Shown piece after piece: positions 1-64,000 of a stretch of DNA of 64,000 nucleotides (the first letter of the stretch is position 1; each line of letters begins with the position of its first letter). The position numbers were made by a program, and so were the translations under genes. The DNA comes from Sulfurimicrobium lacus (GTDB lineage Bacteria; Pseudomonadota; Gammaproteobacteria; Burkholderiales; Sulfuricellaceae), in assembly GCF_011764585.1 (NCBI RefSeq), contig NZ_AP022853.1:3505501-3569500 (forward strand), in the 5' to 3' direction. The notes below the pieces were generated by a model. It saw only the letters and a list, made by a program, of their open reading frames with translations, was not told where the DNA came from and made no database searches.

Positions 1-565
1 CGGTACGCAGCGCCTTGGCTTCGTCGTAGCAGGACATTTCGCAACGCGCAGCACCCACGCAGGACATGGAAGTACGCAGCGCAGGACCGGCACCACCCAA
101 GTCGAAGCCCATTTCATTGAGCTCTTCCCAGGCCGGCTGCACGTTGGCAGTGGTACAACCCTGGAACATGATGTCGCCGGACTGGCCGTGGAACGCGATC
201 AGGCCGGAACCATACTTGTCCCAGATGTCGCAGAACTGACGCAGGGTCTTGGTGTCGTAGTGCATGCCTGCAGGGGGTTGCAGACGAATGGTATGAAACT
301 CGGCGGCATCCGGGAACATTGGCTGCTCGTTTGCATCCTTGAGTTCAGTGAAGCGGGGAATAATGCCGCCACCGTAGCCGAACACGCCAACCGTACCACC
401 CTTCCAGAAACCCTTTTTGGTTTTGTAGGACTCTTCCAGTTGACCCATCAGGTCAACCATGATGTCCTTCTTCGCTGCTTCGCGCTTCAGACCGGTCACA
501 AAACTAGGCCATGGACCGCTCTCGAGCTGGTCCAGGTTCGGCGTATCGTGCATTTTTTTAGCCAT
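1..565 (-). CDS. dsrA: Dissimilatory sulfite reductase alpha subunit, DsrA (partial, N-terminal part)
   Basis: Translating the minus strand from the ATG at 565 gives MAKKMHDTPNLDQLESG and runs open to the window edge (about 188 codons; a full DsrA is about 420). A Cys pair of the kind that binds the sirohaem-coupled [4Fe-4S] cluster is visible near residue 170-180 (CVGAARCEMSC). DsrA pairs with DsrB to interconvert sulfite and sulfide in the cytoplasm. In sulfur-oxidising Proteobacteria it runs in the oxidative direction on sulfur delivered by DsrC. A purine-rich GGAGAAC lies just upstream of the start. The betaproteobacterial setting suggests the reverse (oxidative) type, but direction cannot be read from this fragment alone. 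dsrB should follow outside the window. Confidence 0.93.
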   Translation of the reverse strand, partial: MAKKMHDTPNLDQLESGPWPSFVTGLKREAAKKDIMVDLMGQLEESYKTKKGFWKGGTVGVFGYGGGIIPRFTELKDANEQPMFPDAAEFHTIRLQPPAGMHYDTKTLRQFCDIWDKYGSGLIAFHGQSGDIMFQGCTTANVQPAWEELNEMGFDLGGAGPALRTSMSCVGAARCEMSCYDEAKALRT

Positions 566-921
566 AGATGTTCTCCAAAAAAAAATTACGGCCGGCGGTG
601 CCGGTTTTTTCCGGCTCCAGCCATCTCGATTTATGCTTCAACTTTAGGTACGTAACTCTTACTGCGTTCACGAGCTTGCTGCTTGGTTACCAGCAGCTCG
701 TTCGAACTTCAGCAGTTGGCATGAATATTACAACTGTTACATTTTTTATATCTATCATTCTTCACGGCTACCCCAACTCTTAGCAGGGAGTATCGATGTA
801 CGCCATTGGCAGTATCGATATACTACCCATATGGGCTATGCCACTTGCAGATTAGCGACCTGAACCTATCTGTCGTTATAATCTGGCGCTCTCAAACCCG
901 AGTCAAACCGAGTCAAGTATT
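566..921. promoter_or_regulatory. Divergent control region between dsrA and the 76-aa gene
   Basis: 356 bases with no gene. Visible elements are: an imperfect hairpin with arms at 671-681 and 691-700 in the dsrA leader direction; the palindrome TTCGAA near 702; an AT-rich stretch at 722-765; a direct repeat AGTATCGAT at 789 and 811; the palindrome CCCATATGGG at 827-836; and a -10-like TATAAT at 877-882 pointing right, with only a poor -35. Both the dsr operon and the rightward trio must start here. The regulator is not identifiable. Confidence 0.55.
789..820. repeat. Direct repeat AGTATCGAT, 22-bp period
   Basis: AGTATCGAT occurs at 789-797 and again at 811-819. The 22-bp phase is about two helical turns, so both copies face the same side of the DNA. 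It lies between the divergent dsrA and rightward genes and could be a regulator binding site. This is inference from spacing and position only. Confidence 0.4.
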
Positions 922-1152
922 ATGGACGAATTTATCAAATTCGACAAATTTCTGGCAACACCGTATCGACAGGAAATCGAGTTGCAACAAGTCAACCACG
1001 AGGCCGGTTTCTGCACGTTGCGACTTCGCATTCGCGAGATAAAGCGCTTCACGATTTTTGAGATTGACAAGGAAACCGCTCAACATTGGGGCAATGCCTT
1101 GCTTGACTGGGCAAAATCACAGGAACAAGGAGTGACGAAATCGGCTGGCTAG
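922..1152 (+). CDS. Small conserved-looking protein (76 aa) upstream of Cas6-like gene
   Basis: The ORF starts at ATG 922 and encodes MDEFIKFDKFLATPYRQE onwards. It has no signal peptide, membrane segment or cysteine motif beyond one Cys. It has alternating basic and hydrophobic residues in the middle (LRLRIREIKRFTIFEI), which suggests a small alpha/beta fold, and a Trp-containing helix near the C-terminus (HWGNALLDWAKS). I do not recognise a family securely. It is first in a rightward set followed, with overlapping frames, by the Cas6-like gene and then the DsrC-like gene, and it is divergent from dsrA. That context suggests a role tied to sulfur metabolism or its regulation. Codon use matches the neighbours. 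Confidence 0.7.
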   Translation: MDEFIKFDKFLATPYRQEIELQQVNHEAGFCTLRLRIREIKRFTIFEIDKETAQHWGNALLDWAKSQEQGVTKSAG

Positions 1153-1226
1153 CATATCACCCCGAATCTCGCGCCATTGACGAATCACTCGTCACAGACA
1201 TTCAGTTCGACCTCAAGGGTAGCGTA

Positions 1227-1778
1227 TTGCCTATCGATCACGGCTACGATCTTTTTCTTGAACTGACTCGCCTGTTACCCTGGTTTGCGGAGGAAGCGCT
1301 GGGCGGCATTCACCCCATTCATGGCGCCGACACCGGTCACGGTGAACTGATTCTCAACCGTCGCGCCAAGCTGGTGGTGCGCATTGCCGCCGCCCGCGTG
1401 GCCGACCTTTCGAAGCTGTCTGGACAAGCAATTCAACTTGGCGGAAACACGCTTGAAATCGGCGCCGCCAAGGCTCGACCGCTAACGCGACACACGCCGC
1501 TGTTCGCCCACTGCGTCACCACTGGCAGCGAAGACGAAGTTGACTTTACCAATGATATTATTCGTCTGCTGGATGAACTGGAAATCGACTCGCGCTTTAT
1601 CTGCGGCAAACGCCAGACTCTTAAAACGCCGGACGGCACGGTCAGCGGCTTCAGCTTGATGCTGCACGGCCTACCGGTTGAGCACTCGCTGCTTGTCCAA
1701 CAACAAGGTTTGGGCAAGCACCGAAAGATGGGTTGCGGTATATTTATCCCTCACAAATCCATTACAGCGCTCACTTGA
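1227..1778 (+). CDS. Stand-alone Cas6/Cmx6-like protein (CRISPR endoribonuclease fold)
   Basis: The protein reads LPIDHGYDLFLELTRLLPW at its start and ends with a Gly-rich segment, GLGKHRKMGCGIF. That is the signature G-loop position of Cas6-type RAMP proteins, and the overall pattern matches the Cas6/Cmx6 (type I-MYXAN) family as I know it. Cas6 enzymes cut repeat RNA, but no CRISPR array or other cas gene is in this window. TTG 1227 is the first usable start codon. However, coding sequence continues upstream in frame to 1107 (IGWLAYHPES, then TDIQFDLKGSV, the expected first beta strand), so this start truncates the fold. An AAGGAG at 1127-1132 sits 7 nt before an in-frame ATC at 1140. The gene lies 43 nt before the DsrC-like gene. 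Confidence 0.7.
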   Translation: MPIDHGYDLFLELTRLLPWFAEEALGGIHPIHGADTGHGELILNRRAKLVVRIAAARVADLSKLSGQAIQLGGNTLEIGAAKARPLTRHTPLFAHCVTTGSEDEVDFTNDIIRLLDELEIDSRFICGKRQTLKTPDGTVSGFSLMLHGLPVEHSLLVQQQGLGKHRKMGCGIFIPHKSITALT

Positions 1779-1821
1779 GCGTAATTTTTTAATCAACGAC
1801 CTTAAATCAAAGGAGAGAATT

Positions 1822-2154
1822 ATGGGGTACGTCGTAAATGGCACCGAACTGGAAACGGACGATGATGGCTTTCTGCTTGAGCCGGATTACAGCGATGAAG
1901 TGGTAAACGTCATCGCCGAAGCCGAAGGCCTGAAGCTGACCGACGAGCACTGGACGGTGGTCAATTACATGCGCGACAAGTACAAGGAAGAAGGCCAGAC
2001 CCCCAACTTCCGCAACATGTGCAAAGACTTCGATGCCGACCATCCCGGCACGGACTGGAAAAAGCATCTCTACGTCCTGTTCCCCATGCAACCCAACCGT
2101 CAGTCGGCGAAAATTGCCGGCCTGCCGAAGCCTTTCGGCAAAGGCGGCTACTAA
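1822..2154 (+). CDS. DsrC/TusE-family protein lacking both C-terminal cysteines
   Basis: 110 aa from ATG 1822, with a strong AGGAGAG ribosome site at 1811-1817. An upstream in-frame extension to 1678 is rejected because it overlaps the Cas6-like gene. The fold is clearly DsrC (DEHWTVVNYMRDKY, NFRNMCKDF, and the C-terminal arm KIAGLPKPFGK). DsrC proteins carry sulfur on the last Cys of a GCV-like tail and on a second Cys ten residues earlier. Here those positions are Lys107 and Ala96, and the tail ends in GGY. Only Cys67 remains. It therefore cannot form the trisulfide that DsrC passes to DsrAB. The family literature recognises such cysteine-less members (called RspA, as I recall) as probably regulatory. 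Its place beside dsrA supports a sulfur-linked role. Confidence 0.88.
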   Translation: MGYVVNGTELETDDDGFLLEPDYSDEVVNVIAEAEGLKLTDEHWTVVNYMRDKYKEEGQTPNFRNMCKDFDADHPGTDWKKHLYVLFPMQPNRQSAKIAGLPKPFGKGGY

Positions 2155-2159
2155 ACCCA

Positions 2160-2216
2160 GCCGTCAGCTATCAGCCCTCAGCCCAATCGTCCGGCGCAGG
2201 CTGATGGCTGACAGCT
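2160..2216. repeat. GTCAGC-type palindromic repeat
   Basis: This intergenic block is made of TCAGC/GCTGA units. It forms an imperfect hairpin (GTCAGCTATCAGCC near 2163-2176 against GGCTGATGGCTGAC near 2200-2213, one mismatch). A block of the same type occurs at 42027-42090. It may also act as a weak terminator or mRNA stabiliser behind the DsrC-like gene. Confidence 0.6.
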
Positions 2217-2231
2217 GTTAGCTGATTGCCT

Positions 2232-3083
2232 ATGAAATACACCACTCTCATCAGCGCCGACCAACTCGCGCAACACATCGATGATCCCGAGTGGATCGTT
2301 TTCGATTGCCGCTTCACCCTAACCGATCCCGCTTCCGGCTACCGCGCCTATCTGGCCGGACACATTCCCGGTGCGCGCTACGCCCACCTCAATGATGATT
2401 TGTCGTCTGAAGTGACCGCCACCAGCGGCCGTCACCCCTTGCCCGACCCCGCCGTGCTGGCTAGAAAACTCGGGCTGTGGGGCGTGGACAGCAGCAGGCA
2501 GGTCGTGGTTTACGACGACAGTTTCGGCGCCATGGCCGGCCGTATGTGGTGGCTGCTGCGCTGGCTCGGCCACGACGCGGTGGCCTTGCTCGACGGCGGC
2601 ATCCAGCGCTGGATAAAACATAAAAGTCCGCTCGCCACAGAGCTGCCCGTGATTGTCCAGGCCAACTTCGAGGCCCACCCCGACAAGGAAATGTGGGTGG
2701 ATGCCGAGTGTATCGAAAAGGCGCTCGACAACAATCAGTGCCTGCTGATCGACGCCCGCTCCGAGGAGCGCTTCAGCGGGGAACGCGAGCCGCTGGACAA
2801 GGTGGCCGGACATATTCCCGGCAGCGTGAACTTCCCCTTCGAGGACAACCTCGACATAGACAGCACCTTCATGTCCGCCGAGGAATTGCGTGCCACCTAC
2901 CTTGATCTGCTCGATGGAGTCGAACCGAATCGCGTAGTGCACCTGTGCGGCTCCGGCGTCACCGCCTGCCACAGCCTGATCGCCATGGAACACGCCGGAC
3001 TCAAAGGTGCGCGCCTCTATCCCGGCTCGTGGAGCGAGTGGATTACCGATCCGGCCAGACCGGTGGAAACCGGTGATGAATAA
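2232..3083 (+). CDS. sseA: 3-mercaptopyruvate/thiosulfate sulfurtransferase (two rhodanese domains)
   Basis: 283 aa from ATG 2232. It has an inactive N-terminal rhodanese domain (about 1-140, with AGHIPGARYAHLNDDLS) and a catalytic C-terminal domain (about 155-280, with AGHIPGSVNFPFEDN). The active-site loop CGSGVTAC, with catalytic Cys239, is the form typical of mercaptopyruvate sulfurtransferases rather than the CRKGV loop of classical rhodanese. The enzyme moves sulfane sulfur from 3-mercaptopyruvate or thiosulfate to a thiol acceptor. Rhodanese-type proteins commonly feed DsrE/DsrC relays in sulfur oxidisers, so the location next to dsr genes is meaningful. Substrate preference cannot be decided from sequence alone. 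The ribosome site is weak, and the preceding TCAGC repeat takes up the space. Confidence 0.85.
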   Translation: MKYTTLISADQLAQHIDDPEWIVFDCRFTLTDPASGYRAYLAGHIPGARYAHLNDDLSSEVTATSGRHPLPDPAVLARKLGLWGVDSSRQVVVYDDSFGAMAGRMWWLLRWLGHDAVALLDGGIQRWIKHKSPLATELPVIVQANFEAHPDKEMWVDAECIEKALDNNQCLLIDARSEERFSGEREPLDKVAGHIPGSVNFPFEDNLDIDSTFMSAEELRATYLDLLDGVEPNRVVHLCGSGVTACHSLIAMEHAGLKGARLYPGSWSEWITDPARPVETGDE

Positions 3084-3118
3084 TTTCATCCCGCTGCAAA
3101 CAGGAGAAGAGTAACAAC

Positions 3119-3700
3119 ATGGCAATACGCGTAAGAAGCCAGTGGCACAACAGAAGCGACGGCGCCAAGAGCCCGCAACAGGTGGCTACGGTCATCGCTT
3201 CGCTGATCTGGCGTGTGGCGGAAGAAAAAGTCAGCCACATGCAGCAGGAAAAATTCCAGATCGCCTCGCAAGAACAGGGCTTCGCCATGATCGCCGAGTA
3301 CCTGGCCTTTCTCATTCAATACACCGACCGCTTCGTTTACGGCCGCGTGGACGAGGACTACCGGGCCGCCCTGATCGGGGCCATCGCCAAGCGTCTGGCC
3401 GAAATCCTCGAAGACAACCAGAATGCTTTTCTGGGCGCGACGCCCGGCGGTTACCAAGCCGGCTTCATCAACACGCTCAACGAGCGGCTCGCGGACTACG
3501 CCACTTTCGACTACGAGAATGGCGAGCCCAACTATCCCCAGCGCCGCTTCCTCGGCGGCAAGGTGCTCGAACTGATGCCCGCACGGGACCAATCGTGGAC
3601 CATCGACCAGGTCGTGGAAATCGAGATACCCAACGCCCTGGCCTTGCTCAAGAAAGGCCTGAGCGGGCTGTTCTCGGAAGAGTCCGGCACGTTCGGCTGA
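3119..3700 (+). CDS. Conserved hypothetical protein, 193 aa
   Basis: ATG 3119 is preceded by AGGAGAAGA at a good distance. The protein is soluble and mostly alpha-helical by composition, with no signal peptide or membrane segment. An aromatic-rich middle (YLAFLIQYTDRFVYGRVDEDY) is followed by an acidic region and then a helix near the C-terminus (IEIPNALALLKKGLSGLFS). I do not recognise the family. It lies between the sulfurtransferase gene (36-nt gap) and birA (12-nt gap), all on the same strand, so it is probably cotranscribed with sseA. A link to sulfur transfer is possible but unproven. Confidence 0.75.
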   Translation: MAIRVRSQWHNRSDGAKSPQQVATVIASLIWRVAEEKVSHMQQEKFQIASQEQGFAMIAEYLAFLIQYTDRFVYGRVDEDYRAALIGAIAKRLAEILEDNQNAFLGATPGGYQAGFINTLNERLADYATFDYENGEPNYPQRRFLGGKVLELMPARDQSWTIDQVVEIEIPNALALLKKGLSGLFSEESGTFG

Positions 3701-3712
3701 TTTTTACGCGAC

Positions 3713-4690
3713 TTGAAACCCCTCGCCTTTACCGTCCTGCGCCAGCTTTCCAGCGACGAGTTCCGCTCCGGAGAGCAGATCGCGCGCGAGCTGAACATTT
3801 CCCGCGCTTCCGTGTGGCAGGCACTGCGCGACCTGGATCGCCACGGCATCAGGCTGTTTCGCCTGGCGGGACGCGGCTACCGCCTGGCCGAGCCGCTGCA
3901 CTGGCTCGATGCCGCGGCAGTTGAATCCGCGCTGGGCGACAAGGCCGCCCTGTTCGACCTGGAAGTAATGGAAACGGCGGCCTCCAGCAATAGCATCCTG
4001 ATGCAGAAAGCCGCGCTGGGTGCGGGGCACGGCAGCTGCATCGCCGTGGAACTGCAGACTGGAGGAAGGGGTAGGCGCGGCCGCACATGGCATGCGAGCC
4101 TGGGCGGCAGCCTGACTTTTTCCCTGCTGTGGCGCTTCAACCAGGGCGCCTCCTATCTTTCCGGCCTCAGCCTGGCCGTGGGCGTGGCCTTGATGCGCGC
4201 ACTGCATCAGGCAGGCATATCGACCGCCCGCCTCAAATGGCCGAACGACGTGCTGCACGAAAACAGCAAGCTCGCCGGCATTCTGATCGAACTGCAGGGC
4301 GATATGCTGGGCCCCAGCGCCGCCGTCATCGGCATCGGCTTGAACCTGAAACTTTCCGACCAGGCCAGGGAAAATATCGACCAGGCGGCAATCGACCTCG
4401 CTGCGCTGGCGCCGGACCTCCCGACCAGGAGCCAGCTGCTGGCTCTGATTCTGGGCCATCTCGGCGACGTGCTGCAGCAGTTCGAAGCGCACGGTTTCGC
4501 TGCCCTGCGCGAGGAATGGAGCCGCCACCACGCTTACCACCAACAACCGGTGCGCATGCTGATGCCGGACGGCAGCACGCACCACGGCACAGTTTCGGGC
4601 GTAGCAGACGACGGCGCACTGCTGGTACGCGACGCAGACGGGGAACGCCGTTTCACTTCGGGAGAAGTCAGCATGCGGAGCGACGCATGA
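3713..4690 (+). CDS. birA: BirA: biotin-protein ligase / biotin operon repressor
   Basis: 325 aa from TTG 3713. A winged-helix N-terminus (about 1-65, ISRASVWQALRDLDRHGI) indicates the bifunctional repressor type. The catalytic domain carries the biotin-binding loop TGGRGRRGRTW (near residue 117) and KWPNDV (Lys175), and an SH3-like C-terminal domain follows. The enzyme activates biotin with ATP and attaches it to carboxylase carrier lysines. The gene overlaps coaX by 4 nt (ATGA), so the two are translationally coupled; birA-coaX is a common betaproteobacterial pair. The start is non-ATG, and no better start is visible in frame before the wing-helix. Confidence 0.95.
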   Translation: MKPLAFTVLRQLSSDEFRSGEQIARELNISRASVWQALRDLDRHGIRLFRLAGRGYRLAEPLHWLDAAAVESALGDKAALFDLEVMETAASSNSILMQKAALGAGHGSCIAVELQTGGRGRRGRTWHASLGGSLTFSLLWRFNQGASYLSGLSLAVGVALMRALHQAGISTARLKWPNDVLHENSKLAGILIELQGDMLGPSAAVIGIGLNLKLSDQARENIDQAAIDLAALAPDLPTRSQLLALILGHLGDVLQQFEAHGFAALREEWSRHHAYHQQPVRMLMPDGSTHHGTVSGVADDGALLVRDADGERRFTSGEVSMRSDA

Positions 4691-5406
4691 GTATTCTTGC
4701 CATCGATGCCGGCAACAGCCGCATCAAATGGGGCCTGTACGTCAGCGGCCGCTGGCTGGCGCAGGGCTGGACAGCCACCGCCCAGCCGCATCTGGACAGC
4801 CAGCTGGGCAAGCTGCCCGCGCCGAAAAAAATCATTGCTTCCAACGTTGCCGGGAGCGCTGCGGCGCAGGCAATCGAAACTGTGTGCGCCATATGGAAGA
4901 TGACGCCCCACATCGTTCAGGCCCAGCCGGAGCAATGTGGCGTTCGCAACGGCTATGCCACGCCGCATCAACTCGGCAGCGACCGCTGGGCAGCACTGAT
5001 CGCCGCGCGCCATTTATACCCCGAACGTGACGTGCTGGTGGTCCAGATCGGCACTGCCGTCACCATCGACGCGCTTGGCGCCGATGGCCGCTTCCGCGGC
5101 GGGCTGATCCTCCCTGGCTTGGCCCTGATGCTGGATTCCCTGGCACGCAATACCGCCAGCCTGACGCCGCAACAGCACGGCAAGTTCGCGACATTTCCCG
5201 ACAACACCGCCGATGCCATGTTCAGCGGCGCGGCCAACGCAATCGTCGGCGCGATCGAACATTCCTTCCGGCAACTGGAAACGCAGCCGGTCTGTTTGCT
5301 CAGCGGCGGCGATATGGATATTCTGCTGCCTTTATTGAGCATTCCAGTCCAGCCCGCAGACAACCTGGTGCTGGAAGGCCTGCTCCGCATCGCCCAAGAA
5401 CCTTGA
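4687..5406 (+). CDS. coaX: Type III pantothenate kinase CoaX
   Basis: 239 aa from ATG 4687, which overlaps the birA stop. It has the ASKHA-type phosphate loop at the N-terminus (ILAIDAGNSRIKWG), a second motif LGSDRWAALIAA, and QIGTAVTIDAL with the catalytic/phosphate-binding Asp. This enzyme phosphorylates pantothenate in the first step of coenzyme A synthesis. Type III enzymes need a monovalent cation and escape CoA feedback inhibition. Later in the window, coaD (30823) supplies the fourth step of the same pathway. Upstream in-frame sequence back to 4087 is the birA shadow, so the internal ATG is preferred. Confidence 0.95.
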   Translation: MSILAIDAGNSRIKWGLYVSGRWLAQGWTATAQPHLDSQLGKLPAPKKIIASNVAGSAAAQAIETVCAIWKMTPHIVQAQPEQCGVRNGYATPHQLGSDRWAALIAARHLYPERDVLVVQIGTAVTIDALGADGRFRGGLILPGLALMLDSLARNTASLTPQQHGKFATFPDNTADAMFSGAANAIVGAIEHSFRQLETQPVCLLSGGDMDILLPLLSIPVQPADNLVLEGLLRIAQEP

Positions 5407-5427
5407 ACAAAAACCCGAGAAAGAAAA

Positions 5428-6363
5428 ATGAATACATTGATTTGCGGCTCGCTGGCCTACGACAGCATCATGGTGTTCCACGACCAGTTCAAAAACCACA
5501 TCCTGCCCGAACAGATCCACATTCTGAACGTGGCCTTCCTGGTGCCCGACATGCGGCGCGAATTCGGCGGCTGCGCCGGCAACATCGCCTACAACCTCCA
5601 GTTGCTGGGCGGCAAGCCGCTCATCATGGCCGCGGTGGGCGACGACTTTGAACCCTATGCGCAGCGGCTGGAAAGACTCGAACTGGTGCAAACCCACGTG
5701 CGTCGGGTCAGCGGCTCCTACACCGCCCAGGCCTTCATCACCACCGACCTGGACGACAACCAGATCACCGCCTTCCACCCCGGCGCCATGAGCTTTTCCC
5801 ACCACAACCACGTGCATGACGCCAGCAACGTCGCGCTCGGCATCGTCGCCCCGGACGGTCGCGACGGCATGCTGCAGCATGCGCGGGAATTCCACGAAGC
5901 CGGCGTGCCGTTCGTGTTCGACCCCGGCCAGGGGCTGCCCATGTTCAACGGCGCCGAACTCATGGATTTCGTCGCCCTGGCCGACTATGTCGCGCTCAAC
6001 GATTACGAAGCCAAGCTGCTGCAGGAGCGCACCGGCAAGACGCTGGAGCAACTGGCCGGCGAAGTGCGCGCCCTCATCGTCACGCTGGGCGCCAAAGGTT
6101 CAGTGATTTACACCGGCGGCAAGATGCTGGAAATCCCCTGCGTCGAAGCAGCCCAGGTGGTGGACCCCACCGGCTGCGGCGACGCCTACCGCGCAGGTCT
6201 GCTCTACGGCATCGTGAACGGCATGGACTGGGAAATGACCGGCCGCCTCGCCGGTCTGATGGGCTCCCTCAAAATCGCCAGCCGCGGTGGGCAGAACCAC
6301 GTCCACTCGCGCGAAGAAATTTCCGCCCTGTTCAAGCAGCAGTTCGGCACCAGCTTCGAGTAA
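5428..6363 (+). CDS. PfkB-family sugar/nucleoside kinase (adenosine-kinase-like)
   Basis: 311 aa from ATG 5428 with AGAAAGAAAA upstream. PfkB motif 1 is present (GGCAGNIAYNLQLLGG), and the C-terminal motif 2 DPTGCGDAYRAGL carries the catalytic Asp and anion hole. The family phosphorylates ribose, fructose or adenosine-type substrates; many database entries for close betaproteobacterial forms read adenosine kinase or carbohydrate kinase. Substrate is not decidable here. It is followed by plsC with a 1-nt overlap (TAATG), implying cotranscription. Confidence 0.85.
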   Translation: MNTLICGSLAYDSIMVFHDQFKNHILPEQIHILNVAFLVPDMRREFGGCAGNIAYNLQLLGGKPLIMAAVGDDFEPYAQRLERLELVQTHVRRVSGSYTAQAFITTDLDDNQITAFHPGAMSFSHHNHVHDASNVALGIVAPDGRDGMLQHAREFHEAGVPFVFDPGQGLPMFNGAELMDFVALADYVALNDYEAKLLQERTGKTLEQLAGEVRALIVTLGAKGSVIYTGGKMLEIPCVEAAQVVDPTGCGDAYRAGLLYGIVNGMDWEMTGRLAGLMGSLKIASRGGQNHVHSREEISALFKQQFGTSFE

Positions 6364-7166
6364 TGAAATATACGTCCCGCATCGTGCGGGCGTGGCGCCT
6401 CTTCAGGCTAGGGCTGCACATCCTGCGCGGGGTGCTGACTGCCTTCCTGGTGCTGCCCTGGGGCAGCACGGGCTTGCGCATGACGCTCACGCGGGAATGG
6501 TCGCGCAGCCTGCTGGGCCTGCTCGGCGTGCGGCTGGAAATACGCGGCAATCCGCCTGAAGTTGCCAGCCGCAATGTGCTGCTGGTTTCCAACCATGTGT
6601 CCTGGCTGGACATCTACCTGCTCAACGCGGTGCGCCCCCTGCGCTTCGTCTCCAAGGCCGAAGTCCGCAGCTGGCCGGTGGTGGGCTGGCTGGCGGTATT
6701 CACCGGCACGCTGTTCCTGGAACGCGGCAGGCGCCGCGACACGGCGCGGGTCAACGACGCGGTCACGGCCGCGCTGGCCGGCGGCGATTGCGTGGCGTTC
6801 TTCCCCGAAGGCACGACCACCGACGGCACCCACATCAAGCCTTTCCTGTCTTCCCTGCTGCAGGCGGCGATCAACGCCCAATCCGAAATACGCCCGGTGG
6901 CGCTGCGCTACGTCCTGCCCGACGGCGGCGCCGACATTGAACCAGCCTATTACGGCGACATGTCGATGATGGACTCGCTGCGCAACATCCTGGCGCGCAA
7001 GGCAATCCGGGCGGAGCTGCTCTTCCTCGAACCCATTGCCAGCAGCGGCAAGCAGCGCAGGGAACTGGCGCACCAGGCCGAACAGGCTATTTCCAGCGCT
7101 TTGTACCCGGCAGGCCGGCGCACGGCAGCTGGAACAGCCGGCGATCCTCCAGCCGCAGCGCACTAA
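6363..7166 (+). CDS. plsC: 1-acyl-sn-glycerol-3-phosphate acyltransferase (PlsC family)
   Basis: 267 aa from ATG 6363, which shares a base with the previous stop codon. An N-terminal hydrophobic segment (about residues 15-37) anchors it to the inner membrane. The catalytic block NHVSWLDIY (HX4D) and the substrate motif FPEGTTTDG are clear. The enzyme adds the second acyl chain to lysophosphatidate in phospholipid synthesis; ornithine-lipid OlsA-type activity is an alternative for this subfamily. The last 80 nt overlap the convergent apaH gene, where the plsC reading becomes a low-complexity Gly/Ala/Thr tail, so the C-terminal 25 residues are probably a read-on extension. Confidence 0.88.
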   Translation: MKYTSRIVRAWRLFRLGLHILRGVLTAFLVLPWGSTGLRMTLTREWSRSLLGLLGVRLEIRGNPPEVASRNVLLVSNHVSWLDIYLLNAVRPLRFVSKAEVRSWPVVGWLAVFTGTLFLERGRRRDTARVNDAVTAALAGGDCVAFFPEGTTTDGTHIKPFLSSLLQAAINAQSEIRPVALRYVLPDGGADIEPAYYGDMSMMDSLRNILARKAIRAELLFLEPIASSGKQRRELAHQAEQAISSALYPAGRRTAAGTAGDPPAAAH

Positions 7167-7914
7167 GCTCGCCGCTCCACAGGCAGCCGCTGTCCAGCGC
7201 CGCCAGATTGGGGCGCAGCAAGGCGCCCAGCGCCGACCAATGGCCGAAAATGACCGTCGCGTCACTGCTGGCGCGCCCCGGCACATCGAACCACGGCATC
7301 AGTTCCGCAGGCTGGCTCCCTGGCGGTCCCTTGTGGGCGAAATCGATTTCACCTTCCGCGCTGCAAAAACGCAGCCGGGTCATGGCGTTGGTGATCAGCC
7401 GCAAGCGGCTCATGCCGTGCAGCTCTTCATGCCACCGGCGCGGTTCGTTGCCGTACATATGGGCAAAAAAGTCGCGGTAATGGTCGCCGCGCAACACCTC
7501 CTGCACTTCGCCCGCCAGTGCCAGCGCCTGTTGCGGCGTCCATTGCGGCAGCAGCCCGGCGTGCACCAGAAGGTAGCCGTTCTCGCCATAAGCCAGCGGC
7601 TGGCGGCGCAACCAGCCAAGCAGCTCGTCCCGGTCGGGTGCCTGCAAGATATCCTGGATGGTGTCGCTGCGGTGCAGCGGCACGAACCCTTCCGCTACCG
7701 CCAGGGTGTGCAGGTCGTGGTTCCCCAGCACCGTGACCAGCGCGTCGCCCAGGCCCATGGCCCAGCGCAGCACGGCGGCGGATGCCGAGCCGCGGTTGAC
7801 CAGGTCACCCACCAGCCAGATCTTGTCGCGTGCGGGGTCGAATTCGATGTGTTCGAGGAGCTTTTCCAGGGCGGCATGGCAACCCTGCAAATCTCCGATG
7901 GCATAAGTAGACAT
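7087..7914 (-). CDS. apaH: Diadenosine tetraphosphatase ApaH (symmetrical)
   Basis: 275 aa. The metallophosphatase signature appears in order: GDLQG at the N-terminus, GDLVNRG, GNHD (VTVLGNHDLHTLA), then HAGLLPQW and FGHWSALG. It hydrolyses Ap4A to two ADP and removes NpN caps from RNA 5' ends. It is convergent with plsC, with 80 nt of overlapping 3' coding sequence. The start at 7914 (ATGTCTACTTATGCC) gives the standard N-terminus MSTYAIGDLQG. Confidence 0.95.
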   Translation of the reverse strand: MSTYAIGDLQGCHAALEKLLEHIEFDPARDKIWLVGDLVNRGSASAAVLRWAMGLGDALVTVLGNHDLHTLAVAEGFVPLHRSDTIQDILQAPDRDELLGWLRRQPLAYGENGYLLVHAGLLPQWTPQQALALAGEVQEVLRGDHYRDFFAHMYGNEPRRWHEELHGMSRLRLITNAMTRLRFCSAEGEIDFAHKGPPGSQPAELMPWFDVPGRASSDATVIFGHWSALGALLRPNLAALDSGCLWSGELSALRLEDRRLFQLPCAGLPGTKRWK

Positions 7915-7978
7915 ATTGTTTTGGCGAATTCTTTGCTAATGTGTAGCAGACATTTTAACCGGGCATGGCGGAGGACAA

Positions 7979-8416
7979 ATGGAAATCGCATGGTGGCACT
8001 GGATCGCGGGCGGCATGCTGCTGATCCTGCTGGAACTGGCCATACCCTCTTTTTTCATCATCTGGTTCGGCCTCAGCGCCCTGCTCATCGGGGTCATCAT
8101 GCTGCTGGCGCCGATCTCGCTGGCCGCCCAGTTCACGCTGTGGGGCGTGACCTCGGGCGCGATGGTGTATTTCTGGTTCCGCTATTTCAAGAACCCAGAC
8201 CGCACCAAGGCGGGGATGTCCCAGGACGTTTTTCTCGGCGAAACCGGCCTGATCGTCAAGGAAGTGTCGGAACTCGCCAAGGGCCAGATCAGGTTCCAGA
8301 AACCGATCCTCGGTTCGGAAACCTGGCCGGTGATCGCCGACGAAACCATTCCCGCAGGGGAACGGGCGCGCATCGTCGCCGTCATGGGCCAAACACTCAA
8401 AGTTTCAAGAAAATAA
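7979..8416 (+). CDS. NfeD-like short membrane protein
   Basis: 145 aa from ATG 7979 with GGAGGAC upstream. Two to three membrane helices fill residues 6-70 (WWHWIAGGMLLILLELAI, FGLSALLIGVIMLLAPI). A C-terminal OB-like domain follows (GETGLIVKEVSE, AGERARIVAV), which is the NfeD-C pattern. It is followed after 10 nt by an SPFH protein. NfeD/SPFH pairs are a widespread two-gene unit thought to organise membrane microdomains or support membrane protein quality control. Confidence 0.88.
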   Translation: MEIAWWHWIAGGMLLILLELAIPSFFIIWFGLSALLIGVIMLLAPISLAAQFTLWGVTSGAMVYFWFRYFKNPDRTKAGMSQDVFLGETGLIVKEVSELAKGQIRFQKPILGSETWPVIADETIPAGERARIVAVMGQTLKVSRK

Positions 8417-8426
8417 GGAGAACCGC

Positions 8427-9275
8427 ATGGAACTGACTTTTTTAGGCATCATATTTTTCATCTTCGTCGCCGTCACCGTGGCCAAGGGCGTGCGCATCGT
8501 GCCGCAGGGCGAGGAATGGGTGGTGGAGCGGCTGGGCAAATACCACAGCACCATGCTGCCCGGCCTGCACCTGCTGATTCCCTACATCGACCGCGTCGGT
8601 TACAAGGTGCCCACCAAGGACCTGATCCTCGACATCCCGCAGCAGGAAGTCATCACCAAGGACAACGCCGTGCTGGTCGTCAACGCCATCGCCTTCGTCA
8701 AGGTGACGGACACGCAGAACGCCGTGTACGGCGTCACCAGCTTCGAGCTGGCCATCGTCAACATCATCCAGACCACGCTGCGCTCCATCGTCGGCGAGAT
8801 GGAGCTGGACCAGGCGCTGTCGTCGCGCGAGCAGATCAAGGTGCGCCTCAAGGAATCCATTTCCGACGACGTGGCGGACTGGGGCCTGACGCTGAAATCG
8901 GTCGAAATCCAGGACATCAAGCCCTCTCCCTCGATGCAGGACTCCATGGAACGCCAGGCCGCGGCGGAGCGGGAGCGCAAGGCCACCGTCACCAAGGCGG
9001 AGGGCGACAAACAGGCCGCCATCCTCGAAGCCGAAGCCCGCCTCGAAGCCGCCAAGCGCGACGCCCAGGCGCAGATCGTGCTGGCGCAGGGCGCGGCGGA
9101 AGCGATCAAGCGCGTGACGGAATCGATCCCGGACCGCGAGTTTCCCGCCTATTACCTGCTGGGCGAAAAATACATCCAGGCCATGCGCGAACTGGCCTCG
9201 TCCGCCAACAGCAAGACCGTGGTCCTGCCCGCCGACATCATGCAGACGGTGCAGAGCCTGTTGGGAAAACGTTGA
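8427..9275 (+). CDS. SPFH/stomatin-family membrane protein (QmcA-like)
   Basis: 282 aa from ATG 8427 with AAGGAG upstream. One N-terminal membrane helix (LTFLGIIFFIFVAVTVAKG) precedes an SPFH domain (VPQGEEWVVERLGKYH, then PYIDRVGYKVPTKD). A long charged Ala/Glu-rich coiled-coil arm follows (about residues 175-235). It oligomerises in the inner membrane and, with the NfeD partner before it, may modulate FtsH-type proteolysis. The last codons, IMQTVQSLLGKR, reappear in altered form as a relic at 11252-11302. Confidence 0.92.
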   Translation: MELTFLGIIFFIFVAVTVAKGVRIVPQGEEWVVERLGKYHSTMLPGLHLLIPYIDRVGYKVPTKDLILDIPQQEVITKDNAVLVVNAIAFVKVTDTQNAVYGVTSFELAIVNIIQTTLRSIVGEMELDQALSSREQIKVRLKESISDDVADWGLTLKSVEIQDIKPSPSMQDSMERQAAAERERKATVTKAEGDKQAAILEAEARLEAAKRDAQAQIVLAQGAAEAIKRVTESIPDREFPAYYLLGEKYIQAMRELASSANSKTVVLPADIMQTVQSLLGKR

Positions 9276-9293
9276 TTTATTAGGGTCATTGCC

Positions 9294-9710
9294 ATGCGCG
9301 GATTTATCTGGGCCATATGTTTGCTCTGCTTGCCACTCCATGCGCTCGCACTGGAGGAAACCGCCGCCGTAAAGGTAGCACCGCTACTCAAGACGGACAA
9401 AAGCTGGAACGGGAAGTCGCTTGCCTACCCTGCCGGTGACGCCGAAATCACCGGCCTGATGATCGAAATCGCACCCGGCGGGGAAACCGGCTGGCATCTG
9501 CATCCCGTGCCGTCTTTCGGGGTGATTCTGGAAGGGACGCTCGAAGTCGCGCTGAAAGATGGCCAGACAAGGCGGTTTCAGGCCGGCGAAGCCATCGCGG
9601 AAGTGGTCGATACGCTCCACAATGGCCGCAATATCGGCACGACGCCGGTCAGGATCGTGGTGTTTTATGCGGGCGCGGGCGGTAAAGCCTTGACCGACAA
9701 GGAACCGTGA
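9294..9710 (+). CDS. Secreted cupin-domain protein
   Basis: 138 aa from ATG 9294. A signal peptide is visible (MRGFIWAICLLCLPLHALA, cleavage near residue 19). A single cupin beta-barrel follows, with a metal-binding set (GGETGWHLHPVPSFGVILEG) and a second motif with a conserved His (DTLHNGRNIG). Small periplasmic cupins bind metals, but their substrates are mostly unknown. It lies 18 nt after the SPFH gene, in the same direction. Confidence 0.82.
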   Translation: MRGFIWAICLLCLPLHALALEETAAVKVAPLLKTDKSWNGKSLAYPAGDAEITGLMIEIAPGGETGWHLHPVPSFGVILEGTLEVALKDGQTRRFQAGEAIAEVVDTLHNGRNIGTTPVRIVVFYAGAGGKALTDKEP

Positions 9711-9785
9711 AATCAAGCTCAGCAAAAAATAGGCGCCTGTTTTACCAGTTCAGGCGAACATCCTTAAATCAATGGAATTAAGCAC

Positions 9786-10448
9786 ATGAGCACCCAACAA
9801 GACATCCTGTCCGCCTTCCAGTTTCGCCACGCCTGCAAGCAATTCGACGCGGAGAAGAAAATTCCCGCCGAGGATTTCGACTTCATTCTCGAAACCGGCC
9901 GCCTCTCCCCCTGCTCTTTCGGCTTCGAACCCTGGCACTTCGTCGTCATCCAGACCCCGGAGCTGCGCGCCAAACTCAGGGAAGTGACCTGGGGCGCCCA
10001 GGGAACGCTGCCGAGCTCGAGCCACTTCATGGTCATCCTGTGCCGCAAGGACGACATGCGTTTCGATTCCGCATACATCGACAATTTCATGCGCACGGTG
10101 CAAAAACTGCCCGCCGACGTCGTCGAAAAGAAACGCGCCAAGTACCAGAAATTCCAGGAATCCGATTTCCGCCTGTTGGAAAGCCCGCGCGCCCTGTTCG
10201 ACTGGTCATGCAAGCAGGCCTACATCGCCCTGGGAAACATGATGAGCGCAGCCGCCATGATCGGAATCGACTCCTGCCCGATAGAGGGCTACGACTTCCG
10301 CGACGCCGAGGCGGTGCTGACTGCAGCGGGGGTACTGGACCAGGACAAATACGGCCTGGCCGTGATGGTCGCCTTTGGCTACCGCGTCAACCCGCAACCG
10401 GCCAAAACCCGCCAGACCATGGCGGAAGTGGTGACGTGGGTAAAGTAG
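9786..10448 (+). CDS. NAD(P)H-dependent nitroreductase family flavoprotein
   Basis: 220 aa from ATG 9786. It shows the nitroreductase fold pattern: an N-terminal RHACKQFDAEKKI (FMN phosphate contact), then PCSFGFEPWHFVVIQ, a central helix AYIALGNMMSAAAMIGIDSCPIEGYD, and a C-terminal FGYR. It resembles NfsB-type oxygen-insensitive nitroreductases, which use FMN and NAD(P)H to reduce quinones or nitro compounds. The physiological substrate is unknown. It sits alone after a 75-nt gap. Confidence 0.88.
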   Translation: MSTQQDILSAFQFRHACKQFDAEKKIPAEDFDFILETGRLSPCSFGFEPWHFVVIQTPELRAKLREVTWGAQGTLPSSSHFMVILCRKDDMRFDSAYIDNFMRTVQKLPADVVEKKRAKYQKFQESDFRLLESPRALFDWSCKQAYIALGNMMSAAAMIGIDSCPIEGYDFRDAEAVLTAAGVLDQDKYGLAVMVAFGYRVNPQPAKTRQTMAEVVTWVK

Positions 10449-10539
10449 ACGATTAACTTTACTGGCCCTCTCACGGCGGCACCAACTCAAGTGCGCGCCA
10501 AACTACCATTTCAATTCCCCCTCCACCCTCTGACCCACT

Positions 10540-11169
10540 ATGAACATGATGTTCAAGAGAAAAAAACAAAGCGAAGCTGACCCTTTTGTTCTGTCTAGCA
10601 AGAATAGATTTTTTACACTATTTCGAGACCAACGAACATGGTTGAAGCTATGTCTTAGTGTTTTGGGGGGGCTTTGGGGTTATTGGGCGTCTGGAACGTG
10701 GCCGACCAATCCCATTATGGAATATGTGCCACCACGCTTTGAACAACTTGAAATTGCTCAAGGCACGCTCTCGTTCACGCGGCAATCAAAAAGTTCGGGA
10801 GGGGAAATCGAAGTTCGTTTTGGTGATGGCAAGAAATTGCGATTGGCGTGTAATGCACCCAATACCCTGCCTAGTGCATGTTATTACCTGCGTGTTAATG
10901 GCCAGTTGCAGGAGGGAAGTTTTAAAAGTCAACTTACAGGGAAGCTGGTTACGGTTTGGTGGATGCCGGATGAGGATGTTGCCGAGCATAGCGCTGACGG
11001 CAGGGTATATCAGATGCTGGTTGGGGATTGGATGTTTTTTAAATACCAAGAACAAGTTACTTACTACGCTAAACATTATCAAAAAGGGGGCGGCCGTAGT
11101 TGGTTCTTCGGAGGGTTGCTGTTACTACTGACCGGCCTTGTTATTTGGGCTCTAAAAATAAAGAAATAA
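10540..11169 (+). CDS. Membrane protein of unknown function, AT-rich
   Basis: 209 aa from ATG 10540; ATG 10546 is an equally good alternative, and neither has a clear ribosome site. There are two membrane helices, one near residues 35-50 (LCLSVLGGLWGYWASG) and one at the C-terminus (WFFGGLLLLLTGLVIWAL). Between them is a soluble, probably periplasmic domain of about 130 residues. Base composition is visibly more AT-rich than its neighbours, and codon use differs (many AAA, TTT, AAT). That suggests transfer or relaxed selection. No family recognised. Confidence 0.65.
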   Translation: MNMMFKRKKQSEADPFVLSSKNRFFTLFRDQRTWLKLCLSVLGGLWGYWASGTWPTNPIMEYVPPRFEQLEIAQGTLSFTRQSKSSGGEIEVRFGDGKKLRLACNAPNTLPSACYYLRVNGQLQEGSFKSQLTGKLVTVWWMPDEDVAEHSADGRVYQMLVGDWMFFKYQEQVTYYAKHYQKGGGRSWFFGGLLLLLTGLVIWALKIKK

Positions 11170-11251
11170 TCATGTCGACTACACGCCATTAATACTATCG
11201 AGCGAGTAAGGATAACCGGGAACAGACACGGTTTTCTGAACCAGAATAGAC

Positions 11252-11302
11252 CGTCGCATCATGCAGACGATGCAGCGCCTGTTAGGAACAACAAAACCCT
11301 GA
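11252..11302 (+). pseudogene. Relic of the SPFH gene 3' end
   Basis: This stretch reads RRIMQTMQRLLG in frame to a stop. It matches the last codons of the SPFH gene (IMQTVQSLLG; DNA at 9237-9266) at most bases over about 31 nt. No start or upstream homology is evident. It looks like a duplicated end left by a past rearrangement of the 9.2-11.3 kb segment. Confidence 0.5.
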
Positions 11303-11347
11303 GCATGGTAAAATCGCGCCTCGTTTCCAGGTTTTTCTTCCTCGCCC

Positions 11348-13336
11348 ATGCTTTCCAAACTCAATCCTCCGCAGCGCGAAGCAGTCAAGTATCTCGACGG
11401 TCCGCTGCTGGTGCTGGCGGGCGCGGGGAGCGGCAAGACGCGCGTCATCACCCACAAGATCGCCTACCTGATCGAGACCTGTGGCATCAGCGCCAGCAAT
11501 ATCGCAGCCATCACTTTCACCAACAAGGCGGCGCGGGAGATGCAGGAGCGCGTGGGGAAACTGCTGCAGGGCAAGGCGGCGCGCGGCCTCACGGTCACCA
11601 CTTTCCATTCCCTGGGGCTGCACATCCTGCGCCAGGAGGCCAAACACCTTGGCTACAAGCCGCGCTTCTCGGTGCTCGACGCCTCGGATAGCGCAGGCAT
11701 CCTCAACGACATCCTGAAAACCACGGACAAGAAGGAAATCCGCCGCGCCCAGTCGGTCATTTCCAACTGGAAAAACGCCATGCTCTCGCCTGCCGCTGCG
11801 GCAGAAGCGGCCCAGGACGAAACCGAGCGCCAGCTGGCCAAGATTTACCAGGCTTACCAGGACACCTTGCGCGCCTACCAGGCGATGGACTTCGACGACC
11901 TGATCCGCTTGCCGGTGGAACTGTTCGAGAACGTTCCGGAAGCGCTGGAAAAGTGGAGCAACAAGCTGCGTTACCTGCTCATCGACGAATACCAGGACAC
12001 CAATACCTGCCAGTACAAGCTGGTCAAGCTGCTGAGCGGCAGCCGCGGCGCCTTCACCGCGGTAGGCGACGACGACCAGGCGATCTACGCCTGGCGCGGG
12101 GCGAATGTGGAGAACCTGCACTTGCTGCAGAACGATTTCCCCAATTTGCAGGTCATCAAGCTGGAGCAGAACTACCGCTCCACGGTGCGCATCCTGCGCG
12201 CCGCCAACACCCTCATCGCCAACAATCCCAAGCTGTTCGAGAAGAAGCTGTGGAGCGACCTGGGGCTGGGCGATCCGATCCAGGTCATGGCGGCGAAAGA
12301 CGACGAGCAGGAGGCGGAGAACGTGGTGATGCGCCTGCAGACGCACAAGTTCCAGAACCGCACGCGCTTTGCCGATTACGCCATCCTTTACCGCGGCAAC
12401 CATCAGGCGCGGATTTTCGAACAGCAGTTGCGCAACGAGAAAATCCCCTACCTGCTCTCCGGCGGGCAATCGTTTTTCGACCGTACCGAGATCAAGGACA
12501 TCATCGCCTACCTGCGCCTGCTGGCCAACAGCGACGACGACCCGGCCTTCATCCGCGCCGTGACCACGCCGCGGCGCGGCATCGGCACCGGCACGCTGGA
12601 AAAGCTCGGCAACTACGCGGCGGAGCGCCACATCAGCCTGTTCGCCGCAGCCTTCGAGGCCGGCCTGGAGCACCAGCTGGGCGCTAAGCAGCATCACCCG
12701 CTGCTGGAGTTCTGCAACTTCATCAACAACCTCACCGATCGCGCCGAGCGGGAGCCTTGCGCCGAAGTCATGGCCGACCTGCTCAACGCTATCGGCTACG
12801 AGGCCTGGCTGTTCGACCAGGAAGAGGATCGCCCGGCGCAGACCAAATGGAACAACGTGCTGGAGTTCGTGGCCTGGATCAACAAGAAGGGCGAAGAGGA
12901 CGGCAAGACGGTGATCGAGCTGACCCAGACCATCGCCCTGATCAACATCCTGGACAGCAGGGAGGATCAGGATGTCGACGCGGTGCGCCTCTCCACGCTG
13001 CATGCCGCCAAGGGACTGGAATACCCCCACGTGTTCCTGGTGGGCGTGGAGGAAGGCATCCTGCCCCACCGAGAAAGCGTCGACAACGGCCAGATCGAGG
13101 AAGAGCGACGCCTGATGTACGTGGGCATCACGCGCGCGCAGAAGGGGCTCACCCTCAGCCACTGCCACAAGCGCAAGCGGGCCGGGGAATGGCAGAAATG
13201 CGACCCGAGCCGCTTCATCGGCGAACTGCACCAGGAGGATTTGCGCGGCGCGGGGCGCGGCGAGACCGACCCCGAAGCGCAGAAAGCGGAAGGCTCGGCG
13301 CGCTTGGCCCAGATCAGGGCCATGCTGGGAAAATAA
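11348..13336 (+). CDS. rep: ATP-dependent DNA helicase Rep
   Basis: 662 aa from ATG 11348. Superfamily 1A helicase motifs run in order: motif I AGAGSGKTRVITHK (near residue 22), motif II DEYQDTN (near 216), motif III GDDDQAIYAWRGA (near 240), motif IV QNYRS, motif V STLHAAKGLEYPHVF and motif VI YVGITRAQKGL. Length and the N-terminus LNPPQREAVKYLDGPLLV fit Rep better than UvrD (about 720 aa). It unwinds DNA 3'-5' and clears protein blocks ahead of forks. It is convergent with the cytochrome gene; a shared hairpin lies between them. Confidence 0.95.
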   Translation: MLSKLNPPQREAVKYLDGPLLVLAGAGSGKTRVITHKIAYLIETCGISASNIAAITFTNKAAREMQERVGKLLQGKAARGLTVTTFHSLGLHILRQEAKHLGYKPRFSVLDASDSAGILNDILKTTDKKEIRRAQSVISNWKNAMLSPAAAAEAAQDETERQLAKIYQAYQDTLRAYQAMDFDDLIRLPVELFENVPEALEKWSNKLRYLLIDEYQDTNTCQYKLVKLLSGSRGAFTAVGDDDQAIYAWRGANVENLHLLQNDFPNLQVIKLEQNYRSTVRILRAANTLIANNPKLFEKKLWSDLGLGDPIQVMAAKDDEQEAENVVMRLQTHKFQNRTRFADYAILYRGNHQARIFEQQLRNEKIPYLLSGGQSFFDRTEIKDIIAYLRLLANSDDDPAFIRAVTTPRRGIGTGTLEKLGNYAAERHISLFAAAFEAGLEHQLGAKQHHPLLEFCNFINNLTDRAEREPCAEVMADLLNAIGYEAWLFDQEEDRPAQTKWNNVLEFVAWINKKGEEDGKTVIELTQTIALINILDSREDQDVDAVRLSTLHAAKGLEYPHVFLVGVEEGILPHRESVDNGQIEEERRLMYVGITRAQKGLTLSHCHKRKRAGEWQKCDPSRFIGELHQEDLRGAGRGETDPEAQKAEGSARLAQIRAMLGK

Positions 13337-13344
13337 GCGTAGGG

Positions 13345-13379
13345 AAATAAAAAAGCACGGCGCTTGCGCACCGTGCTTC
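13345..13379 (-). terminator. Rho-independent terminator of the cytochrome gene
   Basis: The stem AAGCACGG/CCGTGCTT (13353-13360 and 13371-13378) is followed on the minus strand by a T-rich run. It sits between convergent rep and cytochrome genes and may stop transcription from both sides. Confidence 0.8.
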
Positions 13380-13400
13380 CGGGTCTAACCGCAAATGGCG

Positions 13401-13898
13401 TTACTTCGGGTCAGTAAACTTGGCACCGCCGGCGTTGGCCATGTAAACCACGGCACGCTGCACTTCCAGGTCGGAAAGATCAGCTGCGCCGCCGCGCGCC
13501 GGCATGGCGCGAATACCCTCGATGGCATGCTTGACCAGTGTCTCGTAGCCCTGGGAAACGCGCTTGCCCCAATCGCCCTTGTTGCCGAACTTGGGCGCAT
13601 TCAGCGCGCCGGAAGTATGGCAGGAGGTGCACACGGCTTTGAAGACTTCCTCGCCGCTCTTCACTACCTTGGGCGCGTTGGCATCCACGACTTTCATTTC
13701 GCCCACCGGCTTGATGCGCTCGGCCACGGTCTTGGCCAGAGCTTCATCCGCCTCCTTGTTCACGTGGCTGTGCTGGATGCTGAGCACCAGCTGCACAATC
13801 AGGAAAATGGCAATCAGCGGGGGCACCAGGCCACCCACACTGGCGAAGACAACCTGCATCGGCGTGGTTTTTGTCATCTCTTCGTGATGCTCGCTCAT
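13401..13898 (-). CDS. Membrane-anchored c5-type monohaem cytochrome
   Basis: 165 aa from ATG 13898 with AAGGAT upstream; an upstream in-frame start at 13955 would add an unlikely 19 residues. A single membrane helix covers about residues 18-40. The haem site is C90-x-x-C93-H94 (CTSCH) and the likely axial Met is Met132 (IRAMPARGG). The C-terminus AVVYMANAGG is typical of the cytochrome c5 / CycB family. It should be anchored in the inner membrane facing the periplasm and pass electrons to a terminal oxidase or nitrite/N-oxide reductase. A TATAAT lies upstream on the minus strand near 13937-13942. Confidence 0.9.
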   Translation of the reverse strand: MSEHHEEMTKTTPMQVVFASVGGLVPPLIAIFLIVQLVLSIQHSHVNKEADEALAKTVAERIKPVGEMKVVDANAPKVVKSGEEVFKAVCTSCHTSGALNAPKFGNKGDWGKRVSQGYETLVKHAIEGIRAMPARGGAADLSDLEVQRAVVYMANAGGAKFTDPK

Positions 13899-14065
13899 TT
13901 CGTTGATCCTTAACCTTGAATTCAGAAAGTCGGCAATTATAACGATATTTGTCAATATTTACATCCTTGCAACACCCCTTCTGCCTTCCCATAAATTAGT
14001 TTTGTTTGCATAGCGCACAGGCCCGTTTAAAATACCCGCCCTTTTGTTTTAATTTCGAAGACAGC

Positions 14066-15229
14066 ATGATCAGGATCGACCTTCCCCTACTGCAACTCAA
14101 GAACAAAACACTGCTCCCCGTCGTTCAGGGCGGCATGGGCGTAGGCGTCTCGGCGCACGGCCTGGCCGGCGCAGTCGCAGGGGAAGGCGCGATCGGAACC
14201 ATCGCCAGCATCGACCTGCGGCGCCACCACCCCGACCTGATGGAACAGTCCACCCATCCGAAAACCAGGAATGCCATGGACCAGGCCAACCTGGCCGCCC
14301 TCGACCGCGAAATCAAAAGCGCGAAGAACATCGCCAACGGCAACGGCATGATCGCGGTCAACGTCATGAAGGCGGTAACGGAACACCCGCAATTGGTGCG
14401 CCAAGCATGCGAAAGCGGCGCCGACGCCATCGTGATGGGCGCCGGGCTGCCGTTCGACCTGCCGGAAATGACCAACGACTTCCCCAATGTCGCCTTGATC
14501 CCGATCCTTTCCGACGTGCGCGGCATCAACGTGGTGCTGAAAAAATGGATGCGCAAGAACAAGCTGCCCGACGCCATCGTTATCGAGCACCCGCGCTATG
14601 CCGGCGGCCACCTCGGCGCCCCGAAGCCGGACGACATTACCGACACGCGCTTCGACTTTCCCGGCGTACTGGAAGGGGTGTTCAAATTGTTCCGGGAGTT
14701 CGGCATAGAGCGCGAACGCATTCCGCTCATTCCCGCCGGGGGCATCAACACCTTCGACAAGGTGAAGGACCTGCTGCGCCTCGGCGCCGGCGCGGTACAG
14801 ATCGGCACGCCGTTCGCGGTGACCGTGGAAGGCGACGCCCACCCCAACTTCAAGAAAGTCCTGGCCGAAGCCAAGCCGGAAGACATCGTCACATTCATGA
14901 GCGCCGCCGGTCTGCCCGCCCGCGCCGTGCTGACCCCTTGGCTGAAGAACTACATGCGGCGCGAGTTCAAACTCATGAGTTACGCCGACCCGTCGCGGTC
15001 GAAATGCGCTGCGGTGCTCGACTGCCTGTCGGATTGCGGATTGCGCGACGGGGTCGCAAAGATGGGGCAGTTCTGCATCGACTCCCAACTCGCTGCGGCC
15101 TTGCGCGGCGACATCAACAAGGGCTTATTTTTCCGCGGTTCGGAAAGCCTGCCCTTCGGCGAGGCCATCAGGCCGGTACGGGAATTGCTTGAGTATCTGC
15201 TAACCGGGCACAGGCCGGCAACGGTCTGA
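14066..15229 (+). CDS. Nitronate monooxygenase (2-nitropropane dioxygenase family)
   Basis: 387 aa from ATG 14066. It is an FMN-dependent TIM barrel with LPVVQGGMGVGVSAHGLAGA at the N-terminus, IVIEHPRYAGGHLGAP (a His in the active site of this family) and the phosphate-binding IPAGGINTFDKVKDLLRLGA. It oxidises alkyl nitronates; FabK-like or related flavin roles are alternatives in this superfamily. A reasonable sigma-70 promoter (TTGCAT, 16-nt spacer, TAAAAT at 14006-14033) lies just upstream. The gene stands alone between the cytochrome gene and lpxC. Confidence 0.85.
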   Translation: MIRIDLPLLQLKNKTLLPVVQGGMGVGVSAHGLAGAVAGEGAIGTIASIDLRRHHPDLMEQSTHPKTRNAMDQANLAALDREIKSAKNIANGNGMIAVNVMKAVTEHPQLVRQACESGADAIVMGAGLPFDLPEMTNDFPNVALIPILSDVRGINVVLKKWMRKNKLPDAIVIEHPRYAGGHLGAPKPDDITDTRFDFPGVLEGVFKLFREFGIERERIPLIPAGGINTFDKVKDLLRLGAGAVQIGTPFAVTVEGDAHPNFKKVLAEAKPEDIVTFMSAAGLPARAVLTPWLKNYMRREFKLMSYADPSRSKCAAVLDCLSDCGLRDGVAKMGQFCIDSQLAAALRGDINKGLFFRGSESLPFGEAIRPVRELLEYLLTGHRPATV

Positions 15230-15266
15230 CACATCAGGACTTGCTTGACGATGTCCTTATAAGCTG

Positions 15267-15295
15267 TTGATGTTCAAGCGCTAAGAACGTATACT
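15267..15295 (+). promoter_or_regulatory. Sigma-70 promoter for lpxC
   Basis: TTGATG at 15267-15272, a 17-nt spacer and TATACT at 15290-15295. This is near consensus, 39 nt before the lpxC start. Confidence 0.6.
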
Positions 15296-15333
15296 TCCGA
15301 CGAAACCTTTACCGCTCACCACGGGCAAACGAC

Positions 15334-16248
15334 ATGATCAAACAACGCACCTTGAAAAACATGATCCGGGCAACCGGGGTTGGCTTGCATACAGGCGAGA
15401 AGGTCTATCTCACCCTGCGCCCGGCCGCCCCCAATACCGGCATCGTGTTTCGGCGCGTTGACCTGCCCCAGCCAGTGGAAATCAAGGCCACGCCGGACAG
15501 CGTGGGCGACACCCGCCTGTCGTCCACGCTGGAACATAATGGTGCAAAGGTGTCCACCGTGGAGCATCTGATGGCCGCCCTCGCCGGCCTGGGCATCGAC
15601 AATCTCTACGTGGACCTGTCCGCCGGCGAAGTGCCGATCATGGACGGATCCGCCTCGCCGTTCGTGTTCCTGCTCCAGTCTGCGGGAATCGAAGAACAGA
15701 ACGCTGCCAAGAAATACATCCGTATCAAGAAGGCCGTGGAAGTACACGATGGCGACAAATGGGTGCGCTTCGAGCCCTACAACGGCTTCAAGCTGAGCTT
15801 CACTATCGCGTTCGACCACCCGGTATTCGAAACATCGAGCCAGTCCATCACGCTCGATCTGGCCCAGGCCTCCTTCGTCAAGGATATTTCCCGCGCACGC
15901 ACCTTCGGCTTCATGCAGGACGTGGAAACCTTGCGCACTCACGGCCTGGCACTCGGCGGCAGCATGGACAACGCCATCGTGATGGACGAATACCGTGTCC
16001 TCAACAGCGACGGCCTGCGTTATGAAGATGAGTTCGTCAAACACAAGGTGCTTGACGCAATCGGCGACCTTTACCTGCTGGGCTACCCGCTGATCGGCGC
16101 CTTCACCGCGTTCAAATCGGGGCACGCCCTCAATAACCGCCTGTTACGCACCCTGCTTGCCGACGCGGAGGCTTGGGAATACGCCACGTTCGACCGGGCA
16201 GAAGAAGCGCCAAGCGCCCTGATTCAACTTCACAACCAAACGGCTTGA
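15334..16248 (+). CDS. lpxC: UDP-3-O-acyl-N-acetylglucosamine deacetylase LpxC
   Basis: 304 aa, the usual length. It has [11 protein letters not shown] near the N-terminus, the first zinc ligand in [17 protein letters not shown], and the [14 protein letters not shown] motif carrying the other zinc His and Asp. It catalyses the committed step of lipid A synthesis. It is followed by a small membrane protein (overlapping the stop), dciA on the other strand, an M23 peptidase and secA. This order is characteristic of Betaproteobacteria, where the division cluster usually lies upstream; here a nitronate monooxygenase precedes it. Confidence 0.97.
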
Positions 16249-16439
16249 TCGCCCTCCGGATTGCCATCATTCTGGCGCTGACGGGAGTCGGCATCGCCCT
16301 GCTCCTGTCCCTGCTGCGCCGCGACCGCCGTTACCTGCGCCTGGCGTGGCAAATCCTCAAATTCTCCGTGGTATTGCTACTGATAGTTGGCGCCCTGATC
16401 ATGATGGGGCGCATCGTGCTATTTCGTGTGCCTCTCTAG
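16245..16439 (+). CDS. Small membrane protein (64 aa), two helices
   Basis: The TTG at 16245 overlaps the lpxC stop (TTGA), giving [20 protein letters not shown] as the first helix. A basic loop (RRDRRYLR) and a second helix ([17 protein letters not shown]) follow. Its position between lpxC and dciA is conserved in related genomes as far as I recall, but no function is known. Its last 21 nt overlap the 3' end of the convergent dciA-like gene. Confidence 0.65.
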
Positions 16440-16850
16440 CATGCGCTCCAGCGCCTGCCTGAGGGGCGACACCTCCAGCCGCTCAGCCAGTTGACGCAAG
16501 CTGTCCATGCCCGCAGAACCAAGCTGCAGGCTCTTTACCGGCTTTCGCTCCGGCGCCGGGGGGTTCACTTGCACTCGCACCTGAATTGCAGTAACCTCAA
16601 GGCCCATTTTTTTTAATTTATCCAGCATAGTCGGCGCAAGCTGCCGCACCTTGGCAGCAATGGCGCCATTGTTTGCATAGAGCACCAGAATGTGGTCCTG
16701 CAAGCCGCTCACCTTGCACATCAGATTTAAAGGCGGCGGCGCGACCTGATCCCAATGCTGCTGCAATACGCGCACGCGTTCGGCCTGACCGGCCAAAGCG
16801 GCAAGGGTGGCCGTTGCGCCAAAATAGGACTGGAGCTTGCGTGCGCTCAT
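16419..16850 (-). CDS. dciA: DciA-like protein (DUF721), replicative helicase loader candidate
   Basis: 143 aa from ATG 16850. The N-terminal part (about 1-95) has the KH-like DUF721 pattern with HWDQVAPPPLNLMC (a conserved Trp) and LYANNGAIAAKVRQL. The C-terminus is helical and basic. DciA proteins assist DnaB loading in bacteria without DnaC; the betaproteobacterial lpxC-secA location is standard for this family. The start is only 15 nt from the divergent M23 gene start. An upstream in-frame stretch to 17102 is a shadow of that gene. Confidence 0.8.
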   Translation of the reverse strand: MSARKLQSYFGATATLAALAGQAERVRVLQQHWDQVAPPPLNLMCKVSGLQDHILVLYANNGAIAAKVRQLAPTMLDKLKKMGLEVTAIQVRVQVNPPAPERKPVKSLQLGSAGMDSLRQLAERLEVSPLRQALERMLERHTK

Positions 16851-16865
16851 GGAGGATTTTGCCTC

Positions 16866-17747
16866 GTGAACATTATTTTCGTTTCGGATAGCCTGACCAG
16901 GGGAAAAAGCATCTCCCTGGGTCACCGCCACATCATGATGCTGTTGCTGGGATGGCTGATGTTGCCGATTCTCATCGCCTTCGGCCTGTATTATTTCACG
17001 CTTTCCCGGGACGGAATACCGTCGCCGTTGAATCGGGCGCAAAATCGCGTCTACCTGCAGGAAAACCTCAACACCATGGCCGCGCGACTGGGTCAGCTGC
17101 AAGCCCAGGTTTTCCGCCTGAACGCGCTAGGGGGGCGCCTCGCCAAGCATTTCAACCTGCCGGAAAAAGAATTCGATTTCAGCCAGAAGCCAGGCCAGGG
17201 CGGACCTGAACCGAGACTGATGCAATATCAGCTGAACCCGCAGCAACTCGAGCAGGAACTGGAAAGATTCGCGAAACAACTCGATGCGCGCGCAGACGGC
17301 CTGAGCGTCCTGGAAGCCCTGACCCTGCGCGAGCAAGTGAAGCAGAGCGCCTTCCCGTCACTGTTTCCGGTATCGACAGGCTGGTTCTCTTCCAATTACG
17401 GCTGGCGTCTCGATCCGTTCAGCGGCAAGCAGGCAATGCACGAAGGCGTGGACTTCATGGCCGCGGTCGGCACGCCCATCAAAGCCGCCGCCGGCGGGGT
17501 GGTGGTTTACTCAGACATTCACCCTCAATATGGTAATATGATTGCCATCGACCACGGCAACGGCCTGATTAGCCGCTATGCCCATGCCTCGAAGCGCTTG
17601 GTCAAGACTGGCGACCTCGTCTTGCAGGGACAGAAGATTGGAGAGGTGGGAACCACCGGCCGGTCCACAGGTCCACATCTGCACTTCGAGATATTGAGCA
17701 ACGGCGCGCCACAAAATCCGGTGCGTTACCTGCAAGTTCCCGGATAA
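16866..17747 (+). CDS. M23-family murein peptidase (LytM/NlpD-like), membrane anchored
   Basis: 293 aa from GTG 16866, with GGAGG at 16851-16855. One membrane helix (about residues 26-45, MMLLLGWLMLPILIAFGLYY) precedes a coiled-coil segment (LGQLQAQVFRLNALGGRLAK). The C-terminal M23 domain has the zinc/active-site motifs MHEGVDF (HxxxD) and GPHLHFEI (HxH). It probably cleaves peptidoglycan cross-bridges or activates amidases at the cell envelope. Its position directly upstream of secA is usual in Betaproteobacteria. A hairpin terminator follows. Confidence 0.92.
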   Translation: MNIIFVSDSLTRGKSISLGHRHIMMLLLGWLMLPILIAFGLYYFTLSRDGIPSPLNRAQNRVYLQENLNTMAARLGQLQAQVFRLNALGGRLAKHFNLPEKEFDFSQKPGQGGPEPRLMQYQLNPQQLEQELERFAKQLDARADGLSVLEALTLREQVKQSAFPSLFPVSTGWFSSNYGWRLDPFSGKQAMHEGVDFMAAVGTPIKAAAGGVVVYSDIHPQYGNMIAIDHGNGLISRYAHASKRLVKTGDLVLQGQKIGEVGTTGRSTGPHLHFEILSNGAPQNPVRYLQVPG

Positions 17748-17755
17748 AGACCAAC

Positions 17756-17784
17756 GGGAGGCTTTTAGTGCCTCCCAATTTTTT
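17756..17784 (+). terminator. Rho-independent terminator after M23 gene
   Basis: GGGAGGC (17756-17762), a 7-nt loop, GCCTCCC (17770-17776), then TTTTTT. It separates the M23 gene from secA. Confidence 0.85.
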
Positions 17785-17810
17785 GCGCCTTATTTTTTAT
17801 TGAAGCGTTC

Positions 17811-20543
<2,733 letters not shown>

Positions 20544-20555
20544 GCTGAAACTCAC

Positions 20556-21113
20556 ATGACAGCAGCGTCACGTAGCGCAGCAAAAATCGGCTTGGTCACG
20601 GTGAGCGACCGGGCGTTTCAAGGGATATACGAAGACCAGGGCATCCCTGCGCTGCAGTCCTGGCTGGACGCGACACTGTCCACGCCATGGCAGGCGCTGA
20701 CTCGCTTGGTCCCTGACGAACAGGAACTGATCGAAACGGCGCTGAAGGAGCTCGTGGACGAGCAAGGATGCTGCCTGGTGCTCACCACCGGCGGCACCGG
20801 TCCGGCGCCACGCGACGTCACCCCGGAGGCCACCCTGGCAGTAGCGGATCGGGTGCTCGACGGTTTCGGCGAGCAAATGCGCGCGGTAAGCCTGAAATAC
20901 GTGCCGACGGCCATTCTCTCGCGCCAGTTGGGCGTGGTTCGCAAACAGGCGCTGATCCTCAACCTCCCCGGCCAACCCAAGGCCATCAAGGAAACGCTGG
21001 ATGGCGTTTTTGCCGCTGTGCCCTATTGCATCGACCTGATCGGCGGCCCTTACCTGGAGACCAAGCCGGACACGGTGCCGGTATTCCGTCCGAAATCCGC
21101 CTTGCGCCCGTGA
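20556..21113 (+). CDS. mog: Molybdopterin adenylyltransferase Mog
   Basis: 185 aa. The MoaB/Mog fold signature TTGGTGPAPRDVTPEAT is intact, and the N-terminus KIGLVTVSDRAFQG is typical. Mog adenylates molybdopterin before molybdate insertion, in the cytoplasm. It lies 12 nt after secA and 24 nt before an unknown gene, all rightward. Molybdoenzymes would fit a respiratory chemolithotroph, though none is in the window. Confidence 0.93.
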   Translation: MTAASRSAAKIGLVTVSDRAFQGIYEDQGIPALQSWLDATLSTPWQALTRLVPDEQELIETALKELVDEQGCCLVLTTGGTGPAPRDVTPEATLAVADRVLDGFGEQMRAVSLKYVPTAILSRQLGVVRKQALILNLPGQPKAIKETLDGVFAAVPYCIDLIGGPYLETKPDTVPVFRPKSALRP

Positions 21114-21137
21114 GGACCATGCTATTCTGGGGAAACC

Positions 21138-22757
21138 ATGTTTGATTTCAAGGGCCTGATCAACGCCCTGTTGCGCAGGAAACACGGCGATCCTGTCGGT
21201 GACCTGAAATCCGCCACGATCTGGGTACAGGAACTGCCGCAGAACGACATCCACCAGGCGCAGCAGGAAATCATCAAAGCCCTCGACAGCCTCAACAAGA
21301 ATTCCGACACTTCACTCAAGGAGCGCATTCGCGTTCTGCTCTATCTGGATGAAAAGGCTCGCCCCCTGCAGGAAAACCTGTGCCGCGATTATCTCGCCGC
21401 ACTTGACGACCCCGGCTCACCCACACGCAAGCTGCTACCCACCATACTGCTGTTCTGGGAGGAAATGGCCACCGCTTACCAGTCGTGCCTGCGGGTTTAC
21501 GCAAAGCACCCCGGCAGCGCCAGAATTCGCGAGCAAATCCCGCTGCTGACGGCCAAAGCGCTGCATTTCCACGCCATGCAGGCGAAATGGAACCATATCT
21601 GCTATCTGCCGGTGGAACATCAAACATGGCGCCACCTGCACCGTCTCTACCTGTTCGCGGAACTCGAGAATTTCGACCGGGTGCCGGTGCAGCTCTACCC
21701 GCAGCACGACGACACAAGCTGCGCCAGCGAATACATGCAAGCGATGATGCTCCACCTGGCCAACCCTGCCAGCCTCACTCCCGCGCAGATCGAAATGGTG
21801 GACACCTGGCTCGACAGCTGGGCCAGGAGCCTGGTGATCGAGGCTGACTTCCGCCCGCAGCGCCAGGTGTACGCCGTCAATCTCGGCGACATGAAGCCCG
21901 CCAGAAAACTGCGCCGCAACATGCTGGGAGAGAAATACCGCTACTGGGGCATCGAACTGATGCTGGTCACCATCAACAAAACCGTCGAGCGTCTCAAGCA
22001 AGGTGAACTGCCTGCGCGCCTGAATCTCGGCGAAGCGTTCCGCCTCCCCGCCGGGCTCGAGCTGATCGAAGAAATCTCCCAACGCTGGTCGGGAACAAGC
22101 ACCACGCGCAAGCATGAACGAGTGACGGCGGAAAAATCCCTGCTGGTAACGACGGGCTTCGCCAATATCGTGACCTACCTGCAGGGGGACCAGAAAACCA
22201 TCAGGAAAACCGGCATGGCGGCCACTTATGACATGTCAGAAGACAACCATGCGGAGCTGGCCTCCCATCCCGTGCCAAGCGGCGGGCCGGAACTGTTCGA
22301 GCCCAACGCACAGCAATGGCAGGTGGAGAACGAATCGCTGAGCGGCTACGGTGTCACCTTTACCCGCAACACCGCCAGCCAGTTGCGCATCGGCACCCTG
22401 GTGGGGCTCAAGGCAGCACAAGGCAAAGGGTTTGGCATCGGCCTCGTGCGCCGCATCAGCAACGAACCGCCACGCAAGGTGGAGGCGGGAATCCAGACAC
22501 TGAGCCAGACCCCGCTGCTGGTAGAACTGCACCCGCTGCCTGGCGAAAGCGGCGAGCCAACGACTGCGATATATCTGCCCGAGTTAAGCAAACTGCAGTT
22601 GGGGCGCAGCCTATTGTTGCCATGCGAAGCCCATACGCAAGGCAAGCTGGTGCAGCTCAAGGCGCAGGGAAAATCCTACACCATTCGCCTGCAACCGGCC
22701 CTGGAGCGGGGAGCCGATTATGTCCGGGCTGGATTCGACGTAGTGGCAAAAGGCTGA
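21138..22757 (+). CDS. Uncharacterised 539-aa cytoplasmic protein
   Basis: No signal peptide or membrane segment. The N-terminal 290 residues are helical and rich in Gln, Leu and aromatic residues. The C-terminal part has a beta-rich segment (SQLRIGTLVGLKAAQGKG, then FGIGLVRRIS) that resembles the betaproteobacterial PilZ-like / cyclic-di-GMP effector style, but the RxxxR and (D/N)xSxxG motifs of a true PilZ domain are not visible. I do not assign a function. It overlaps the next gene by one base (TGATG), so the two are coupled. A role with the neighbouring hydrolase is unproven. Confidence 0.75.
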   Translation: MFDFKGLINALLRRKHGDPVGDLKSATIWVQELPQNDIHQAQQEIIKALDSLNKNSDTSLKERIRVLLYLDEKARPLQENLCRDYLAALDDPGSPTRKLLPTILLFWEEMATAYQSCLRVYAKHPGSARIREQIPLLTAKALHFHAMQAKWNHICYLPVEHQTWRHLHRLYLFAELENFDRVPVQLYPQHDDTSCASEYMQAMMLHLANPASLTPAQIEMVDTWLDSWARSLVIEADFRPQRQVYAVNLGDMKPARKLRRNMLGEKYRYWGIELMLVTINKTVERLKQGELPARLNLGEAFRLPAGLELIEEISQRWSGTSTTRKHERVTAEKSLLVTTGFANIVTYLQGDQKTIRKTGMAATYDMSEDNHAELASHPVPSGGPELFEPNAQQWQVENESLSGYGVTFTRNTASQLRIGTLVGLKAAQGKGFGIGLVRRISNEPPRKVEAGIQTLSQTPLLVELHPLPGESGEPTTAIYLPELSKLQLGRSLLLPCEAHTQGKLVQLKAQGKSYTIRLQPALERGADYVRAGFDVVAKG

Positions 22758-23416
22758 TGGACGCGCTTGAAATCACCACGAGCGATTCACCGGATAGCGC
22801 CGTCATCTGGCTTCACGGCCTGGGCGCCGACGGCCACGACTTCGCCCCCATCGTACCGGAACTCGCTCTGCCGGCGAGCGCAAAAATTCGTTTTGTCTTC
22901 CCCCATGCCCCATCTCTGCCGGTAACCATCAATGGCGGCTACGTCATGCCCGCCTGGTATGACGTGAAAAGTCTCGACCTGAGCCAGGAAGAAGACGCGG
23001 CGGGAATCCGCAATTCACAGCACCGGCTGGAGGCCCTGATCCACCGGGAACGCGAACGCGGCATCGCTTCCACGCGCATCGTTCTTGCCGGATTCTCTCA
23101 GGGCGGCGCCATCGCGCTCCACACCGGTCTGCGCTACGACGCCCCCTTGGCTGGAGTGCTGGCGCTTTCCACCTACCTGCCGCTGCCCCACTCACTGGCG
23201 GCAGAAACCGGATCAGCCAATACCCAGATCCCGGTGTTTATGGCTCACGGCACGGCAGACAACGTAATACCGCTCGACCATGGCGCTGCATCGCGGGATT
23301 TGCTGCAGCAGCAGGGATTCGCTGTGGAATGGCACGAATACTCCATGTCCCATTCCGTATGCGCTGAAGAAATTGCCGATATAGGGACGTGGCTGACCCG
23401 GATTCTTGTGATCTGA
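22757..23416 (+). CDS. Alpha/beta-hydrolase carboxylesterase (phospholipase/carboxylesterase family)
   Basis: 219 aa from ATG 22757; the longer in-frame extension to 22316 is a shadow of the previous gene. Features are WLHGLGADGHDF (oxyanion region), the nucleophile elbow GFSQGGA, an Asp in GTADNVIPLDH and the catalytic His in SMSHSV. This family (EstB, YpfH type) hydrolyses short acyl esters. It is coupled to the unknown upstream gene and convergent with the heptosyltransferase gene, with a 15-nt gap. Confidence 0.9.
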   Translation: MDALEITTSDSPDSAVIWLHGLGADGHDFAPIVPELALPASAKIRFVFPHAPSLPVTINGGYVMPAWYDVKSLDLSQEEDAAGIRNSQHRLEALIHRERERGIASTRIVLAGFSQGGAIALHTGLRYDAPLAGVLALSTYLPLPHSLAAETGSANTQIPVFMAHGTADNVIPLDHGAASRDLLQQQGFAVEWHEYSMSHSVCAEEIADIGTWLTRILVI

Positions 23417-23431
23417 AGCATCGCACGAGTT

Positions 23432-24514
23432 TCATGGCTGCCGCAGCAGTTCCGCCACCGCATCAAGCACGCGTTCCACTGAAATCGCACCAAGACATTC
23501 GCTAATTTTTCCGCCGCCGCAGCCGTCATAACCGCACGGACGACAGGTATGGCTCGAAACCAGCACCCGTTGCGGCACCTGCCACGGGCCCCACTCTTTT
23601 TCGCCGCTTGGTCCGAACAGGACCACCACCGGCGTTTTCATCGCCGCAGCAATATGCATAGGTGCGGAGTCCATGCCGACAAAGAGTTGTGCCATGGCGC
23701 TCAGGGCGGCCAGCTGCTTCAGGCTTAGCTGGCCTGATAAATCCACCACGCCCTGTTCCAGCGGGGCCAGTATCTCCCGCACCATTTTCAGCTCGGCATC
23801 GTCAGGGGCTGCAGTGACGACTATGCGATGACCCTGATTCTGCAGACTTCGGATCAGCGCCGTCATCTGGCCGGTCGGCCAACACTTGAATAACCAGCGC
23901 GAGGCGGGATGAATATGGATAAAACCCTGCTCGGCCACGCCTGCCTGTGCCAGTCGCCGCTTCATCTCAGTCGCAACGGCATCCCCAGGCACCAATGTCA
24001 GTTCGCGTTCGCTTTCATTCGGGTAGACGCCGATACGGCGCAGTGCGTCCAGGTTGACTTCCACCATATGGCGCGGATTACCGCGTGGCATGGGATGAAA
24101 ATGGCTAAAGCTCTTCCGCCAGAAACGCCCGCGCGCCGGAATTTTGCGCGCCACACTGTGTTTCACACCAAGCACGCGGGTCAGCCATGCGCCGCGGTTA
24201 TGTTCGGTGAGATGAATAATCAGATCATAGTGACGCCTCCATAGGCGCGAGAGCAGCCGCGCCTCAGCGCTCACCTGACGCAACAGCCCCTGCTTTTTCC
24301 AGTTGCGATCAACGGTATGGACTTCCGCGATCGCAGGATGCAAGCTCAACATATCCGCCGTATCGCGGTAAACCAGCGCATCAACTTCCAGATGAGGGGC
24401 ATGGTTCTTTAAAACGGAAAAAACCGGCGAGGTCAGTAACACATCACCGTGATGGCGCAGCTTGATCACCAGAACACGGCGCAGGCCGGATAAATCGATA
24501 GCGTCTTTGAGCAT
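23432..24514 (-). CDS. Lipopolysaccharide heptosyltransferase (GT9 family, WaaQ/RfaQ-like)
   Basis: 360 aa from ATG 24514. GT9 pattern: N-terminal RRVLVIKLRHHGDVLLTSPV, then HPASRWLFKCWP (nucleotide-sugar contact), FVGMDSAPMHIAAAMKTPVV (the family signature) and a C-terminal Cys-rich strip (CRPCGYDGCGGG, seen in heptosyltransferase III). It adds heptose to the LPS inner core using ADP-heptose on the cytoplasmic face. It stands alone on the minus strand, away from any LPS cluster. Confidence 0.9.
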   Translation of the reverse strand: MLKDAIDLSGLRRVLVIKLRHHGDVLLTSPVFSVLKNHAPHLEVDALVYRDTADMLSLHPAIAEVHTVDRNWKKQGLLRQVSAEARLLSRLWRRHYDLIIHLTEHNRGAWLTRVLGVKHSVARKIPARGRFWRKSFSHFHPMPRGNPRHMVEVNLDALRRIGVYPNESERELTLVPGDAVATEMKRRLAQAGVAEQGFIHIHPASRWLFKCWPTGQMTALIRSLQNQGHRIVVTAAPDDAELKMVREILAPLEQGVVDLSGQLSLKQLAALSAMAQLFVGMDSAPMHIAAAMKTPVVVLFGPSGEKEWGPWQVPQRVLVSSHTCRPCGYDGCGGGKISECLGAISVERVLDAVAELLRQP

Positions 24515-24645
24515 GCGCGCACGATAACAAACTGGGCGCCAAAAACAAGCATTTCGTTCAGCGCTTAACCCATCAACTCGATGAAAGCGTGGGAATTAAA
24601 ACCCGAACACAATGCCAAAATACTTTTAAAATATGGCGTTACCAG

Positions 24646-24675
24646 TTGACCCAGCAGGATTTTTCAAATTATAGT
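24646..24675 (+). promoter_or_regulatory. Sigma-70 promoter for the ZapB-like/zapA pair
   Basis: TTGACC at 24646-24651, an 18-nt spacer and TATAGT at 24670-24675. The expected start point falls at about 24682, the first ATG of the small coiled-coil gene, so the mRNA would be nearly leaderless. Confidence 0.6.
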
Positions 24676-24681
24676 GTGCGC

Positions 24682-24882
24682 ATGCAAGCGGAAATGAAAG
24701 CACTGGAAGACAAGGTCATGCAGATTGTGCAAATGTGCCAGCACCTGCGCGCCGAAAACATGCAACTGCGCCAGCAACTCGCAGCGGCACAAAATGACAG
24801 CAAACGCCTCGGCGACAAGATCCAGGGCGCGCAAACCCGTCTCGAATCCCTGCTCGAGCGTATTCCGGAGAATCAGGAATGA
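24682..24882 (+). CDS. Small coiled-coil protein, ZapB-like (TIGR02449 type)
   Basis: 66 aa from ATG 24682 (MQAEMKALEDKV). Almost the whole length is a heptad coiled coil with many Gln, Leu and Ala. It overlaps zapA by 4 nt. Small coiled-coil proteins directly upstream of zapA are common in Proteobacteria and are thought to bridge ZapA and the chromosome or Z-ring. In-frame starts further up (GTG 24676, ATG 24589) and an internal ATG at 24694 are alternatives. ATG 24589 is unlikely because it precedes the promoter. Confidence 0.75.
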   Translation: MQAEMKALEDKVMQIVQMCQHLRAENMQLRQQLAAAQNDSKRLGDKIQGAQTRLESLLERIPENQE

Positions 24883-25187
24883 GCGAAGTAAAGGGCCTGG
24901 ATGTCGCCATCATGGGGCGGGAGTTCCGCGTTGCCTGTCCGGAGGATGAACAGGAAGCGCTACTCGCCTCGGTGGATTACCTCGACCGCAAAATGCGTGA
25001 AATTCGCGACAGCGGAAAAGTCATCGGCGTCGAACGCATCGCCATCATGGCTGCCCTGAACATCACCCACGAACTCCTCAACACGCGCATCGCCGGTTCT
25101 TTTGACATCGGCGAGTTCAAGAGTAGAATTGGTTCCATGCAGGCTCAGATCGAGCAGGCAATGGCAGACCAGGACGATCTATTTTAG
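24879..25187 (+). CDS. zapA: Cell division protein ZapA
   Basis: 102 aa, normal length. The N-terminal globular part (VAIMGREFRVACPEDEQEALLASVDYLDRKM) and the C-terminal coiled coil (IGSMQAQIEQAMADQDDLF) match ZapA. ZapA binds and bundles FtsZ filaments at midcell. The order coiled-coil gene-zapA-6S RNA-fau is a conserved proteobacterial neighbourhood. Confidence 0.94.
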   Translation: MSEVKGLDVAIMGREFRVACPEDEQEALLASVDYLDRKMREIRDSGKVIGVERIAIMAALNITHELLNTRIAGSFDIGEFKSRIGSMQAQIEQAMADQDDLF

Positions 25188-25228
25188 CCGGTTGTTAATC
25201 TGGCATTAACAGCCAGCTTTCCGAGTTG

Positions 25229-25407
25229 TCCCCCTGCGGTGTTCGTTTAGGCTAAATATTCTTTGAACCAATATTTATGTAAGCAGGTTGTGGCTGTATT
25301 GAGTACTGTTGTGCGCGTCCTTCACGGATGTACCTGATGTGCTCAAGCTGCAACCGTCTTGGACCTCAGTGTTCAAGATGATAGCCTGACGGCACCCGCG
25401 GGGGGCC
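25229..25407 (+). ncRNA. ssrS: 6S RNA (SsrS)
   Basis: It lies between zapA and the 5-formyl-THF cyclo-ligase gene, the classic ssrS site. The ends pair: CCCCCTGCGGTG at 25230-25241 with CACCCGCGGGGG near 25393-25405 (one bulge). The 5' end continues as GTGTTCG, and the interior has long unpaired flanks of a central bubble, as in known 6S RNAs. Length is about 180 nt. 6S RNA binds the sigma-70 polymerase holoenzyme in stationary phase. Exact ends are estimates. Confidence 0.88.
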
Positions 25408-25445
25408 TTATCCTCCCTAACTAGCACAGTTTAAGTCTCCCGACC

Positions 25446-26036
25446 TTGAACAAATCCCAATTGCGGCGCCACTTGCGCCGGCTGCGCAATGAACTTAGCC
25501 CCGATCAGCGGCGCAGCGCTTCGCTGGGATTGCTGCAGACGGCGATACGTGAAGGTCTTTTTCTCAAGTACCGGCGCATCGGTTTTTACCTCCCCTTCGA
25601 AGGTGAAATGGACCTGTTGCCCTTGCTCAATCATGCGTTATGGCAGGGAAAAATTTGTTACTTGCCCGTCGTGCCGCAACGCTTCGAGAAAAAACTCAGC
25701 TTCACCCGCCTCACCGATCGCGCCAGCTGGTACCGCAACCGCTACGGCATTCACGAACACTGGTCGCCGCGACCGGCACGCGCACGCCAGCTCGATTTGC
25801 TGTTCATGCCGCTGGTGGGCTTCGACGAGGAGGGCTACCGGCTCGGCATGGGCGGCGGCTTCTACGACACCAGCCTGGCCTACCTGGGGCGCCGCAGGAC
25901 TTGGCGCAAACCCTACCTGATCGGCATCGGCTACGAATGCCAGAAAGTCAGGCAGGTTCCGCGCGACCCGTGGGACATGCCGCTCGATGCCGCGCTCACC
26001 GAACGTCGCCTGTATCGTTTTCCCAAGGTAAAATAA
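25446..26036 (+). CDS. fau: 5-formyltetrahydrofolate cyclo-ligase
   Basis: 196 aa from TTG 25446. N-terminal LRRHLRRLRNELSPDQR, a middle folate-binding region YLPFEGEMDLLPLL, and the C-terminal ATP-binding signature GMGGGFYDTSLAYL are present. It converts 5-formyl-THF to methenyl-THF using ATP. It probably shares the 6S transcript, as in other Proteobacteria. No ATG exists in frame before the conserved N-terminus, so TTG is the best start. Confidence 0.92.
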   Translation: MNKSQLRRHLRRLRNELSPDQRRSASLGLLQTAIREGLFLKYRRIGFYLPFEGEMDLLPLLNHALWQGKICYLPVVPQRFEKKLSFTRLTDRASWYRNRYGIHEHWSPRPARARQLDLLFMPLVGFDEEGYRLGMGGGFYDTSLAYLGRRRTWRKPYLIGIGYECQKVRQVPRDPWDMPLDAALTERRLYRFPKVK

Positions 26037-26062
26037 GTTTTCCGCTATCCTGGATATCCAAA

Positions 26063-26518
26063 ATGCGCTACTGGCTGATGAAATCAGAACCTTCCGACGT
26101 CAGCGTCGACGACCTCGCCACCATGCCGAACCAGACCGTGGCATGGTACGGCATACGCAATTATCAGGCGCGCAACTTCATGCGCGATCAGATGCGGGTT
26201 GGCGATCAGGTATTCTTTTACCATTCCAGCTGTGCCGAACCGGGAATCGTCGGCCTGGCGACAGTGAGCAAGCTCGCCTACCCTGACCAGACCCAGTTCG
26301 ACAGCAGCAACAAATATTTCGACCCCAAGGCGACACCCGAAAATCCGCGCTGGTTCAACGTGGACGTGAAGCTGGTCAAAAAAACGCGCCTGCTGGGTAT
26401 CAAGGAATTGCGTAGTTATCCCGAACTGGAGCACATGCGAATCTTGCAGACGGGCAACCGACTTTCCATTACGCCGGTCGACCCCAAGGAATGGGAATTC
26501 ATTACAGGGCTGCTGTAA
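26063..26518 (+). CDS. EVE-domain protein (thymocyte nuclear protein 1 family)
   Basis: 151 aa from ATG 26063; earlier in-frame sequence belongs to the fau shadow. MRYWLMKSEPSDVSVDDL, WYGIRNYQARNFMRDQMRVGDQVFFYHS and PRWFNVDVKLV form the EVE domain, a PUA-like pocket thought to bind modified cytosine or other modified bases. Single-domain bacterial EVE proteins are widespread housekeeping genes of unclear target. It lies 26 nt after fau, probably in the same transcript. Confidence 0.9.
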   Translation: MRYWLMKSEPSDVSVDDLATMPNQTVAWYGIRNYQARNFMRDQMRVGDQVFFYHSSCAEPGIVGLATVSKLAYPDQTQFDSSNKYFDPKATPENPRWFNVDVKLVKKTRLLGIKELRSYPELEHMRILQTGNRLSITPVDPKEWEFITGLL

Positions 26519-26536
26519 GCCCCTTTTTGAGTTCGG

Positions 26537-27505
26537 CTATTCGAACAAGGCTGCGACAAATTCCTGCGCCACGAACGGACGCAAGTCGTCGACTTTTTCA
26601 CCCACCCCGATAAAACGCACGGGTATCGGTCGGCCGCGCGCAATGGCAGCGATGATGCCGCCTTTTGCCGTGCCGTCCAGTTTCGACAGCACCAGGCCGG
26701 TGAGCTGCAGCGCGTCGTCGAAGGCCTTGACCTGAGCCAGTCCGTTCTGGCCGGTGTTGGAGTCGAGCACCAGCAACACCTCGTGAGGTCCGCTGGGGTC
26801 GGCCTTGGCGACAACGCGTTTGACCTTCTTGATTTCTTCCATCAGGTGCAACTGCGTCGGCAAGCGGCCAGCGGTGTCCGCCAGGACCACGTCGATGCCG
26901 CGCGCCTTGGCGGCATGGATAGCATCGAATATCACGGCGGCGGAATCGCCGCCTTCCTGGGCGATCACCGTGACATTGTTGCGCTCGCCCCACACCATCA
27001 ACTGCTCCCGCGCAGCGGCGCGAAACGTGTCGCCAGCCGCCAGCAGCACCGATTTACCCTGGGACTGGAAATACTTGGCCAACTTGCCGATGGTGGTGGT
27101 TTTACCGGCGCCGTTCACGCCCGCCAGCATGATGATGAACGGGCGATGGCCAGATATGTCCAGCGGCTGTTCCAGCGGCTGCAGCAGAGCTAGCAGGGAT
27201 TGCTGCACCGCTCCTTTCAGTTGGGCCGCATCGGTCAGGCCTTCGCGCCTGACGCGCGCGCGCAGGTCGTCGAGCAAGTATTGGGTTGCGGTCACGCCAA
27301 CATCGGAGGTGAGGAGAATAGTCTCCAGCTCTTCATACAACTCCGCGTCGATCTTGCCGCCGCCGCTGAACAAGTTCGTCAGCTTTCTGCCGAATTGTTC
27401 CCGCGTACGCGAGAGCCCCTGCTTCAGGCGAGCCGCCCAGCTTTCAGGCTTGCTTTGCGCGACCTCTTCGGCAACCGGTTCTGTTTTCTTGAAGAAACTA
27501 AACAT
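26537..27505 (-). CDS. ftsY: Signal recognition particle receptor FtsY
   Basis: 322 aa from ATG 27505 (MFSFFKKTEPVAEE); a TTG at 27511 would add two residues. A short acidic A domain is followed by the N domain (EQFGRKLTNLFSG) and the G domain: LAGVNGAGKTTTIGKL (P-loop), DTAGR, and SKLDGTAKGG (nucleotide specificity and closing loop). FtsY docks SRP-ribosome complexes at SecYEG. It is convergent with the EVE gene and divergent from the M16 peptidase pair, a common arrangement. Confidence 0.97.
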   Translation of the reverse strand: MFSFFKKTEPVAEEVAQSKPESWAARLKQGLSRTREQFGRKLTNLFSGGGKIDAELYEELETILLTSDVGVTATQYLLDDLRARVRREGLTDAAQLKGAVQQSLLALLQPLEQPLDISGHRPFIIMLAGVNGAGKTTTIGKLAKYFQSQGKSVLLAAGDTFRAAAREQLMVWGERNNVTVIAQEGGDSAAVIFDAIHAAKARGIDVVLADTAGRLPTQLHLMEEIKKVKRVVAKADPSGPHEVLLVLDSNTGQNGLAQVKAFDDALQLTGLVLSKLDGTAKGGIIAAIARGRPIPVRFIGVGEKVDDLRPFVAQEFVAALFE

Positions 27506-27595
27506 GGGCAATCAGGTCTGTCCTGTTGTGGCAGTGGAATGGCTTATAATCCACGTCATTTTATCCCGAACAGATGCTTAATAGTAGGAGGTTGC

Positions 27596-28960
27596 GTGTA
27601 TAGAAAAGCGTTGCTGGGCATGGCACTGCTCGGGCTTTCCGGCGTGGTCGCGGCAAACCCGTACGAATACAAGCTGGCCAACGGGCTGAAGGTCGTCGTC
27701 AAGGAAGACCCTCGCGCCCCGGTGGTGGTGTCGCAGATCTGGTACCGCGCGGGCAGCATGGACGAAGTGAACGGTACGACCGGGGTGGCGCACGTGCTGG
27801 AACACATGATGTTCAAAGGAACGCGCAAGGTGCCGGCGGGCCAGTTTTCCAAAATCATCGCCGAGGCGGGAGGACGCGAGAACGCCTTCACCAGTCACGA
27901 TTACACCGCCTATTTTCAGCAGCTCCAGGTCGACAAGCTGCCGCTGGCATTCAAGCTCGAGGCCGACCGGATGGCGAATCTGGCGCTGACGGAGCGGGAA
28001 TTCTCAAAAGAAATCAAAGTGGTCATGGAAGAGCGCCGGATGCGCACCGACGACAACCCGCAGTCGCTGGTGGGGGAGCAACTCAACGCACTGGCCTTCG
28101 AGGCTCACCCCTACCACCACCCGATAGTCGGCTGGATGAACGATCTGGAAAACATGCGTGTGGAAGATGCCCGGACCTGGTACCGAACCTGGTATGCGCC
28201 CAATAACGCCACGCTGGTCGTGGTGGGCGACGTCAAGCACGATGCGGTGTTCCGTTTGGCGCAGCAGTATTTCGGACCGCTCAAACCGCACGCCCTGCCC
28301 TCCCGCAAACCCCAGAAAGAGCCGCTGCAACGTGGTATCAAGAAGGTAACGGTCAAAGCGCCCGCCAAGCAGCCCTACGTCGCGATGGCTTACCGCACGC
28401 CGGTTTTGCGGAACGTCACCGAGGATTGGGAACCTTATGCGCTGGAAATCCTGGCGGGCGTGCTCGACGGCTATTCGGCGGCGCGGCTGAATCAGTCCCT
28501 GGTGCGGGAAAGCCGCCTGGCCAACGATGTCGGCGCCGGTTACGACGATATATCGCGCGGGCCGGGTCTGTTCATCATCGACGGCACGCCGAGCGAGGGC
28601 AAGAGCGTGGCCGAACTGGAACAGGGCATTCGCGACCAGATCGTCAAACTGCAGCGCGACGGCGTCAGCGAGGAGGAATTGCAGCGGGTGAAGGCACAGG
28701 TCGTGGCGGCGCAAGTCTATCAACGCGACTCCATGTTCTACCAGGGCATGCTGATCGGCAACCTGGAAAGCACGGGCCTCTCCTGGCGCGACGAAAAAAC
28801 ACTGCTGGCAAAACTGAACGACGTGACCGCGGCACAGGTGAAGGAAGTCGCCATCAAATACCTGCAGAACGACGGGCTCACGGTGGCCACGCTCGACCCC
28901 CAGCCACTCGATGGCAAGCAGCAGCCCCAACCCCAGGCAGGAGAATTCCATGTGCACTAA
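27596..28960 (+). CDS. M16 zinc peptidase, catalytic subunit (signal peptide)
   Basis: 454 aa from GTG 27596, directly after TAGGAGG; the earlier in-frame region back to 27200 lies over ftsY and is rejected. A signal peptide is visible (MYRKALLGMALLGLSGVVAA). The zinc-binding HVLEHMMFKGT (HxxEH) is complete, with the downstream Glu region in KIIAEAGGRENAFTS. A TATAAT at 27545-27550 marks a probable promoter. It should be a periplasmic or outer-membrane-associated protease that works with the next gene product as a heterodimer. Confidence 0.92.
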   Translation: MYRKALLGMALLGLSGVVAANPYEYKLANGLKVVVKEDPRAPVVVSQIWYRAGSMDEVNGTTGVAHVLEHMMFKGTRKVPAGQFSKIIAEAGGRENAFTSHDYTAYFQQLQVDKLPLAFKLEADRMANLALTEREFSKEIKVVMEERRMRTDDNPQSLVGEQLNALAFEAHPYHHPIVGWMNDLENMRVEDARTWYRTWYAPNNATLVVVGDVKHDAVFRLAQQYFGPLKPHALPSRKPQKEPLQRGIKKVTVKAPAKQPYVAMAYRTPVLRNVTEDWEPYALEILAGVLDGYSAARLNQSLVRESRLANDVGAGYDDISRGPGLFIIDGTPSEGKSVAELEQGIRDQIVKLQRDGVSEEELQRVKAQVVAAQVYQRDSMFYQGMLIGNLESTGLSWRDEKTLLAKLNDVTAAQVKEVAIKYLQNDGLTVATLDPQPLDGKQQPQPQAGEFHVH

Positions 28961-30278
28961 ACGATCCGCCGGCATCTGGTTTTGGAGCGTTCTAGCATTG
29001 CTGTTCTCTGGCATTGCCAGTGCCGGCCTGCCGATTCAGCATTGGCAGAGCGCCAATGGCGCCCGGGTCTATTTCGTGGAGAGCCACGGCTTGCCGTTGC
29101 TCGACGTGAGCGTCGATTTCGACGCCGGAACGCGCCGCGATACGGCAGAAAAAGCAGGCTTGGCAAATTTGACCTCGCACATGCTTGACCTCGGGGCCAA
29201 CGGAATGTCGGAAGAAGATATTTCACGCCGACTTGCCGATGTGGGCGCGCAACTTGGCGCCACCATCGATCCCGATCGCGCCGGCATGTCGTTGCGCACC
29301 CTGAGCAGCACACGGGAACGCACCCAGTCACTGGATTTGATGACAAAAATCCTGCAGCAGCCCGACTTCCCTGCCACGGCTCTGGAACGCGAAAAAGCGC
29401 GTGTTATCGCCGCATTGCAGGAAGAAGACACCCAGCCCGGCCCCATCGGACAAAAAGCCTTCCAGGCCGCGCTCTACGGCAACCATCCTTATGGGCTCCC
29501 CGGTGCAGGAAAGGTGGAAACCGTATCCAAGCTGCAGCGCCAGGATCTGCTTGATTTTTTCCACCAGCATTACGTCAGCGAATCCGCAGTCATCGCCATC
29601 GTGGGAGATGTGAGCCGGACGGAGGCGGCAGCCATTGCCGATCAACTCTCGGCCGGCCTGCCCCACGCAAATGGTACCTTGCCTCCATTGCCCGCAGTAA
29701 CGCCGCTCTCCCAGGCGGAAACCATCCGTCTGCCGCACCCGGCAAGCCAGAGCCACATCCTGCTGGGAGTGCCGGGCATGAGCCGCAGCGATCCGGATTA
29801 TTTCCCTCTCTTCGTCGGCAACTATATTCTCGGCGGTGGCGGATTCGCCTCGCGCCTGACGGAAGAAGTGCGCGAAAAGCGCGGCCTGGCCTACAGCGTA
29901 TACAGCTACTTCATCCCGCTGGCACAGCCGGGACCGTTTCAGATTGGCCTCCAGACCAAGCGCGATCAGGCAACCGAAGCGCTGGATATCACCCGAGCCA
30001 CGCTGCGCCGCTTCGTCGCCGACGGCCCGACAGCAGACGAGTTGCGCCATGCCAAACAAAATCTGATCGGCAGTTTCCCCTTGCGCCTCGACAGCAACCG
30101 TAAAATCCTCGGCTATCTCTCCTTGATCGGCGATTACAGGCTGCCGCTGGACTATCTCGACCAGTTCCCCAAGAACGTGGACAAGGTCACGCTCATGGAT
30201 GTGAAAAGCGCTTTCCAGCGCCATGTCGACCCAAAAACAATGGTGACGGTCATCGTCGGCGGCGATGGCAAAAAGTAA
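28950..30278 (+). CDS. M16-family partner subunit without zinc site
   Basis: 442 aa from ATG 28950 with GGCAGGAGAA upstream; it overlaps the catalytic gene by 11 nt. Signal peptide at about residues 1-27. The position of HxxEH reads NLTSHMLDLG, so the first His and the Glu are missing and it should be inactive by itself. The C-terminal half keeps the substrate-clamp motifs (GGGGFASRLTEEVREKRGLAYSVYS). Bacterial M16B enzymes often occur as such active/inactive pairs. It overlaps rsmD by 14 nt. Confidence 0.9.
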   Translation: MCTKRSAGIWFWSVLALLFSGIASAGLPIQHWQSANGARVYFVESHGLPLLDVSVDFDAGTRRDTAEKAGLANLTSHMLDLGANGMSEEDISRRLADVGAQLGATIDPDRAGMSLRTLSSTRERTQSLDLMTKILQQPDFPATALEREKARVIAALQEEDTQPGPIGQKAFQAALYGNHPYGLPGAGKVETVSKLQRQDLLDFFHQHYVSESAVIAIVGDVSRTEAAAIADQLSAGLPHANGTLPPLPAVTPLSQAETIRLPHPASQSHILLGVPGMSRSDPDYFPLFVGNYILGGGGFASRLTEEVREKRGLAYSVYSYFIPLAQPGPFQIGLQTKRDQATEALDITRATLRRFVADGPTADELRHAKQNLIGSFPLRLDSNRKILGYLSLIGDYRLPLDYLDQFPKNVDKVTLMDVKSAFQRHVDPKTMVTVIVGGDGKK

Positions 30279-30810
30279 TCGGGTTCGCATTGTTGGCGGC
30301 GCCTGGCGCAGCCGCCTGCTTCCCTTTCCAGAGGTGCCCGGCTTGAGGCCTACTCCGGACCGCGTCAGGGAAACGCTGTTCAACTGGCTGGGCCAGATGA
30401 TGGATGGCAAAACCTGCCTGGACCTTTTTTCGGGTAGTGGCGCGTTGGGCTTTGAAGCTGCATCGCGCGGCGCCAAGCAAGTTGTGATGGTGGAACGCGA
30501 TGCCAAGGTCGCATGCTCGCTACGCGACAACACAGCAACATTGCACGCAGAAAATTGTGAACTAGTGGTGGCAGATGCGCTAAAATTCCTGGATCAGGAA
30601 ACGCGCCGCTTCGATGTGATTTTCGTCGACCCGCCTTATGATTTTCATCTTTTGCCGCGTGTACTACCCCTGCTGCTGGACCGCCTTACCGAAGACGGCA
30701 TGGTTTACACCGAATGCGACACCACTTTGGAAATTGAGCCCGAATGGCAGGTTTGGCGCAGCGGCAAAGCAGGACAGGTACATTATTATTTACTCAGGAA
30801 AGCCAGTTAG
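30265..30810 (+). CDS. rsmD: 16S rRNA (guanine(966)-N2)-methyltransferase RsmD
   Basis: 181 aa. SAM motif I DLFSGSGALGFEAASRGA and the catalytic motif DPPYDFH (N6/N2-amino MTase type DPPY) are clear. The N-terminus VRIVGGAWRSRLLPFPE..LRPTPDRVRET is the RsmD hallmark. It methylates G966 of 16S rRNA in the assembled 30S. It is coupled to the M16 gene before and followed 12 nt later by coaD, the usual pairing. Confidence 0.95.
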   Translation: MAKSNRVRIVGGAWRSRLLPFPEVPGLRPTPDRVRETLFNWLGQMMDGKTCLDLFSGSGALGFEAASRGAKQVVMVERDAKVACSLRDNTATLHAENCELVVADALKFLDQETRRFDVIFVDPPYDFHLLPRVLPLLLDRLTEDGMVYTECDTTLEIEPEWQVWRSGKAGQVHYYLLRKAS

Positions 30811-31572
<762 letters not shown>

Positions 31573-31586
31573 TTTTTCCCGGATAC

Positions 31587-31632
31587 AATAAGCCCCGCGG
31601 GATGTCGCCATCCGCGGGGCTTATTGTTGTTT
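31587..31632. terminator. Bidirectional hairpin terminator
   Basis: A 14-bp GC-rich stem (AATAAGCCCCGCGG / CCGCGGGGCTTATT), extended by GAT/ATC, sits between the convergent ferredoxin and dynamin-like genes, with T-rich flanks on both strands. Confidence 0.85.
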
Positions 31633-33591
31633 TCAGGCCGCCAGTTGCTGGGGCGCGCTATCGAAGTCCAGCGCCTGTTCCATCTGCCGGCGCAGATTCC
31701 GCAGGTCGTCGAGCTGGGCGGTGATGACCGCTTCCATCTGCTCCAGTTCGGTAATGCGGTCTTCCAGCGTATCCGTCGCCTTGTGGATGCGCTTGATGCT
31801 TTCCAGGCGGCGACGTAGTTGCAGCTGATGCTCCCGCACCTGGGTTTCCATCGGTGCCATGACGGCTTTCAACCAGTTTTCAACATCGCGGTTGGCCACT
31901 TCATAGACGTGAATCACGCGGCTGGCGATGGTTTCGAAGAACTTGGTGGTGAGGGTGAACTGCTCGTTGGTCAGCATGTTCAGCGCCGTATTGAAGTGGT
32001 CGTTGTAGCCTTTTTCCAGCTTGGCGACTTCCTTCAGGTATTTCAGCGTCGAGAAAGGTGGCGGACTGCTTTGCGACAGGCCGTGCTCCTCGCTGAACTT
32101 CTTGTACATGCTGTCCATCATGTGCTTGATTTCTTCGATCTGCTGGCCGGACTTGTTGATATTGTCCGTCACGTCCTTGAAGAACCTGTTCATCGCGATG
32201 CTGATGCCCTTGCTGAAACGGCTGCTGACCATGGCATCGCGGGTATTCTTCACTTCCACCTTGAGGGCATCCATGCCGAGGTGGGTGAAAAGAATGTTGG
32301 TTTGTTGCGAGAACACGCTGCGTAACGCCTGGAAGCGCTGCAGGCCTTTCTCGAAGTTTTCCTTGTCGAGCTTGACCTTTTCCATCATGTGCTCGATCAC
32401 GTCTTCATTCTTGCCGCGCAGGCCCTTGAGTTCATCCAGTTGTTCGCATACCCCGCTCATGCGTGCATCGAGAATGGAATGCGTCACGCCCATCATGTCT
32501 TCGACTTCGCTCTGGGTGTTGTCGCGCACGATTTCCTGCTTGGAAGGAATCAGCTCGTCGGTCAGCGCCTTTTCCAGCGCCGGCAGACGGCTCTTGTCGA
32601 GCAGTTCGGGATCATGGTTGATCTTGGCCAGCAGACCTTTCTGCGCAGAAATGGGGAACACCTGCGAAGCCTTGATCCCCAGCAGCTCGGCGCTGATGTT
32701 TACCTGGGACTGGATTTCGCGCTCGATTTCTTCTTCGCTCTTGAGCTCGTCCCACAGGCCATCAATCTTGTTCAGCACCACCAGCCGGCCTTTTTGGCGC
32801 CCCTGCGGATTACCCACGTAATCGCGCCACACCTCGATGTCGGTCTTGGTCACGCCGGTATCGGCCGCGAGCATGAAAAGCACCGCATGGGCGTTGGGCA
32901 GCATGTTGATGGTGAGCTCCGGCTCTGTGCCGATGGCATTGAGTCCGGGGGTGTCGAGAATGACCAGCCCCTGCTTCAGCAAAGGGTGCGGGAAATTGAT
33001 GATGGCGTGACGCCAGCAGGGCACTTCGACCGTGCCGTCGGCCTGCACGGTGAAGGCGTTGTCCGGGTTGCTTTCGTCATAGAGACCGAAACGGGCGGCT
33101 TCTTCCTTGCTCACGCGCTTGACCTGGCTGACTTGCTGGAAGGCAGTCAGCATGCCTTCAGCGGAATCGGTATTGAGCGGGAAAACCTGCCACTCGTCCA
33201 CGTAGCGTTTGTATTCGGTAGTGGTGGTATCGGTGGCGCGCGTTTCGATCGGCAGCAATTGAATGCAGGCTTCGCGTCCATCTTCGTACATCAGCTCGGT
33301 GGGGCACATGGTGGTGCGGCCGGCGCTGGAAGGCAACAGACGCAGGCCGTAGCCGGCGAAGAAAATGGCGTTGATGAGTTCCGACTTGCCGCGCGAGAAC
33401 TCTGCCACGAAGGCCACGTTGAGCTTGTCGTCACGCAAGCGGTCGACAATGTGCTGAATGCGCAGATCGCTCTGGCCGTCGTTCAGTTCCTGTTCGTTGA
33501 GCCAGTTGCGATAGTTGCTGATGCTGTCGGACAGGCCGCTGCGCCATGCGCTGTATGCTTCGAAGTGTGCGACCAGATTCTCGTTTGTCAT
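31633..33591 (-). CDS. Bacterial dynamin-like GTPase
   Basis: 652 aa. The GTPase domain occupies the first 330 residues: P-loop AEFSRGKSELINA (near 63), switch-like SSAGRTTMCPTEL, DTPGLNAIG (G3) and NKIDGLWDEL (G4). The rest is long helical bundles and coiled coil (for example METQVREHQLQLRRRLESI), with no obvious membrane helix. That is the layout of bacterial dynamin-like proteins, which remodel or protect membranes; some act in phage defence. It is a single copy 125 nt downstream of mutM on the same strand, with no paired second dynamin gene beside it. The ATG at 33591 has a near-consensus spacing but a weak ribosome site. Confidence 0.9.
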   Translation of the reverse strand: MTNENLVAHFEAYSAWRSGLSDSISNYRNWLNEQELNDGQSDLRIQHIVDRLRDDKLNVAFVAEFSRGKSELINAIFFAGYGLRLLPSSAGRTTMCPTELMYEDGREACIQLLPIETRATDTTTTEYKRYVDEWQVFPLNTDSAEGMLTAFQQVSQVKRVSKEEAARFGLYDESNPDNAFTVQADGTVEVPCWRHAIINFPHPLLKQGLVILDTPGLNAIGTEPELTINMLPNAHAVLFMLAADTGVTKTDIEVWRDYVGNPQGRQKGRLVVLNKIDGLWDELKSEEEIEREIQSQVNISAELLGIKASQVFPISAQKGLLAKINHDPELLDKSRLPALEKALTDELIPSKQEIVRDNTQSEVEDMMGVTHSILDARMSGVCEQLDELKGLRGKNEDVIEHMMEKVKLDKENFEKGLQRFQALRSVFSQQTNILFTHLGMDALKVEVKNTRDAMVSSRFSKGISIAMNRFFKDVTDNINKSGQQIEEIKHMMDSMYKKFSEEHGLSQSSPPPFSTLKYLKEVAKLEKGYNDHFNTALNMLTNEQFTLTTKFFETIASRVIHVYEVANRDVENWLKAVMAPMETQVREHQLQLRRRLESIKRIHKATDTLEDRITELEQMEAVITAQLDDLRNLRRQMEQALDFDSAPQQLAA

Positions 33592-33716
33592 GGATTCCCC
33601 CGTAGCCGGTCATCGGCAATGCCATCGTACTTTAGCATAAAAAATAGATTAATCAATGTGGTCCGTGCGTGTTCTAAGCGTTTTTCTGATGCGTCGATTG
33701 TGCAATTTACGTGCCA

Positions 33717-34532
33717 CTAGCGCTGGCAATCGGGACAGTAAAAAGTCGAGCGCTGACCCTGCCTTAACAGTCGGATAGGGACACCGCATTGCCGGCACGG
33801 CTCTCCGGCGCGCCCGTAGACGAAATACTGCTGTTGGAAATAGCCCGGCTTGCCGTTGCTGTCCACGAAATCGCGCAGGCTGCTCCCCCCCGCGGCAATG
33901 ACCTGTTGCAACACGTCCTTGACCGCCCGCGCCAGCCGGTCGCAACGCGACGCGCCGACACGTCCGGCCGGCGTAGTTGGCCGGATAGCCGCGCGGAACA
34001 GCGCTTCATTGGCGTATATGTTACCAACGCCGACCAGCAGATGGCTGTCCATCAGCGTTTGCTTGATGCTGCCCTTTTTTCCGCGGGTATGGCGATAAAG
34101 CCACGCGCCATCGAAATCGTTGGTCAGCGGTTCCACGCCCAGGTGCGCCAGCAGCGGGTGACGCAGCGGGTCAGTTTCTGTCCAGATTACGGCACCGAAG
34201 CGGCGCGGGTCGCGCAAACGCATGCAAAAACCGCTTTCCAGCACCAGGTCGAAATGGTCGTGTTTTTCCGCGAGAGCATCAGACGGCAGGATGCGCAGGC
34301 TGCCGGACATTCCCAGATGCAGGATCAGCCAGCCCCGGCCGCAATCCATCAACAGGTATTTTCCGCGCCGCCCGATACCGCGAATTTCCAGTCCCGGCAG
34401 GATGTGCGCCAGTTCTGCCAGGATGGGAACACGCAGGCGGGCATCGCGCACGATAACGGCGTGGATGCGCTGGCCGCGAAGGTGCGGCTCGAGCCCGCGA
34501 CAGGTAGTTTCGACTTCGGGCAATTCAGGCAT
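33717..34532 (-). CDS. mutM: Formamidopyrimidine-DNA glycosylase MutM (Fpg)
   Basis: 271 aa from ATG 34532, giving the obligatory [14 protein letters not shown] with catalytic Pro and Glu after Met removal; an upstream start at 34562 would destroy this. It has a helix-two-turn-helix ([22 protein letters not shown]) and a C-terminal zinc finger ([14 protein letters not shown]). It excises 8-oxoguanine. It overlaps the GldG-like gene by 8 nt, so it is cotranscribed with the ABC system. Confidence 0.97.
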
Positions 34533-35865
34533 TGCGGCGGCGCCAAACGAAAATCGCGGCACCGAAAAACACCAGCGGCACGCCGATCAGGAAGCCAAGC
34601 GCCAGCGCCGAGGCAGCCGTTTTACCGAGGTTCAGTCCGGCATCGACAGTGTTCTTGGGCTGGATGGCGATGAGATTGGCGTCGCCCGCCAGCCAATTGA
34701 GCAGGTCGATGCCCAGATCGAGGTTTCCGCCTCGGCCGAGATAAGCATTGGCGAGGAAATCGCCACTCCCGATCACGGCGATGCGCTGCCGTCCCTCCTC
34801 GCTTTCCCGTTCCAGCGCGCGGCCAACCACGACCGGGCCAGCCACGTCCTGCGGCGGGTCGAAAGCGGCATGTTCGTCCGCAGCGCCGCTTTCCACCCAA
34901 CTTCGCGCCGCGGTCTCGACAAGCGGGGTGACGTGCCATGCCGGATCATCGTTGACGCCGATGGCCCGTGCGCGCGGGAAGACGGTAACGAGGTCGAATT
35001 GAGCCGTCACGGGATGCGGCCCATACTGCGCCGCCACGGCGGTGTCCGGGGCAAGCCCCAGTTCTCGCGCAGCGGGGTCGACGACCACGCCGGGGGTGAG
35101 CGCAAGCCCCAGCATTTCCGCCACGGGCTGCAGCCCGTGCAAGTCGCCGGGCTCGAGCAGCCATAGCAGATTGCCGCCGCGCGCGAGGTAGCGCTTGATC
35201 TTGTCCGCCTCGCCCGGCAGAACTTCGCTGCGCGGCTGGGTCAACACCAGCACGCTGACATCGGCAGGCACCTCGGCATCGGCAGCAAGATTCAAGGGCA
35301 CAGTACGAAACCCCTTGTGCGTCAGCTGACGGCCGAACTCGCCGAGATCATGCGGCGCGCCGCCGTCCAGCCTGCGCTCACCGTGACCGACCAGCGCGGC
35401 CACCAGCCGCTCGTGGCCGCGGGCGAGACGCATCAGGGCGTTGGTAAAGTCTTGCTCGTTGAGCGTGGAGAGATGCTCGCTGCGGCCGCGATAGTCCAGC
35501 ACCAGCTCGCCGTTGACCTGTACGCCCGCGGCTCGGGCTAGCTGCGGCAGCTCGGCGGGATCGACGAACTTGAATTTCAGATCCGGCTTGAGGCGCTGAT
35601 AGCGCGCGACGAAATCCCGGATCGGCTGGCGCAGATCGCCATATTGCGGGTCCTGCAGCGTGGCGTAAGCGGTCACTTCAAGCGCCCCCGGCATGGTGTC
35701 GAGGACTTTGCGACTGACCGGGCTCAGGGTGTGGCGACCGTTCTGGGTAAGGTCCCACTGCCAGTGATAGTGCTGGCTCAAATAACCCGCCACGCCCATC
35801 GCGGCCAGGAACAGCAGCAACAAGACCGGCTGATGGCGGCGCAACCAGGAGAGCGTTTTTTTCAT
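34525..35865 (-). CDS. GldG-like ABC-system auxiliary protein
   Basis: 446 aa. There is one N-terminal membrane helix ([18 protein letters not shown]) and one C-terminal helix ([20 protein letters not shown]). Between them is a large periplasmic domain (about 370 residues) with [19 protein letters not shown], the start of the GldG/ABC-2-associated domain. It overlaps the permease gene by 4 nt. GldA/F/G-type transporters support gliding in Bacteroidetes, but many non-gliding Proteobacteria carry them with unknown substrate. Confidence 0.87.
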
Positions 35866-36599
35866 GGCAGCCGGTCCCGGTCCAGACGCAGCACGGTCAA
35901 CACCAGGAAAGTCGCTGCAAACAGCAGGAAATAGGCGACGTCCGCCGTGTCCAGCAGACCGCGATTAGCTTGCCCGAAATGCTGCAGCAGCGACAAGGCA
36001 CGCAACGGAGCGATTTCCTGTGTCGCGATATCGAGCAGCCACAAGCCGAGCGCAACTGCGATCCCGCTGATCGCGGCCATCGCCGGGTGGGCGGTGAGGC
36101 TGGAAAAATAAAGCCCCAGCGCGGCAAGACAGGCTGCCAGCAGCACTAGCCCGATCAGACCGACCGACAGCAAGCCGGCATCGAGGGGGCCGCCGGAAAA
36201 AAGAGCCAGCGCCATGGCCGCAGCAAGCGCGACGAGCAGGCAGAGAAACGCCCACAGCGCGAGGAACTTGCCCATCACGATGGTGCCGAGCGACAACGGC
36301 GCAGAAAGCAGCAGCGGCAGCGTGTGGTTGCGACGTTCCTCGGCAATCAGGCGCATTGCGAGTACCGGGGTGATCACCAGCAGTATCATGGCGGTGGCCC
36401 CGAACAGCGGCGCAACGACCATTTCCGTCACGCCGGGCGGATTGGCGAGCTGGAGCAACTGGCCTTGCACGCTGAGAAAAGCGTCCACCTGGTTGAGGAA
36501 CAGCCAGGCCAATACCAGCTGCAGCGCGCCCAGGACGGTCCACGCCAGCGGCGAGCTGAAAAGAATCCTGAGTTCCTTGGCGGCGATAGTGGCGATCAT
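35862..36599 (-). CDS. ABC-2 type permease (GldF-like)
   Basis: 245 aa from ATG 36599, overlapping the ATPase stop (ATGA). Six hydrophobic segments are visible (for example LAWTVLGALQLVLAWLFL; MILLVITPVLAMRLI; LVLLAACLAALGLYF). The conserved E-R pair in MRLIAEERRNHTLPLLLSAP is typical of ABC-2 permeases that couple to a cytoplasmic ATPase. Inner-membrane component of the three-gene system. Confidence 0.9.
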   Translation of the reverse strand: MIATIAAKELRILFSSPLAWTVLGALQLVLAWLFLNQVDAFLSVQGQLLQLANPPGVTEMVVAPLFGATAMILLVITPVLAMRLIAEERRNHTLPLLLSAPLSLGTIVMGKFLALWAFLCLLVALAAAMALALFSGGPLDAGLLSVGLIGLVLLAACLAALGLYFSSLTAHPAMAAISGIAVALGLWLLDIATQEIAPLRALSLLQHFGQANRGLLDTADVAYFLLFAATFLVLTVLRLDRDRLP

Positions 36600-37363
36600 G
36601 TCGGAGCTTCCTGTCGCGTAAGACGTACAAACATTGCTTCCAGGCCATTTTCGCATGCGCCGTCTTCCTGCCACTGACGCCGCAACTCCGCCATGTCGCC
36701 GCTGAACACGACGCGCCCCTGATGCAGGATCAGCACCCGGTCGCACAGCGCCTCGGCCTCGGCCAGGATATGGGTGGACAGAATTACGCTATGGGTACGC
36801 CCCAACGTCGCGATCAGCTCGCGGATCTCGCGAATCTGCAACGGGTCGAGGCCGGCGGTAGGCTCGTCCAGAATGATCACCGACGGGTTGTGAACGATAG
36901 CCTGGGCAATGCCCACCCGTTGCCGATACCCCTTGGAAAGGCCGCCGATCAGCCGCTTCGCCACCTCGTCCAGTCCGCAACACTGCAGCGCCCGGCTGAC
37001 GGCCGCATCCAGCTCCGCTTTAGGCACGCGGTGCTGACGCGCTGCCAGGCGCAGGAATTCGCGCACCGTAAGCTCCCGGTAGAGGGGCGGAATTTCGGGC
37101 AGATAACCGAGATTCGCCTTAGCCGCCTCGGGTTGCTCGCTCAGGTCAACACCGCATATTTCGACGCTGCCCGAACTCGGCGCTAGATTGCCGCTCAAAA
37201 TCTGCATGGTCGTCGATTTGCCGGCGCCATTGGGACCGAGCAGGCCCAGCACCTCGCCCGGATGCAAATCCAGGTCGAGCAGGTCGACCGCAACGCGCGT
37301 GCCATAACGGCGACTGAGCTTGCGCGCACGCAATGAAGGAAGGATGTCGGGCTTAGGGCTCAT
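36596..37363 (-). CDS. ABC transporter ATPase (GldA-like)
   Basis: 255 aa from ATG 37363 (MSPKPDILPSL); the earlier in-frame start at 37429 runs into the palindromic element and is rejected. Walker A GPNGAGKST, Q-loop region LGYLPEIPPLYRELT, signature LSKGYRQRVGIAQA and Walker B VIILDEPTAGLD are complete. It energises the ABC-2 permease encoded next. The start codon itself lies inside the left arm of the 37353-37624 palindrome. Confidence 0.93.
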   Translation of the reverse strand: MSPKPDILPSLRARKLSRRYGTRVAVDLLDLDLHPGEVLGLLGPNGAGKSTTMQILSGNLAPSSGSVEICGVDLSEQPEAAKANLGYLPEIPPLYRELTVREFLRLAARQHRVPKAELDAAVSRALQCCGLDEVAKRLIGGLSKGYRQRVGIAQAIVHNPSVIILDEPTAGLDPLQIREIRELIATLGRTHSVILSTHILAEAEALCDRVLILHQGRVVFSGDMAELRRQWQEDGACENGLEAMFVRLTRQEAPT

Positions 37364-37624
37364 AAATGGATAACTTGAGCATACGTTGCTGTGTATTCGG
37401 GATGGATGCAAGGCGCGAGACGCGGGCAATGGTTATTCCATTGCCAAGTCTCGCAACGCCGCAGACGCCCGAATACACAGCAACCCGTCGGGCTGGGGCT
37501 GTTTGGGGCGCATCCCGGCGTTGCGAACCGCTTGTTGTGAATGACACAACCGCACGGCACGCGCCTTGGCCTGCGCCCCAAACAGCCCCAGCGTATGTTC
37601 AAGTTATCCATTTATGAGCCCTAA
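37353..37624. repeat. 272-bp nested three-arm palindrome (MITE-like)
   Basis: Outer arms are 37353-37385 and 37592-37624 (32 of 33 bases match, inverted). Inside are two more stem-loops: a left one with perfect 16-bp arms at 37386-37401 and 37468-37483, itself containing GCAATGG/CCATTGC; and a right one with perfect 21-bp arms at 37492-37512 and 37572-37592. The element thus folds as a cross or clover. It covers the ABC ATPase start codon and separates it from the TPR gene. Apparent 83-aa ORFs on both strands are products of the symmetry. No transposase is inside. Confidence 0.85.
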
Positions 37625-37661
37625 TGTTCAAAGTGGCAAATTCAAAAGGTTGTGCCTATAC

Positions 37662-37689
37662 TTGGCGGGCGTTGTTTCCAAATTATACT
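37662..37689 (+). promoter_or_regulatory. Sigma-70 promoter for the TPR lipoprotein gene
   Basis: TTGGCG at 37662-37667, 16-nt spacer, TATACT at 37684-37689, 20 nt before the start codon. It lies just outside the palindrome. Confidence 0.55.
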
Positions 37690-37709
37690 TGAGACCCTGA
37701 GCATCCAAG

Positions 37710-39434
37710 ATGCCTACTTTGAAACTTGACTCCATTGTATTGACCGCCTCCCTGCTGGCCTTGTCCGCATGCGCACCGGCGCCGCTGAAGGCGCCGCTCA
37801 CCGCAGCGCCAGCACCTGCCGCCGAAGCCAAAAAACCTGCGTTGCCGAATCAGGAGCTCACTTCCCAGAGCCTGTATCAATATCTGGTCGGAGAAGTAGC
37901 ACTGCAACGCAACCAGCCGGAACTGGCAGCCGATGCGCTGCTGGACCTGGCAAAAAACAGCCGCGACCCGCGCCTGGCCAAGCGCGCCACCGAAGCCGCC
38001 GTGCAGGGACGGCAGGCAATTCAGGCCGCCAATGCGGCTGAGCTATGGCAATCGCTGGAACCGGACTCGCCCCAGGCCACCCAGGCTGCCGCGGCACTGC
38101 TCCTCAACAGTGGCCGCTTGAGCGAGTCGCGTCCCTACCTGGAAAAAATCCTCGCCGGTGAAGGCGAAAGCCGCGCCAATGGTTTCCTCCACATCAACCA
38201 GATGCTGGCCCGTCAACGCGACCGTGACGCCGTGCTGGAACTGGTGCGCGAACTGGCAAAACCCTATCCGGAGCTTGCCGAGGCCCACTTTGCGGTTGCC
38301 CAGGCGGCCTGGAATGCCGGAAAACACGACGAAGCGTTTGCCGAATTGCGCCGCGTAGACACACTGAAACCAGGCTGGGAGCCAGCCGCGCTGTTCCGCG
38401 GGCTGGCGCTGCAGCAAACATCCGTCCCAGACGCACTGGGGTTCTACCGCGACTTTCTGCAGGATCACCCCAAAGCGAGGGAAGTACGACTCGCCTATGC
38501 CCGCTTGCTGGTAGGCGAGAAACAGTACCACCAGGCGCGCGCCGAGTTCCAGCGCGTGATGGACGACGCCCCCAATAATCCCGACATCGCTTTTGCCATC
38601 GGCCTGCTCGCCATGCAGGAAGGCGATTTCGAAGCCGCCGACACCTACCTGCAGAAAGCCCTTGGCAACGGCTATAAAGACAGCGACGTGGTGCGTCTCT
38701 ATCTCGGCCAGGTTGCCGAGGAGCGCAAACGCTGGGATGAAGCAACGAAATGGTACGACAGCGTGGAGCAAGGTGAGTACTACATCAACGCCCAGACCCG
38801 TCATGCCTCCCTCCTCGCCAAACAGGGGAAACTGGACGAAGCGCGCCAGCGCTTGCAGCAGGCCCAGGCTCAGAACAACCAGCAACGGGCCGCGCTGATT
38901 CAGGCCGAAGCGCAATTGCTGCGCGAAGCCCGGATGTATCAGGATGCTTTCGACGTGCTGGGCAAAGGCATGGAAAAACTGCCCAACAATCCCGAACTGC
39001 TCTACGACCATGCCATGGCTGCGGAAAAACTGGACAAGCTCGACGTGATGGAAAAGGATTTGCGTCACCTGATCCAGCTCAAGCCCGACAACGCCCACGC
39101 CTACAATGCGCTGGGCTACACCTTTGCGGAGCGCGGCATCCGCCTTCCCGAAGCGCGCGATCTGGTGGAAAAAGCCGCGGCGCTGGCACCTGAAGACGCG
39201 TTCATCATGGACAGCCTGGGCTGGGTCTATTTCCGCCTCGGCCAGCCTGCCAAGGCACTGGAAATCTTGCGCCACGCGCTGGAACTGAGCCGCGACCCGG
39301 AAATCGCGGCACACCTCGGTGAAGTGCTGTGGAGCCAGGGACAACACGACGAAGCGCGCAGCGTGTGGCAGTCCGCCCTGAAGCAATCCCCGGAGAACGA
39401 AGCTTTACGCAATGTCATGCAAAAATTCAAGTAG
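37710..39434 (+). CDS. TPR-repeat outer-membrane lipoprotein
   Basis: 574 aa from ATG 37710. A lipoprotein signal (IVLTASLLALSACAPAP; lipobox LSAC, Cys about residue 21) precedes a spacer rich in Ala and Pro and then about 12 tetratricopeptide-like helical pairs to the C-terminus. Examples are EAHFAVAQAAWNAGKHDEAF, and AHAYNALGYTFAERGIRLPEA. TPR lipoproteins of this type lie before lolB and ispE in many Betaproteobacteria and are assumed to serve envelope assembly; the specific partner is unknown. Confidence 0.9.
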   Translation: MPTLKLDSIVLTASLLALSACAPAPLKAPLTAAPAPAAEAKKPALPNQELTSQSLYQYLVGEVALQRNQPELAADALLDLAKNSRDPRLAKRATEAAVQGRQAIQAANAAELWQSLEPDSPQATQAAAALLLNSGRLSESRPYLEKILAGEGESRANGFLHINQMLARQRDRDAVLELVRELAKPYPELAEAHFAVAQAAWNAGKHDEAFAELRRVDTLKPGWEPAALFRGLALQQTSVPDALGFYRDFLQDHPKAREVRLAYARLLVGEKQYHQARAEFQRVMDDAPNNPDIAFAIGLLAMQEGDFEAADTYLQKALGNGYKDSDVVRLYLGQVAEERKRWDEATKWYDSVEQGEYYINAQTRHASLLAKQGKLDEARQRLQQAQAQNNQQRAALIQAEAQLLREARMYQDAFDVLGKGMEKLPNNPELLYDHAMAAEKLDKLDVMEKDLRHLIQLKPDNAHAYNALGYTFAERGIRLPEARDLVEKAAALAPEDAFIMDSLGWVYFRLGQPAKALEILRHALELSRDPEIAAHLGEVLWSQGQHDEARSVWQSALKQSPENEALRNVMQKFK

Positions 39435-39450
39435 CTGGCTAAATGCAACA

Positions 39451-39530
39451 CTCGCGCAGCGAGCCTTCGCCCCCCTCTCACGCATGCGGGGGAGGGCAGG
39501 GGTGGGGGAAACGGCCATTGCGAATTGTAT
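39451..39530. repeat. Dispersed hairpin repeat, family A, copy 1
   Basis: A C-rich arm, GCATGC, and a G-rich arm are followed by CAGGGGTGGGGGAAACGG. An inverted, clearly related copy lies at 47238-47322 and shorter relatives at 59621-59723. It sits in the TPR-lolB gap. Confidence 0.7.
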
Positions 39531-39552
39531 AAACGGTTGTAGCACTTTTGCC

Positions 39553-40101
39553 ATGACCGTTTGGCTTGTGTGCCTGCTACTGCTGGGCGGATGCGCCGCA
39601 CCGACGGTCAGGCAGATGGGGGCCGCCGTACCGCCCCACACCTTTCAGTTGCAGGGCCGCATCGGGGTACGCTACGGAACACAGGGCTTTTCCGGCAATT
39701 TCAACTGGCGGCATGGCGTTCAAGACGACGAAATCCTGCTGCTCTCCCCGCTGGGGCAGGCAGTGGCACGCATCGAACGCGATCCGACTGGTGTTCGGCT
39801 GGACACTTCCGACGGCCACTACGCAGCCCAGGACGCGGCCGAACTGACGCAAAGCATTCTGGGCTGGCGCCTGCCGCTGGACGGGATGCAATACTGGGTG
39901 ACCGGGCAGCAGGCGCCGGACGGCGCAGCGAACATCACGCGCGACGCCGCCATGAATGTCATCCGCCTGCGGCAGCAACAATGGGAAATCGAATATCCCG
40001 AATACCGGGCGGAGGGCGCCTACGTCCTGCCGTCCCGCGTCGTGATGCGCAACGGCACCCTGGAACTCAAGCTGGTGGTGGATAAATGGACTTTACCGTG
40101 A
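39553..40101 (+). CDS. lolB: Outer-membrane lipoprotein receptor LolB
   Basis: 182 aa from ATG 39553. Lipoprotein signal [15 protein letters not shown] with Cys15. The LolB barrel pattern [31 protein letters not shown] and [15 protein letters not shown] follows. LolB takes lipoproteins from LolA and inserts them in the outer membrane. The earlier in-frame start at 39412 is rejected, as it runs through the hairpin repeat and the previous gene. It overlaps ispE. Confidence 0.92.
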
Positions 40102-40934
40102 ACGCAAAATCCTACCCCGCACCCGCAAAACTCAACCTGTTTCTCCATGTCGTGGGACGCCGCCCGGACGGCTACCACCTGCTGCAAAGCGTGTTCCGCT
40201 TTCTCGACTACGGCGATCGATTGCACTTCAAGCTGCGCCAGGACGGGCGGGTAACGCGCACCACCGATCTCCCCGGCGTCCCGCAAGAGAAGGATCTGGT
40301 GGTACGCGCCGCACGCCTGCTGCAGGAAGCGACCGGCTGTACGCTCGGCGTCGATATCGCGGTGGAAAAACACCTGCCCATGGGCGGCGGTCTGGGTGGG
40401 GGCAGCTCCGACGCGGCGACGGTGTTGCTGGCGCTGAACCGCCTATGGCATTTGGCCCTGCCGCGCGTCGAACTGCAACGTCTCGGCCTGCAGCTCGGCG
40501 CGGATGTGCCGGTGTTCGTCTTCGGCGAAAGCGCCTTCGCCGAGGGCGTGGGCGAACTGCTCCAGCCTGTCAGCCTGCCGCCGGCCTGGTATGTCGTGAT
40601 CGTGCCCGCGGTGGCGGTGGCGACCGCAGAGATTTTTGCTGCGCCGGAATTGACACGCGACACGACTTCGATCAAAATGTGCGACCTCTCGACAGCCCAG
40701 CTTCGCAACGACTTGCAAGCCGTGGTATGTGCGAGGTATCCCGAAGTGGCAACATGCCTAAACTGGCTTGAACAGTTCGGCAATGCCAGGATGACAGGAT
40801 CAGGCGCATGCGTATTCGCAGAATTCGCGACGCAACACGAAGCGCACCAGGCACTGGCGCGCAAACCTGCGAAATGGCAGGGATTCGTGGCGCAAGGGCT
40901 TGATCGGCATCCACTGCGGGATTATGCAGACTAA
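40086..40934 (+). CDS. ispE: 4-diphosphocytidyl-2-C-methyl-D-erythritol kinase IspE
   Basis: 282 aa from ATG 40086; GTG 40098 (GTGA overlap with lolB) is a plausible alternative start. GHMP kinase motifs: [21 protein letters not shown] (N-terminal), [15 protein letters not shown] (phosphate loop), and the C-terminal [12 protein letters not shown]. It phosphorylates CDP-methylerythritol in the non-mevalonate isoprenoid pathway. Synteny lolB-ispE-tRNAGln-prs is classic. Confidence 0.96.
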
Positions 40935-40938
40935 TCAT

Positions 40939-41013
40939 TGGGGAGTCGCCAAGTGGTAAGGCACCGGATTTTGATTCCGGCATTCGTAGGTTCGATCCCT
41001 ACCTCCCCAGCCA
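40939..41013 (+). tRNA. tRNA-Gln (anticodon TTG)
   Basis: 75 nt with encoded CCA. Acceptor TGGGGAG pairs with CTCCCCA (41003-41009). The anticodon arm CCGGATTTTGATTCCGG carries TTG, and the T arm has TTCGATCC. Standard position between ispE and prs. Confidence 0.96.
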
Positions 41014-41073
41014 TACATTCAGGGGCGGGCATTCCGCCCCTTTGGTTTTTATATTCGCTGAGATAGGCTCGTC

Positions 41074-42024
41074 ATGGCGTACGGCAGCATGATGGTTTTT
41101 ACCGGCAACGCCAATCCACGGCTTGCCGAAGAAGTGGTCAAGCACCTCAATCTCCCACTCGGGCGCGCGGTAGTCGGGCGCTTTTCCGATGGCGAGGTGA
41201 TGGTCGAGCTCATGGAACATGTGCGTGGCAAGGACGTCTTCGTGCTCCAGTCCACCTGCATGCCCACCAACGACACCCTGATGGAAGTCATGGTGATGGT
41301 GGATGCCCTCAAGCGCGCTTCCGCCGGACGCATCACCGCCGCCATCCCCTACTTCGGCTATGCCCGCCAGGATCGCCGTCCACGCTCCGCCCGCGTGAGC
41401 ATTACCGCCAAGGTCGTGGCTAACATGCTGCAAAGCGCCGGTGTCGACCGCCTGCTGACCATGGACCTGCACTCGGACCAGATCCAGGGCTTTTTCGACA
41501 TCCCGGTGGACAACATCTACGCCTCCCCGATATTGCTCGGCGACGTGTGGAAGCACGACCACAAGAACCTGATCGTGGTATCGCCCGACGTCGGCGGCGT
41601 GGTTCGCGCCCGTGCGCTGGCCAAGCGACTGGAATCGGACCTGGCGATTATCGACAAGCGCCGTCCCAAGCCCAACGTGGCCAAGGTGATGAACATCATC
41701 GGCGACGTATCCGGCCGCACCTGCGTGCTGATGGACGATCTGGTCGACACCGCCAACACCCTGTGCGAAGCAGCGGCAGCCCTGAAAGACCACGGCGCGG
41801 TGCGCGTAGTGGCCTACTGTACCCACCCGGTGCTGTCCGGCAGCGCGGTGGAGCGGGTGATGAATTCCCACCTCGACGAACTGGTCGTCACCGACACCAT
41901 TCCGTTACGCGAGGAAGCGAAAGCCTGCGGACGTATCCGCCAGCTTTCCGTGGCCGAACTGCTGGCCGAAACGATGCGCAGAATCAGCAACGAGGACTCG
42001 GTGAGTTCCTTGTTTATGGAATAG
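41074..42024 (+). CDS. prs: Ribose-phosphate pyrophosphokinase
   Basis: 316 aa, normal for class I enzymes. [20 protein letters not shown] at the N-terminus, [17 protein letters not shown] (ATP/ribose-5-P contact), and the PRPP loop [18 protein letters not shown] are present. It makes PRPP from ribose-5-phosphate and ATP for nucleotide, His and Trp synthesis. It lies downstream of tRNA-Gln and may share its transcript. A repeat block and a strong terminator follow. Confidence 0.97.
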
Positions 42025-42026
42025 CA

Positions 42027-42092
42027 ATCAGCTTTCAGCGATCAGCCGTCAGCTTGAAACTGACGGCTGAAAGCTGACGGCTGACAGCTTGT
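42027..42092. repeat. GTCAGC-type palindromic repeat, second copy
   Basis: Units of TCAGC/GCTGA form a perfect 10-bp hairpin (CAGCCGTCAG / CTGACGGCTG) plus flanking degenerate units. It is the same type as 2160-2216, placed between prs and the terminator before rplY. Confidence 0.65.
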
Positions 42093-42094
42093 TA

Positions 42095-42120
42095 AACCGC
42101 CTGGTCGCGGGCGGTTTTTT
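42095..42120 (+). terminator. Rho-independent terminator after prs
   Basis: AACCGCC, an 8-nt loop, GGCGGTT, then a T-run to 42120. Confidence 0.88.
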
Positions 42121-42140
42121 GTTAACTTTTGGAGTAAAAA

Positions 42141-42755
42141 ATGAAAACTGAATTTAACGCAACCTTGCGCACGGTGCAGGGAACGGGTGCGAGCCGCCGT
42201 CTCCGTCGTGCAGGCAAAGTACCGGCCATCGTCTATGGCGCCGGCCAGGATGTCGCAGTGATCGAACTGGATCACAACGAAATTTACCACGCCCTGCGTC
42301 GCGAAACTTTCCACGCCTCCCTGCTCACCATGAACCTGGGCTCAGCCAAGGAAATGGTAGTGCTGCGCGATTACACGATGCATCCTTTCCGCCAGCAGGT
42401 CATGCACGTGGACTTCCAGCGCGTGGACCAGAAAGCAAAAATGCACATGAAGGTGCCGTTCCACTTCATCAACGCCGACCTGGCTCCGGGCGTGAAGCTG
42501 ACCGGCGGTACAGTGAACCACGTCATGACCGAAGCCGATGTGAGCTGCCTGCCCAAGAATCTGCCCGAGTTCATCGAAGTGGACCTGGCAAACCTGGCTG
42601 CCGGCCATTCCATCCACCTGTCCGAAATCAAGCTGCCCAAGGGCGTCGAGTTCGTACAGGTTGTGCATGGTGACGACGCCCCGGTGGCGAACATCAAGGT
42701 TCCTCGCGGCGGTGGCGCAGCTGCCGAAGGTGCTGAAGAAACAGCGGCCGCCTGA
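42141..42755 (+). CDS. rplY: 50S ribosomal protein bL25 (CTC-type, long form)
   Basis: 204 aa. N-terminal L25 domain (about 1-90: [25 protein letters not shown]) plus the C-terminal TL5/CTC domain (about 95-190) and an Ala/Glu tail. It binds 5S rRNA. Ribosome site TGGAG. The order prs-rplY-pth-ychF is conserved. Confidence 0.96.
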
Positions 42756-42783
42756 TCCTTCCTGCGCTGCGGCGCAGGAACAT

Positions 42784-42820
42784 AAAAAGCCCGTCACTCC
42801 CTGATTGACGGGCTTTTTTT
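42784..42820 (+). terminator. Rho-independent terminator after rplY
   Basis: AAAAAGCCCGTCA / TGACGGGCTTTTTTT, a 13-bp stem with T-tail. It ends 20 nt before pth. Confidence 0.9.
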
Positions 42821-42840
42821 ATCCAAGGAGGAAAACGCAG

Positions 42841-43425
42841 ATGCCCGGTATTCGGCTGATTGTCGGTTTAGGCAACCCCGGTCTGGAATATGAGGACACC
42901 CGTCACAACGCCGGTTTCTGGTGGGTGGAACGGATTGCTGCCGCCCGCAAAGCCATGTTCAACGCGGAAAAAAAGTTTCACGGACTGACGACGCGCGCCC
43001 ACCTCGACGGCCATGAAACCTGGTTGCTCAAACCGCAGACCTTCATGAACCGCAGCGGCCAGGCCGTTGGCGCGCTGGCTGGCTTCTACAAAATCACCCC
43101 GGAAGAAATCCTGGTCGTCCATGACGAGCTGGACCTTGCGCCCGGCGATGCGCGCCTCAAGAAAGGCGGCGGCCACGGCGGACACAATGGCCTCAAGGAC
43201 ATCATCGCTCATCTCGGCACGCCCGATTTCTGGCGTCTGCGCATCGGCATCGGCCACCCCGGCGACAAAAACCAGGTTGCGGATTACGTCCTGCACCCTG
43301 CGCGCCGCGAAGAACAGGAGTTGATCGAGTCAGCCGTGGACAAAAGCCTGCCCCTGCTGCCGCAAATACTGGCAGGCGATTTTCCCGCTGCCATGCTGAA
43401 GCTGCATACCAAGGCCGCGAAATGA
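42841..43425 (+). CDS. pth: Peptidyl-tRNA hydrolase
   Basis: 194 aa from ATG 42841 after AAGGAGG; an earlier TTG at 42805 lies in the terminator. [20 protein letters not shown] (catalytic His), [14 protein letters not shown] and [24 protein letters not shown] are intact. It frees tRNA from stalled peptidyl-tRNA. It overlaps the pseudouridine synthase gene by 4 nt. Confidence 0.97.
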
Positions 43426-44165
43426 GCAAGCAGCCTCTTGACCGCATCCTGCAATCGCAGGGCTTCGGTACGCGCAAGGCCTGTCGGCGCATGATCGAAG
43501 ACGGCGAGGTGTCGATCGGCAGCGAGACGGTCAGCGACCAGCGCGCCGTTTTCGAAACCAGCGGGCTCGAATTCACGCTGTTCGACGAACGCTGGGCCTA
43601 CCGCGAACATGTATACATCGCTCTGCACAAGCCTGCCAGTTACGAGTGTTCGAGAAAGCCCAGCCACCACCCCGGCGTGCTGTCGCTGTTGCCGGAGCAA
43701 TTTACCTGGCGCGACGTACAGCCGGTGGGCCGCCTCGATCACGACACCACCGGCCTGTTGCTAATGTCCGACGACGGCGCCTTCATCCACGCTCAATCTT
43801 CCCCCAAACGGCATATCCCCAAAGTCTACGTGGCCACCGCGCACGACCCGGTGACGCCCGCGCTGGTCGACCTCCTGCTGGCGGGGGTGCAATTGCACGA
43901 CGAGCCCGCGCCGCTGGCCGCGGTGACCTGCCGCCAAATCGCCGCGCACCAGCTGGAAATCGTGCTGGAACAGGGAAAATACCACCAGGTCAAACGCATG
44001 CTGGCGGCCGCCGGCAACCATTGCACCGCCCTGCACCGCGCGGCGATCGGCGCGTTGACGCTCGAGGCATTGAACCTGGATGCGGGAGCCTGGTGTTATC
44101 TCGACCAGGCACAGCTGGATTTGCTGGCGCCCGACGCCGAGCGGGGCAACACACCGGCAACTTGA
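43422..44165 (+). CDS. rsuA: 16S rRNA pseudouridine synthase RsuA-type
   Basis: 247 aa. N-terminal S4 domain ([20 protein letters not shown]), the catalytic motif [17 protein letters not shown] with the Asp, and [16 protein letters not shown] (RsuA/RluB/E/F family). The family isomerises uridines in rRNA; whether this member acts on 16S U516 or on 23S is inferred from similarity only. It is coupled to pth, which is a slightly unusual insertion between pth and ychF. Confidence 0.9.
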
Positions 44166-44320
44166 GCCGCTCGCCGACATTCACACTATTGTCATAGTGT
44201 CATGGATCGGCTACTCTCAATTGATAACAAAGAGTTGCTGACAGGCTCCGCCAGCTATCGCCTGCCGCAGGATACACTTAAAACCAATGTTGGCGATCAA
44301 CCCCTCGAGAGGAGAGAGGC

Positions 44321-44557
44321 ATGTCGGGCAAACACAAGCATCGTACCGGGCTGGACCGCCGCAAACGCGACGCAGGACCGCCAGCCGGCTGGAAGGAGCG
44401 CAGGCGCAACCCCGAGCGCAGAATGCCGGAAGTTGAAGAAATCTCGATCGAGGAGTTCCAGCGTCTCATGCAAGCCAGCGGCGCTGCAACGCCAAGCCAT
44501 GCGGAGAGCACGGAAGAAGAAGTAGTTTTCGATTGGGACGAAGTCAGGAAGCTTTAG
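44321..44557 (+). CDS. Small Arg-rich hypothetical protein (78 aa)
   Basis: ATG 44321 follows GAGAGGAGAGAGG, a very strong ribosome site. The N-terminal half is highly basic (HRTGLDRRKRDAG, KERRRNPERRMPE), and the C-terminal half is acidic (EESTEEEVVFDWDEV type). No membrane segment. I do not recognise it; the charge split suggests nucleic-acid or ribosome contact. A perfect inverted repeat ACACTA-N6-TAGTGT lies upstream at 44183-44200. It lies between rsuA and ychF in a translation-related neighbourhood. Confidence 0.65.
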   Translation: MSGKHKHRTGLDRRKRDAGPPAGWKERRRNPERRMPEVEEISIEEFQRLMQASGAATPSHAESTEEEVVFDWDEVRKL

Positions 44558-44567
44558 CCGTCGTTCT

Positions 44568-44596
44568 TTGGAGTGAGAACCCCGCCGCGTTATAAT
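44568..44596 (+). promoter_or_regulatory. Sigma-70 promoter for ychF
   Basis: TTGGAG at 44568-44573, 17-nt spacer, TATAAT at 44591-44596, about 87 nt before the start codon. Confidence 0.6.
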
Positions 44597-44682
44597 CGCG
44601 AATTGCCCGGAGCGACACGCCCGCGGAAATTCCTCGACATCCGCGTTGGATGCGCAGGAGCATCACTATTTAAAGGATTTTC

Positions 44683-45774
44683 ATGAGTCTCCAATGCGGT
44701 ATCGTCGGCCTGCCCAACGTCGGCAAGTCCACCCTGTTCAACGCCATCACCAGCGCCGGCATCGCGGCGGAAAATTACCCCTTCTGCACCATCGAGCCCA
44801 ACGTCGGCATCGTCGAAGTACCCGACCCGCGCATCGATGCGCTGGCGGAAATCGTCAAGCCGCAGAAACTGCAGCACGCCATCATGGAGTTCGTCGACAT
44901 CGCCGGCCTGGTGGCCGGGGCGAGCAAGGGAGAAGGGCTGGGCAACAAGTTCCTCGCCAACATCCGCGAAACCGACGCCATCGCCCACGTGGTGCGCTGC
45001 TTCGAAAACGTGGACGTGATACATGTGGCAGGCAAGGTCGACCCCGTTTCCGACATCGAAGTGATCAACACCGAACTGGCGCTGGCCGACCTGGAGACGG
45101 TGGAAAAAGCCGTGCTGCGCAGCAACAAGCTGGCCAAATCCGGCGACAAGGATGCCCAGCGCATGATGGCGCTGCTGGAAAAAGTGCGCGCCACTCTGGA
45201 TCAAAGCCTGCCCGCCCGCAGCCTGAATCTGGACAAGGAAGAAGCCGCCCTGCTCAAGCCGCTGTGCCTGATGACCCTGAAGCCCACCATGTACATCGCC
45301 AACGTGGATGAAGGCGGTTTCAGCAACAACCCCCATCTCGAAAAAGTCGAACAGCTGGCCGCCAAGGAAGGCGCCCCGGTGGTCGCGATCTGCGCCGCCA
45401 TCGAAGGCGAAATCGCCGACCTGGACGAAGCCGACAAGAAGGAATTCCTCGCCGATATGGGCCTCGAAGAGCCGGGCCTCAACCGCGTCATCCGCGCCGC
45501 CTACAAGCTGCTCGGGCTGCAGACCTACTTCACTGCCGGCGTCAAGGAAGTGCGCGCCTGGACCATCCACATCGGCGACACCGCCCCGCAGGCCGCGGGC
45601 GTGATCCACACCGACTTCGAACGCGGCTTCATCCGCGCCCAGACCATCGCCTTCGAGGATTTCGTCGCCTGCAAGGGCGAACAGGGCGCCAAGGAAGCCG
45701 GCAAGATGCGTTCGGAAGGCAAGGAATACGTGGTACGGGACGGGGACGTGCTGAATTTCCTGTTTAATGTTTAG
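44683..45774 (+). CDS. ychF: Redox-regulated ATPase YchF
   Basis: 363 aa. G1 [16 protein letters not shown]3 [20 protein letters not shown] and the G4 position NVDEGG (not NKxD, as expected for the ATP-preferring YchF). A C-terminal TGS domain follows ([26 protein letters not shown]). Binds ribosomes and 26S-like degradation factors in various species. It ends the prs-rplY-pth-ychF neighbourhood. Confidence 0.97.
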
Positions 45775-45828
45775 TCAGATTGCATTAGCATTGCTTTTCC
45801 TATTTAACAGATGAAACGGGAGAGCCGC

Positions 45829-46137
45829 ATGAAAAAACTGATTGTTGCCGCCATTGCCCTGGCATTAGCCAGCCCTCTGGCTTTTGCCGGTCCGCAGCAG
45901 GAAAAGATGAAGGAATGTAATGCGAGCGCCAAAACCAAAGACCTCAAGGGGGATGCTCGCAAGTCTTTCATGAAGGAATGCCTGAGCGCCAAGAAGCCTG
46001 AGGACAAGAAGCCTGAAGAAGCCGCAGCCCCGACGACCCAGCAGAACAAGATGAAACAGTGCAACAAGGAAGCTGGCGACAAGGCGCTCAAGGGCGACGA
46101 TCGCAAGAAATTCATGAGCGACTGCCTGAAAAAATAA
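45829..46137 (+). CDS. PsiF-repeat family periplasmic protein
   Basis: 102 aa from ATG 45829; an ATG at 45811 is alternative but would spoil the signal peptide. Signal MKKLIVAAIALALASPLAFA. Two PsiF repeats follow, each with Cys at both ends (KMKECNASAKTKDLKGDARK..CLS and KMKQCNKEAGDKALKGDDRK..CLK), joined by a Lys/Pro/Glu linker. psiF is phosphate-starvation inducible in E. coli, but its function is unknown. A hairpin terminator follows. Confidence 0.85.
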   Translation: MKKLIVAAIALALASPLAFAGPQQEKMKECNASAKTKDLKGDARKSFMKECLSAKKPEDKKPEEAAAPTTQQNKMKQCNKEAGDKALKGDDRKKFMSDCLKK

Positions 46138-46175
46138 TCACAAGGGCGGGCCAACCGCCTGACTGACTGGACCTG

Positions 46176-46215
46176 AATGGGGCCTGCGCATGAACAGCGC
46201 CGGCCCCATTTTTTG
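46176..46215 (+). terminator. Rho-independent terminator after psiF-like gene
   Basis: AATGGGGCC ... GGCCCCATTTTTT, a 9-bp stem with a loop of about 17 nt and a T-run. Confidence 0.8.
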
Positions 46216-46392
46216 CCCGGCTGTTCGCAAGCAGGTCCGAACCCGTGACAAGAATTCAGCAATCCCCCGCATTGATTTTTTCCGCCCCCGGTGCTAGCTT
46301 GGTCCGACCTGCCAAGCGAGGGAGCGGTTTATGCCAAAGCGTTGCTGCACTTGTGCCACAAGACGACGCCGTTCCTTCGCGTGCATCACGTC

Positions 46393-46881
46393 GTGACACC
46401 CCTTCCACCCCCCTTGCGCGTCATGGTCCTCGGCATCGGCAACACGCTGCTGCAGGACGAAGGCGCGGGCGTTCATGCCATGCACCGCCTGCAACTGGAA
46501 TCCGCGGACCTGAGCGGGGTCGAGTTCGTGGATGGCGGCACGCTGAGCTTCACCCTGGCAGGCCCGATCGGCGCCGTCGATTGCCTGCTGGTCATCGACG
46601 CCGCCGAGCTGGGCGGCCCGCCCGGTACGGTCGAAGTGTTTCGCGACGCAGAAATGGATCGCTTTCTCGGCGCCAACCGCAAATGCAGCGTGCATGAAGT
46701 AGGCCTGCTCGACCTGCTGGCGATCACCCACCTGACCGACAGCCTGCCGCCGCAACGCGCATTGATCGGCATCCAGCCCGCCATGCTGGACTGGGGCGAA
46801 ATCCCTTCCGCTGCGGTGGCGCAGGCCTTGCCGCTCGCCTGCGCCGCGGCACGGGAATTGATCCACGGCTGGCAATCATGA
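46393..46881 (+). CDS. hupD: Hydrogenase maturation protease HupD/HyaD-type
   Basis: 162 aa if GTG 46393 is used; ATG 46423 (MVLGIGNTLLQDEG) gives 152 aa, and neither has a clear ribosome site. Motifs: VLGIGNTLLQDEGAGVHA (nickel-binding Glu), FVDGGTLSF and VIDAAELGGPPG (the second acidic metal ligand), and the C-terminal HEVGLLDLLA. It trims the C-terminal tail of a hydrogenase large subunit after nickel insertion. Placed before hynS, it most likely processes HynL; hybD at 58893 would serve HybC. Confidence 0.92.
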   Translation: MTPLPPPLRVMVLGIGNTLLQDEGAGVHAMHRLQLESADLSGVEFVDGGTLSFTLAGPIGAVDCLLVIDAAELGGPPGTVEVFRDAEMDRFLGANRKCSVHEVGLLDLLAITHLTDSLPPQRALIGIQPAMLDWGEIPSAAVAQALPLACAAARELIHGWQS

Positions 46882-47237
46882 ACGGCAACGCCGCACCGCT
46901 GCTGCACGAAATCGCCGCGCTGCTGGACAGCCTGGCGCGCACGGGCGAAGGCGGCAGCGTGCAACTGAACGGCCTGCCGCTCCTGCCGGGCGATTACGAG
47001 GCCCTGCAGGAAGCGCTGGGAGAAGGTGAACTCAGCGCCGAACTCCAGGCGCTCGGGCTCACGCAAATCCGCGAAACGGCACTGCACGGCGTGTGGTGGG
47101 TGACCCATCGCAACAGCGCGCATGAGGTCATGACGGAGTCGATCGAGGTGACGCGCTGCCCTGCGCTCCTGCAGACCCCGGCGGAAGACGTGAGCGAAGC
47201 GGCGCAGCGCTTGCGGGAAAGATTGCAGGCGAACTAA
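46878..47237 (+). CDS. Short HupH/HyaF-like hydrogenase expression protein
   Basis: 119 aa, overlapping the protease gene by 4 nt. It matches the C-terminal domain of HupH/HyaF proteins (LGEGELSAELQALGL, IRETALHGVWWVTHRN, SIEVTRCPALLQT). Full HupH proteins are about 280 aa, so this is a C-domain-only form. The family is needed for making active uptake hydrogenase in some bacteria, with an unclear step. It is followed by a repeat element and then hynS. Confidence 0.8.
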   Translation: MNGNAAPLLHEIAALLDSLARTGEGGSVQLNGLPLLPGDYEALQEALGEGELSAELQALGLTQIRETALHGVWWVTHRNSAHEVMTESIEVTRCPALLQTPAEDVSEAAQRLRERLQAN

Positions 47238-47322
47238 CGGTCATGAAATTTGCCATGACCGTTTCCCCCACCCCAGCCCTCCCCCGCATGCGGGAGAGGG
47301 GGAAGCAGGCTCGCTATGCGAG
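47238..47322. repeat. Dispersed hairpin repeat, family A, copy 2 (inverted) plus CGGTCATG hairpin
   Basis: The stretch starts with a perfect inverted repeat CGGTCATG-N8-CATGACCG (47238-47261), directly after the HupH-like stop codon. It then carries the family A block in the opposite orientation to 39451-39530. It lies 24 nt before hynS and may act as an internal processing or attenuation site in the operon. Confidence 0.7.
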
Positions 47323-47345
47323 TTTACGTAGCACAGGAGATCGTC

Positions 47346-48434
47346 ATGGCTGATGAAAACTCGTTGGGCGCGATACTGCGAGCGCAAGGCGTCTCGCGGC
47401 GCGGCTTCCTCAAGTTCTGCAGCGCCATGGCCGCCCTCATGGCCCTGCCGCCGAGCATGGTTCCAGCCATCGCCGCCGCGCTGGACAAGGCTTTGCGGCC
47501 ATCGGTGATCTGGCTCTCGTTCCAGGAATGCACCGGCTGCACCGAATCGCTCACCCGCTCCCATACCCCCACGCTGGAAGCCCTGATCTTCGACGCCATC
47601 TCCCTCGACTACCACCACACCCTGCAGGCGGCATCGGGCGAAGCGGCCGAAGCTGCGCGCGCAGAGGCGATGAAGAAGTTCTACGGCAAGTACCTGCTGG
47701 TGGTGGACGGCTCCATCCCGACCAAGGACGGCGGCGTGTATTCCACCATCGCCGGCATGAGCAATCTCGACATGCTGCAGGAAGCCGCAAAGGGTGCGGC
47801 GGCGATCATGGCAGTCGGCACTTGCGCGGCCTTCGGCGGGATTCCCCACGCCAATCCCAATCCCACTGGCGCGGTAGCGGTGTCGGACATCATCAAGGAC
47901 AAGCCGATCATCAACGTTTCCGGCTGCCCGCCCATTCCGGTGGTGATTACCGGCGTGCTGGCGCATTACCTGACTTTCGGCACGCTGCCCGAACTCGACG
48001 ACCTGGGACGGCCCAAGGTGTTTTACGGCGAATCCATCCACGACCGCTGTTATCGCCGTCCCTTCTACGACCAGGGCAAGTTCGCCAAAACCTTCGACGA
48101 CGAGGGCGCGCGCAACGGCTGGTGCCTGTTCGAACTGGGCTGCAAGGGACCGACCACCTTCAACGCCTGTGCCACCACCAAGTGGAACCAGGGCACCAGC
48201 TTCCCCATCGAATCCGGCCATGGCTGCCTGGGATGCTCGGAGCCGAATTTCTGGGATGCCGGCAGCTTCTACCAGGCGCTCTCGACACCGATCACCCCGG
48301 TCGGCAAGGCCGCCGCCGTCGCTGCGGCAGCGGGCATCGTCGGCGGTGCCGCCATCGCCATGCACAACCGCCACGTCAAGGGCGCCGCCAAGTCGGAGCA
48401 CCAGACCGTGACGGTAAAAGACCTGGAGAAATGA
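47346..48434 (+). CDS. hynS: [NiFe] hydrogenase small subunit, Isp-type (group 1)
   Basis: 362 aa from ATG 47346 after AGGAGA. A Tat signal (SRRGFLKFCSAMAALMAL) precedes the mature part. FeS-binding cysteines are in QECTGCTES, ..GTCAAFGG.., SGCPP, and downstream ELGCKGPTTFNAC and GHGCLGCSEP. A C-terminal hydrophobic anchor (AAAVAAAAGIVGGAAIAM) is present. The order hynS-isp1-isp2-hynL is the Isp-type arrangement known from Thiocapsa and Aquifex. It is exported with HynL to the periplasmic side and feeds electrons from H2 to the Isp1/Isp2 membrane complex. Confidence 0.94.
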   Translation: MADENSLGAILRAQGVSRRGFLKFCSAMAALMALPPSMVPAIAAALDKALRPSVIWLSFQECTGCTESLTRSHTPTLEALIFDAISLDYHHTLQAASGEAAEAARAEAMKKFYGKYLLVVDGSIPTKDGGVYSTIAGMSNLDMLQEAAKGAAAIMAVGTCAAFGGIPHANPNPTGAVAVSDIIKDKPIINVSGCPPIPVVITGVLAHYLTFGTLPELDDLGRPKVFYGESIHDRCYRRPFYDQGKFAKTFDDEGARNGWCLFELGCKGPTTFNACATTKWNQGTSFPIESGHGCLGCSEPNFWDAGSFYQALSTPITPVGKAAAVAAAAGIVGGAAIAMHNRHVKGAAKSEHQTVTVKDLEK

Positions 48435-48435
48435 C

Positions 48436-49095
48436 ATGAGCGACATGGACTTGCTGCTTTGGGCCCGCGGTCCGGGCCTGCAGATCGCCCTGGCGATCTG
48501 CATCTTCGGCATGCTGCTCAAGCTGTTCGAAATCTTCAGCCTGGGACGCAAGCCGGACCTCTCCGTAGCGCGTCCGGGCAACGCCGCTGCCGGCTGGATA
48601 ACCATCTTCAGCCGCTCCCTGCCCAACCGCACCCTGCTGAAGCGCACGTTCCCGACCTACCTCATGGGCTACACCTTCCACATCGGATTTTTCGTCGCCC
48701 TGCTGTTCTTTGCGCCCCACATCCAGCTGTTCCGCAAGACCGTGGGCCTGGGCTGGCCGGCGCTGCCGAGCCAGCTGGTGGACGGCGTTTCCCTGCTCAC
48801 CATCGTGGCGCTGCTGCTGATGCTGGCCTACCGGCTGTATCACCCGGTCAAGCGCTTCCTCTCCACCTTCGACGACTATGCATCGTGGGCGCTCACGCTG
48901 GCGCCGCTGCTGAGCGGCTACCTGGCTTTCCACCACCTGCTGCTGCCCTACACCCTGATGCTGGCGGTGCACATCCTGAGCGTGGAGCTGCTGCTGGTGT
49001 TCATGCCCTTCACCAAGCTCGTCCATACCATGTCGCTGTTCGTTTCACGCTGGTACAACGGCGATGCGCTGGGACATAAGGGAGCGAGATTATGA
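48436..49095 (+). CDS. isp1: Isp1: cytochrome b-type membrane subunit
   Basis: 219 aa with five hydrophobic helices (for example IALAICIFGMLLKLFEIF; TFHIGFFVALLFFA; LLTIVALLLMLAYRLY; YTLMLAVHILSVELLLVF). Conserved His residues in helices (YTFHIGFF, AFHHLLL, VHILSVE) could ligate haem b, as in NarI-type proteins. It links the periplasmic hydrogenase to quinone and to Isp2. It starts 1 nt after the hynS stop and overlaps isp2 by 4 nt. Confidence 0.9.
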   Translation: MSDMDLLLWARGPGLQIALAICIFGMLLKLFEIFSLGRKPDLSVARPGNAAAGWITIFSRSLPNRTLLKRTFPTYLMGYTFHIGFFVALLFFAPHIQLFRKTVGLGWPALPSQLVDGVSLLTIVALLLMLAYRLYHPVKRFLSTFDDYASWALTLAPLLSGYLAFHHLLLPYTLMLAVHILSVELLLVFMPFTKLVHTMSLFVSRWYNGDALGHKGARL

Positions 49096-50357
49096 CAGCA
49101 TCGCTGGAGCGCGGGCTCAACGCCTTTCGCGAGGTGATGGACGCACCCATCGCCAGCTTCTTCAACAGTTGCGTGCACTGCGGGCTGTGCGCCGACGCCT
49201 GCCTGTTCCACACTGAAACCGGCGATCCGAAATACACCCCGATCCACAAGCTGGAACCCTTGCGCAAGCTGTGGAAGCGGGAATACACCCTGCTCGGCAA
49301 ACTGACCTCCCTGCTGGGGCTGGGCGCAACCATCAGCGACGAAGAACTGGAGGAATGGAGCCCGCTGGTGTACGACAGCTGCACCCTGTGCGGCCGCTGC
49401 ACCCTGATGTGCCCGGTGGGCAACGACATCACCTACATGATCCGCAAGATGCGCGAAGGCATGGCGGCATCCGGGCATGCGCCGGCGGGGCTGATCGACG
49501 CCACCCGCAGATCCATCGAGCTGGGCAGCCCGATGGGGATCAAGCCCAAAACCTTCATGGCCCGGGTGCACGAACAGCAGGAGGAAACCGGAATCGAAAT
49601 TCCGGTGGACAAGGCCGGGGCGGACTACATGGCGATCATGTCCTCGATGGAGATCATGGGCTATCCGGAATATCTCGGTTCCCTGGCGCGCATCTTCAAA
49701 CAGGCCGGCATCAGCTGGACGGTTTCCAGCGAAGCCTTCGAGGCCACCAACAGCGGCATCCAGATCGGCGTTTCCGACCTCGCACGCGAGATCGTGATGC
49801 GCATCGTCACCGTCTCGGAAAAGCTCGGCGTGAAATACGTCATCAGCCCGGAATGCGGCCACGCCTTCACCGCCCTGCGCTGGGACGGCCCGAACCTCAT
49901 CGGCCGGCCATACAAGTTCGAAGTGGTGCATATCCTCGAACTGCTCGACCAGTTGCTCAAGGATGGCCGGCTCAAGACCGAGGGCAAGACGGCGGAATCC
50001 CTCACCCTGCACGACCCTTGCCAGATCGTGCGGCGCGGCGGCATCGTGGCCGAGCCGCGCAACCTGATCAACATGGTGGCCAGCGATTTCCGCGAAATGG
50101 AAGATGCCGGCGTCTACAACTGGTGCTGTGGTGGCGGCGGCGGGGTATCGGCGATCACCCGTGCCGAAGAATTGCGCTTTACGGTGTTCAAAATCAAGAA
50201 ACGCCAGATCGAGAACACGGGCGCGGGCACCATGATCACCGCCTGCGCCAATTGCCGCAACGTGCTGGAGGAAGGGCTGGAGCACTACAACATGGACACC
50301 AAGATGATCGGCATCACCGAACTGGTGGCCGAATATCTGAAAAAAGATGAACCTTGA
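49092..50357 (+). CDS. isp2: Isp2: HdrD-like iron-sulfur protein with CCG domains
   Basis: 421 aa. Two [4Fe-4S] motifs lie near the N-terminus (CVHCGLCADAC, CTLCGRCTLMC). The C-terminal half has cysteine-rich CCG regions (CGHAFTA, CCGGGGGVSAI, and CANCRNVLEE) like heterodisulfide reductase subunit D. It should take electrons from Isp1 on the cytoplasmic side and pass them to a soluble carrier, or equilibrate them with thiol/disulfide chemistry; in a sulfur oxidiser, a link to DsrK-like or sulfur-compound reduction is possible. Confidence 0.9.
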   Translation: MTASLERGLNAFREVMDAPIASFFNSCVHCGLCADACLFHTETGDPKYTPIHKLEPLRKLWKREYTLLGKLTSLLGLGATISDEELEEWSPLVYDSCTLCGRCTLMCPVGNDITYMIRKMREGMAASGHAPAGLIDATRRSIELGSPMGIKPKTFMARVHEQQEETGIEIPVDKAGADYMAIMSSMEIMGYPEYLGSLARIFKQAGISWTVSSEAFEATNSGIQIGVSDLAREIVMRIVTVSEKLGVKYVISPECGHAFTALRWDGPNLIGRPYKFEVVHILELLDQLLKDGRLKTEGKTAESLTLHDPCQIVRRGGIVAEPRNLINMVASDFREMEDAGVYNWCCGGGGGVSAITRAEELRFTVFKIKKRQIENTGAGTMITACANCRNVLEEGLEHYNMDTKMIGITELVAEYLKKDEP

Positions 50358-50367
50358 AACCCCGTTA

Positions 50368-50478
50368 GCCACAGAGAACACAGAGATCACAGAGTAAGAA
50401 CTTCCGCTCGCCCGGCAGGCGCGGCGACAATCGACCGGAAACCTCTGCACTCTCTGTGTTCTCTGTGAACTCTGTGGC
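50368..50478. repeat. CACAGAG inverted repeat between isp2 and hynL
   Basis: GCCACAGAG-NN-CACAGAG-NN-CACAGAG (50368-50394) is mirrored by its complement at 50450-50478 (about 24 of 27 bases). The two are separated by a 55-nt GC-rich loop. It looks like a small dispersed hairpin element placed inside the operon. Confidence 0.75.
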
Positions 50479-50507
50479 CTGAACTGCTTTTTACAGGAAG
50501 AACCCGC

Positions 50508-52277
50508 ATGAACCAGCGCGTTGTCGTCGACCCCATCACCCGCATCGAAGGCCACTTGCGCATCGAGGCGGAAACCAACGAGCAGGGCGAGATCACCCGC
50601 GCCTCCAGCGCCGGCACCATGGTGCGCGGCATCGAGATCATCCTGCGCGGCCGCGACCCGCGCGATGCCTGGGCCTTCGCGCAGCGCATCTGCGGCGTGT
50701 GCACGCTGGTGCATGGCATCGCCTCGGTGCGCGCGGTGGAAAACGCGCTCGACTACAAGATTCCGCCCAACGCCCAGCTGATCCGCAACCTGATGATCGC
50801 GGCCCAGTACGTGCACGACCACGTGATGCATTTCTACCACCTGCACGCACTCGATTGGGTGGACGTGGTTTCCGCGCTGCAGGCCGATCCGAAAAGGGCT
50901 TCCGAGCTGGCGCAGAGCCTGTCGAACTACGCAAGATCCTCGCCCGGCTATTTCGCCGACACGCAGAAGAAGCTCAAGGTGTTCGTCGAATCCGGCCAGC
51001 TCGGCATTTTCAGCAACGGTTACTGGGGCCACCCGGCCTACCGGCTGCCGCCGGAAGCCAACCTGATGGCGGTCGCGCACTATCTCGATGCGCTCGCCTG
51101 GCAACGCGATGTGGCGCAACTGCACACCATTTTCGGCGGCAAGAATCCCCATCCCAACTTCGTGGTCGGCGGCGTGCCCTGCGCCATCAGCGTCCACCCC
51201 GAGCACCAAGGGCAGGGCAAGGGGCCGCATTTCCGTGGTGGGGCCGGGGCGACCGCGCTCAACATGGTGGGGCTGGAAAAGGTTAAAAATCTCATCGTCC
51301 AGATGCGTGACTTCGTCGATCAGGTATACGTGCCGGACACGTTGGCCATCGCCGGTTTCTACAAGGACTGGGCCGCCCAGGGCGAGGGGATCGGTAATTT
51401 CATGACCTACGGCGATTTCCCGGAAAAGGGGATGGACGACCCGGCCAGCTTCCTGATTCCGTCCGGCGTGATCCTCGACCGCGACCTGTCGCGCATCCAC
51501 CCGGTGGACCTCAATGCCGACGACCAGATCCAGGAATTTGTCGCCCATTCCTGGTACGACTACAGCGCCGGCAAGGACCAGGGCCTGCACCCCTATAAGG
51601 GCGAAACCACGCTGCATTACACCGGCCCGAAGCCGCCCTACCAGCACCTCGACACCGATGCTTCCTATTCCTGGCTCAAGTCGCCGCGCTGGAAAGGCAA
51701 GGCGGTCGAGGTCGGCCCGCTGGCGCGGGTGCTGATGCTGTACGCCAAAGGCCATGCCCAGACCAAAGAACTGATCGGCATGGCGCTGAGCAAACTGGAG
51801 CTGCCGGTCAGCGCCCTGTATTCCACTCTCGGCCGCACCGCTGCGCGCACGCTGGAAACCAAGATCATCGTCGACGCCATGCAGGGCTGGTACGACCAGT
51901 TGCTGGCCAACATCAAGGGCGGCGACGTGCGCACTTTCAACGAGACTTTGTGGGAACCCTCTTCCTGGCCGAAACTGGCCAAGGGCGTGGGCCACATGGA
52001 AGCGCCGCGCGGCGCGCTGGCGCACTGGATCGTCATCAAGGACCAGATCATCGACAACTACCAGGCAGTGGTGCCCTCCACCTGGAACGCCGGACCGCGC
52101 GACGTCGCGGGGCAGGAAGGCCCTTACGAGGCGGCGCTCAAGGGGCACAAGCTGCACGACCCGAAACAGCCGATCGAGATCCTGCGCACCATCCACAGCT
52201 TCGATCCGTGCATCGCCTGCGCCGTGCACGTGGTCGACCCGGCGGGGGAAGAGCTGGTGCAGGTCCGGGTCATATAG
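50508..52277 (+). CDS. hynL: [NiFe] hydrogenase large subunit, Isp-type (group 1)
   Basis: 589 aa from ATG 50508. N-terminal RVVVDPITRIEGHLRIE, nickel site L1 RICGVCTLVHG, and C-terminal site L2 DPCIACAVH, followed by VVDPAGEELVQVRVI, the tail a protease removes after the His. Both CxxC pairs for the NiFe(CN)2CO centre are complete. It is the catalytic partner of HynS. Confidence 0.95.
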   Translation: MNQRVVVDPITRIEGHLRIEAETNEQGEITRASSAGTMVRGIEIILRGRDPRDAWAFAQRICGVCTLVHGIASVRAVENALDYKIPPNAQLIRNLMIAAQYVHDHVMHFYHLHALDWVDVVSALQADPKRASELAQSLSNYARSSPGYFADTQKKLKVFVESGQLGIFSNGYWGHPAYRLPPEANLMAVAHYLDALAWQRDVAQLHTIFGGKNPHPNFVVGGVPCAISVHPEHQGQGKGPHFRGGAGATALNMVGLEKVKNLIVQMRDFVDQVYVPDTLAIAGFYKDWAAQGEGIGNFMTYGDFPEKGMDDPASFLIPSGVILDRDLSRIHPVDLNADDQIQEFVAHSWYDYSAGKDQGLHPYKGETTLHYTGPKPPYQHLDTDASYSWLKSPRWKGKAVEVGPLARVLMLYAKGHAQTKELIGMALSKLELPVSALYSTLGRTAARTLETKIIVDAMQGWYDQLLANIKGGDVRTFNETLWEPSSWPKLAKGVGHMEAPRGALAHWIVIKDQIIDNYQAVVPSTWNAGPRDVAGQEGPYEAALKGHKLHDPKQPIEILRTIHSFDPCIACAVHVVDPAGEELVQVRVI

Positions 52278-52281
52278 GCGA

Positions 52282-53499
52282 CTACTCGACGAAGGCGTCG
52301 AGCGGCAGCTTGAGCGTAAACACCGCTCCGCCAGCCGGATGGTTTGCCACGCTGAGTTCTCCGCCGTGGCGTGCGACGAGGCCGTAACTGATGGAAAGCC
52401 CCAGGCCGGTACCTTTGCCCACGGGCTTGGTGGTAAAGAATGGATCGAAGAGCTGGGTCTGATGTTTGGGATCGATGCCCGGCCCGTTATCGTGAAACGC
52501 AACAACCGCCCATTTTCCCTGCACGCTGCCGCTTATTTCCAGCACGCGCGAGACCTGCCCCGCGGTGGCATCGAGCGCATTCTGCAGCAGGTTGATGACG
52601 ACCTGCTGAATTTGTCCGCTGTTTCCGACCGTCGGCAAATGCTCGGGCATGTGGCTGATGACTTCGAGTTTTTCCGGCCCTGAGCCGACCACCCAGTGCA
52701 CCACCTTAGCGACGAGCCCGACCAGGTCGAACCGCTCGGTCTGCTCGGCGTCCCGCGCGGAAAAGCGCTTCAGCCCCTCGACGATGCTCTGGGTGCGTTC
52801 CGCCCCCTCCATGGTGCCGTCGATAAGCGGCTCAATGTCTTCCAGGATGCGGTCGATCCTGAATTTCTGACGCATTTCTTCGCGCGCCCCCAAATCCGCG
52901 CCGTCGTGAATCGCATCGAGGTAGGTTTTGAGGCGCTGGGTATAGCGTTGCAGCGCATGCACGTTGCCCAGGACGAAACTGATCGGGTTGTTGAGTTCGT
53001 GAGCGACGCCGGCCACCAGCCGCCCCAGCGCAACCATCTTTTCGGAATGCAGCAGCCTGCGCTGGGTCAGCTTCAGTTCCTCGTGCGCATCGTGCAGGGC
53101 CTCGTAGGCACGGCGCAGTTCCCCGATGGGCCGTCCGACCAGGACGTAACCGACTTCTTCTCCGTGCTGGTCGTAGCGCGGCGTACAGTTCATGGCGACC
53201 GGGATGATACTGCCGTCTGCGCCCCGCAACAGCATTTCGCAGTCCTCCATGCAGCAGATCGGGCCCTGTGTCTGCGGCATGCCTTTTATCGGCGGCAGGA
53301 TCGAGTCCTCGGCCAGCAGGTCCGCCAGCGCTGAGCCGCGCAATTCGTCCTCGCTGCGTCTCAGCAGCTTCACCAGGGCGCGGTTCACCTCCTCGATCCG
53401 GCCGGCGGGGCTGCAAACCAGCAGCACATCGGACATCGAAGCCATCACGCTCGACATGAACTGGCGGGCTTCATTCTCCTTTTCGTGCTTTTCGACCAT
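52282..53499 (-). CDS. hupT: HupT-type sensor histidine kinase
   Basis: 405 aa. One PAS domain (about 1-125) precedes the H-box GVAHELNNPISFVLGN (His167), whose HELNNP form is typical of HupT/HoxJ. The ATPase domain has NLLQNALDATAG (N box), DNGPGID, FDPFFTTKPVGKGTGLGL and GGAVFTL. No membrane helices. HupT kinases control hydrogenase genes through the NtrC-type regulator HupR and, in some species, the H2 sensor HupUV; neither lies in the window. It sits on the minus strand between the two hydrogenase operons. Confidence 0.9.
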   Translation of the reverse strand: MVEKHEKENEARQFMSSVMASMSDVLLVCSPAGRIEEVNRALVKLLRRSEDELRGSALADLLAEDSILPPIKGMPQTQGPICCMEDCEMLLRGADGSIIPVAMNCTPRYDQHGEEVGYVLVGRPIGELRRAYEALHDAHEELKLTQRRLLHSEKMVALGRLVAGVAHELNNPISFVLGNVHALQRYTQRLKTYLDAIHDGADLGAREEMRQKFRIDRILEDIEPLIDGTMEGAERTQSIVEGLKRFSARDAEQTERFDLVGLVAKVVHWVVGSGPEKLEVISHMPEHLPTVGNSGQIQQVVINLLQNALDATAGQVSRVLEISGSVQGKWAVVAFHDNGPGIDPKHQTQLFDPFFTTKPVGKGTGLGLSISYGLVARHGGELSVANHPAGGAVFTLKLPLDAFVE

Positions 53500-53780
53500 T
53501 TCTGTGCTGTCTTCCGATGACTTTGCCGGCGCACAACATGCGTGAAACGCGATCCCTATGGATCGCCCCCTCGCCGTGCGCCGCTTCAGCTTCTGTAATC
53601 ACTGGCGGGATGCAATAACCGTGCGCGCTTGACCGCTGGACAGCGGAGCGGGATTTGCTGCAGTAGCGGGCGAATAATTGGAAGCATATTAACCATTTCA
53701 ATTCAAAAAGCGAAAGCATACATTCCACAATTAAATAGCCAATTTCGCGGCGACCCTTTGTTTTCGTCAACCCCCTGCAA

Positions 53781-53796
53781 TGGCACGATTCTTGTA
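53781..53796 (+). promoter_or_regulatory. rpoN-dependent: Sigma-54 (-24/-12) promoter of the hyb operon
   Basis: TGGCACGATTCTTGTA: TGGCAC at 53781-53786 and TTGT at 53792-53795 keep the GG-N10-G(C/T) spacing of the sigma-54 consensus TGGCACG-N4-TTGC. The only departure is T for C at the last -12 base. HupR-type activation of hydrogenases uses sigma-54 or sigma-70 in different species; the sensor kinase next door supports activator control. Confidence 0.65.
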
Positions 53797-53811
53797 TAGG
53801 TCTTATACAAG
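53791..53811. repeat. Palindrome CTTGTATA-N5-TATACAAG overlapping the -12 element
   Basis: A perfect 8-bp inverted repeat with a 5-nt centre overlaps the -12 element and the expected start point. It fits an operator for a dimeric regulator that would block promoter melting. Inference. Confidence 0.5.
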
Positions 53812-53839
53812 TGTTGGTCCTATCACCAGGAGGGGCGTC

Positions 53840-55012
53840 ATGGGCAAGAACGAGAGTATTGAAGCGCTGGAGCATAGCGACGGCGTGGCGGCGCTGGAGC
53901 AGCGACTGGGTGTTTCGCGCCGCGAGTTTCTCCAGCTGTGCGCGGCCATGGCCACGACCATGGGCCTGCCGAAGGGCGCAGACGCAGCCATGGCCGAGGC
54001 TGTGGCAAGCGCCAAGCGACCTTCCGTGATCTGGCTGCACTTCCAGGAATGCACCGGATGCACCGAGTCCCTGCTGCGCGCCGAGCACCCCACCCTGGAA
54101 AAGCTGATCCTCGACGTGATCTCCCTCGACTACCATGAAACCCTGTTCGCGGCGGCGGGCCATCAGGCCGAGGCGGCGCGCAAGGACGCCATGAAAGCCA
54201 ACAAGGGCAAGTATCTGCTGGTGGTGGAGGGCGCCATCCCCATCAAGGACAAGGGCATCTACTGCAAAGTCGGCGGCCAGACCGCGGTGGACATGGTCAA
54301 GGAATGCGCAGCCGATGCCGGCGCCGTGGTAGCCATCGGCAGTTGCGCGTCCTGGGGCGGCATGCCGTCCACCGGAGGAAACCCGACCGGCGCGTCCAGC
54401 GCCGGCGAGGTGCTGGGCAAGGTGATCCCCAATATCCCCGGCTGCCCGCCCAACCCCTATAACTTCCTTTCCACGGTGGTGCATTACCTCACTTTCGGCA
54501 AACTGCCCGACGTGGACCAGCTGGGACGCCCCAAATTCGCCTACTCCCGCCTCATCCACGACAACTGCGAGCGCCGCGCGCACTTCGACGCCGGACGTTT
54601 CGCCATGGAGTTCGGCGATGTCGGCCACCGCAAGGGCTATTGCCTCTACAAGCTGGGCTGCAAGGGGCCGGAAACCTACGCCAATTGCCCGACCATCCTG
54701 TTCGGCGACGTCGGTTGCGCCAGCTGGCCGGTGGGCACGGGGCACCCCTGCATCGGCTGCACCGAGAAAGGGGTGGGGTTCAGCAAACCCATCCACGAGT
54801 TGGCGGAACTGAAGAATATCGTTCCGCCGCTGTCCTTCCCGCGCATCTTCGAGGATCAGGGCAAGGGAATTTCCTTCGGCTCGGCAGCGGCACTGGCTGC
54901 CATCGCGGGCGCCGCAGCGGGCGGTAGCGCGATGCTGGCGCGCAACCTGGGCGCAGCCCATGAGGCAGAAAACAAGACAGCGCCCAAGGATAAAGAGGGG
55001 GCCGAATCATGA
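53840..55012 (+). CDS. hybO: [NiFe] hydrogenase 2 small subunit HybO
   Basis: 390 aa from ATG 53840 after AGGAGGGG; the in-frame start at 53780 overlaps the promoter and is rejected. Tat signal SRREFLQLCAAMATTMGL. Cluster ligands are in QECTGCTES, GSCASWGG, PGCPPNP, YKLGCKGPETYANC and GHPCIGCTE. The C-terminus is hydrophobic (AAALAAIAGAAAGGSAML). With HybA, HybB and HybC it forms a periplasmic-facing complex that oxidises H2 and feeds quinone. It overlaps hybA by 4 nt. Confidence 0.95.
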   Translation: MGKNESIEALEHSDGVAALEQRLGVSRREFLQLCAAMATTMGLPKGADAAMAEAVASAKRPSVIWLHFQECTGCTESLLRAEHPTLEKLILDVISLDYHETLFAAAGHQAEAARKDAMKANKGKYLLVVEGAIPIKDKGIYCKVGGQTAVDMVKECAADAGAVVAIGSCASWGGMPSTGGNPTGASSAGEVLGKVIPNIPGCPPNPYNFLSTVVHYLTFGKLPDVDQLGRPKFAYSRLIHDNCERRAHFDAGRFAMEFGDVGHRKGYCLYKLGCKGPETYANCPTILFGDVGCASWPVGTGHPCIGCTEKGVGFSKPIHELAELKNIVPPLSFPRIFEDQGKGISFGSAAALAAIAGAAAGGSAMLARNLGAAHEAENKTAPKDKEGAES

Positions 55013-55995
55013 ACATGAAGCGGCGCGATTTCCTCAAGGGCGCGCTCGCCGGCGGGGCGCTTCTGACCAGCGGGGGGACCGTCGAAGCACGCGGCAACAA
55101 GCCCATGCCGCCCGGAGCGCTGGGGCTGCTCTATGACAGCACCCTGTGCATCGGCTGCAAGGCTTGCGTAGCCGCGTGCAAAGAGGTCAACGGCTTGCCG
55201 CCGGAATTTTCCACCGCGGAGAAATACTGGGACACGCCCCTCGACATCTCCGGCAACACCATCACCGTGATCAAGATGTACAAGTCCGGTACGGGAGAGA
55301 TCAAGAACAGCGAAGAGAACGGCTACGCCTTCATGAAGACGTCCTGCCTGCACTGCGCCGATCCCTCCTGCGTTTCGGCCTGTCCGGTGTCCGCCATGAC
55401 CAAGGACCCCGTCACCGGCATCGTGGCCTACGACAAGGGCGCCTGCATCGGCTGCCGCTATTGCGTGGCGGCCTGCCCGTTCGGGGTGCCGCGCTTCCAG
55501 TACGACAAAGCCTTCCCGCAGATCACCAAGTGCCAGTTGTGCCGGCACCGCATCCCAGACGGGAAATATGCTGCTTGCGCCGAGGTGTGCCCGACCGGCG
55601 CCACCTTGTACGGGCCGGTGAAGGACCTGCATGCCGAGGCCGAACGCCGCCTGGCGCTCAAGCCGGGGCAGGAAACCGAGTTCCCGCGCGGCAATCTCGC
55701 CACGCACGACCAGTCACCCCACGTCGCCAAAGCCGCCAAGTACGTGCAGCGCATCTACGGCGACAAGGAAGTGGGCGGCACCCAGATGATCAAGCTTTCC
55801 GCCGTGCCGTTCGAGAAACTGGGGCAGCCCAACCTGCCGGAACGCTCCTACGCCAGCATATCTGAAACCATGCAGCACACGCTGTACGGCTGGCTGATGA
55901 TGCCCCTCGCGTTTCTCGGGGTTTTGACCTATGTCGCAAAACGCAACGTCAAGGACGACATGGAAGAAACTGAAACCACACCAGAGAAGAAATAG
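55009..55995 (+). CDS. hybA: HybA: iron-sulfur electron-transfer subunit
   Basis: 328 aa. Tat signal (KRRDFLKGALAGGALL). Four ferredoxin-type [4Fe-4S] sets follow: CIGCKACVAACKEVN; CLHCADPSCVSACPVSAM; CIGCRYCVAACPFGV; and CQLCRHRIPDGKYAACAEVCP. A C-terminal helix (LYGWLMMPLAFLGVLTYVA) anchors it. It passes electrons from HybO to HybB on the periplasmic side. Confidence 0.94.
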   Translation: MNMKRRDFLKGALAGGALLTSGGTVEARGNKPMPPGALGLLYDSTLCIGCKACVAACKEVNGLPPEFSTAEKYWDTPLDISGNTITVIKMYKSGTGEIKNSEENGYAFMKTSCLHCADPSCVSACPVSAMTKDPVTGIVAYDKGACIGCRYCVAACPFGVPRFQYDKAFPQITKCQLCRHRIPDGKYAACAEVCPTGATLYGPVKDLHAEAERRLALKPGQETEFPRGNLATHDQSPHVAKAAKYVQRIYGDKEVGGTQMIKLSAVPFEKLGQPNLPERSYASISETMQHTLYGWLMMPLAFLGVLTYVAKRNVKDDMEETETTPEKK

Positions 55996-56007
55996 GAGGG
56001 CGTCTTC

Positions 56008-57165
56008 ATGTCAGCTTCGAATATGCATCATCCCGCGCCAGCCCCGCTGGGCGGCAAGCTGGTGACCCCGTTCACCGTCATTCTCGCGGCGCTGGTGGTG
56101 ATCGCCTTCGTGATCCTGGGGATACGCTTCGTCTACGGCATCGGCGCGGTGACCAACGTCAACGACGGCTACACCTGGGGCATCTGGGTGGTCTACGACG
56201 TGATGATCGGCTCCGCCTTCGCCTGCGGCGGCTATACCATGGCCTTGCTGGTCTATATTTTCAACAAGGGGGAATACCACCCCATGGTGCGGCCGGCGCT
56301 GCTGGCCAGCCTGTTCGGCTATACCCTGGCTGGCGCCTCGGTGATCTTCGACCTCGGCCGCTACTGGAATACCTGGCACATGTTCTGGCCGGGCTACGCC
56401 CAAGTCAACTCGGTGATGTTCGAGGTGGCGGTGTGCATCACGGCCTACATTTTCGTGATGTGGATCGAGTTCTCTCCCGCCTTCCTGGAGAAATTCGGCC
56501 TCAAGGACCTCAAGAAAAAACTCAACAAGGTGCTGTTTCTCATCATCGCGCTGGGCGTGCTGCTGCCTTCCATGCACCAGTCTTCGCTGGGGTCGCTGCT
56601 GATCGTGTTCGGCTACCAGATTCACCCCTTGTGGCAGACCATGTTGCTGCCGCTGCTGTACCTGATGACGGCGGTGACCATCGGATTCGCCATCGTGATT
56701 TTCGAGGCATGCATTTCGTCTTCGGGCTTCCGCCGGCCGCTGGAAATGCACCTGCTGACCAAGATCTCGCGCCTGATGACCGGTCTGCTGGCGGTCTATG
56801 TGGTGGTGCGCTTCGCCGACCTGGCGTGGCGCGGCGCGCTCGGCTACATGTTCGAGATCAGCACGGAAGCTTTCTGGTTCTGGATCGAGATGGGGCTGTT
56901 CATCGCACCGCTGGCGCTGCTGGCGAACCCGGCCGCGCGGCGCAATCCCGCCAAGCTGTTCATCGCGGCGTTCTGCCTGCTGCTCGCCGGGTTCATGTTG
57001 CGCATCAATTCCTACCTGGTGGGACTGGAAACCGGTGCCGGCTGGCACTACTTCCCGTCGCTGCCGGAAATAATGGTTTCCATAGGCATGATCGCGCTGG
57101 AGATTTTGGGTTACATCGTTTTGGTACGTTACCTGCCGATTCTTCCCAAAGAAGAGAAAGCTTAA
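56008..57165 (+). CDS. hybB: HybB: NrfD-type integral membrane subunit
   Basis: 385 aa with AGGAGG before ATG 56008. About 10 membrane helices (for example PFTVILAALVVIAFVILGI and LAGASVIFDLGRYWNTW). NrfD-like proteins exchange electrons with quinone without haem. It completes the Hyb module and lies 12 nt after hybA. Confidence 0.95.
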   Translation: MSASNMHHPAPAPLGGKLVTPFTVILAALVVIAFVILGIRFVYGIGAVTNVNDGYTWGIWVVYDVMIGSAFACGGYTMALLVYIFNKGEYHPMVRPALLASLFGYTLAGASVIFDLGRYWNTWHMFWPGYAQVNSVMFEVAVCITAYIFVMWIEFSPAFLEKFGLKDLKKKLNKVLFLIIALGVLLPSMHQSSLGSLLIVFGYQIHPLWQTMLLPLLYLMTAVTIGFAIVIFEACISSSGFRRPLEMHLLTKISRLMTGLLAVYVVVRFADLAWRGALGYMFEISTEAFWFWIEMGLFIAPLALLANPAARRNPAKLFIAAFCLLLAGFMLRINSYLVGLETGAGWHYFPSLPEIMVSIGMIALEILGYIVLVRYLPILPKEEKA

Positions 57166-57185
57166 TAAGGCTTAATTAGGAGAGC

Positions 57186-58892
57186 ATGATGGGCAAAAGA
57201 ATCACCATAGATCCGATCACCCGGATTGAAGGCCACCTGCGCATCGATTGCGAGGTAGACGGCGGCAAGGTAACCAAGGCCTGGGCGTCCGGGCAGATGT
57301 GGCGCGGGGTGGAGAAAATCCTGCTCGGCCACGACGCGCGCGACGCCTGGACCATCACCCAGCGCATCTGCGGCGTGTGCACCACGGTGCACGCCATCGC
57401 CTCGGTGCGCGCGGTGGAGAATGCGCTCAACATGGAAATCCCGCTCAACGCCCAGTACATCCGCAACCTGATCATCACGGCCCACGCCATCCACGATCAC
57501 ATCGTGCATTTTTACCACCTCTCGGCGCTGGACTGGGTGGACGTGACCTCGGCGCTGAAGGGCGATCCGGCCAAGACGGCGCAACTGGCGGAGTCGCTTT
57601 CCACCTGGAAAGGCAACAGCATCCACGAGTTCGAGCAGGTCAAGACGCGTCTCGGCGCCTTCGTCGGCACCGGGCAGCTGGGCATCTTCACCAACGGCTA
57701 CTGGGGTCACCCGGCGATGAAGCTGTCGCCGGAAGTGAACCTGCTGGCGACTGCTCACTATCTCCAGGCGCTCGACATTCAACGCAAGGCGAACAAGATC
57801 GTCACGGTGCTCGGCTCCAAGACGCCCCACATCCAGAACCTGGCGGTGGGCGGCGTGGCCAACCCCATCGCGCTGGACTCCCAGTCGGTGCTGACGGTGG
57901 AGCGCCTGATGGCGATCAAGGGCTGGATCGACGAACTTGCGGACTTCGTAAAAAACGTCTACCTGGTGGATGTTTCCGCCATCGGCGCGTTCTACTCCGA
58001 CTGGACCAAGTACGGCGCGGGCATCACCGATTATCTCTCGGTGCCGGACCTGCCGCTGGACACCAAGGGCACCCAGTTCGCCCTGCCCGGCGGCTACATC
58101 AAGGGCGGCGACCTGGCCAGCCATCACGCGATCAAGGCCTTCGGCGACCCCTACTTCCGCGACGGCGTGGAAGAGAGCGTCAAACACTCGTGGTACAAGG
58201 GCGGCAAGGGCGCACTGCACCCCTACAAGGGCGAGACCGACCCGGAATACACCGACTTCGAGGACAACGGCAAGTATTCCTGGGTCAAGTCTCCCACCTT
58301 CTACAGCCGTCCGGCCCAGGTCGGCCCGCTGGCGCGGGTGCTCAACATGGTGGCGGCAGACCACGCGCCGACCAAGAAATATCTCCAGACGGTGCTGGAC
58401 ACGGTGGGCTCGCTGGCCAAGACCACGATCCCCGTTTCCGCCCTGCATTCCACCATCGGCCGCCACGCGGCGCGCGCGGTTTCGTGCGCGGTGCAGGTGG
58501 ACGAACTGGACCATCAGTGGAGCCTGCTGATGGCCAATATCGCCAAGGGGGACACCGCGACCTTCAACAAGCCTGTTTTCCCCAAGGGCGAGGTCAGCGG
58601 TGTCGGCTTCCACGAGGCCCCGCGCGGCGTGCTGTCCCACTGGGTGGTGATCAAGGACGGCAAGATCAAGAACTACCAGGCAGTAGTGCCGACCACCTGG
58701 AACGCCGCGCCGCGCAACGAAAGCGATACGCCCGGCCCGTACGAGGCGGCGCTGCTCAACAATCCGGTAGCCGATCCCGAAAAACCCCTGGAAGTGCTGC
58801 GCACGGTGCACTCCTTCGACCCGTGTCTAGCTTGCGCGGTCCATGTGCTCGATCCGGAGAGCAATGAAGTGGTAACGGTAAAGGTGCTATAG
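57186..58892 (+). CDS. hybC: [NiFe] hydrogenase 2 large subunit HybC
   Basis: 568 aa. Start ATG 57186 with AGGAG; ATG 57189 is equivalent. RITIDPITRIEGHLRID, nickel site L1 RICGVCTTVHA, and L2 DPCLACAVH with the removable tail VLDPESNEVVTVKVL. It is about 20 residues shorter than HynL, with clear but moderate similarity. Catalytic subunit of the Hyb enzyme. Directly followed by its protease gene. Confidence 0.96.
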   Translation: MMGKRITIDPITRIEGHLRIDCEVDGGKVTKAWASGQMWRGVEKILLGHDARDAWTITQRICGVCTTVHAIASVRAVENALNMEIPLNAQYIRNLIITAHAIHDHIVHFYHLSALDWVDVTSALKGDPAKTAQLAESLSTWKGNSIHEFEQVKTRLGAFVGTGQLGIFTNGYWGHPAMKLSPEVNLLATAHYLQALDIQRKANKIVTVLGSKTPHIQNLAVGGVANPIALDSQSVLTVERLMAIKGWIDELADFVKNVYLVDVSAIGAFYSDWTKYGAGITDYLSVPDLPLDTKGTQFALPGGYIKGGDLASHHAIKAFGDPYFRDGVEESVKHSWYKGGKGALHPYKGETDPEYTDFEDNGKYSWVKSPTFYSRPAQVGPLARVLNMVAADHAPTKKYLQTVLDTVGSLAKTTIPVSALHSTIGRHAARAVSCAVQVDELDHQWSLLMANIAKGDTATFNKPVFPKGEVSGVGFHEAPRGVLSHWVVIKDGKIKNYQAVVPTTWNAAPRNESDTPGPYEAALLNNPVADPEKPLEVLRTVHSFDPCLACAVHVLDPESNEVVTVKVL

Positions 58893-59372
58893 ATGCGTAT
58901 CGTGGTGTTGGGCGTGGGCAATATCCTGCTCTCGGACGAAGGCATAGGCGTGCGCACGGTGGAAAAACTGGCGCGCGACTATATCCTGCCGGCGGAAGTG
59001 GAATTGATCGACGGCGGGACCTCCGCCATGGAAATGCTGGAAGACCTGGGGCACGCCGACCACCTGATCATCGTGGACGCGGTGCGCAGCGGAAAGCCGC
59101 CGGCCACCATCGTCAGGATGGCCGGCGACGAAGTGCCGGTGTTCTTCCGCACCAAGCTCTCGCCCCACCAGGTCGGCCTGTCCGACGTGCTGGCAACGCT
59201 GGTGCTGATGGGAGAGCAACCCGGCACCACCACCGTGATCGGCATCGAGCCGGAATCGCTGGCTTTGGGCATGGAACTCACGCCGGCGGTGGCAAGGCAG
59301 TTGCCGCAAGTGGTAGGATTGGTGAAGAGCGAGCTGAACCAGCTTGGCATGAACCTCACCGCGAGACACTGA
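58893..59372 (+). CDS. hybD: Hydrogenase maturation protease HybD
   Basis: 159 aa, starting one base after the hybC stop. Motifs VVLGVGNILLSDEGIGV (Glu metal ligand), ELIDGGTSAMEMLEDL and DHLIIVDAVRSGKPP (Asp ligand), and SPHQVGLSDVL (His ligand region). It removes the HybC C-terminal peptide. Clearly different from the HupD-type gene at 46393, consistent with one dedicated protease per enzyme. Confidence 0.94.
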   Translation: MRIVVLGVGNILLSDEGIGVRTVEKLARDYILPAEVELIDGGTSAMEMLEDLGHADHLIIVDAVRSGKPPATIVRMAGDEVPVFFRTKLSPHQVGLSDVLATLVLMGEQPGTTTVIGIEPESLALGMELTPAVARQLPQVVGLVKSELNQLGMNLTARH

Positions 59373-59384
59373 CGAGACACTGAA

Positions 59385-59609
59385 ATGTGCATGGCTATTC
59401 CTTCACGCATCGTCGCGCTTGACGGTATGATGGCTACCGTCGAGTGTTTTGGCGAGCAGCGCGATGTGAGCCTGATCCTGCTGGTCGATGAGGTGGTCCT
59501 GGGGGATTACGTGCTGGTGCAAGCCGGCCGTTTCGCCTACCAGCGCATCGAAGCGGAACCCGCACAGGAAGCTTTACGCGCCTTTAGCGAAATCATCGCC
59601 GCCTCGTAA
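59385..59609 (+). CDS. hypC: Hydrogenase assembly chaperone HypC
   Basis: 74 aa. MCMAIPSRIVAL, with the essential Cys after the initiator Met, then the OB-like fold and VLVQAGRFAYQRI near the C-terminus. HypC carries the Fe(CN)2CO group from HypD to the large subunit. Here it is separated from the other hyp genes by a repeat element, hybE and hupK. Confidence 0.93.
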   Translation: MCMAIPSRIVALDGMMATVECFGEQRDVSLILLVDEVVLGDYVLVQAGRFAYQRIEAEPAQEALRAFSEIIAAS

Positions 59610-59620
59610 AACCCCCTATT

Positions 59621-59723
59621 ACTCCCTCCCCTTCAAGGGGAGGGCTGGGGTGGGGATGGGTTGAATCGGTCACCGCATTTTTACCCCATCCCCCTCCCAA
59701 CCTCCCCCTTGAAGGGGGAGGAG
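59621..59723. repeat. Inverted pair of GC hairpins (family A-like)
   Basis: The left unit is CTCCCCTTCAAGGGGAG followed by GGCTGGGGTGGGGATGGG (59626-59660). The right unit is its near mirror (59682-59723, centre CTCCCCCTTGAAGGGGGAG). Both share the arm-plus-CTGGGGTGGGG layout with the copies at 39451 and 47238. It lies between hypC and the HybE-like gene. Confidence 0.75.
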
Positions 59724-59815
59724 CAAGTCCAAACCAACCGTCTTTAGTCAGTAGTTGTTTCGTTTGGGAGCGGCACATCGAACCCTTTTCCTCAGGCTTT
59801 GCCGATAACCCCGCC

Positions 59816-60289
59816 TTGCTGGTGGAAACCGCGTTTCGTGCTATCCACCAGGAACGCATGGCCGGGCTGCCTTTCCTCAATTCCGCGCTGCACGTCGAGG
59901 CATCCGGCTTCCGCCCGTTTTGCGGCCACTGGCTGGGCGTGCTGATCACGCCGTGGTGCATGAACTACCTCCTGGTGCCCGGCACGGGCGGCGAATGGCC
60001 GAATCTGCCCGAATCGACCCGCCAGCGCTGGGCTTTCCCGGCGGGCGAGCTCAATTTCATCGCCGCGCACGAGCCGGTTCTGGGGCCTTATCAGCAGTGT
60101 CCCCTGTTCGCTTCCATGGACGGCTTCGACAGCCAGGAAATGGCCAGGGAAGCCGCGCAGGCGGCGATGGACACCCTATTCAAGGTCGCCGCGCCAGAGC
60201 AACCGGCAACTGCGGAAGTGTCGCACTCCAAGCGCAATTTCCTGCGCGGGCGCTTTTTCACGGGAGGCGGGGATGGACCCGGGCGGTAA
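59816..60289 (+). CDS. hybE: HybE-family hydrogenase assembly chaperone (start uncertain)
   Basis: 157 aa from TTG 59816. RAIHQERMAGLPFLNSALHVEA, WLGVLITPWCMNYLLVPG and GELNFIAAHEPVLGPYQQCP define the HybE family, which assists Tat-targeted small/large subunit assembly. Homology-like sequence continues upstream (WERHIEPFSSGFADNPA from 59765), but no ATG, GTG or TTG is in frame there, so the true start may have been displaced when the repeat at 59621-59723 inserted. It overlaps hupK by 17 nt. Confidence 0.8.
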   Translation: MLVETAFRAIHQERMAGLPFLNSALHVEASGFRPFCGHWLGVLITPWCMNYLLVPGTGGEWPNLPESTRQRWAFPAGELNFIAAHEPVLGPYQQCPLFASMDGFDSQEMAREAAQAAMDTLFKVAAPEQPATAEVSHSKRNFLRGRFFTGGGDGPGR

Positions 60290-61451
60290 GATTCACATCC
60301 GCCTGAGCTGGGACGGTGCGCGAATCAACAGCGTCGAGCTGGCGCCGCGCCATTCCGTGGAAGCCATTGAATTGTTGCGCAGGAAAACCGGCCAGCAGGC
60401 GGTGAACCTGATCCCGCTGCTGTTCAGCCTGTGCGGCAAGGCCCAGGGCGTGGCCGGGGCGATGGCGCTGGAAGCGGCCAGGGGCGTCGCGGCGCCAGCC
60501 GAAACGGCGAAATGGCGCGAGCGGCTGGTGCGCAGCGAGGCGATTCAGGAGGCGCTGTGGCGCTTTCTGCTCGACGTGCCGAAAATCGTCGCCCAGCCCC
60601 CCATGGTGGCGGAATTTACCGAACTGCGCCGCGGCTTTGCGCGGGTGCTGGACCCGGTCCTGTCCCGGGACGGCTGGAAAACAGCCGGCGGTCAGATTGA
60701 CGCGCCAGACGCCGGGATTTGGATGGGCCTTGCCGGCCAGGTGCAGGAATTCCTCTCCACAAAGCTTCTGGGAATGCCGCTGCCGGAATGGCGTCGCATG
60801 CTGTCCGTGCAGGATATGGAGCACTGGCTCGATGGCCGTACCACGCCCCTGGCCGCCACCCTGTGCAAACTCTGGGCGGGCAAGGGCCGCTGGGGTGGAG
60901 GTGGCGTCCCGCTCCTGCCGCCACTGAGGCGGGGAGAAATGCTCAATCATGTGCTGCCGGAACTGGAACGGGAACGGAATTTCGCGATGCTCCCCTGCTG
61001 GCAGGGTGCGCCCGCGGAAACCGGCGCCCTGGCCCGGATGGCAGGTCATCCGCTGATTTCCACTTTACTGGAGCGCGAAGGGTCGACCATTTTCGTGCGT
61101 CTGCTGGCGCGTCTGCTGGAAGTGGTCGAACTGGGCGAAAGCATGGACGCAGACGAGCAACACCCGCCCTGGCTGGAAAGCGCAAGTTTGGGCACCAGTG
61201 AGGGCGCCGCGTGGGTACAGACCGCGCGCGGCCTGCTGGTCCACCGGCTGGCGCTGGACACGGACGGGAAAGTGGCGGATTACCGCATCGTGGCCCCCAC
61301 CGAATGGAATTTCCATTCGCAGGGCGCCTATACTTGTGGCTTGACGGGAAGGCCAGCAACCACGCCGGACGAGGCGCGCGAAGCCGCCGAATTGCTGCTG
61401 CTGGCACTTGACCCCTGTGTGGCTTATGAGGTCGAATTGAACCATGCATGA
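60273..61451 (+). CDS. hupK: HupK/HoxV-like scaffold protein related to large subunits
   Basis: 392 aa. It has a large-subunit-like layout with degenerate metal sites: N-terminal IHIRLSWDGARINSVEL, LFSLCGKAQGVAG in the place of RxCGxC, and C-terminal LDPCVAYEVEL in the place of DPCxxCxxH. Middle and C-terminal strips (EWNFHSQGAYTCGL) match HupK. HupK is thought to hold the Fe(CN)2CO group during large-subunit maturation. It overlaps hybE at its start and hypA at its end (8 nt). Confidence 0.85.
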   Translation: MDPGGKIHIRLSWDGARINSVELAPRHSVEAIELLRRKTGQQAVNLIPLLFSLCGKAQGVAGAMALEAARGVAAPAETAKWRERLVRSEAIQEALWRFLLDVPKIVAQPPMVAEFTELRRGFARVLDPVLSRDGWKTAGGQIDAPDAGIWMGLAGQVQEFLSTKLLGMPLPEWRRMLSVQDMEHWLDGRTTPLAATLCKLWAGKGRWGGGGVPLLPPLRRGEMLNHVLPELERERNFAMLPCWQGAPAETGALARMAGHPLISTLLEREGSTIFVRLLARLLEVVELGESMDADEQHPPWLESASLGTSEGAAWVQTARGLLVHRLALDTDGKVADYRIVAPTEWNFHSQGAYTCGLTGRPATTPDEAREAAELLLLALDPCVAYEVELNHA

Positions 61452-61785
61452 AATGTCGCTCGCCGAGAGCATGCTGCAGATCATCGAAGACAGCGCCAGC
61501 AGCAACCGGTTTGCGCGGGTGAAGACCGTGTGGGTCGAAGTCGGGCAACTGGCCGGGGTGGAGCCGGAAGCGCTGCGCTTCTGCTTCGACGCCGTGACGC
61601 AGAACAGCGTGGCAGAGGGAGCGCAGCTGGAAATAATTGAAACTGCCGGAGAGGGACGCTGTCTGAGTTGCGGTAAGACTGTGAATCTGGCGCAACGCTA
61701 CGACCCCTGCCCGGAATGCGGGGGCTACCCGGTGGAAGTGACCGGCGGCACGGAAATGCGCATCAAGGAACTGGAAGTGGATTAG
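61444..61785 (+). CDS. hypA: Nickel chaperone HypA
   Basis: 113 aa. [10 protein letters not shown], with nickel-binding His2, and zinc-binding [17 protein letters not shown]. It delivers nickel with HypB into the large subunits. The start overlaps hupK. Confidence 0.95.
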
Positions 61786-61811
61786 AAGCACGTTCTCAAA
61801 CGGAGATAAGC

Positions 61812-62696
61812 ATGTGCACAGTATGCGGTTGCGGCGAAGGCGAAACGAACATCGAGGGAGAAGGCCACTCTCATCCCCATGAACACGCGCACGGCGGCCT
61901 GTTCCACGCCCACGGCCACAGCCACCCGCACGGCAGCGAACACGTTCAATACCGCGAGCACGGCGGCGCAGGCTTGCACTTCGGCCTGGGCGCCGCCCAC
62001 GCCCACGCGCCGGGCATGTCGCAAAGCCGCATGGTGCAGATCGAGCAGGATATCCTGGGCAAGAATAACGCCTATGCGGCGCAGAACCGCACGTACCTTG
62101 CAACGCACGGCATCTTCGCCATCAACCTGGTATCCAGCCCCGGCTCGGGCAAGACCACCCTCCTCACCCGCACCATCGAACGCCTGCAAGGGAAGATTCC
62201 GGTTGCGGTGATCGAGGGGGACCAGCAAACCAGCTTCGACGCCGACCGCATTCGCGCCACCGGTGCGCCCGCCATCCAGATCAACACCGGCAAGGGCTGC
62301 CACCTCGACGCCCACATGGTGGGCCATGCCATGGAAAGCCTGAAGCCCGCCGACAACAGCCTGCTGCTGATCGAAAACGTCGGCAACCTGGTGTGTCCCG
62401 CCGGTTTCGACCTGGGCGAGGCGCACAAGGTGGTGATCCTTTCCGTAACCGAGGGCGAGGACAAGCCGCTCAAGTACCCCGACATGTTCCATGCCGCCGA
62501 CCTGATGCTGCTCAACAAGGTGGACCTGCTGCCCTACCTCAACTTCGATGTCGCGCAGTGCGTCGAATACGCGCGGCGCGTGAACCCCGGCATCAAGGTC
62601 ATCCTGACTTCCGCCACCAGCGGGGAAGGCATGGACGAGTGGCTGGCTTGGCTGGGAGCCGGGCTAATAAACGCGAGAAGTGTAGCGTCGACGTAG
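61812..62696 (+). CDS. hypB: Nickel-insertion GTPase HypB
   Basis: 294 aa from ATG 61812 with GGAGATAAGC upstream; the in-frame region back to 61716 is a hypA shadow. The N-terminal [10 protein letters not shown] is the high-affinity nickel motif. A His-rich stretch (about 24-60, HAHGHSHPH-type) stores nickel. The GTPase P-loop is [15 protein letters not shown], with [12 protein letters not shown] at G4. The stop codon TAG is the first part of the REP element at 62692, so the last residues (SVAST) may have been changed by that insertion. Confidence 0.95.
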
Positions 62697-63313
62697 GGTG
62701 GGCAAAGCAAAGCGTGCCCACCTGACCAAGACAAGGTAAAGCCATGTCCAACTATCGTCGCAGCCTTATCCCTGGCGGCACGTTTTTCTTCACCGTCGCG
62801 CTGGCGGACCGCCACTCGTCAACCCTTGTAGACCATATCGACCACCTGCGGTCGGTCTATTCGAAGGTACAACGCAAGCGCCCCTTCCAAACCGTGGCTA
62901 TCTGCATTTTGCCGGAACACTTGCACGCGATCTGGACCATGCCGCCGGATGACGCGGATTACCCGCTACGTTGGAATCTGATCAAGGCAGGATTCTCCCG
63001 CGCGCTGCCGCCTGCCAAATTTCGTTGCGCAAGCAAGGAGGGAAAGCGCGAAAAGGGCATCTGGCAGCGCCGTTACTGGGAACACCAGATAAGGGACGAG
63101 ACAGACTTGCGGCAGCATGTGGATTACATTCACGCCAATCCGCTCAAACACGTGCTGGTAAAACATGTGAAGGATTGGCCCCATTCGAGTTTTCATCGTT
63201 TTGTCGCCCAGGGCGATTTGCCTGCCGACTGGGCGGGTGCGAGCATGGATGAGCATGATTATGGTGAATGAAGATGGGCAGCGTGGGCACGCTTCGCTTT
63301 GCCCACCCTACGG
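62692..63313 (+). mobile_element. REP/RAYT element inserted between hypB and hypF
   Basis: A REP unit at 62692-62722 starts with the GTAG tetranucleotide and forms GGTGGGCA..TGCCCACC. Its inverted twin lies at 63283-63313 (nearly identical, loop AAGCGAAGCG against AAGCAAAGCG). The RAYT gene lies between them. This is a complete REP-associated element. Its left edge contains the hypB stop, and its right edge lies inside the hypF reading frame. Confidence 0.85.
62744..63271 (+). CDS. REP-associated tyrosine transposase (RAYT, Y1 HUH family)
   Basis: 175 aa. The N-terminus [19 protein letters not shown] is typical of RAYTs. The HUH-like motif [11 protein letters not shown] carries the paired His, and the catalytic Tyr is in [14 protein letters not shown]. 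The C-terminus is [11 protein letters not shown]. Single-strand DNA transposase that recognises the flanking REP hairpins. It overlaps the start of the hypF reading frame by 11 nt. Confidence 0.93.
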
Positions 63314-64000
63314 CGGCTTCGTTTCAATTCGCATCCGGGTACGGGGCCAGGTTCAGGGCGTCGGCTTCCGGCCTTTCGTTTACCGCCTGGCGCGCGAGCT
63401 CGGACTTCAGGGCTGGGTGCGCAATGACGGCGAGGGCGTGGAAATTGCCGCCTTGGGCGAAGAAAACGCCATCCGCAACCTGCTTGCCCGGCTGAGAACG
63501 GATGCGCCGCCACTGGCGCGGGTGGATGCGGTCGAGTCCGGGGATGGCGCAGCGCTTGCCGTCGCGCATGGTTTCGCCATCCTGGAAAGCCAAGGCGGCC
63601 CAGCCCATACCGGCATCGCGCCCGACGCCGCCACCTGCCCCGCCTGTCTCGCCGAACTGTTCGACCCGACCGACCGCCGTTACCGCTACCCTTTCATCAA
63701 TTGCACCGACTGCGGCCCGCGTTACACCATCACCCGCCACCTGCCCTATGACCGCCGTTACACCAGCATGGCGCCCTTTGTGCTGTGCCCGGCGTGCGGC
63801 GCGGAATATCGCGACCCGGCAAACCGCCGCTTCCACGCCGAACCCAATGCCTGCCCGGTGTGCGGCCCGCGCCTGGCACTGCTGGATGCTTCCGGCCGGG
63901 CAGTCGCGGCGGACGATATCGTCGCCGCCGCCGTGGCGCGCCTCGAGGCAGGTGAAATCCTCGCCATCAAGGGACTTGGCGGTTTCCACCTCGCCTGCGA
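63261..64000 (+). CDS. hypF: Carbamoyltransferase HypF (partial at the right edge)
   Basis: 246 codons to the window edge. After a non-conserved leader the protein reads [21 protein letters not shown] (acylphosphatase domain). Zinc-binding [24 protein letters not shown] and [19 protein letters not shown] follow, then the YrdC-like domain begins ([13 protein letters not shown]). HypF makes the thiocarbamate that gives CN ligands. The only in-frame starts are ATG 63261 and GTG 63264, inside the RAYT gene end. The leader therefore includes residues encoded by the REP hairpin. hypD and hypE are expected further right. Confidence 0.93.

Follow-up and report, generated by a model that had tools for sequence, protein, structure and literature searches.

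Why should a protein related to Cas6, a component of CRISPR systems, be encoded back to back with dsrA, a key enzyme gene of sulfur oxidation? Reverse Dsr is one of the main sulfur-oxidation routes in marine oxygen-minimum zones, in sediments and in animal symbioses, and little is understood of how it is controlled. The locus lies at the beginning of the window (the whole 64-kb stretch of DNA that was analysed), in a genome that consists of one contig of 3.83 Mb. A first-pass annotation, made from the sequence only, had described three closely spaced genes divergent to dsrA, for an unrecognised small protein, a Cas6/Cmx6-family protein and a cysteine-less DsrC, and had suggested that they form a sulfur-linked RNA-processing or regulatory system. 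In this work we found that the Cas6 relative, here called Cas6L, belongs to a Cas6-family lineage outside CRISPR, which is tied to dsrAB in gammaproteobacterial (including betaproteobacterial) genomes and is mostly accompanied by a redox-dead DsrC paralogue, here called DsrCL. In the sulfur oxidisers of this class the Cas6 relative is nearly always back to back with dsrA, which suggests that sulfur oxidation has an RNA-binding accessory as yet unexplored.

Organization of the locus beside dsrA

All three genes are present and their spacing is tight, with the DUF6967 and Cas6L genes overlapping and a gap of 43 nt between Cas6L and DsrCL; dsrA starts at position 565 on the minus strand. The features of the region are as follows.

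2..565, minus strand: dsrA, first 188 codons (sulfite reductase alpha), the divergent partner of the module
566..921, no strand: divergent intergenic region between dsrA and the DUF6967 gene
591..625 (limits approximate), minus strand: candidate dsrA-leader hairpin, directly upstream of the Shine-Dalgarno sequence, modest support
922..1152, plus strand: DUF6967 protein of 76 aa, with a predicted fold of four strands plus one helix (PF22295, E 5e-28)
1127..1132, plus strand: AAGGAG Shine-Dalgarno sequence, 7 nt 5' of the ATC codon
1140..1778, plus strand: Cas6L, 212 aa, Cas6/Cmx6 family (PF09559, TIGR02807), apparent ATC start
1822..2154, plus strand: DsrCL, 110 aa, DsrC paralogue with the C-terminus GKGGY (PF04358, TIGR03342)
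2232..3083, plus strand: two-domain rhodanese, 3-mercaptopyruvate sulfurtransferase-like (PF00581; NF008557 below cut-off)
3119..3700, plus strand: 193-aa protein, conserved downstream by synteny, no family over cut-off

The dsrB gene of the same genome is located at C1:3503656-3504660 on the minus strand. The small protein, which had been called unrecognised, matches the Pfam family DUF6967, its sole Pfam match over cut-off. The assignment of the second protein to the Cas6/Cmx6 family was upheld by PF09559 (E 4e-64) and by TIGR02807 (164.7 bits versus a cut-off of 98.85), and its AlphaFold model (pLDDT 90.5, pTM 0.86) has the Cas6 fold, the best solved Foldseek match being 8fcj_B (TM 0.84, E 2.5e-17; E 3e-32 when compared with 8fcj by sequence). 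The third protein belongs to the DsrC family (PF04358, E 1e-31; TIGR03342 over cut-off) and matches the solved DsrC structure 1yx3 with an E of 7e-16. No Rfam family reached its gathering score in positions 1-6000 of the window.

The trio is not unique to this genome, and the adjacency of Cas6L and DsrCL is widespread across loci. A main set of named loci consists of the best 80 of 584 relatives, among which those nearest to the window locus come from Sulfuricella and Sulfurimicrobium metagenome-assembled genomes (MAGs). In these best 80 of 584, 78 loci have a divergent dsrA, and the remaining two (L076 and L092) lie at contig ends; DUF6967 was detected in 75, DsrCL follows Cas6L in 77 (not adjoining in L096, L097, and L112), and 71 loci have all three genes.

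Co-occurrence with dsrAB

The tie between Cas6L and dsrB is far beyond chance. Among 369 genomes of the class, 110 have both genes, 8 have Cas6L only, 9 have dsrB only and 242 have neither (Fisher p 3e-72, a value that ignores relatedness), an association about as strong as comparative genomics yields. PF09559 was matched in 118 of the 369 genomes, once in each except for G324, in which the match is in two pieces, and dsrB was over cut-off in 115, or 119 when four fragmentary cases are included. By protein search, Cas6L was found in 27 of 61 relatives, its own genome counted. When the two genes are on one contig (n=76), they are divergent with 2.0-5.9 kb between them in 74 genomes, the exceptions being G169 (40 kb) and G384 (518 kb), which are of one family.

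Most of the mismatches, 14 of 17, are contig ends or cases in which dsrA was found beside Cas6L. For instance, in seven of the nine dsrB-only genomes (G130, G139, G170, G183, G267, G298, and G330) the contig ends at or just upstream of dsrA, which leaves as exceptions G271, with 6.7 kb readable upstream, and G414, with 1.8 kb. Similarly, among the Cas6L-only genomes, dsrA or its start lies within 3 kb in G093, G400, and G378, and in G187, G153, G246, and G377 the Cas6L operon has a contig end immediately upstream; only G359 has no such explanation. Cas6L is also retained in five genomes of 1.0-1.1 Mb (G099, G347, G202, G315, and G410). Among 398 sampled genomes of the phylum, 51 had dsrB over cut-off, and PF09559 was present in all five of these inside the class and absent from all 46 outside it. 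Dsr genomes outside the class thus do without Cas6L, and the module is something added in the gamma/beta lineage and not a requirement of Dsr chemistry in general.

Independence from CRISPR

Cas6L does not follow CRISPR. Cas1 is found in 135 of the 369 genomes of the class and in 50 of the 118 with Cas6L, an association that is not significant (p 0.13 in the 369 genomes), and 68 of the 118 have no Cas1. In the genome of the window, the Cas1 search gave no matches, and for the Cas3 core six matches fell below the cut-off and none exceeded it. As the first-pass annotation had stated, no CRISPR-array-like repeats were detected within the 64-kb window by a simple search for 20-mers that occur three times at distances of 45-100 nt. 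The neighbours of Cas6L are dsrA, DUF6967, DsrCL, and the rhodanese, and no cas3, cas8/cmx8, or cas5 gene adjoins it. As a control, seven relatives on cyanobacterial plasmids were found, six of which adjoin cas3, cas8/cmx8, and cas5; the seventh, on a Gloeobacter plasmid, is an orphan without adjoining cas genes.

The possibility that these genes serve a type I-MYXAN CRISPR system whose array is elsewhere and is shared in trans draws on the NCBIfam and PADLOC models, which name Cas6L as Cas6/Cmx6. However, it is largely refuted by the absence of Cas1 and of Cas3 over cut-off from the window genome, by the many Cas6L genomes without Cas1 and the lack of a significant Cas1 association, and by the tie to dsrAB, and we regard it as hardly credible; an array of this type served by Cas6L is unlikely, the array scan being that of the window. 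Membership in a CRISPR system was rejected on these grounds, and the genes almost certainly form a non-CRISPR module dedicated to dsr. Carriage by phages or viruses was also rejected, since Cas6L was found neither in a phage collection nor in PHROG and was confirmed in no viral contig (one pattern searched).

Residues conserved in the Cas6L lineage

In a tree of 80 sequences, the 7 cyanobacterial ones and the 73 linked to dsr are split with a support of 100/99. For the comparison of residues we used 118 distinct dsr-linked cores, near-copies included, 89 of which are from the order or from the best 80 of 584 loci, and a small set of six CRISPR-linked Cas6, all from cyanobacterial plasmids, with the Gloeobacter orphan left out. 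Five residues are fixed only in the dsr lineage when set against this small CRISPR set (n=6): R75 (118/118 dsr-linked versus 1/6 CRISPR-linked), E133 (118/118 versus 0/6), G156 (117/118 versus 0/6), H205 (114/118 versus 0/6), and K206 (117/118 versus 0/6). The G-rich loop (G190, G192, G198, C199, and G200) is kept in all 118 dsr-linked sequences and is common to the CRISPR-linked Cas6, save for one Ala at C199. This is as expected if RNA binding has been retained, and it is probable that Cas6L binds RNA.

Cleavage of RNA by Cas6L appears doubtful from the sequences. Cas6 enzymes often have a catalytic His in the helix-1 region, which we take to be the general base of Cas6. This His is present in 6/6 CRISPR-linked and 97/118 dsr-linked sequences and is replaced in the other 21. 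The replacement can only weakly suggest a loss of catalysis, because in the alignment 8fcj itself has Asn at this position.

As judged by the features compared, Cas6L is like the Cas6/Cmx6 proteins of I-MYXAN / I-B systems (TIGR02807, PF09559; 8fcj_B) in fold, family models, G-rich loop, and size, but it differs from them in standing outside a cas operon, in its tie to dsrAB and its separate branch, in the frequent replacement of the helix-1 His, and in the five residues of its own. The Cas6 family is also found outside plain immunity in CRISPR-associated transposons, such as that of the type I-B CAST Cascade from which 8fcj derives. However, the Cas6 of these transposons is still a part of Cascade, while Cas6L has no linked Cascade genes.

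A probable non-canonical start codon

The reading frame of Cas6L is open from 1107 to 1778, and its first in-frame ATG, GTG, or TTG is the TTG at 1227, a start at which would remove the first beta-strand. Cas6L likely starts instead at the ATC at 1140, 7 nt after AAGGAG. An N-terminal Ile-Gly/Ser-Trp is found in 37 of the best 80 of 584 loci, and gamma relatives have M-x-W. The 37 loci were chosen by this motif and thus have an Ile codon by construction; the codon is ATA in 26, ATC in 11, and ATT in none, and a Shine-Dalgarno-like motif is found within 20 nt in all 37. In the clade of the tree that holds the window Cas6L (support 100/99), the motif is present in 20 of 20 rows, a result that is not by construction. 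No in-frame ATG, GTG, or TTG occurs between the upstream stop and residue 20 in the window and in 7 of the 37 loci, one of which (L092) is cut by a contig end. The other 30 loci hold some in-frame canonical codon, so that the Ile start is likely there and is not forced.

A -1 frameshift from DUF6967 was considered as an alternative to a non-canonical start and was rejected on sequence grounds, since L066, L069, L070, and L073 keep the ATC although DUF6967 was not found in them, and since the M-x-W start of the gamma relatives aligns with I-G-W. AUU, AUA, and AUC starts limit initiation through IF3 (infC), and from the ATC/ATA start we infer a low and regulated synthesis of Cas6L.

DsrCL and DUF6967

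The DsrC paralogue had been described as cysteine-less, which is correct for both redox positions of the window protein but not for the whole of it, as one other Cys is present (NMCKDF). The true DsrC of the same operons has the C-terminal tail ...QACKYAGLPKPTGCV or a similar one, and the tails of DsrCL read, for example, GLPKPFGKGGY in betas and GLPESRRKGGY in gammas. In the best 80 of 584 loci, GKGGY ends 76 of 76 readable DsrCL rows (a 77th, L093, is masked by N), and KGGY ends 21 of 21 in a second set. The penultimate Cys is found in none of the readable tails of both sets, and the Cys at the inner position is absent from 71 of the 76 rows and kept in five (L119, L128, L132, L133, and L137). 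Compared with the proteins of the DsrC/TusE sulfur relay, DsrCL, at 110 aa, is of the same family and keeps the C-terminal arm, but it is without the penultimate Cys, mostly without the inner one, and ends in KGGY. A class of DsrC paralogues named RspA is known from the literature, and RspA was not found in our literature search.

According to one report, strict conservation of the penultimate Cys is a feature of DsrC (PMC3397948). In the part consulted of another report, an additional DsrC-like gene of Thiodictyon, THSYN_22565, has a number close to those of the dsr genes, and the DsrC of A. vinosum is described as able to bind a DNA region upstream from the dsr cluster; in that part, Cas6 is joined neither to THSYN_22565 nor to DNA binding by DsrC (PMC5944118).

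The AlphaFold model of DUF6967 (pLDDT 90.8) has four strands and a helix, as do the PUR repeats of Pur-alpha. Its top 14 Foldseek matches are 12 Pur-alpha/PURA proteins and two of the ssDNA-binding protein SP_0782, solved with single-stranded DNA, with probabilities of 0.96-1.0 and E values of 0.2-0.9, which are not significant. The likeness to PUR repeats is thus one of predicted fold, with about 10% identity and no match by sequence. In one genome (G040, locus L025), DUF6967 is fused in frame to Cas6L. The fusion and the predicted PUR-like fold would fit a nucleic-acid-binding pair. Among the 29 class loci outside the order, DUF6967 was detected in none, nor was it found in the gamma operons, so that a PUR-like part is no general component of the module.

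Hairpins as candidate targets

Two kinds of RNA hairpin were considered as targets of Cas6L. A two-part hairpin in the dsrA leader is kept in eight sequences of the genus, with compensatory changes in three pairs, but its covariation score was reached by 25 of 500 shuffles, and as a target it is, from this one genus, suggestive only. In many beta operons, the gaps dsrB-dsrE and dsrC-dsrM hold strong hairpins whose sequence changes while the pairing is kept within the genus (z mostly between -1 and -6 versus mononucleotide shuffles). Strong intercistronic hairpins are missing from L153-L155 and L176, all of which have Cas6L, and z is near 0 in L085. Because these loci have Cas6L without the hairpins, the intercistronic hairpins are not a general target of it, and Cas6L as their processor was rejected as the main reading and kept as a rival.

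Proposed function and alternatives

We tentatively propose, with somewhat less than even confidence, that Cas6L may be the RNA-binding subunit of an accessory module of reverse Dsr, in which a pseudo-substrate, DsrCL, takes part in the control of dsr. The Cas6 fold and the weakly PUR-like predicted fold of DUF6967 favour nucleic-acid binding, and in this lineage DUF6967 would be another component that binds nucleic acid. DsrCL retains the body of DsrC and an arm that is strictly conserved, but it lacks the sulfur-accepting penultimate Cys, and because body and arm are kept while this Cys is lost, it would probably dock on the partners of DsrC (DsrEFH and DsrAB) as a pseudo-substrate and could report their occupancy to the RNA-binding part, which in turn would set the translation or stability of the dsr mRNA or of Cas6L's own. 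Cas6L itself would probably be made sparingly from its ATC/ATA start. The role of DsrCL as the pseudo-substrate link is, on its own, about as tentative as the proposal that contains it, and post-transcriptional control of dsr is slightly more so. It is rather unlikely that the fullest form of the proposal applies, in which a Cas6 lineage left CRISPR to become the RNA-binding core of a dedicated ribonucleoprotein, with a pseudo-DsrC that senses the sulfur-oxidation load and controls dsr expression in nearly all gamma/beta reverse-Dsr oxidisers, down to genomes of 1.0-1.1 Mb. Of the sulfur-linked RNA-processing or regulatory system that had been suggested, the link to dsr is borne out by the genome counts (110/8/9/242), whereas the RNA-processing or regulatory step is what we infer.

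Several other explanations were weighed against this proposal. DsrCL might be an assembly factor or inhibitor of DsrAB/DsrEFH, with Cas6L as a protein partner in which RNA is no longer involved. The whole DsrC arm kept in DsrCL, its fixed KGGY end, and several dsr-only invariants of Cas6L outside the G-rich loop would agree with such a role, but RNA would then have no part in a protein whose G-rich loop is invariant in 118/118 sequences and, save for that one Ala at C199, common to CRISPR-linked Cas6, and the PUR-like fold of DUF6967, weak as it is, also speaks against it; we consider it unlikely. Somewhat less likely again is that Cas6L works as an active endoribonuclease, with the polycistronic dsr mRNA cleaved at the intercistronic hairpins and the output of dsrC, dsrEFH, and the membrane genes thereby set at unequal levels. 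In favour of this are the Cas6 fold and the strong hairpins with their pairing kept within the genus. However, the loci without hairpins (L153-L155 and L176) and the z near 0 in L085 are hard to reconcile with it, the helix-1 His found in 6/6 CRISPR-linked Cas6 is replaced in 21/118, and the hairpin sequences are not conserved, unlike the usual repeats of Cas6, which are conserved in sequence.

A sulfur relay or RNA modification is also conceivable, in which a TusE-like DsrCL, fed by the rhodanese, and the RNA-binding Cas6L would thiolate RNA, or in which GGY would be trimmed to a GG thiocarboxylate carrier. DsrCL does belong to the DsrC/TusE family, its KGGY end is invariant, and a rhodanese is its neighbour in beta loci. 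Nevertheless, no readable DsrCL tail has a penultimate Cys for a persulfide, a rhodanese lies within 1.5 kb of the module in only 3 of the 29 class loci outside the order, and no E1-like enzyme is among the neighbour proteins that were identified, and thus we consider this improbable. Finally, the physical linkage in 74 of 76 genomes might reflect hitch-hiking with the dsr island and no role in sulfur oxidation. This seems very improbable in view of the retention of Cas6L in G169 and G384, 40 and 518 kb from dsrB, and in the five genomes of 1.0-1.1 Mb, and of the residues invariant across 118 sequences.

Significance and relation to earlier reports

The gene set tracks dsrAB nearly one to one across the class and is easily overlooked because family models name one of its parts as a CRISPR protein. 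This is a caution against taking Cas6/Cmx6 matches from sulfur oxidisers for CRISPR systems. To our knowledge, no system described so far combines Cas6 with a pseudo-DsrC at a locus for sulfur oxidation; it is this combination that is new, the folds being already known. The module provides a Cas6 lineage fixed outside CRISPR, a testable pseudo-DsrC, and a conserved AUA/AUC start codon, and, through cas6L and dsrCL in culturable sulfur oxidisers, a direct genetic handle on reverse Dsr.

At least one published drawing already places cas6 together with dsr genes. In dsr clusters of mangrove MAGs, the legend of Fig. 3B lists cas6 with dsrABCMKJOP, dsrEFH, and sox; in the text, cas6 occurs once and CRISPR never, and there is no comment on the link, on a DsrC paralogue, or on a function (PMC10989796). 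Our search, which left most subscription journals outside, returned no literature that discusses the link, and the other papers with Cas6 and dsrA or DsrC were, in the parts consulted, on ordinary CRISPR-Cas loci or were gene lists.

Variation in the module among lineages

The module extends beyond the trio, and its content differs by lineage. DsrCL is downstream of Cas6L on the same strand in 25 of the 29 class loci outside the order; in two it lies on the other strand, and in two no DsrCL was found. In the longer gamma stretches, dsrAB is divergent from a gene for a TauD-family dioxygenase (PF02668), which is followed by genes for a protein of about 63 aa, in part of the stretches one of about 235 aa, Cas6L, DsrCL, and often a protein of about 68 aa. 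The ~235-aa protein was considered as a Cas11/Cse2 and rejected, as one of 10 members matches (E 0.013) and no PDB match is below E 0.39. In most betaproteobacterial loci the downstream rhodanese is a conserved partner by synteny; a fusion of DsrCL to it in L093 was rejected, since the frame is open only through runs of N. The TauD-like dioxygenase and the ~63-aa and ~235-aa proteins are seen in the gammas, and DUF6967 and the rhodanese in the betas. A TauD-like gene, 52% identical, is located elsewhere in the genome of the window (C1:3788557).

The divergent promoter region between dsrA and the DUF6967 gene contains a palindrome, CCCATATGGG (window positions 826-835), which was also found in another locus, L005, and possibly serves as an operator. 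Within the dsr operons, long hairpins were observed in the dsrB-dsrE and dsrC-dsrM gaps, both in the genome of the window itself (L175, C1:3486500-3506400) and in the loci L058-L064, with the pairing kept and the sequence differing between species, and these hairpins could set the abundance of the dsrC transcript. A possible second DsrA-like gene is located elsewhere in the window's genome (G000:C1:486171-487103), where the dsrB model matched with an E-value of 1.5e-32 and the open frame is 444 aa.

Cas6L is still kept in two genomes of a single family, whose genomes are 1.4-1.6 Mb in size, at a distance from dsrB of 40 kb in G169 (L156) and 518 kb in G384 (L157). In part of the gamma operons, a conserved protein of ~235 aa, encoded after the ~63-aa gene and before Cas6L, adjoins the latter (L152:9593-10297, and also L144, L146 and others). 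Its mean column identity was 61% (alignment A4), and no family scored over the cut-off for this protein. Another orphan context is that of the Cas6/Cmx6 gene on a plasmid of Gloeobacter morelensis (L158:6974-7765), which is without cas neighbours and has a PAPS-reductase-family gene and a cupin gene nearby.
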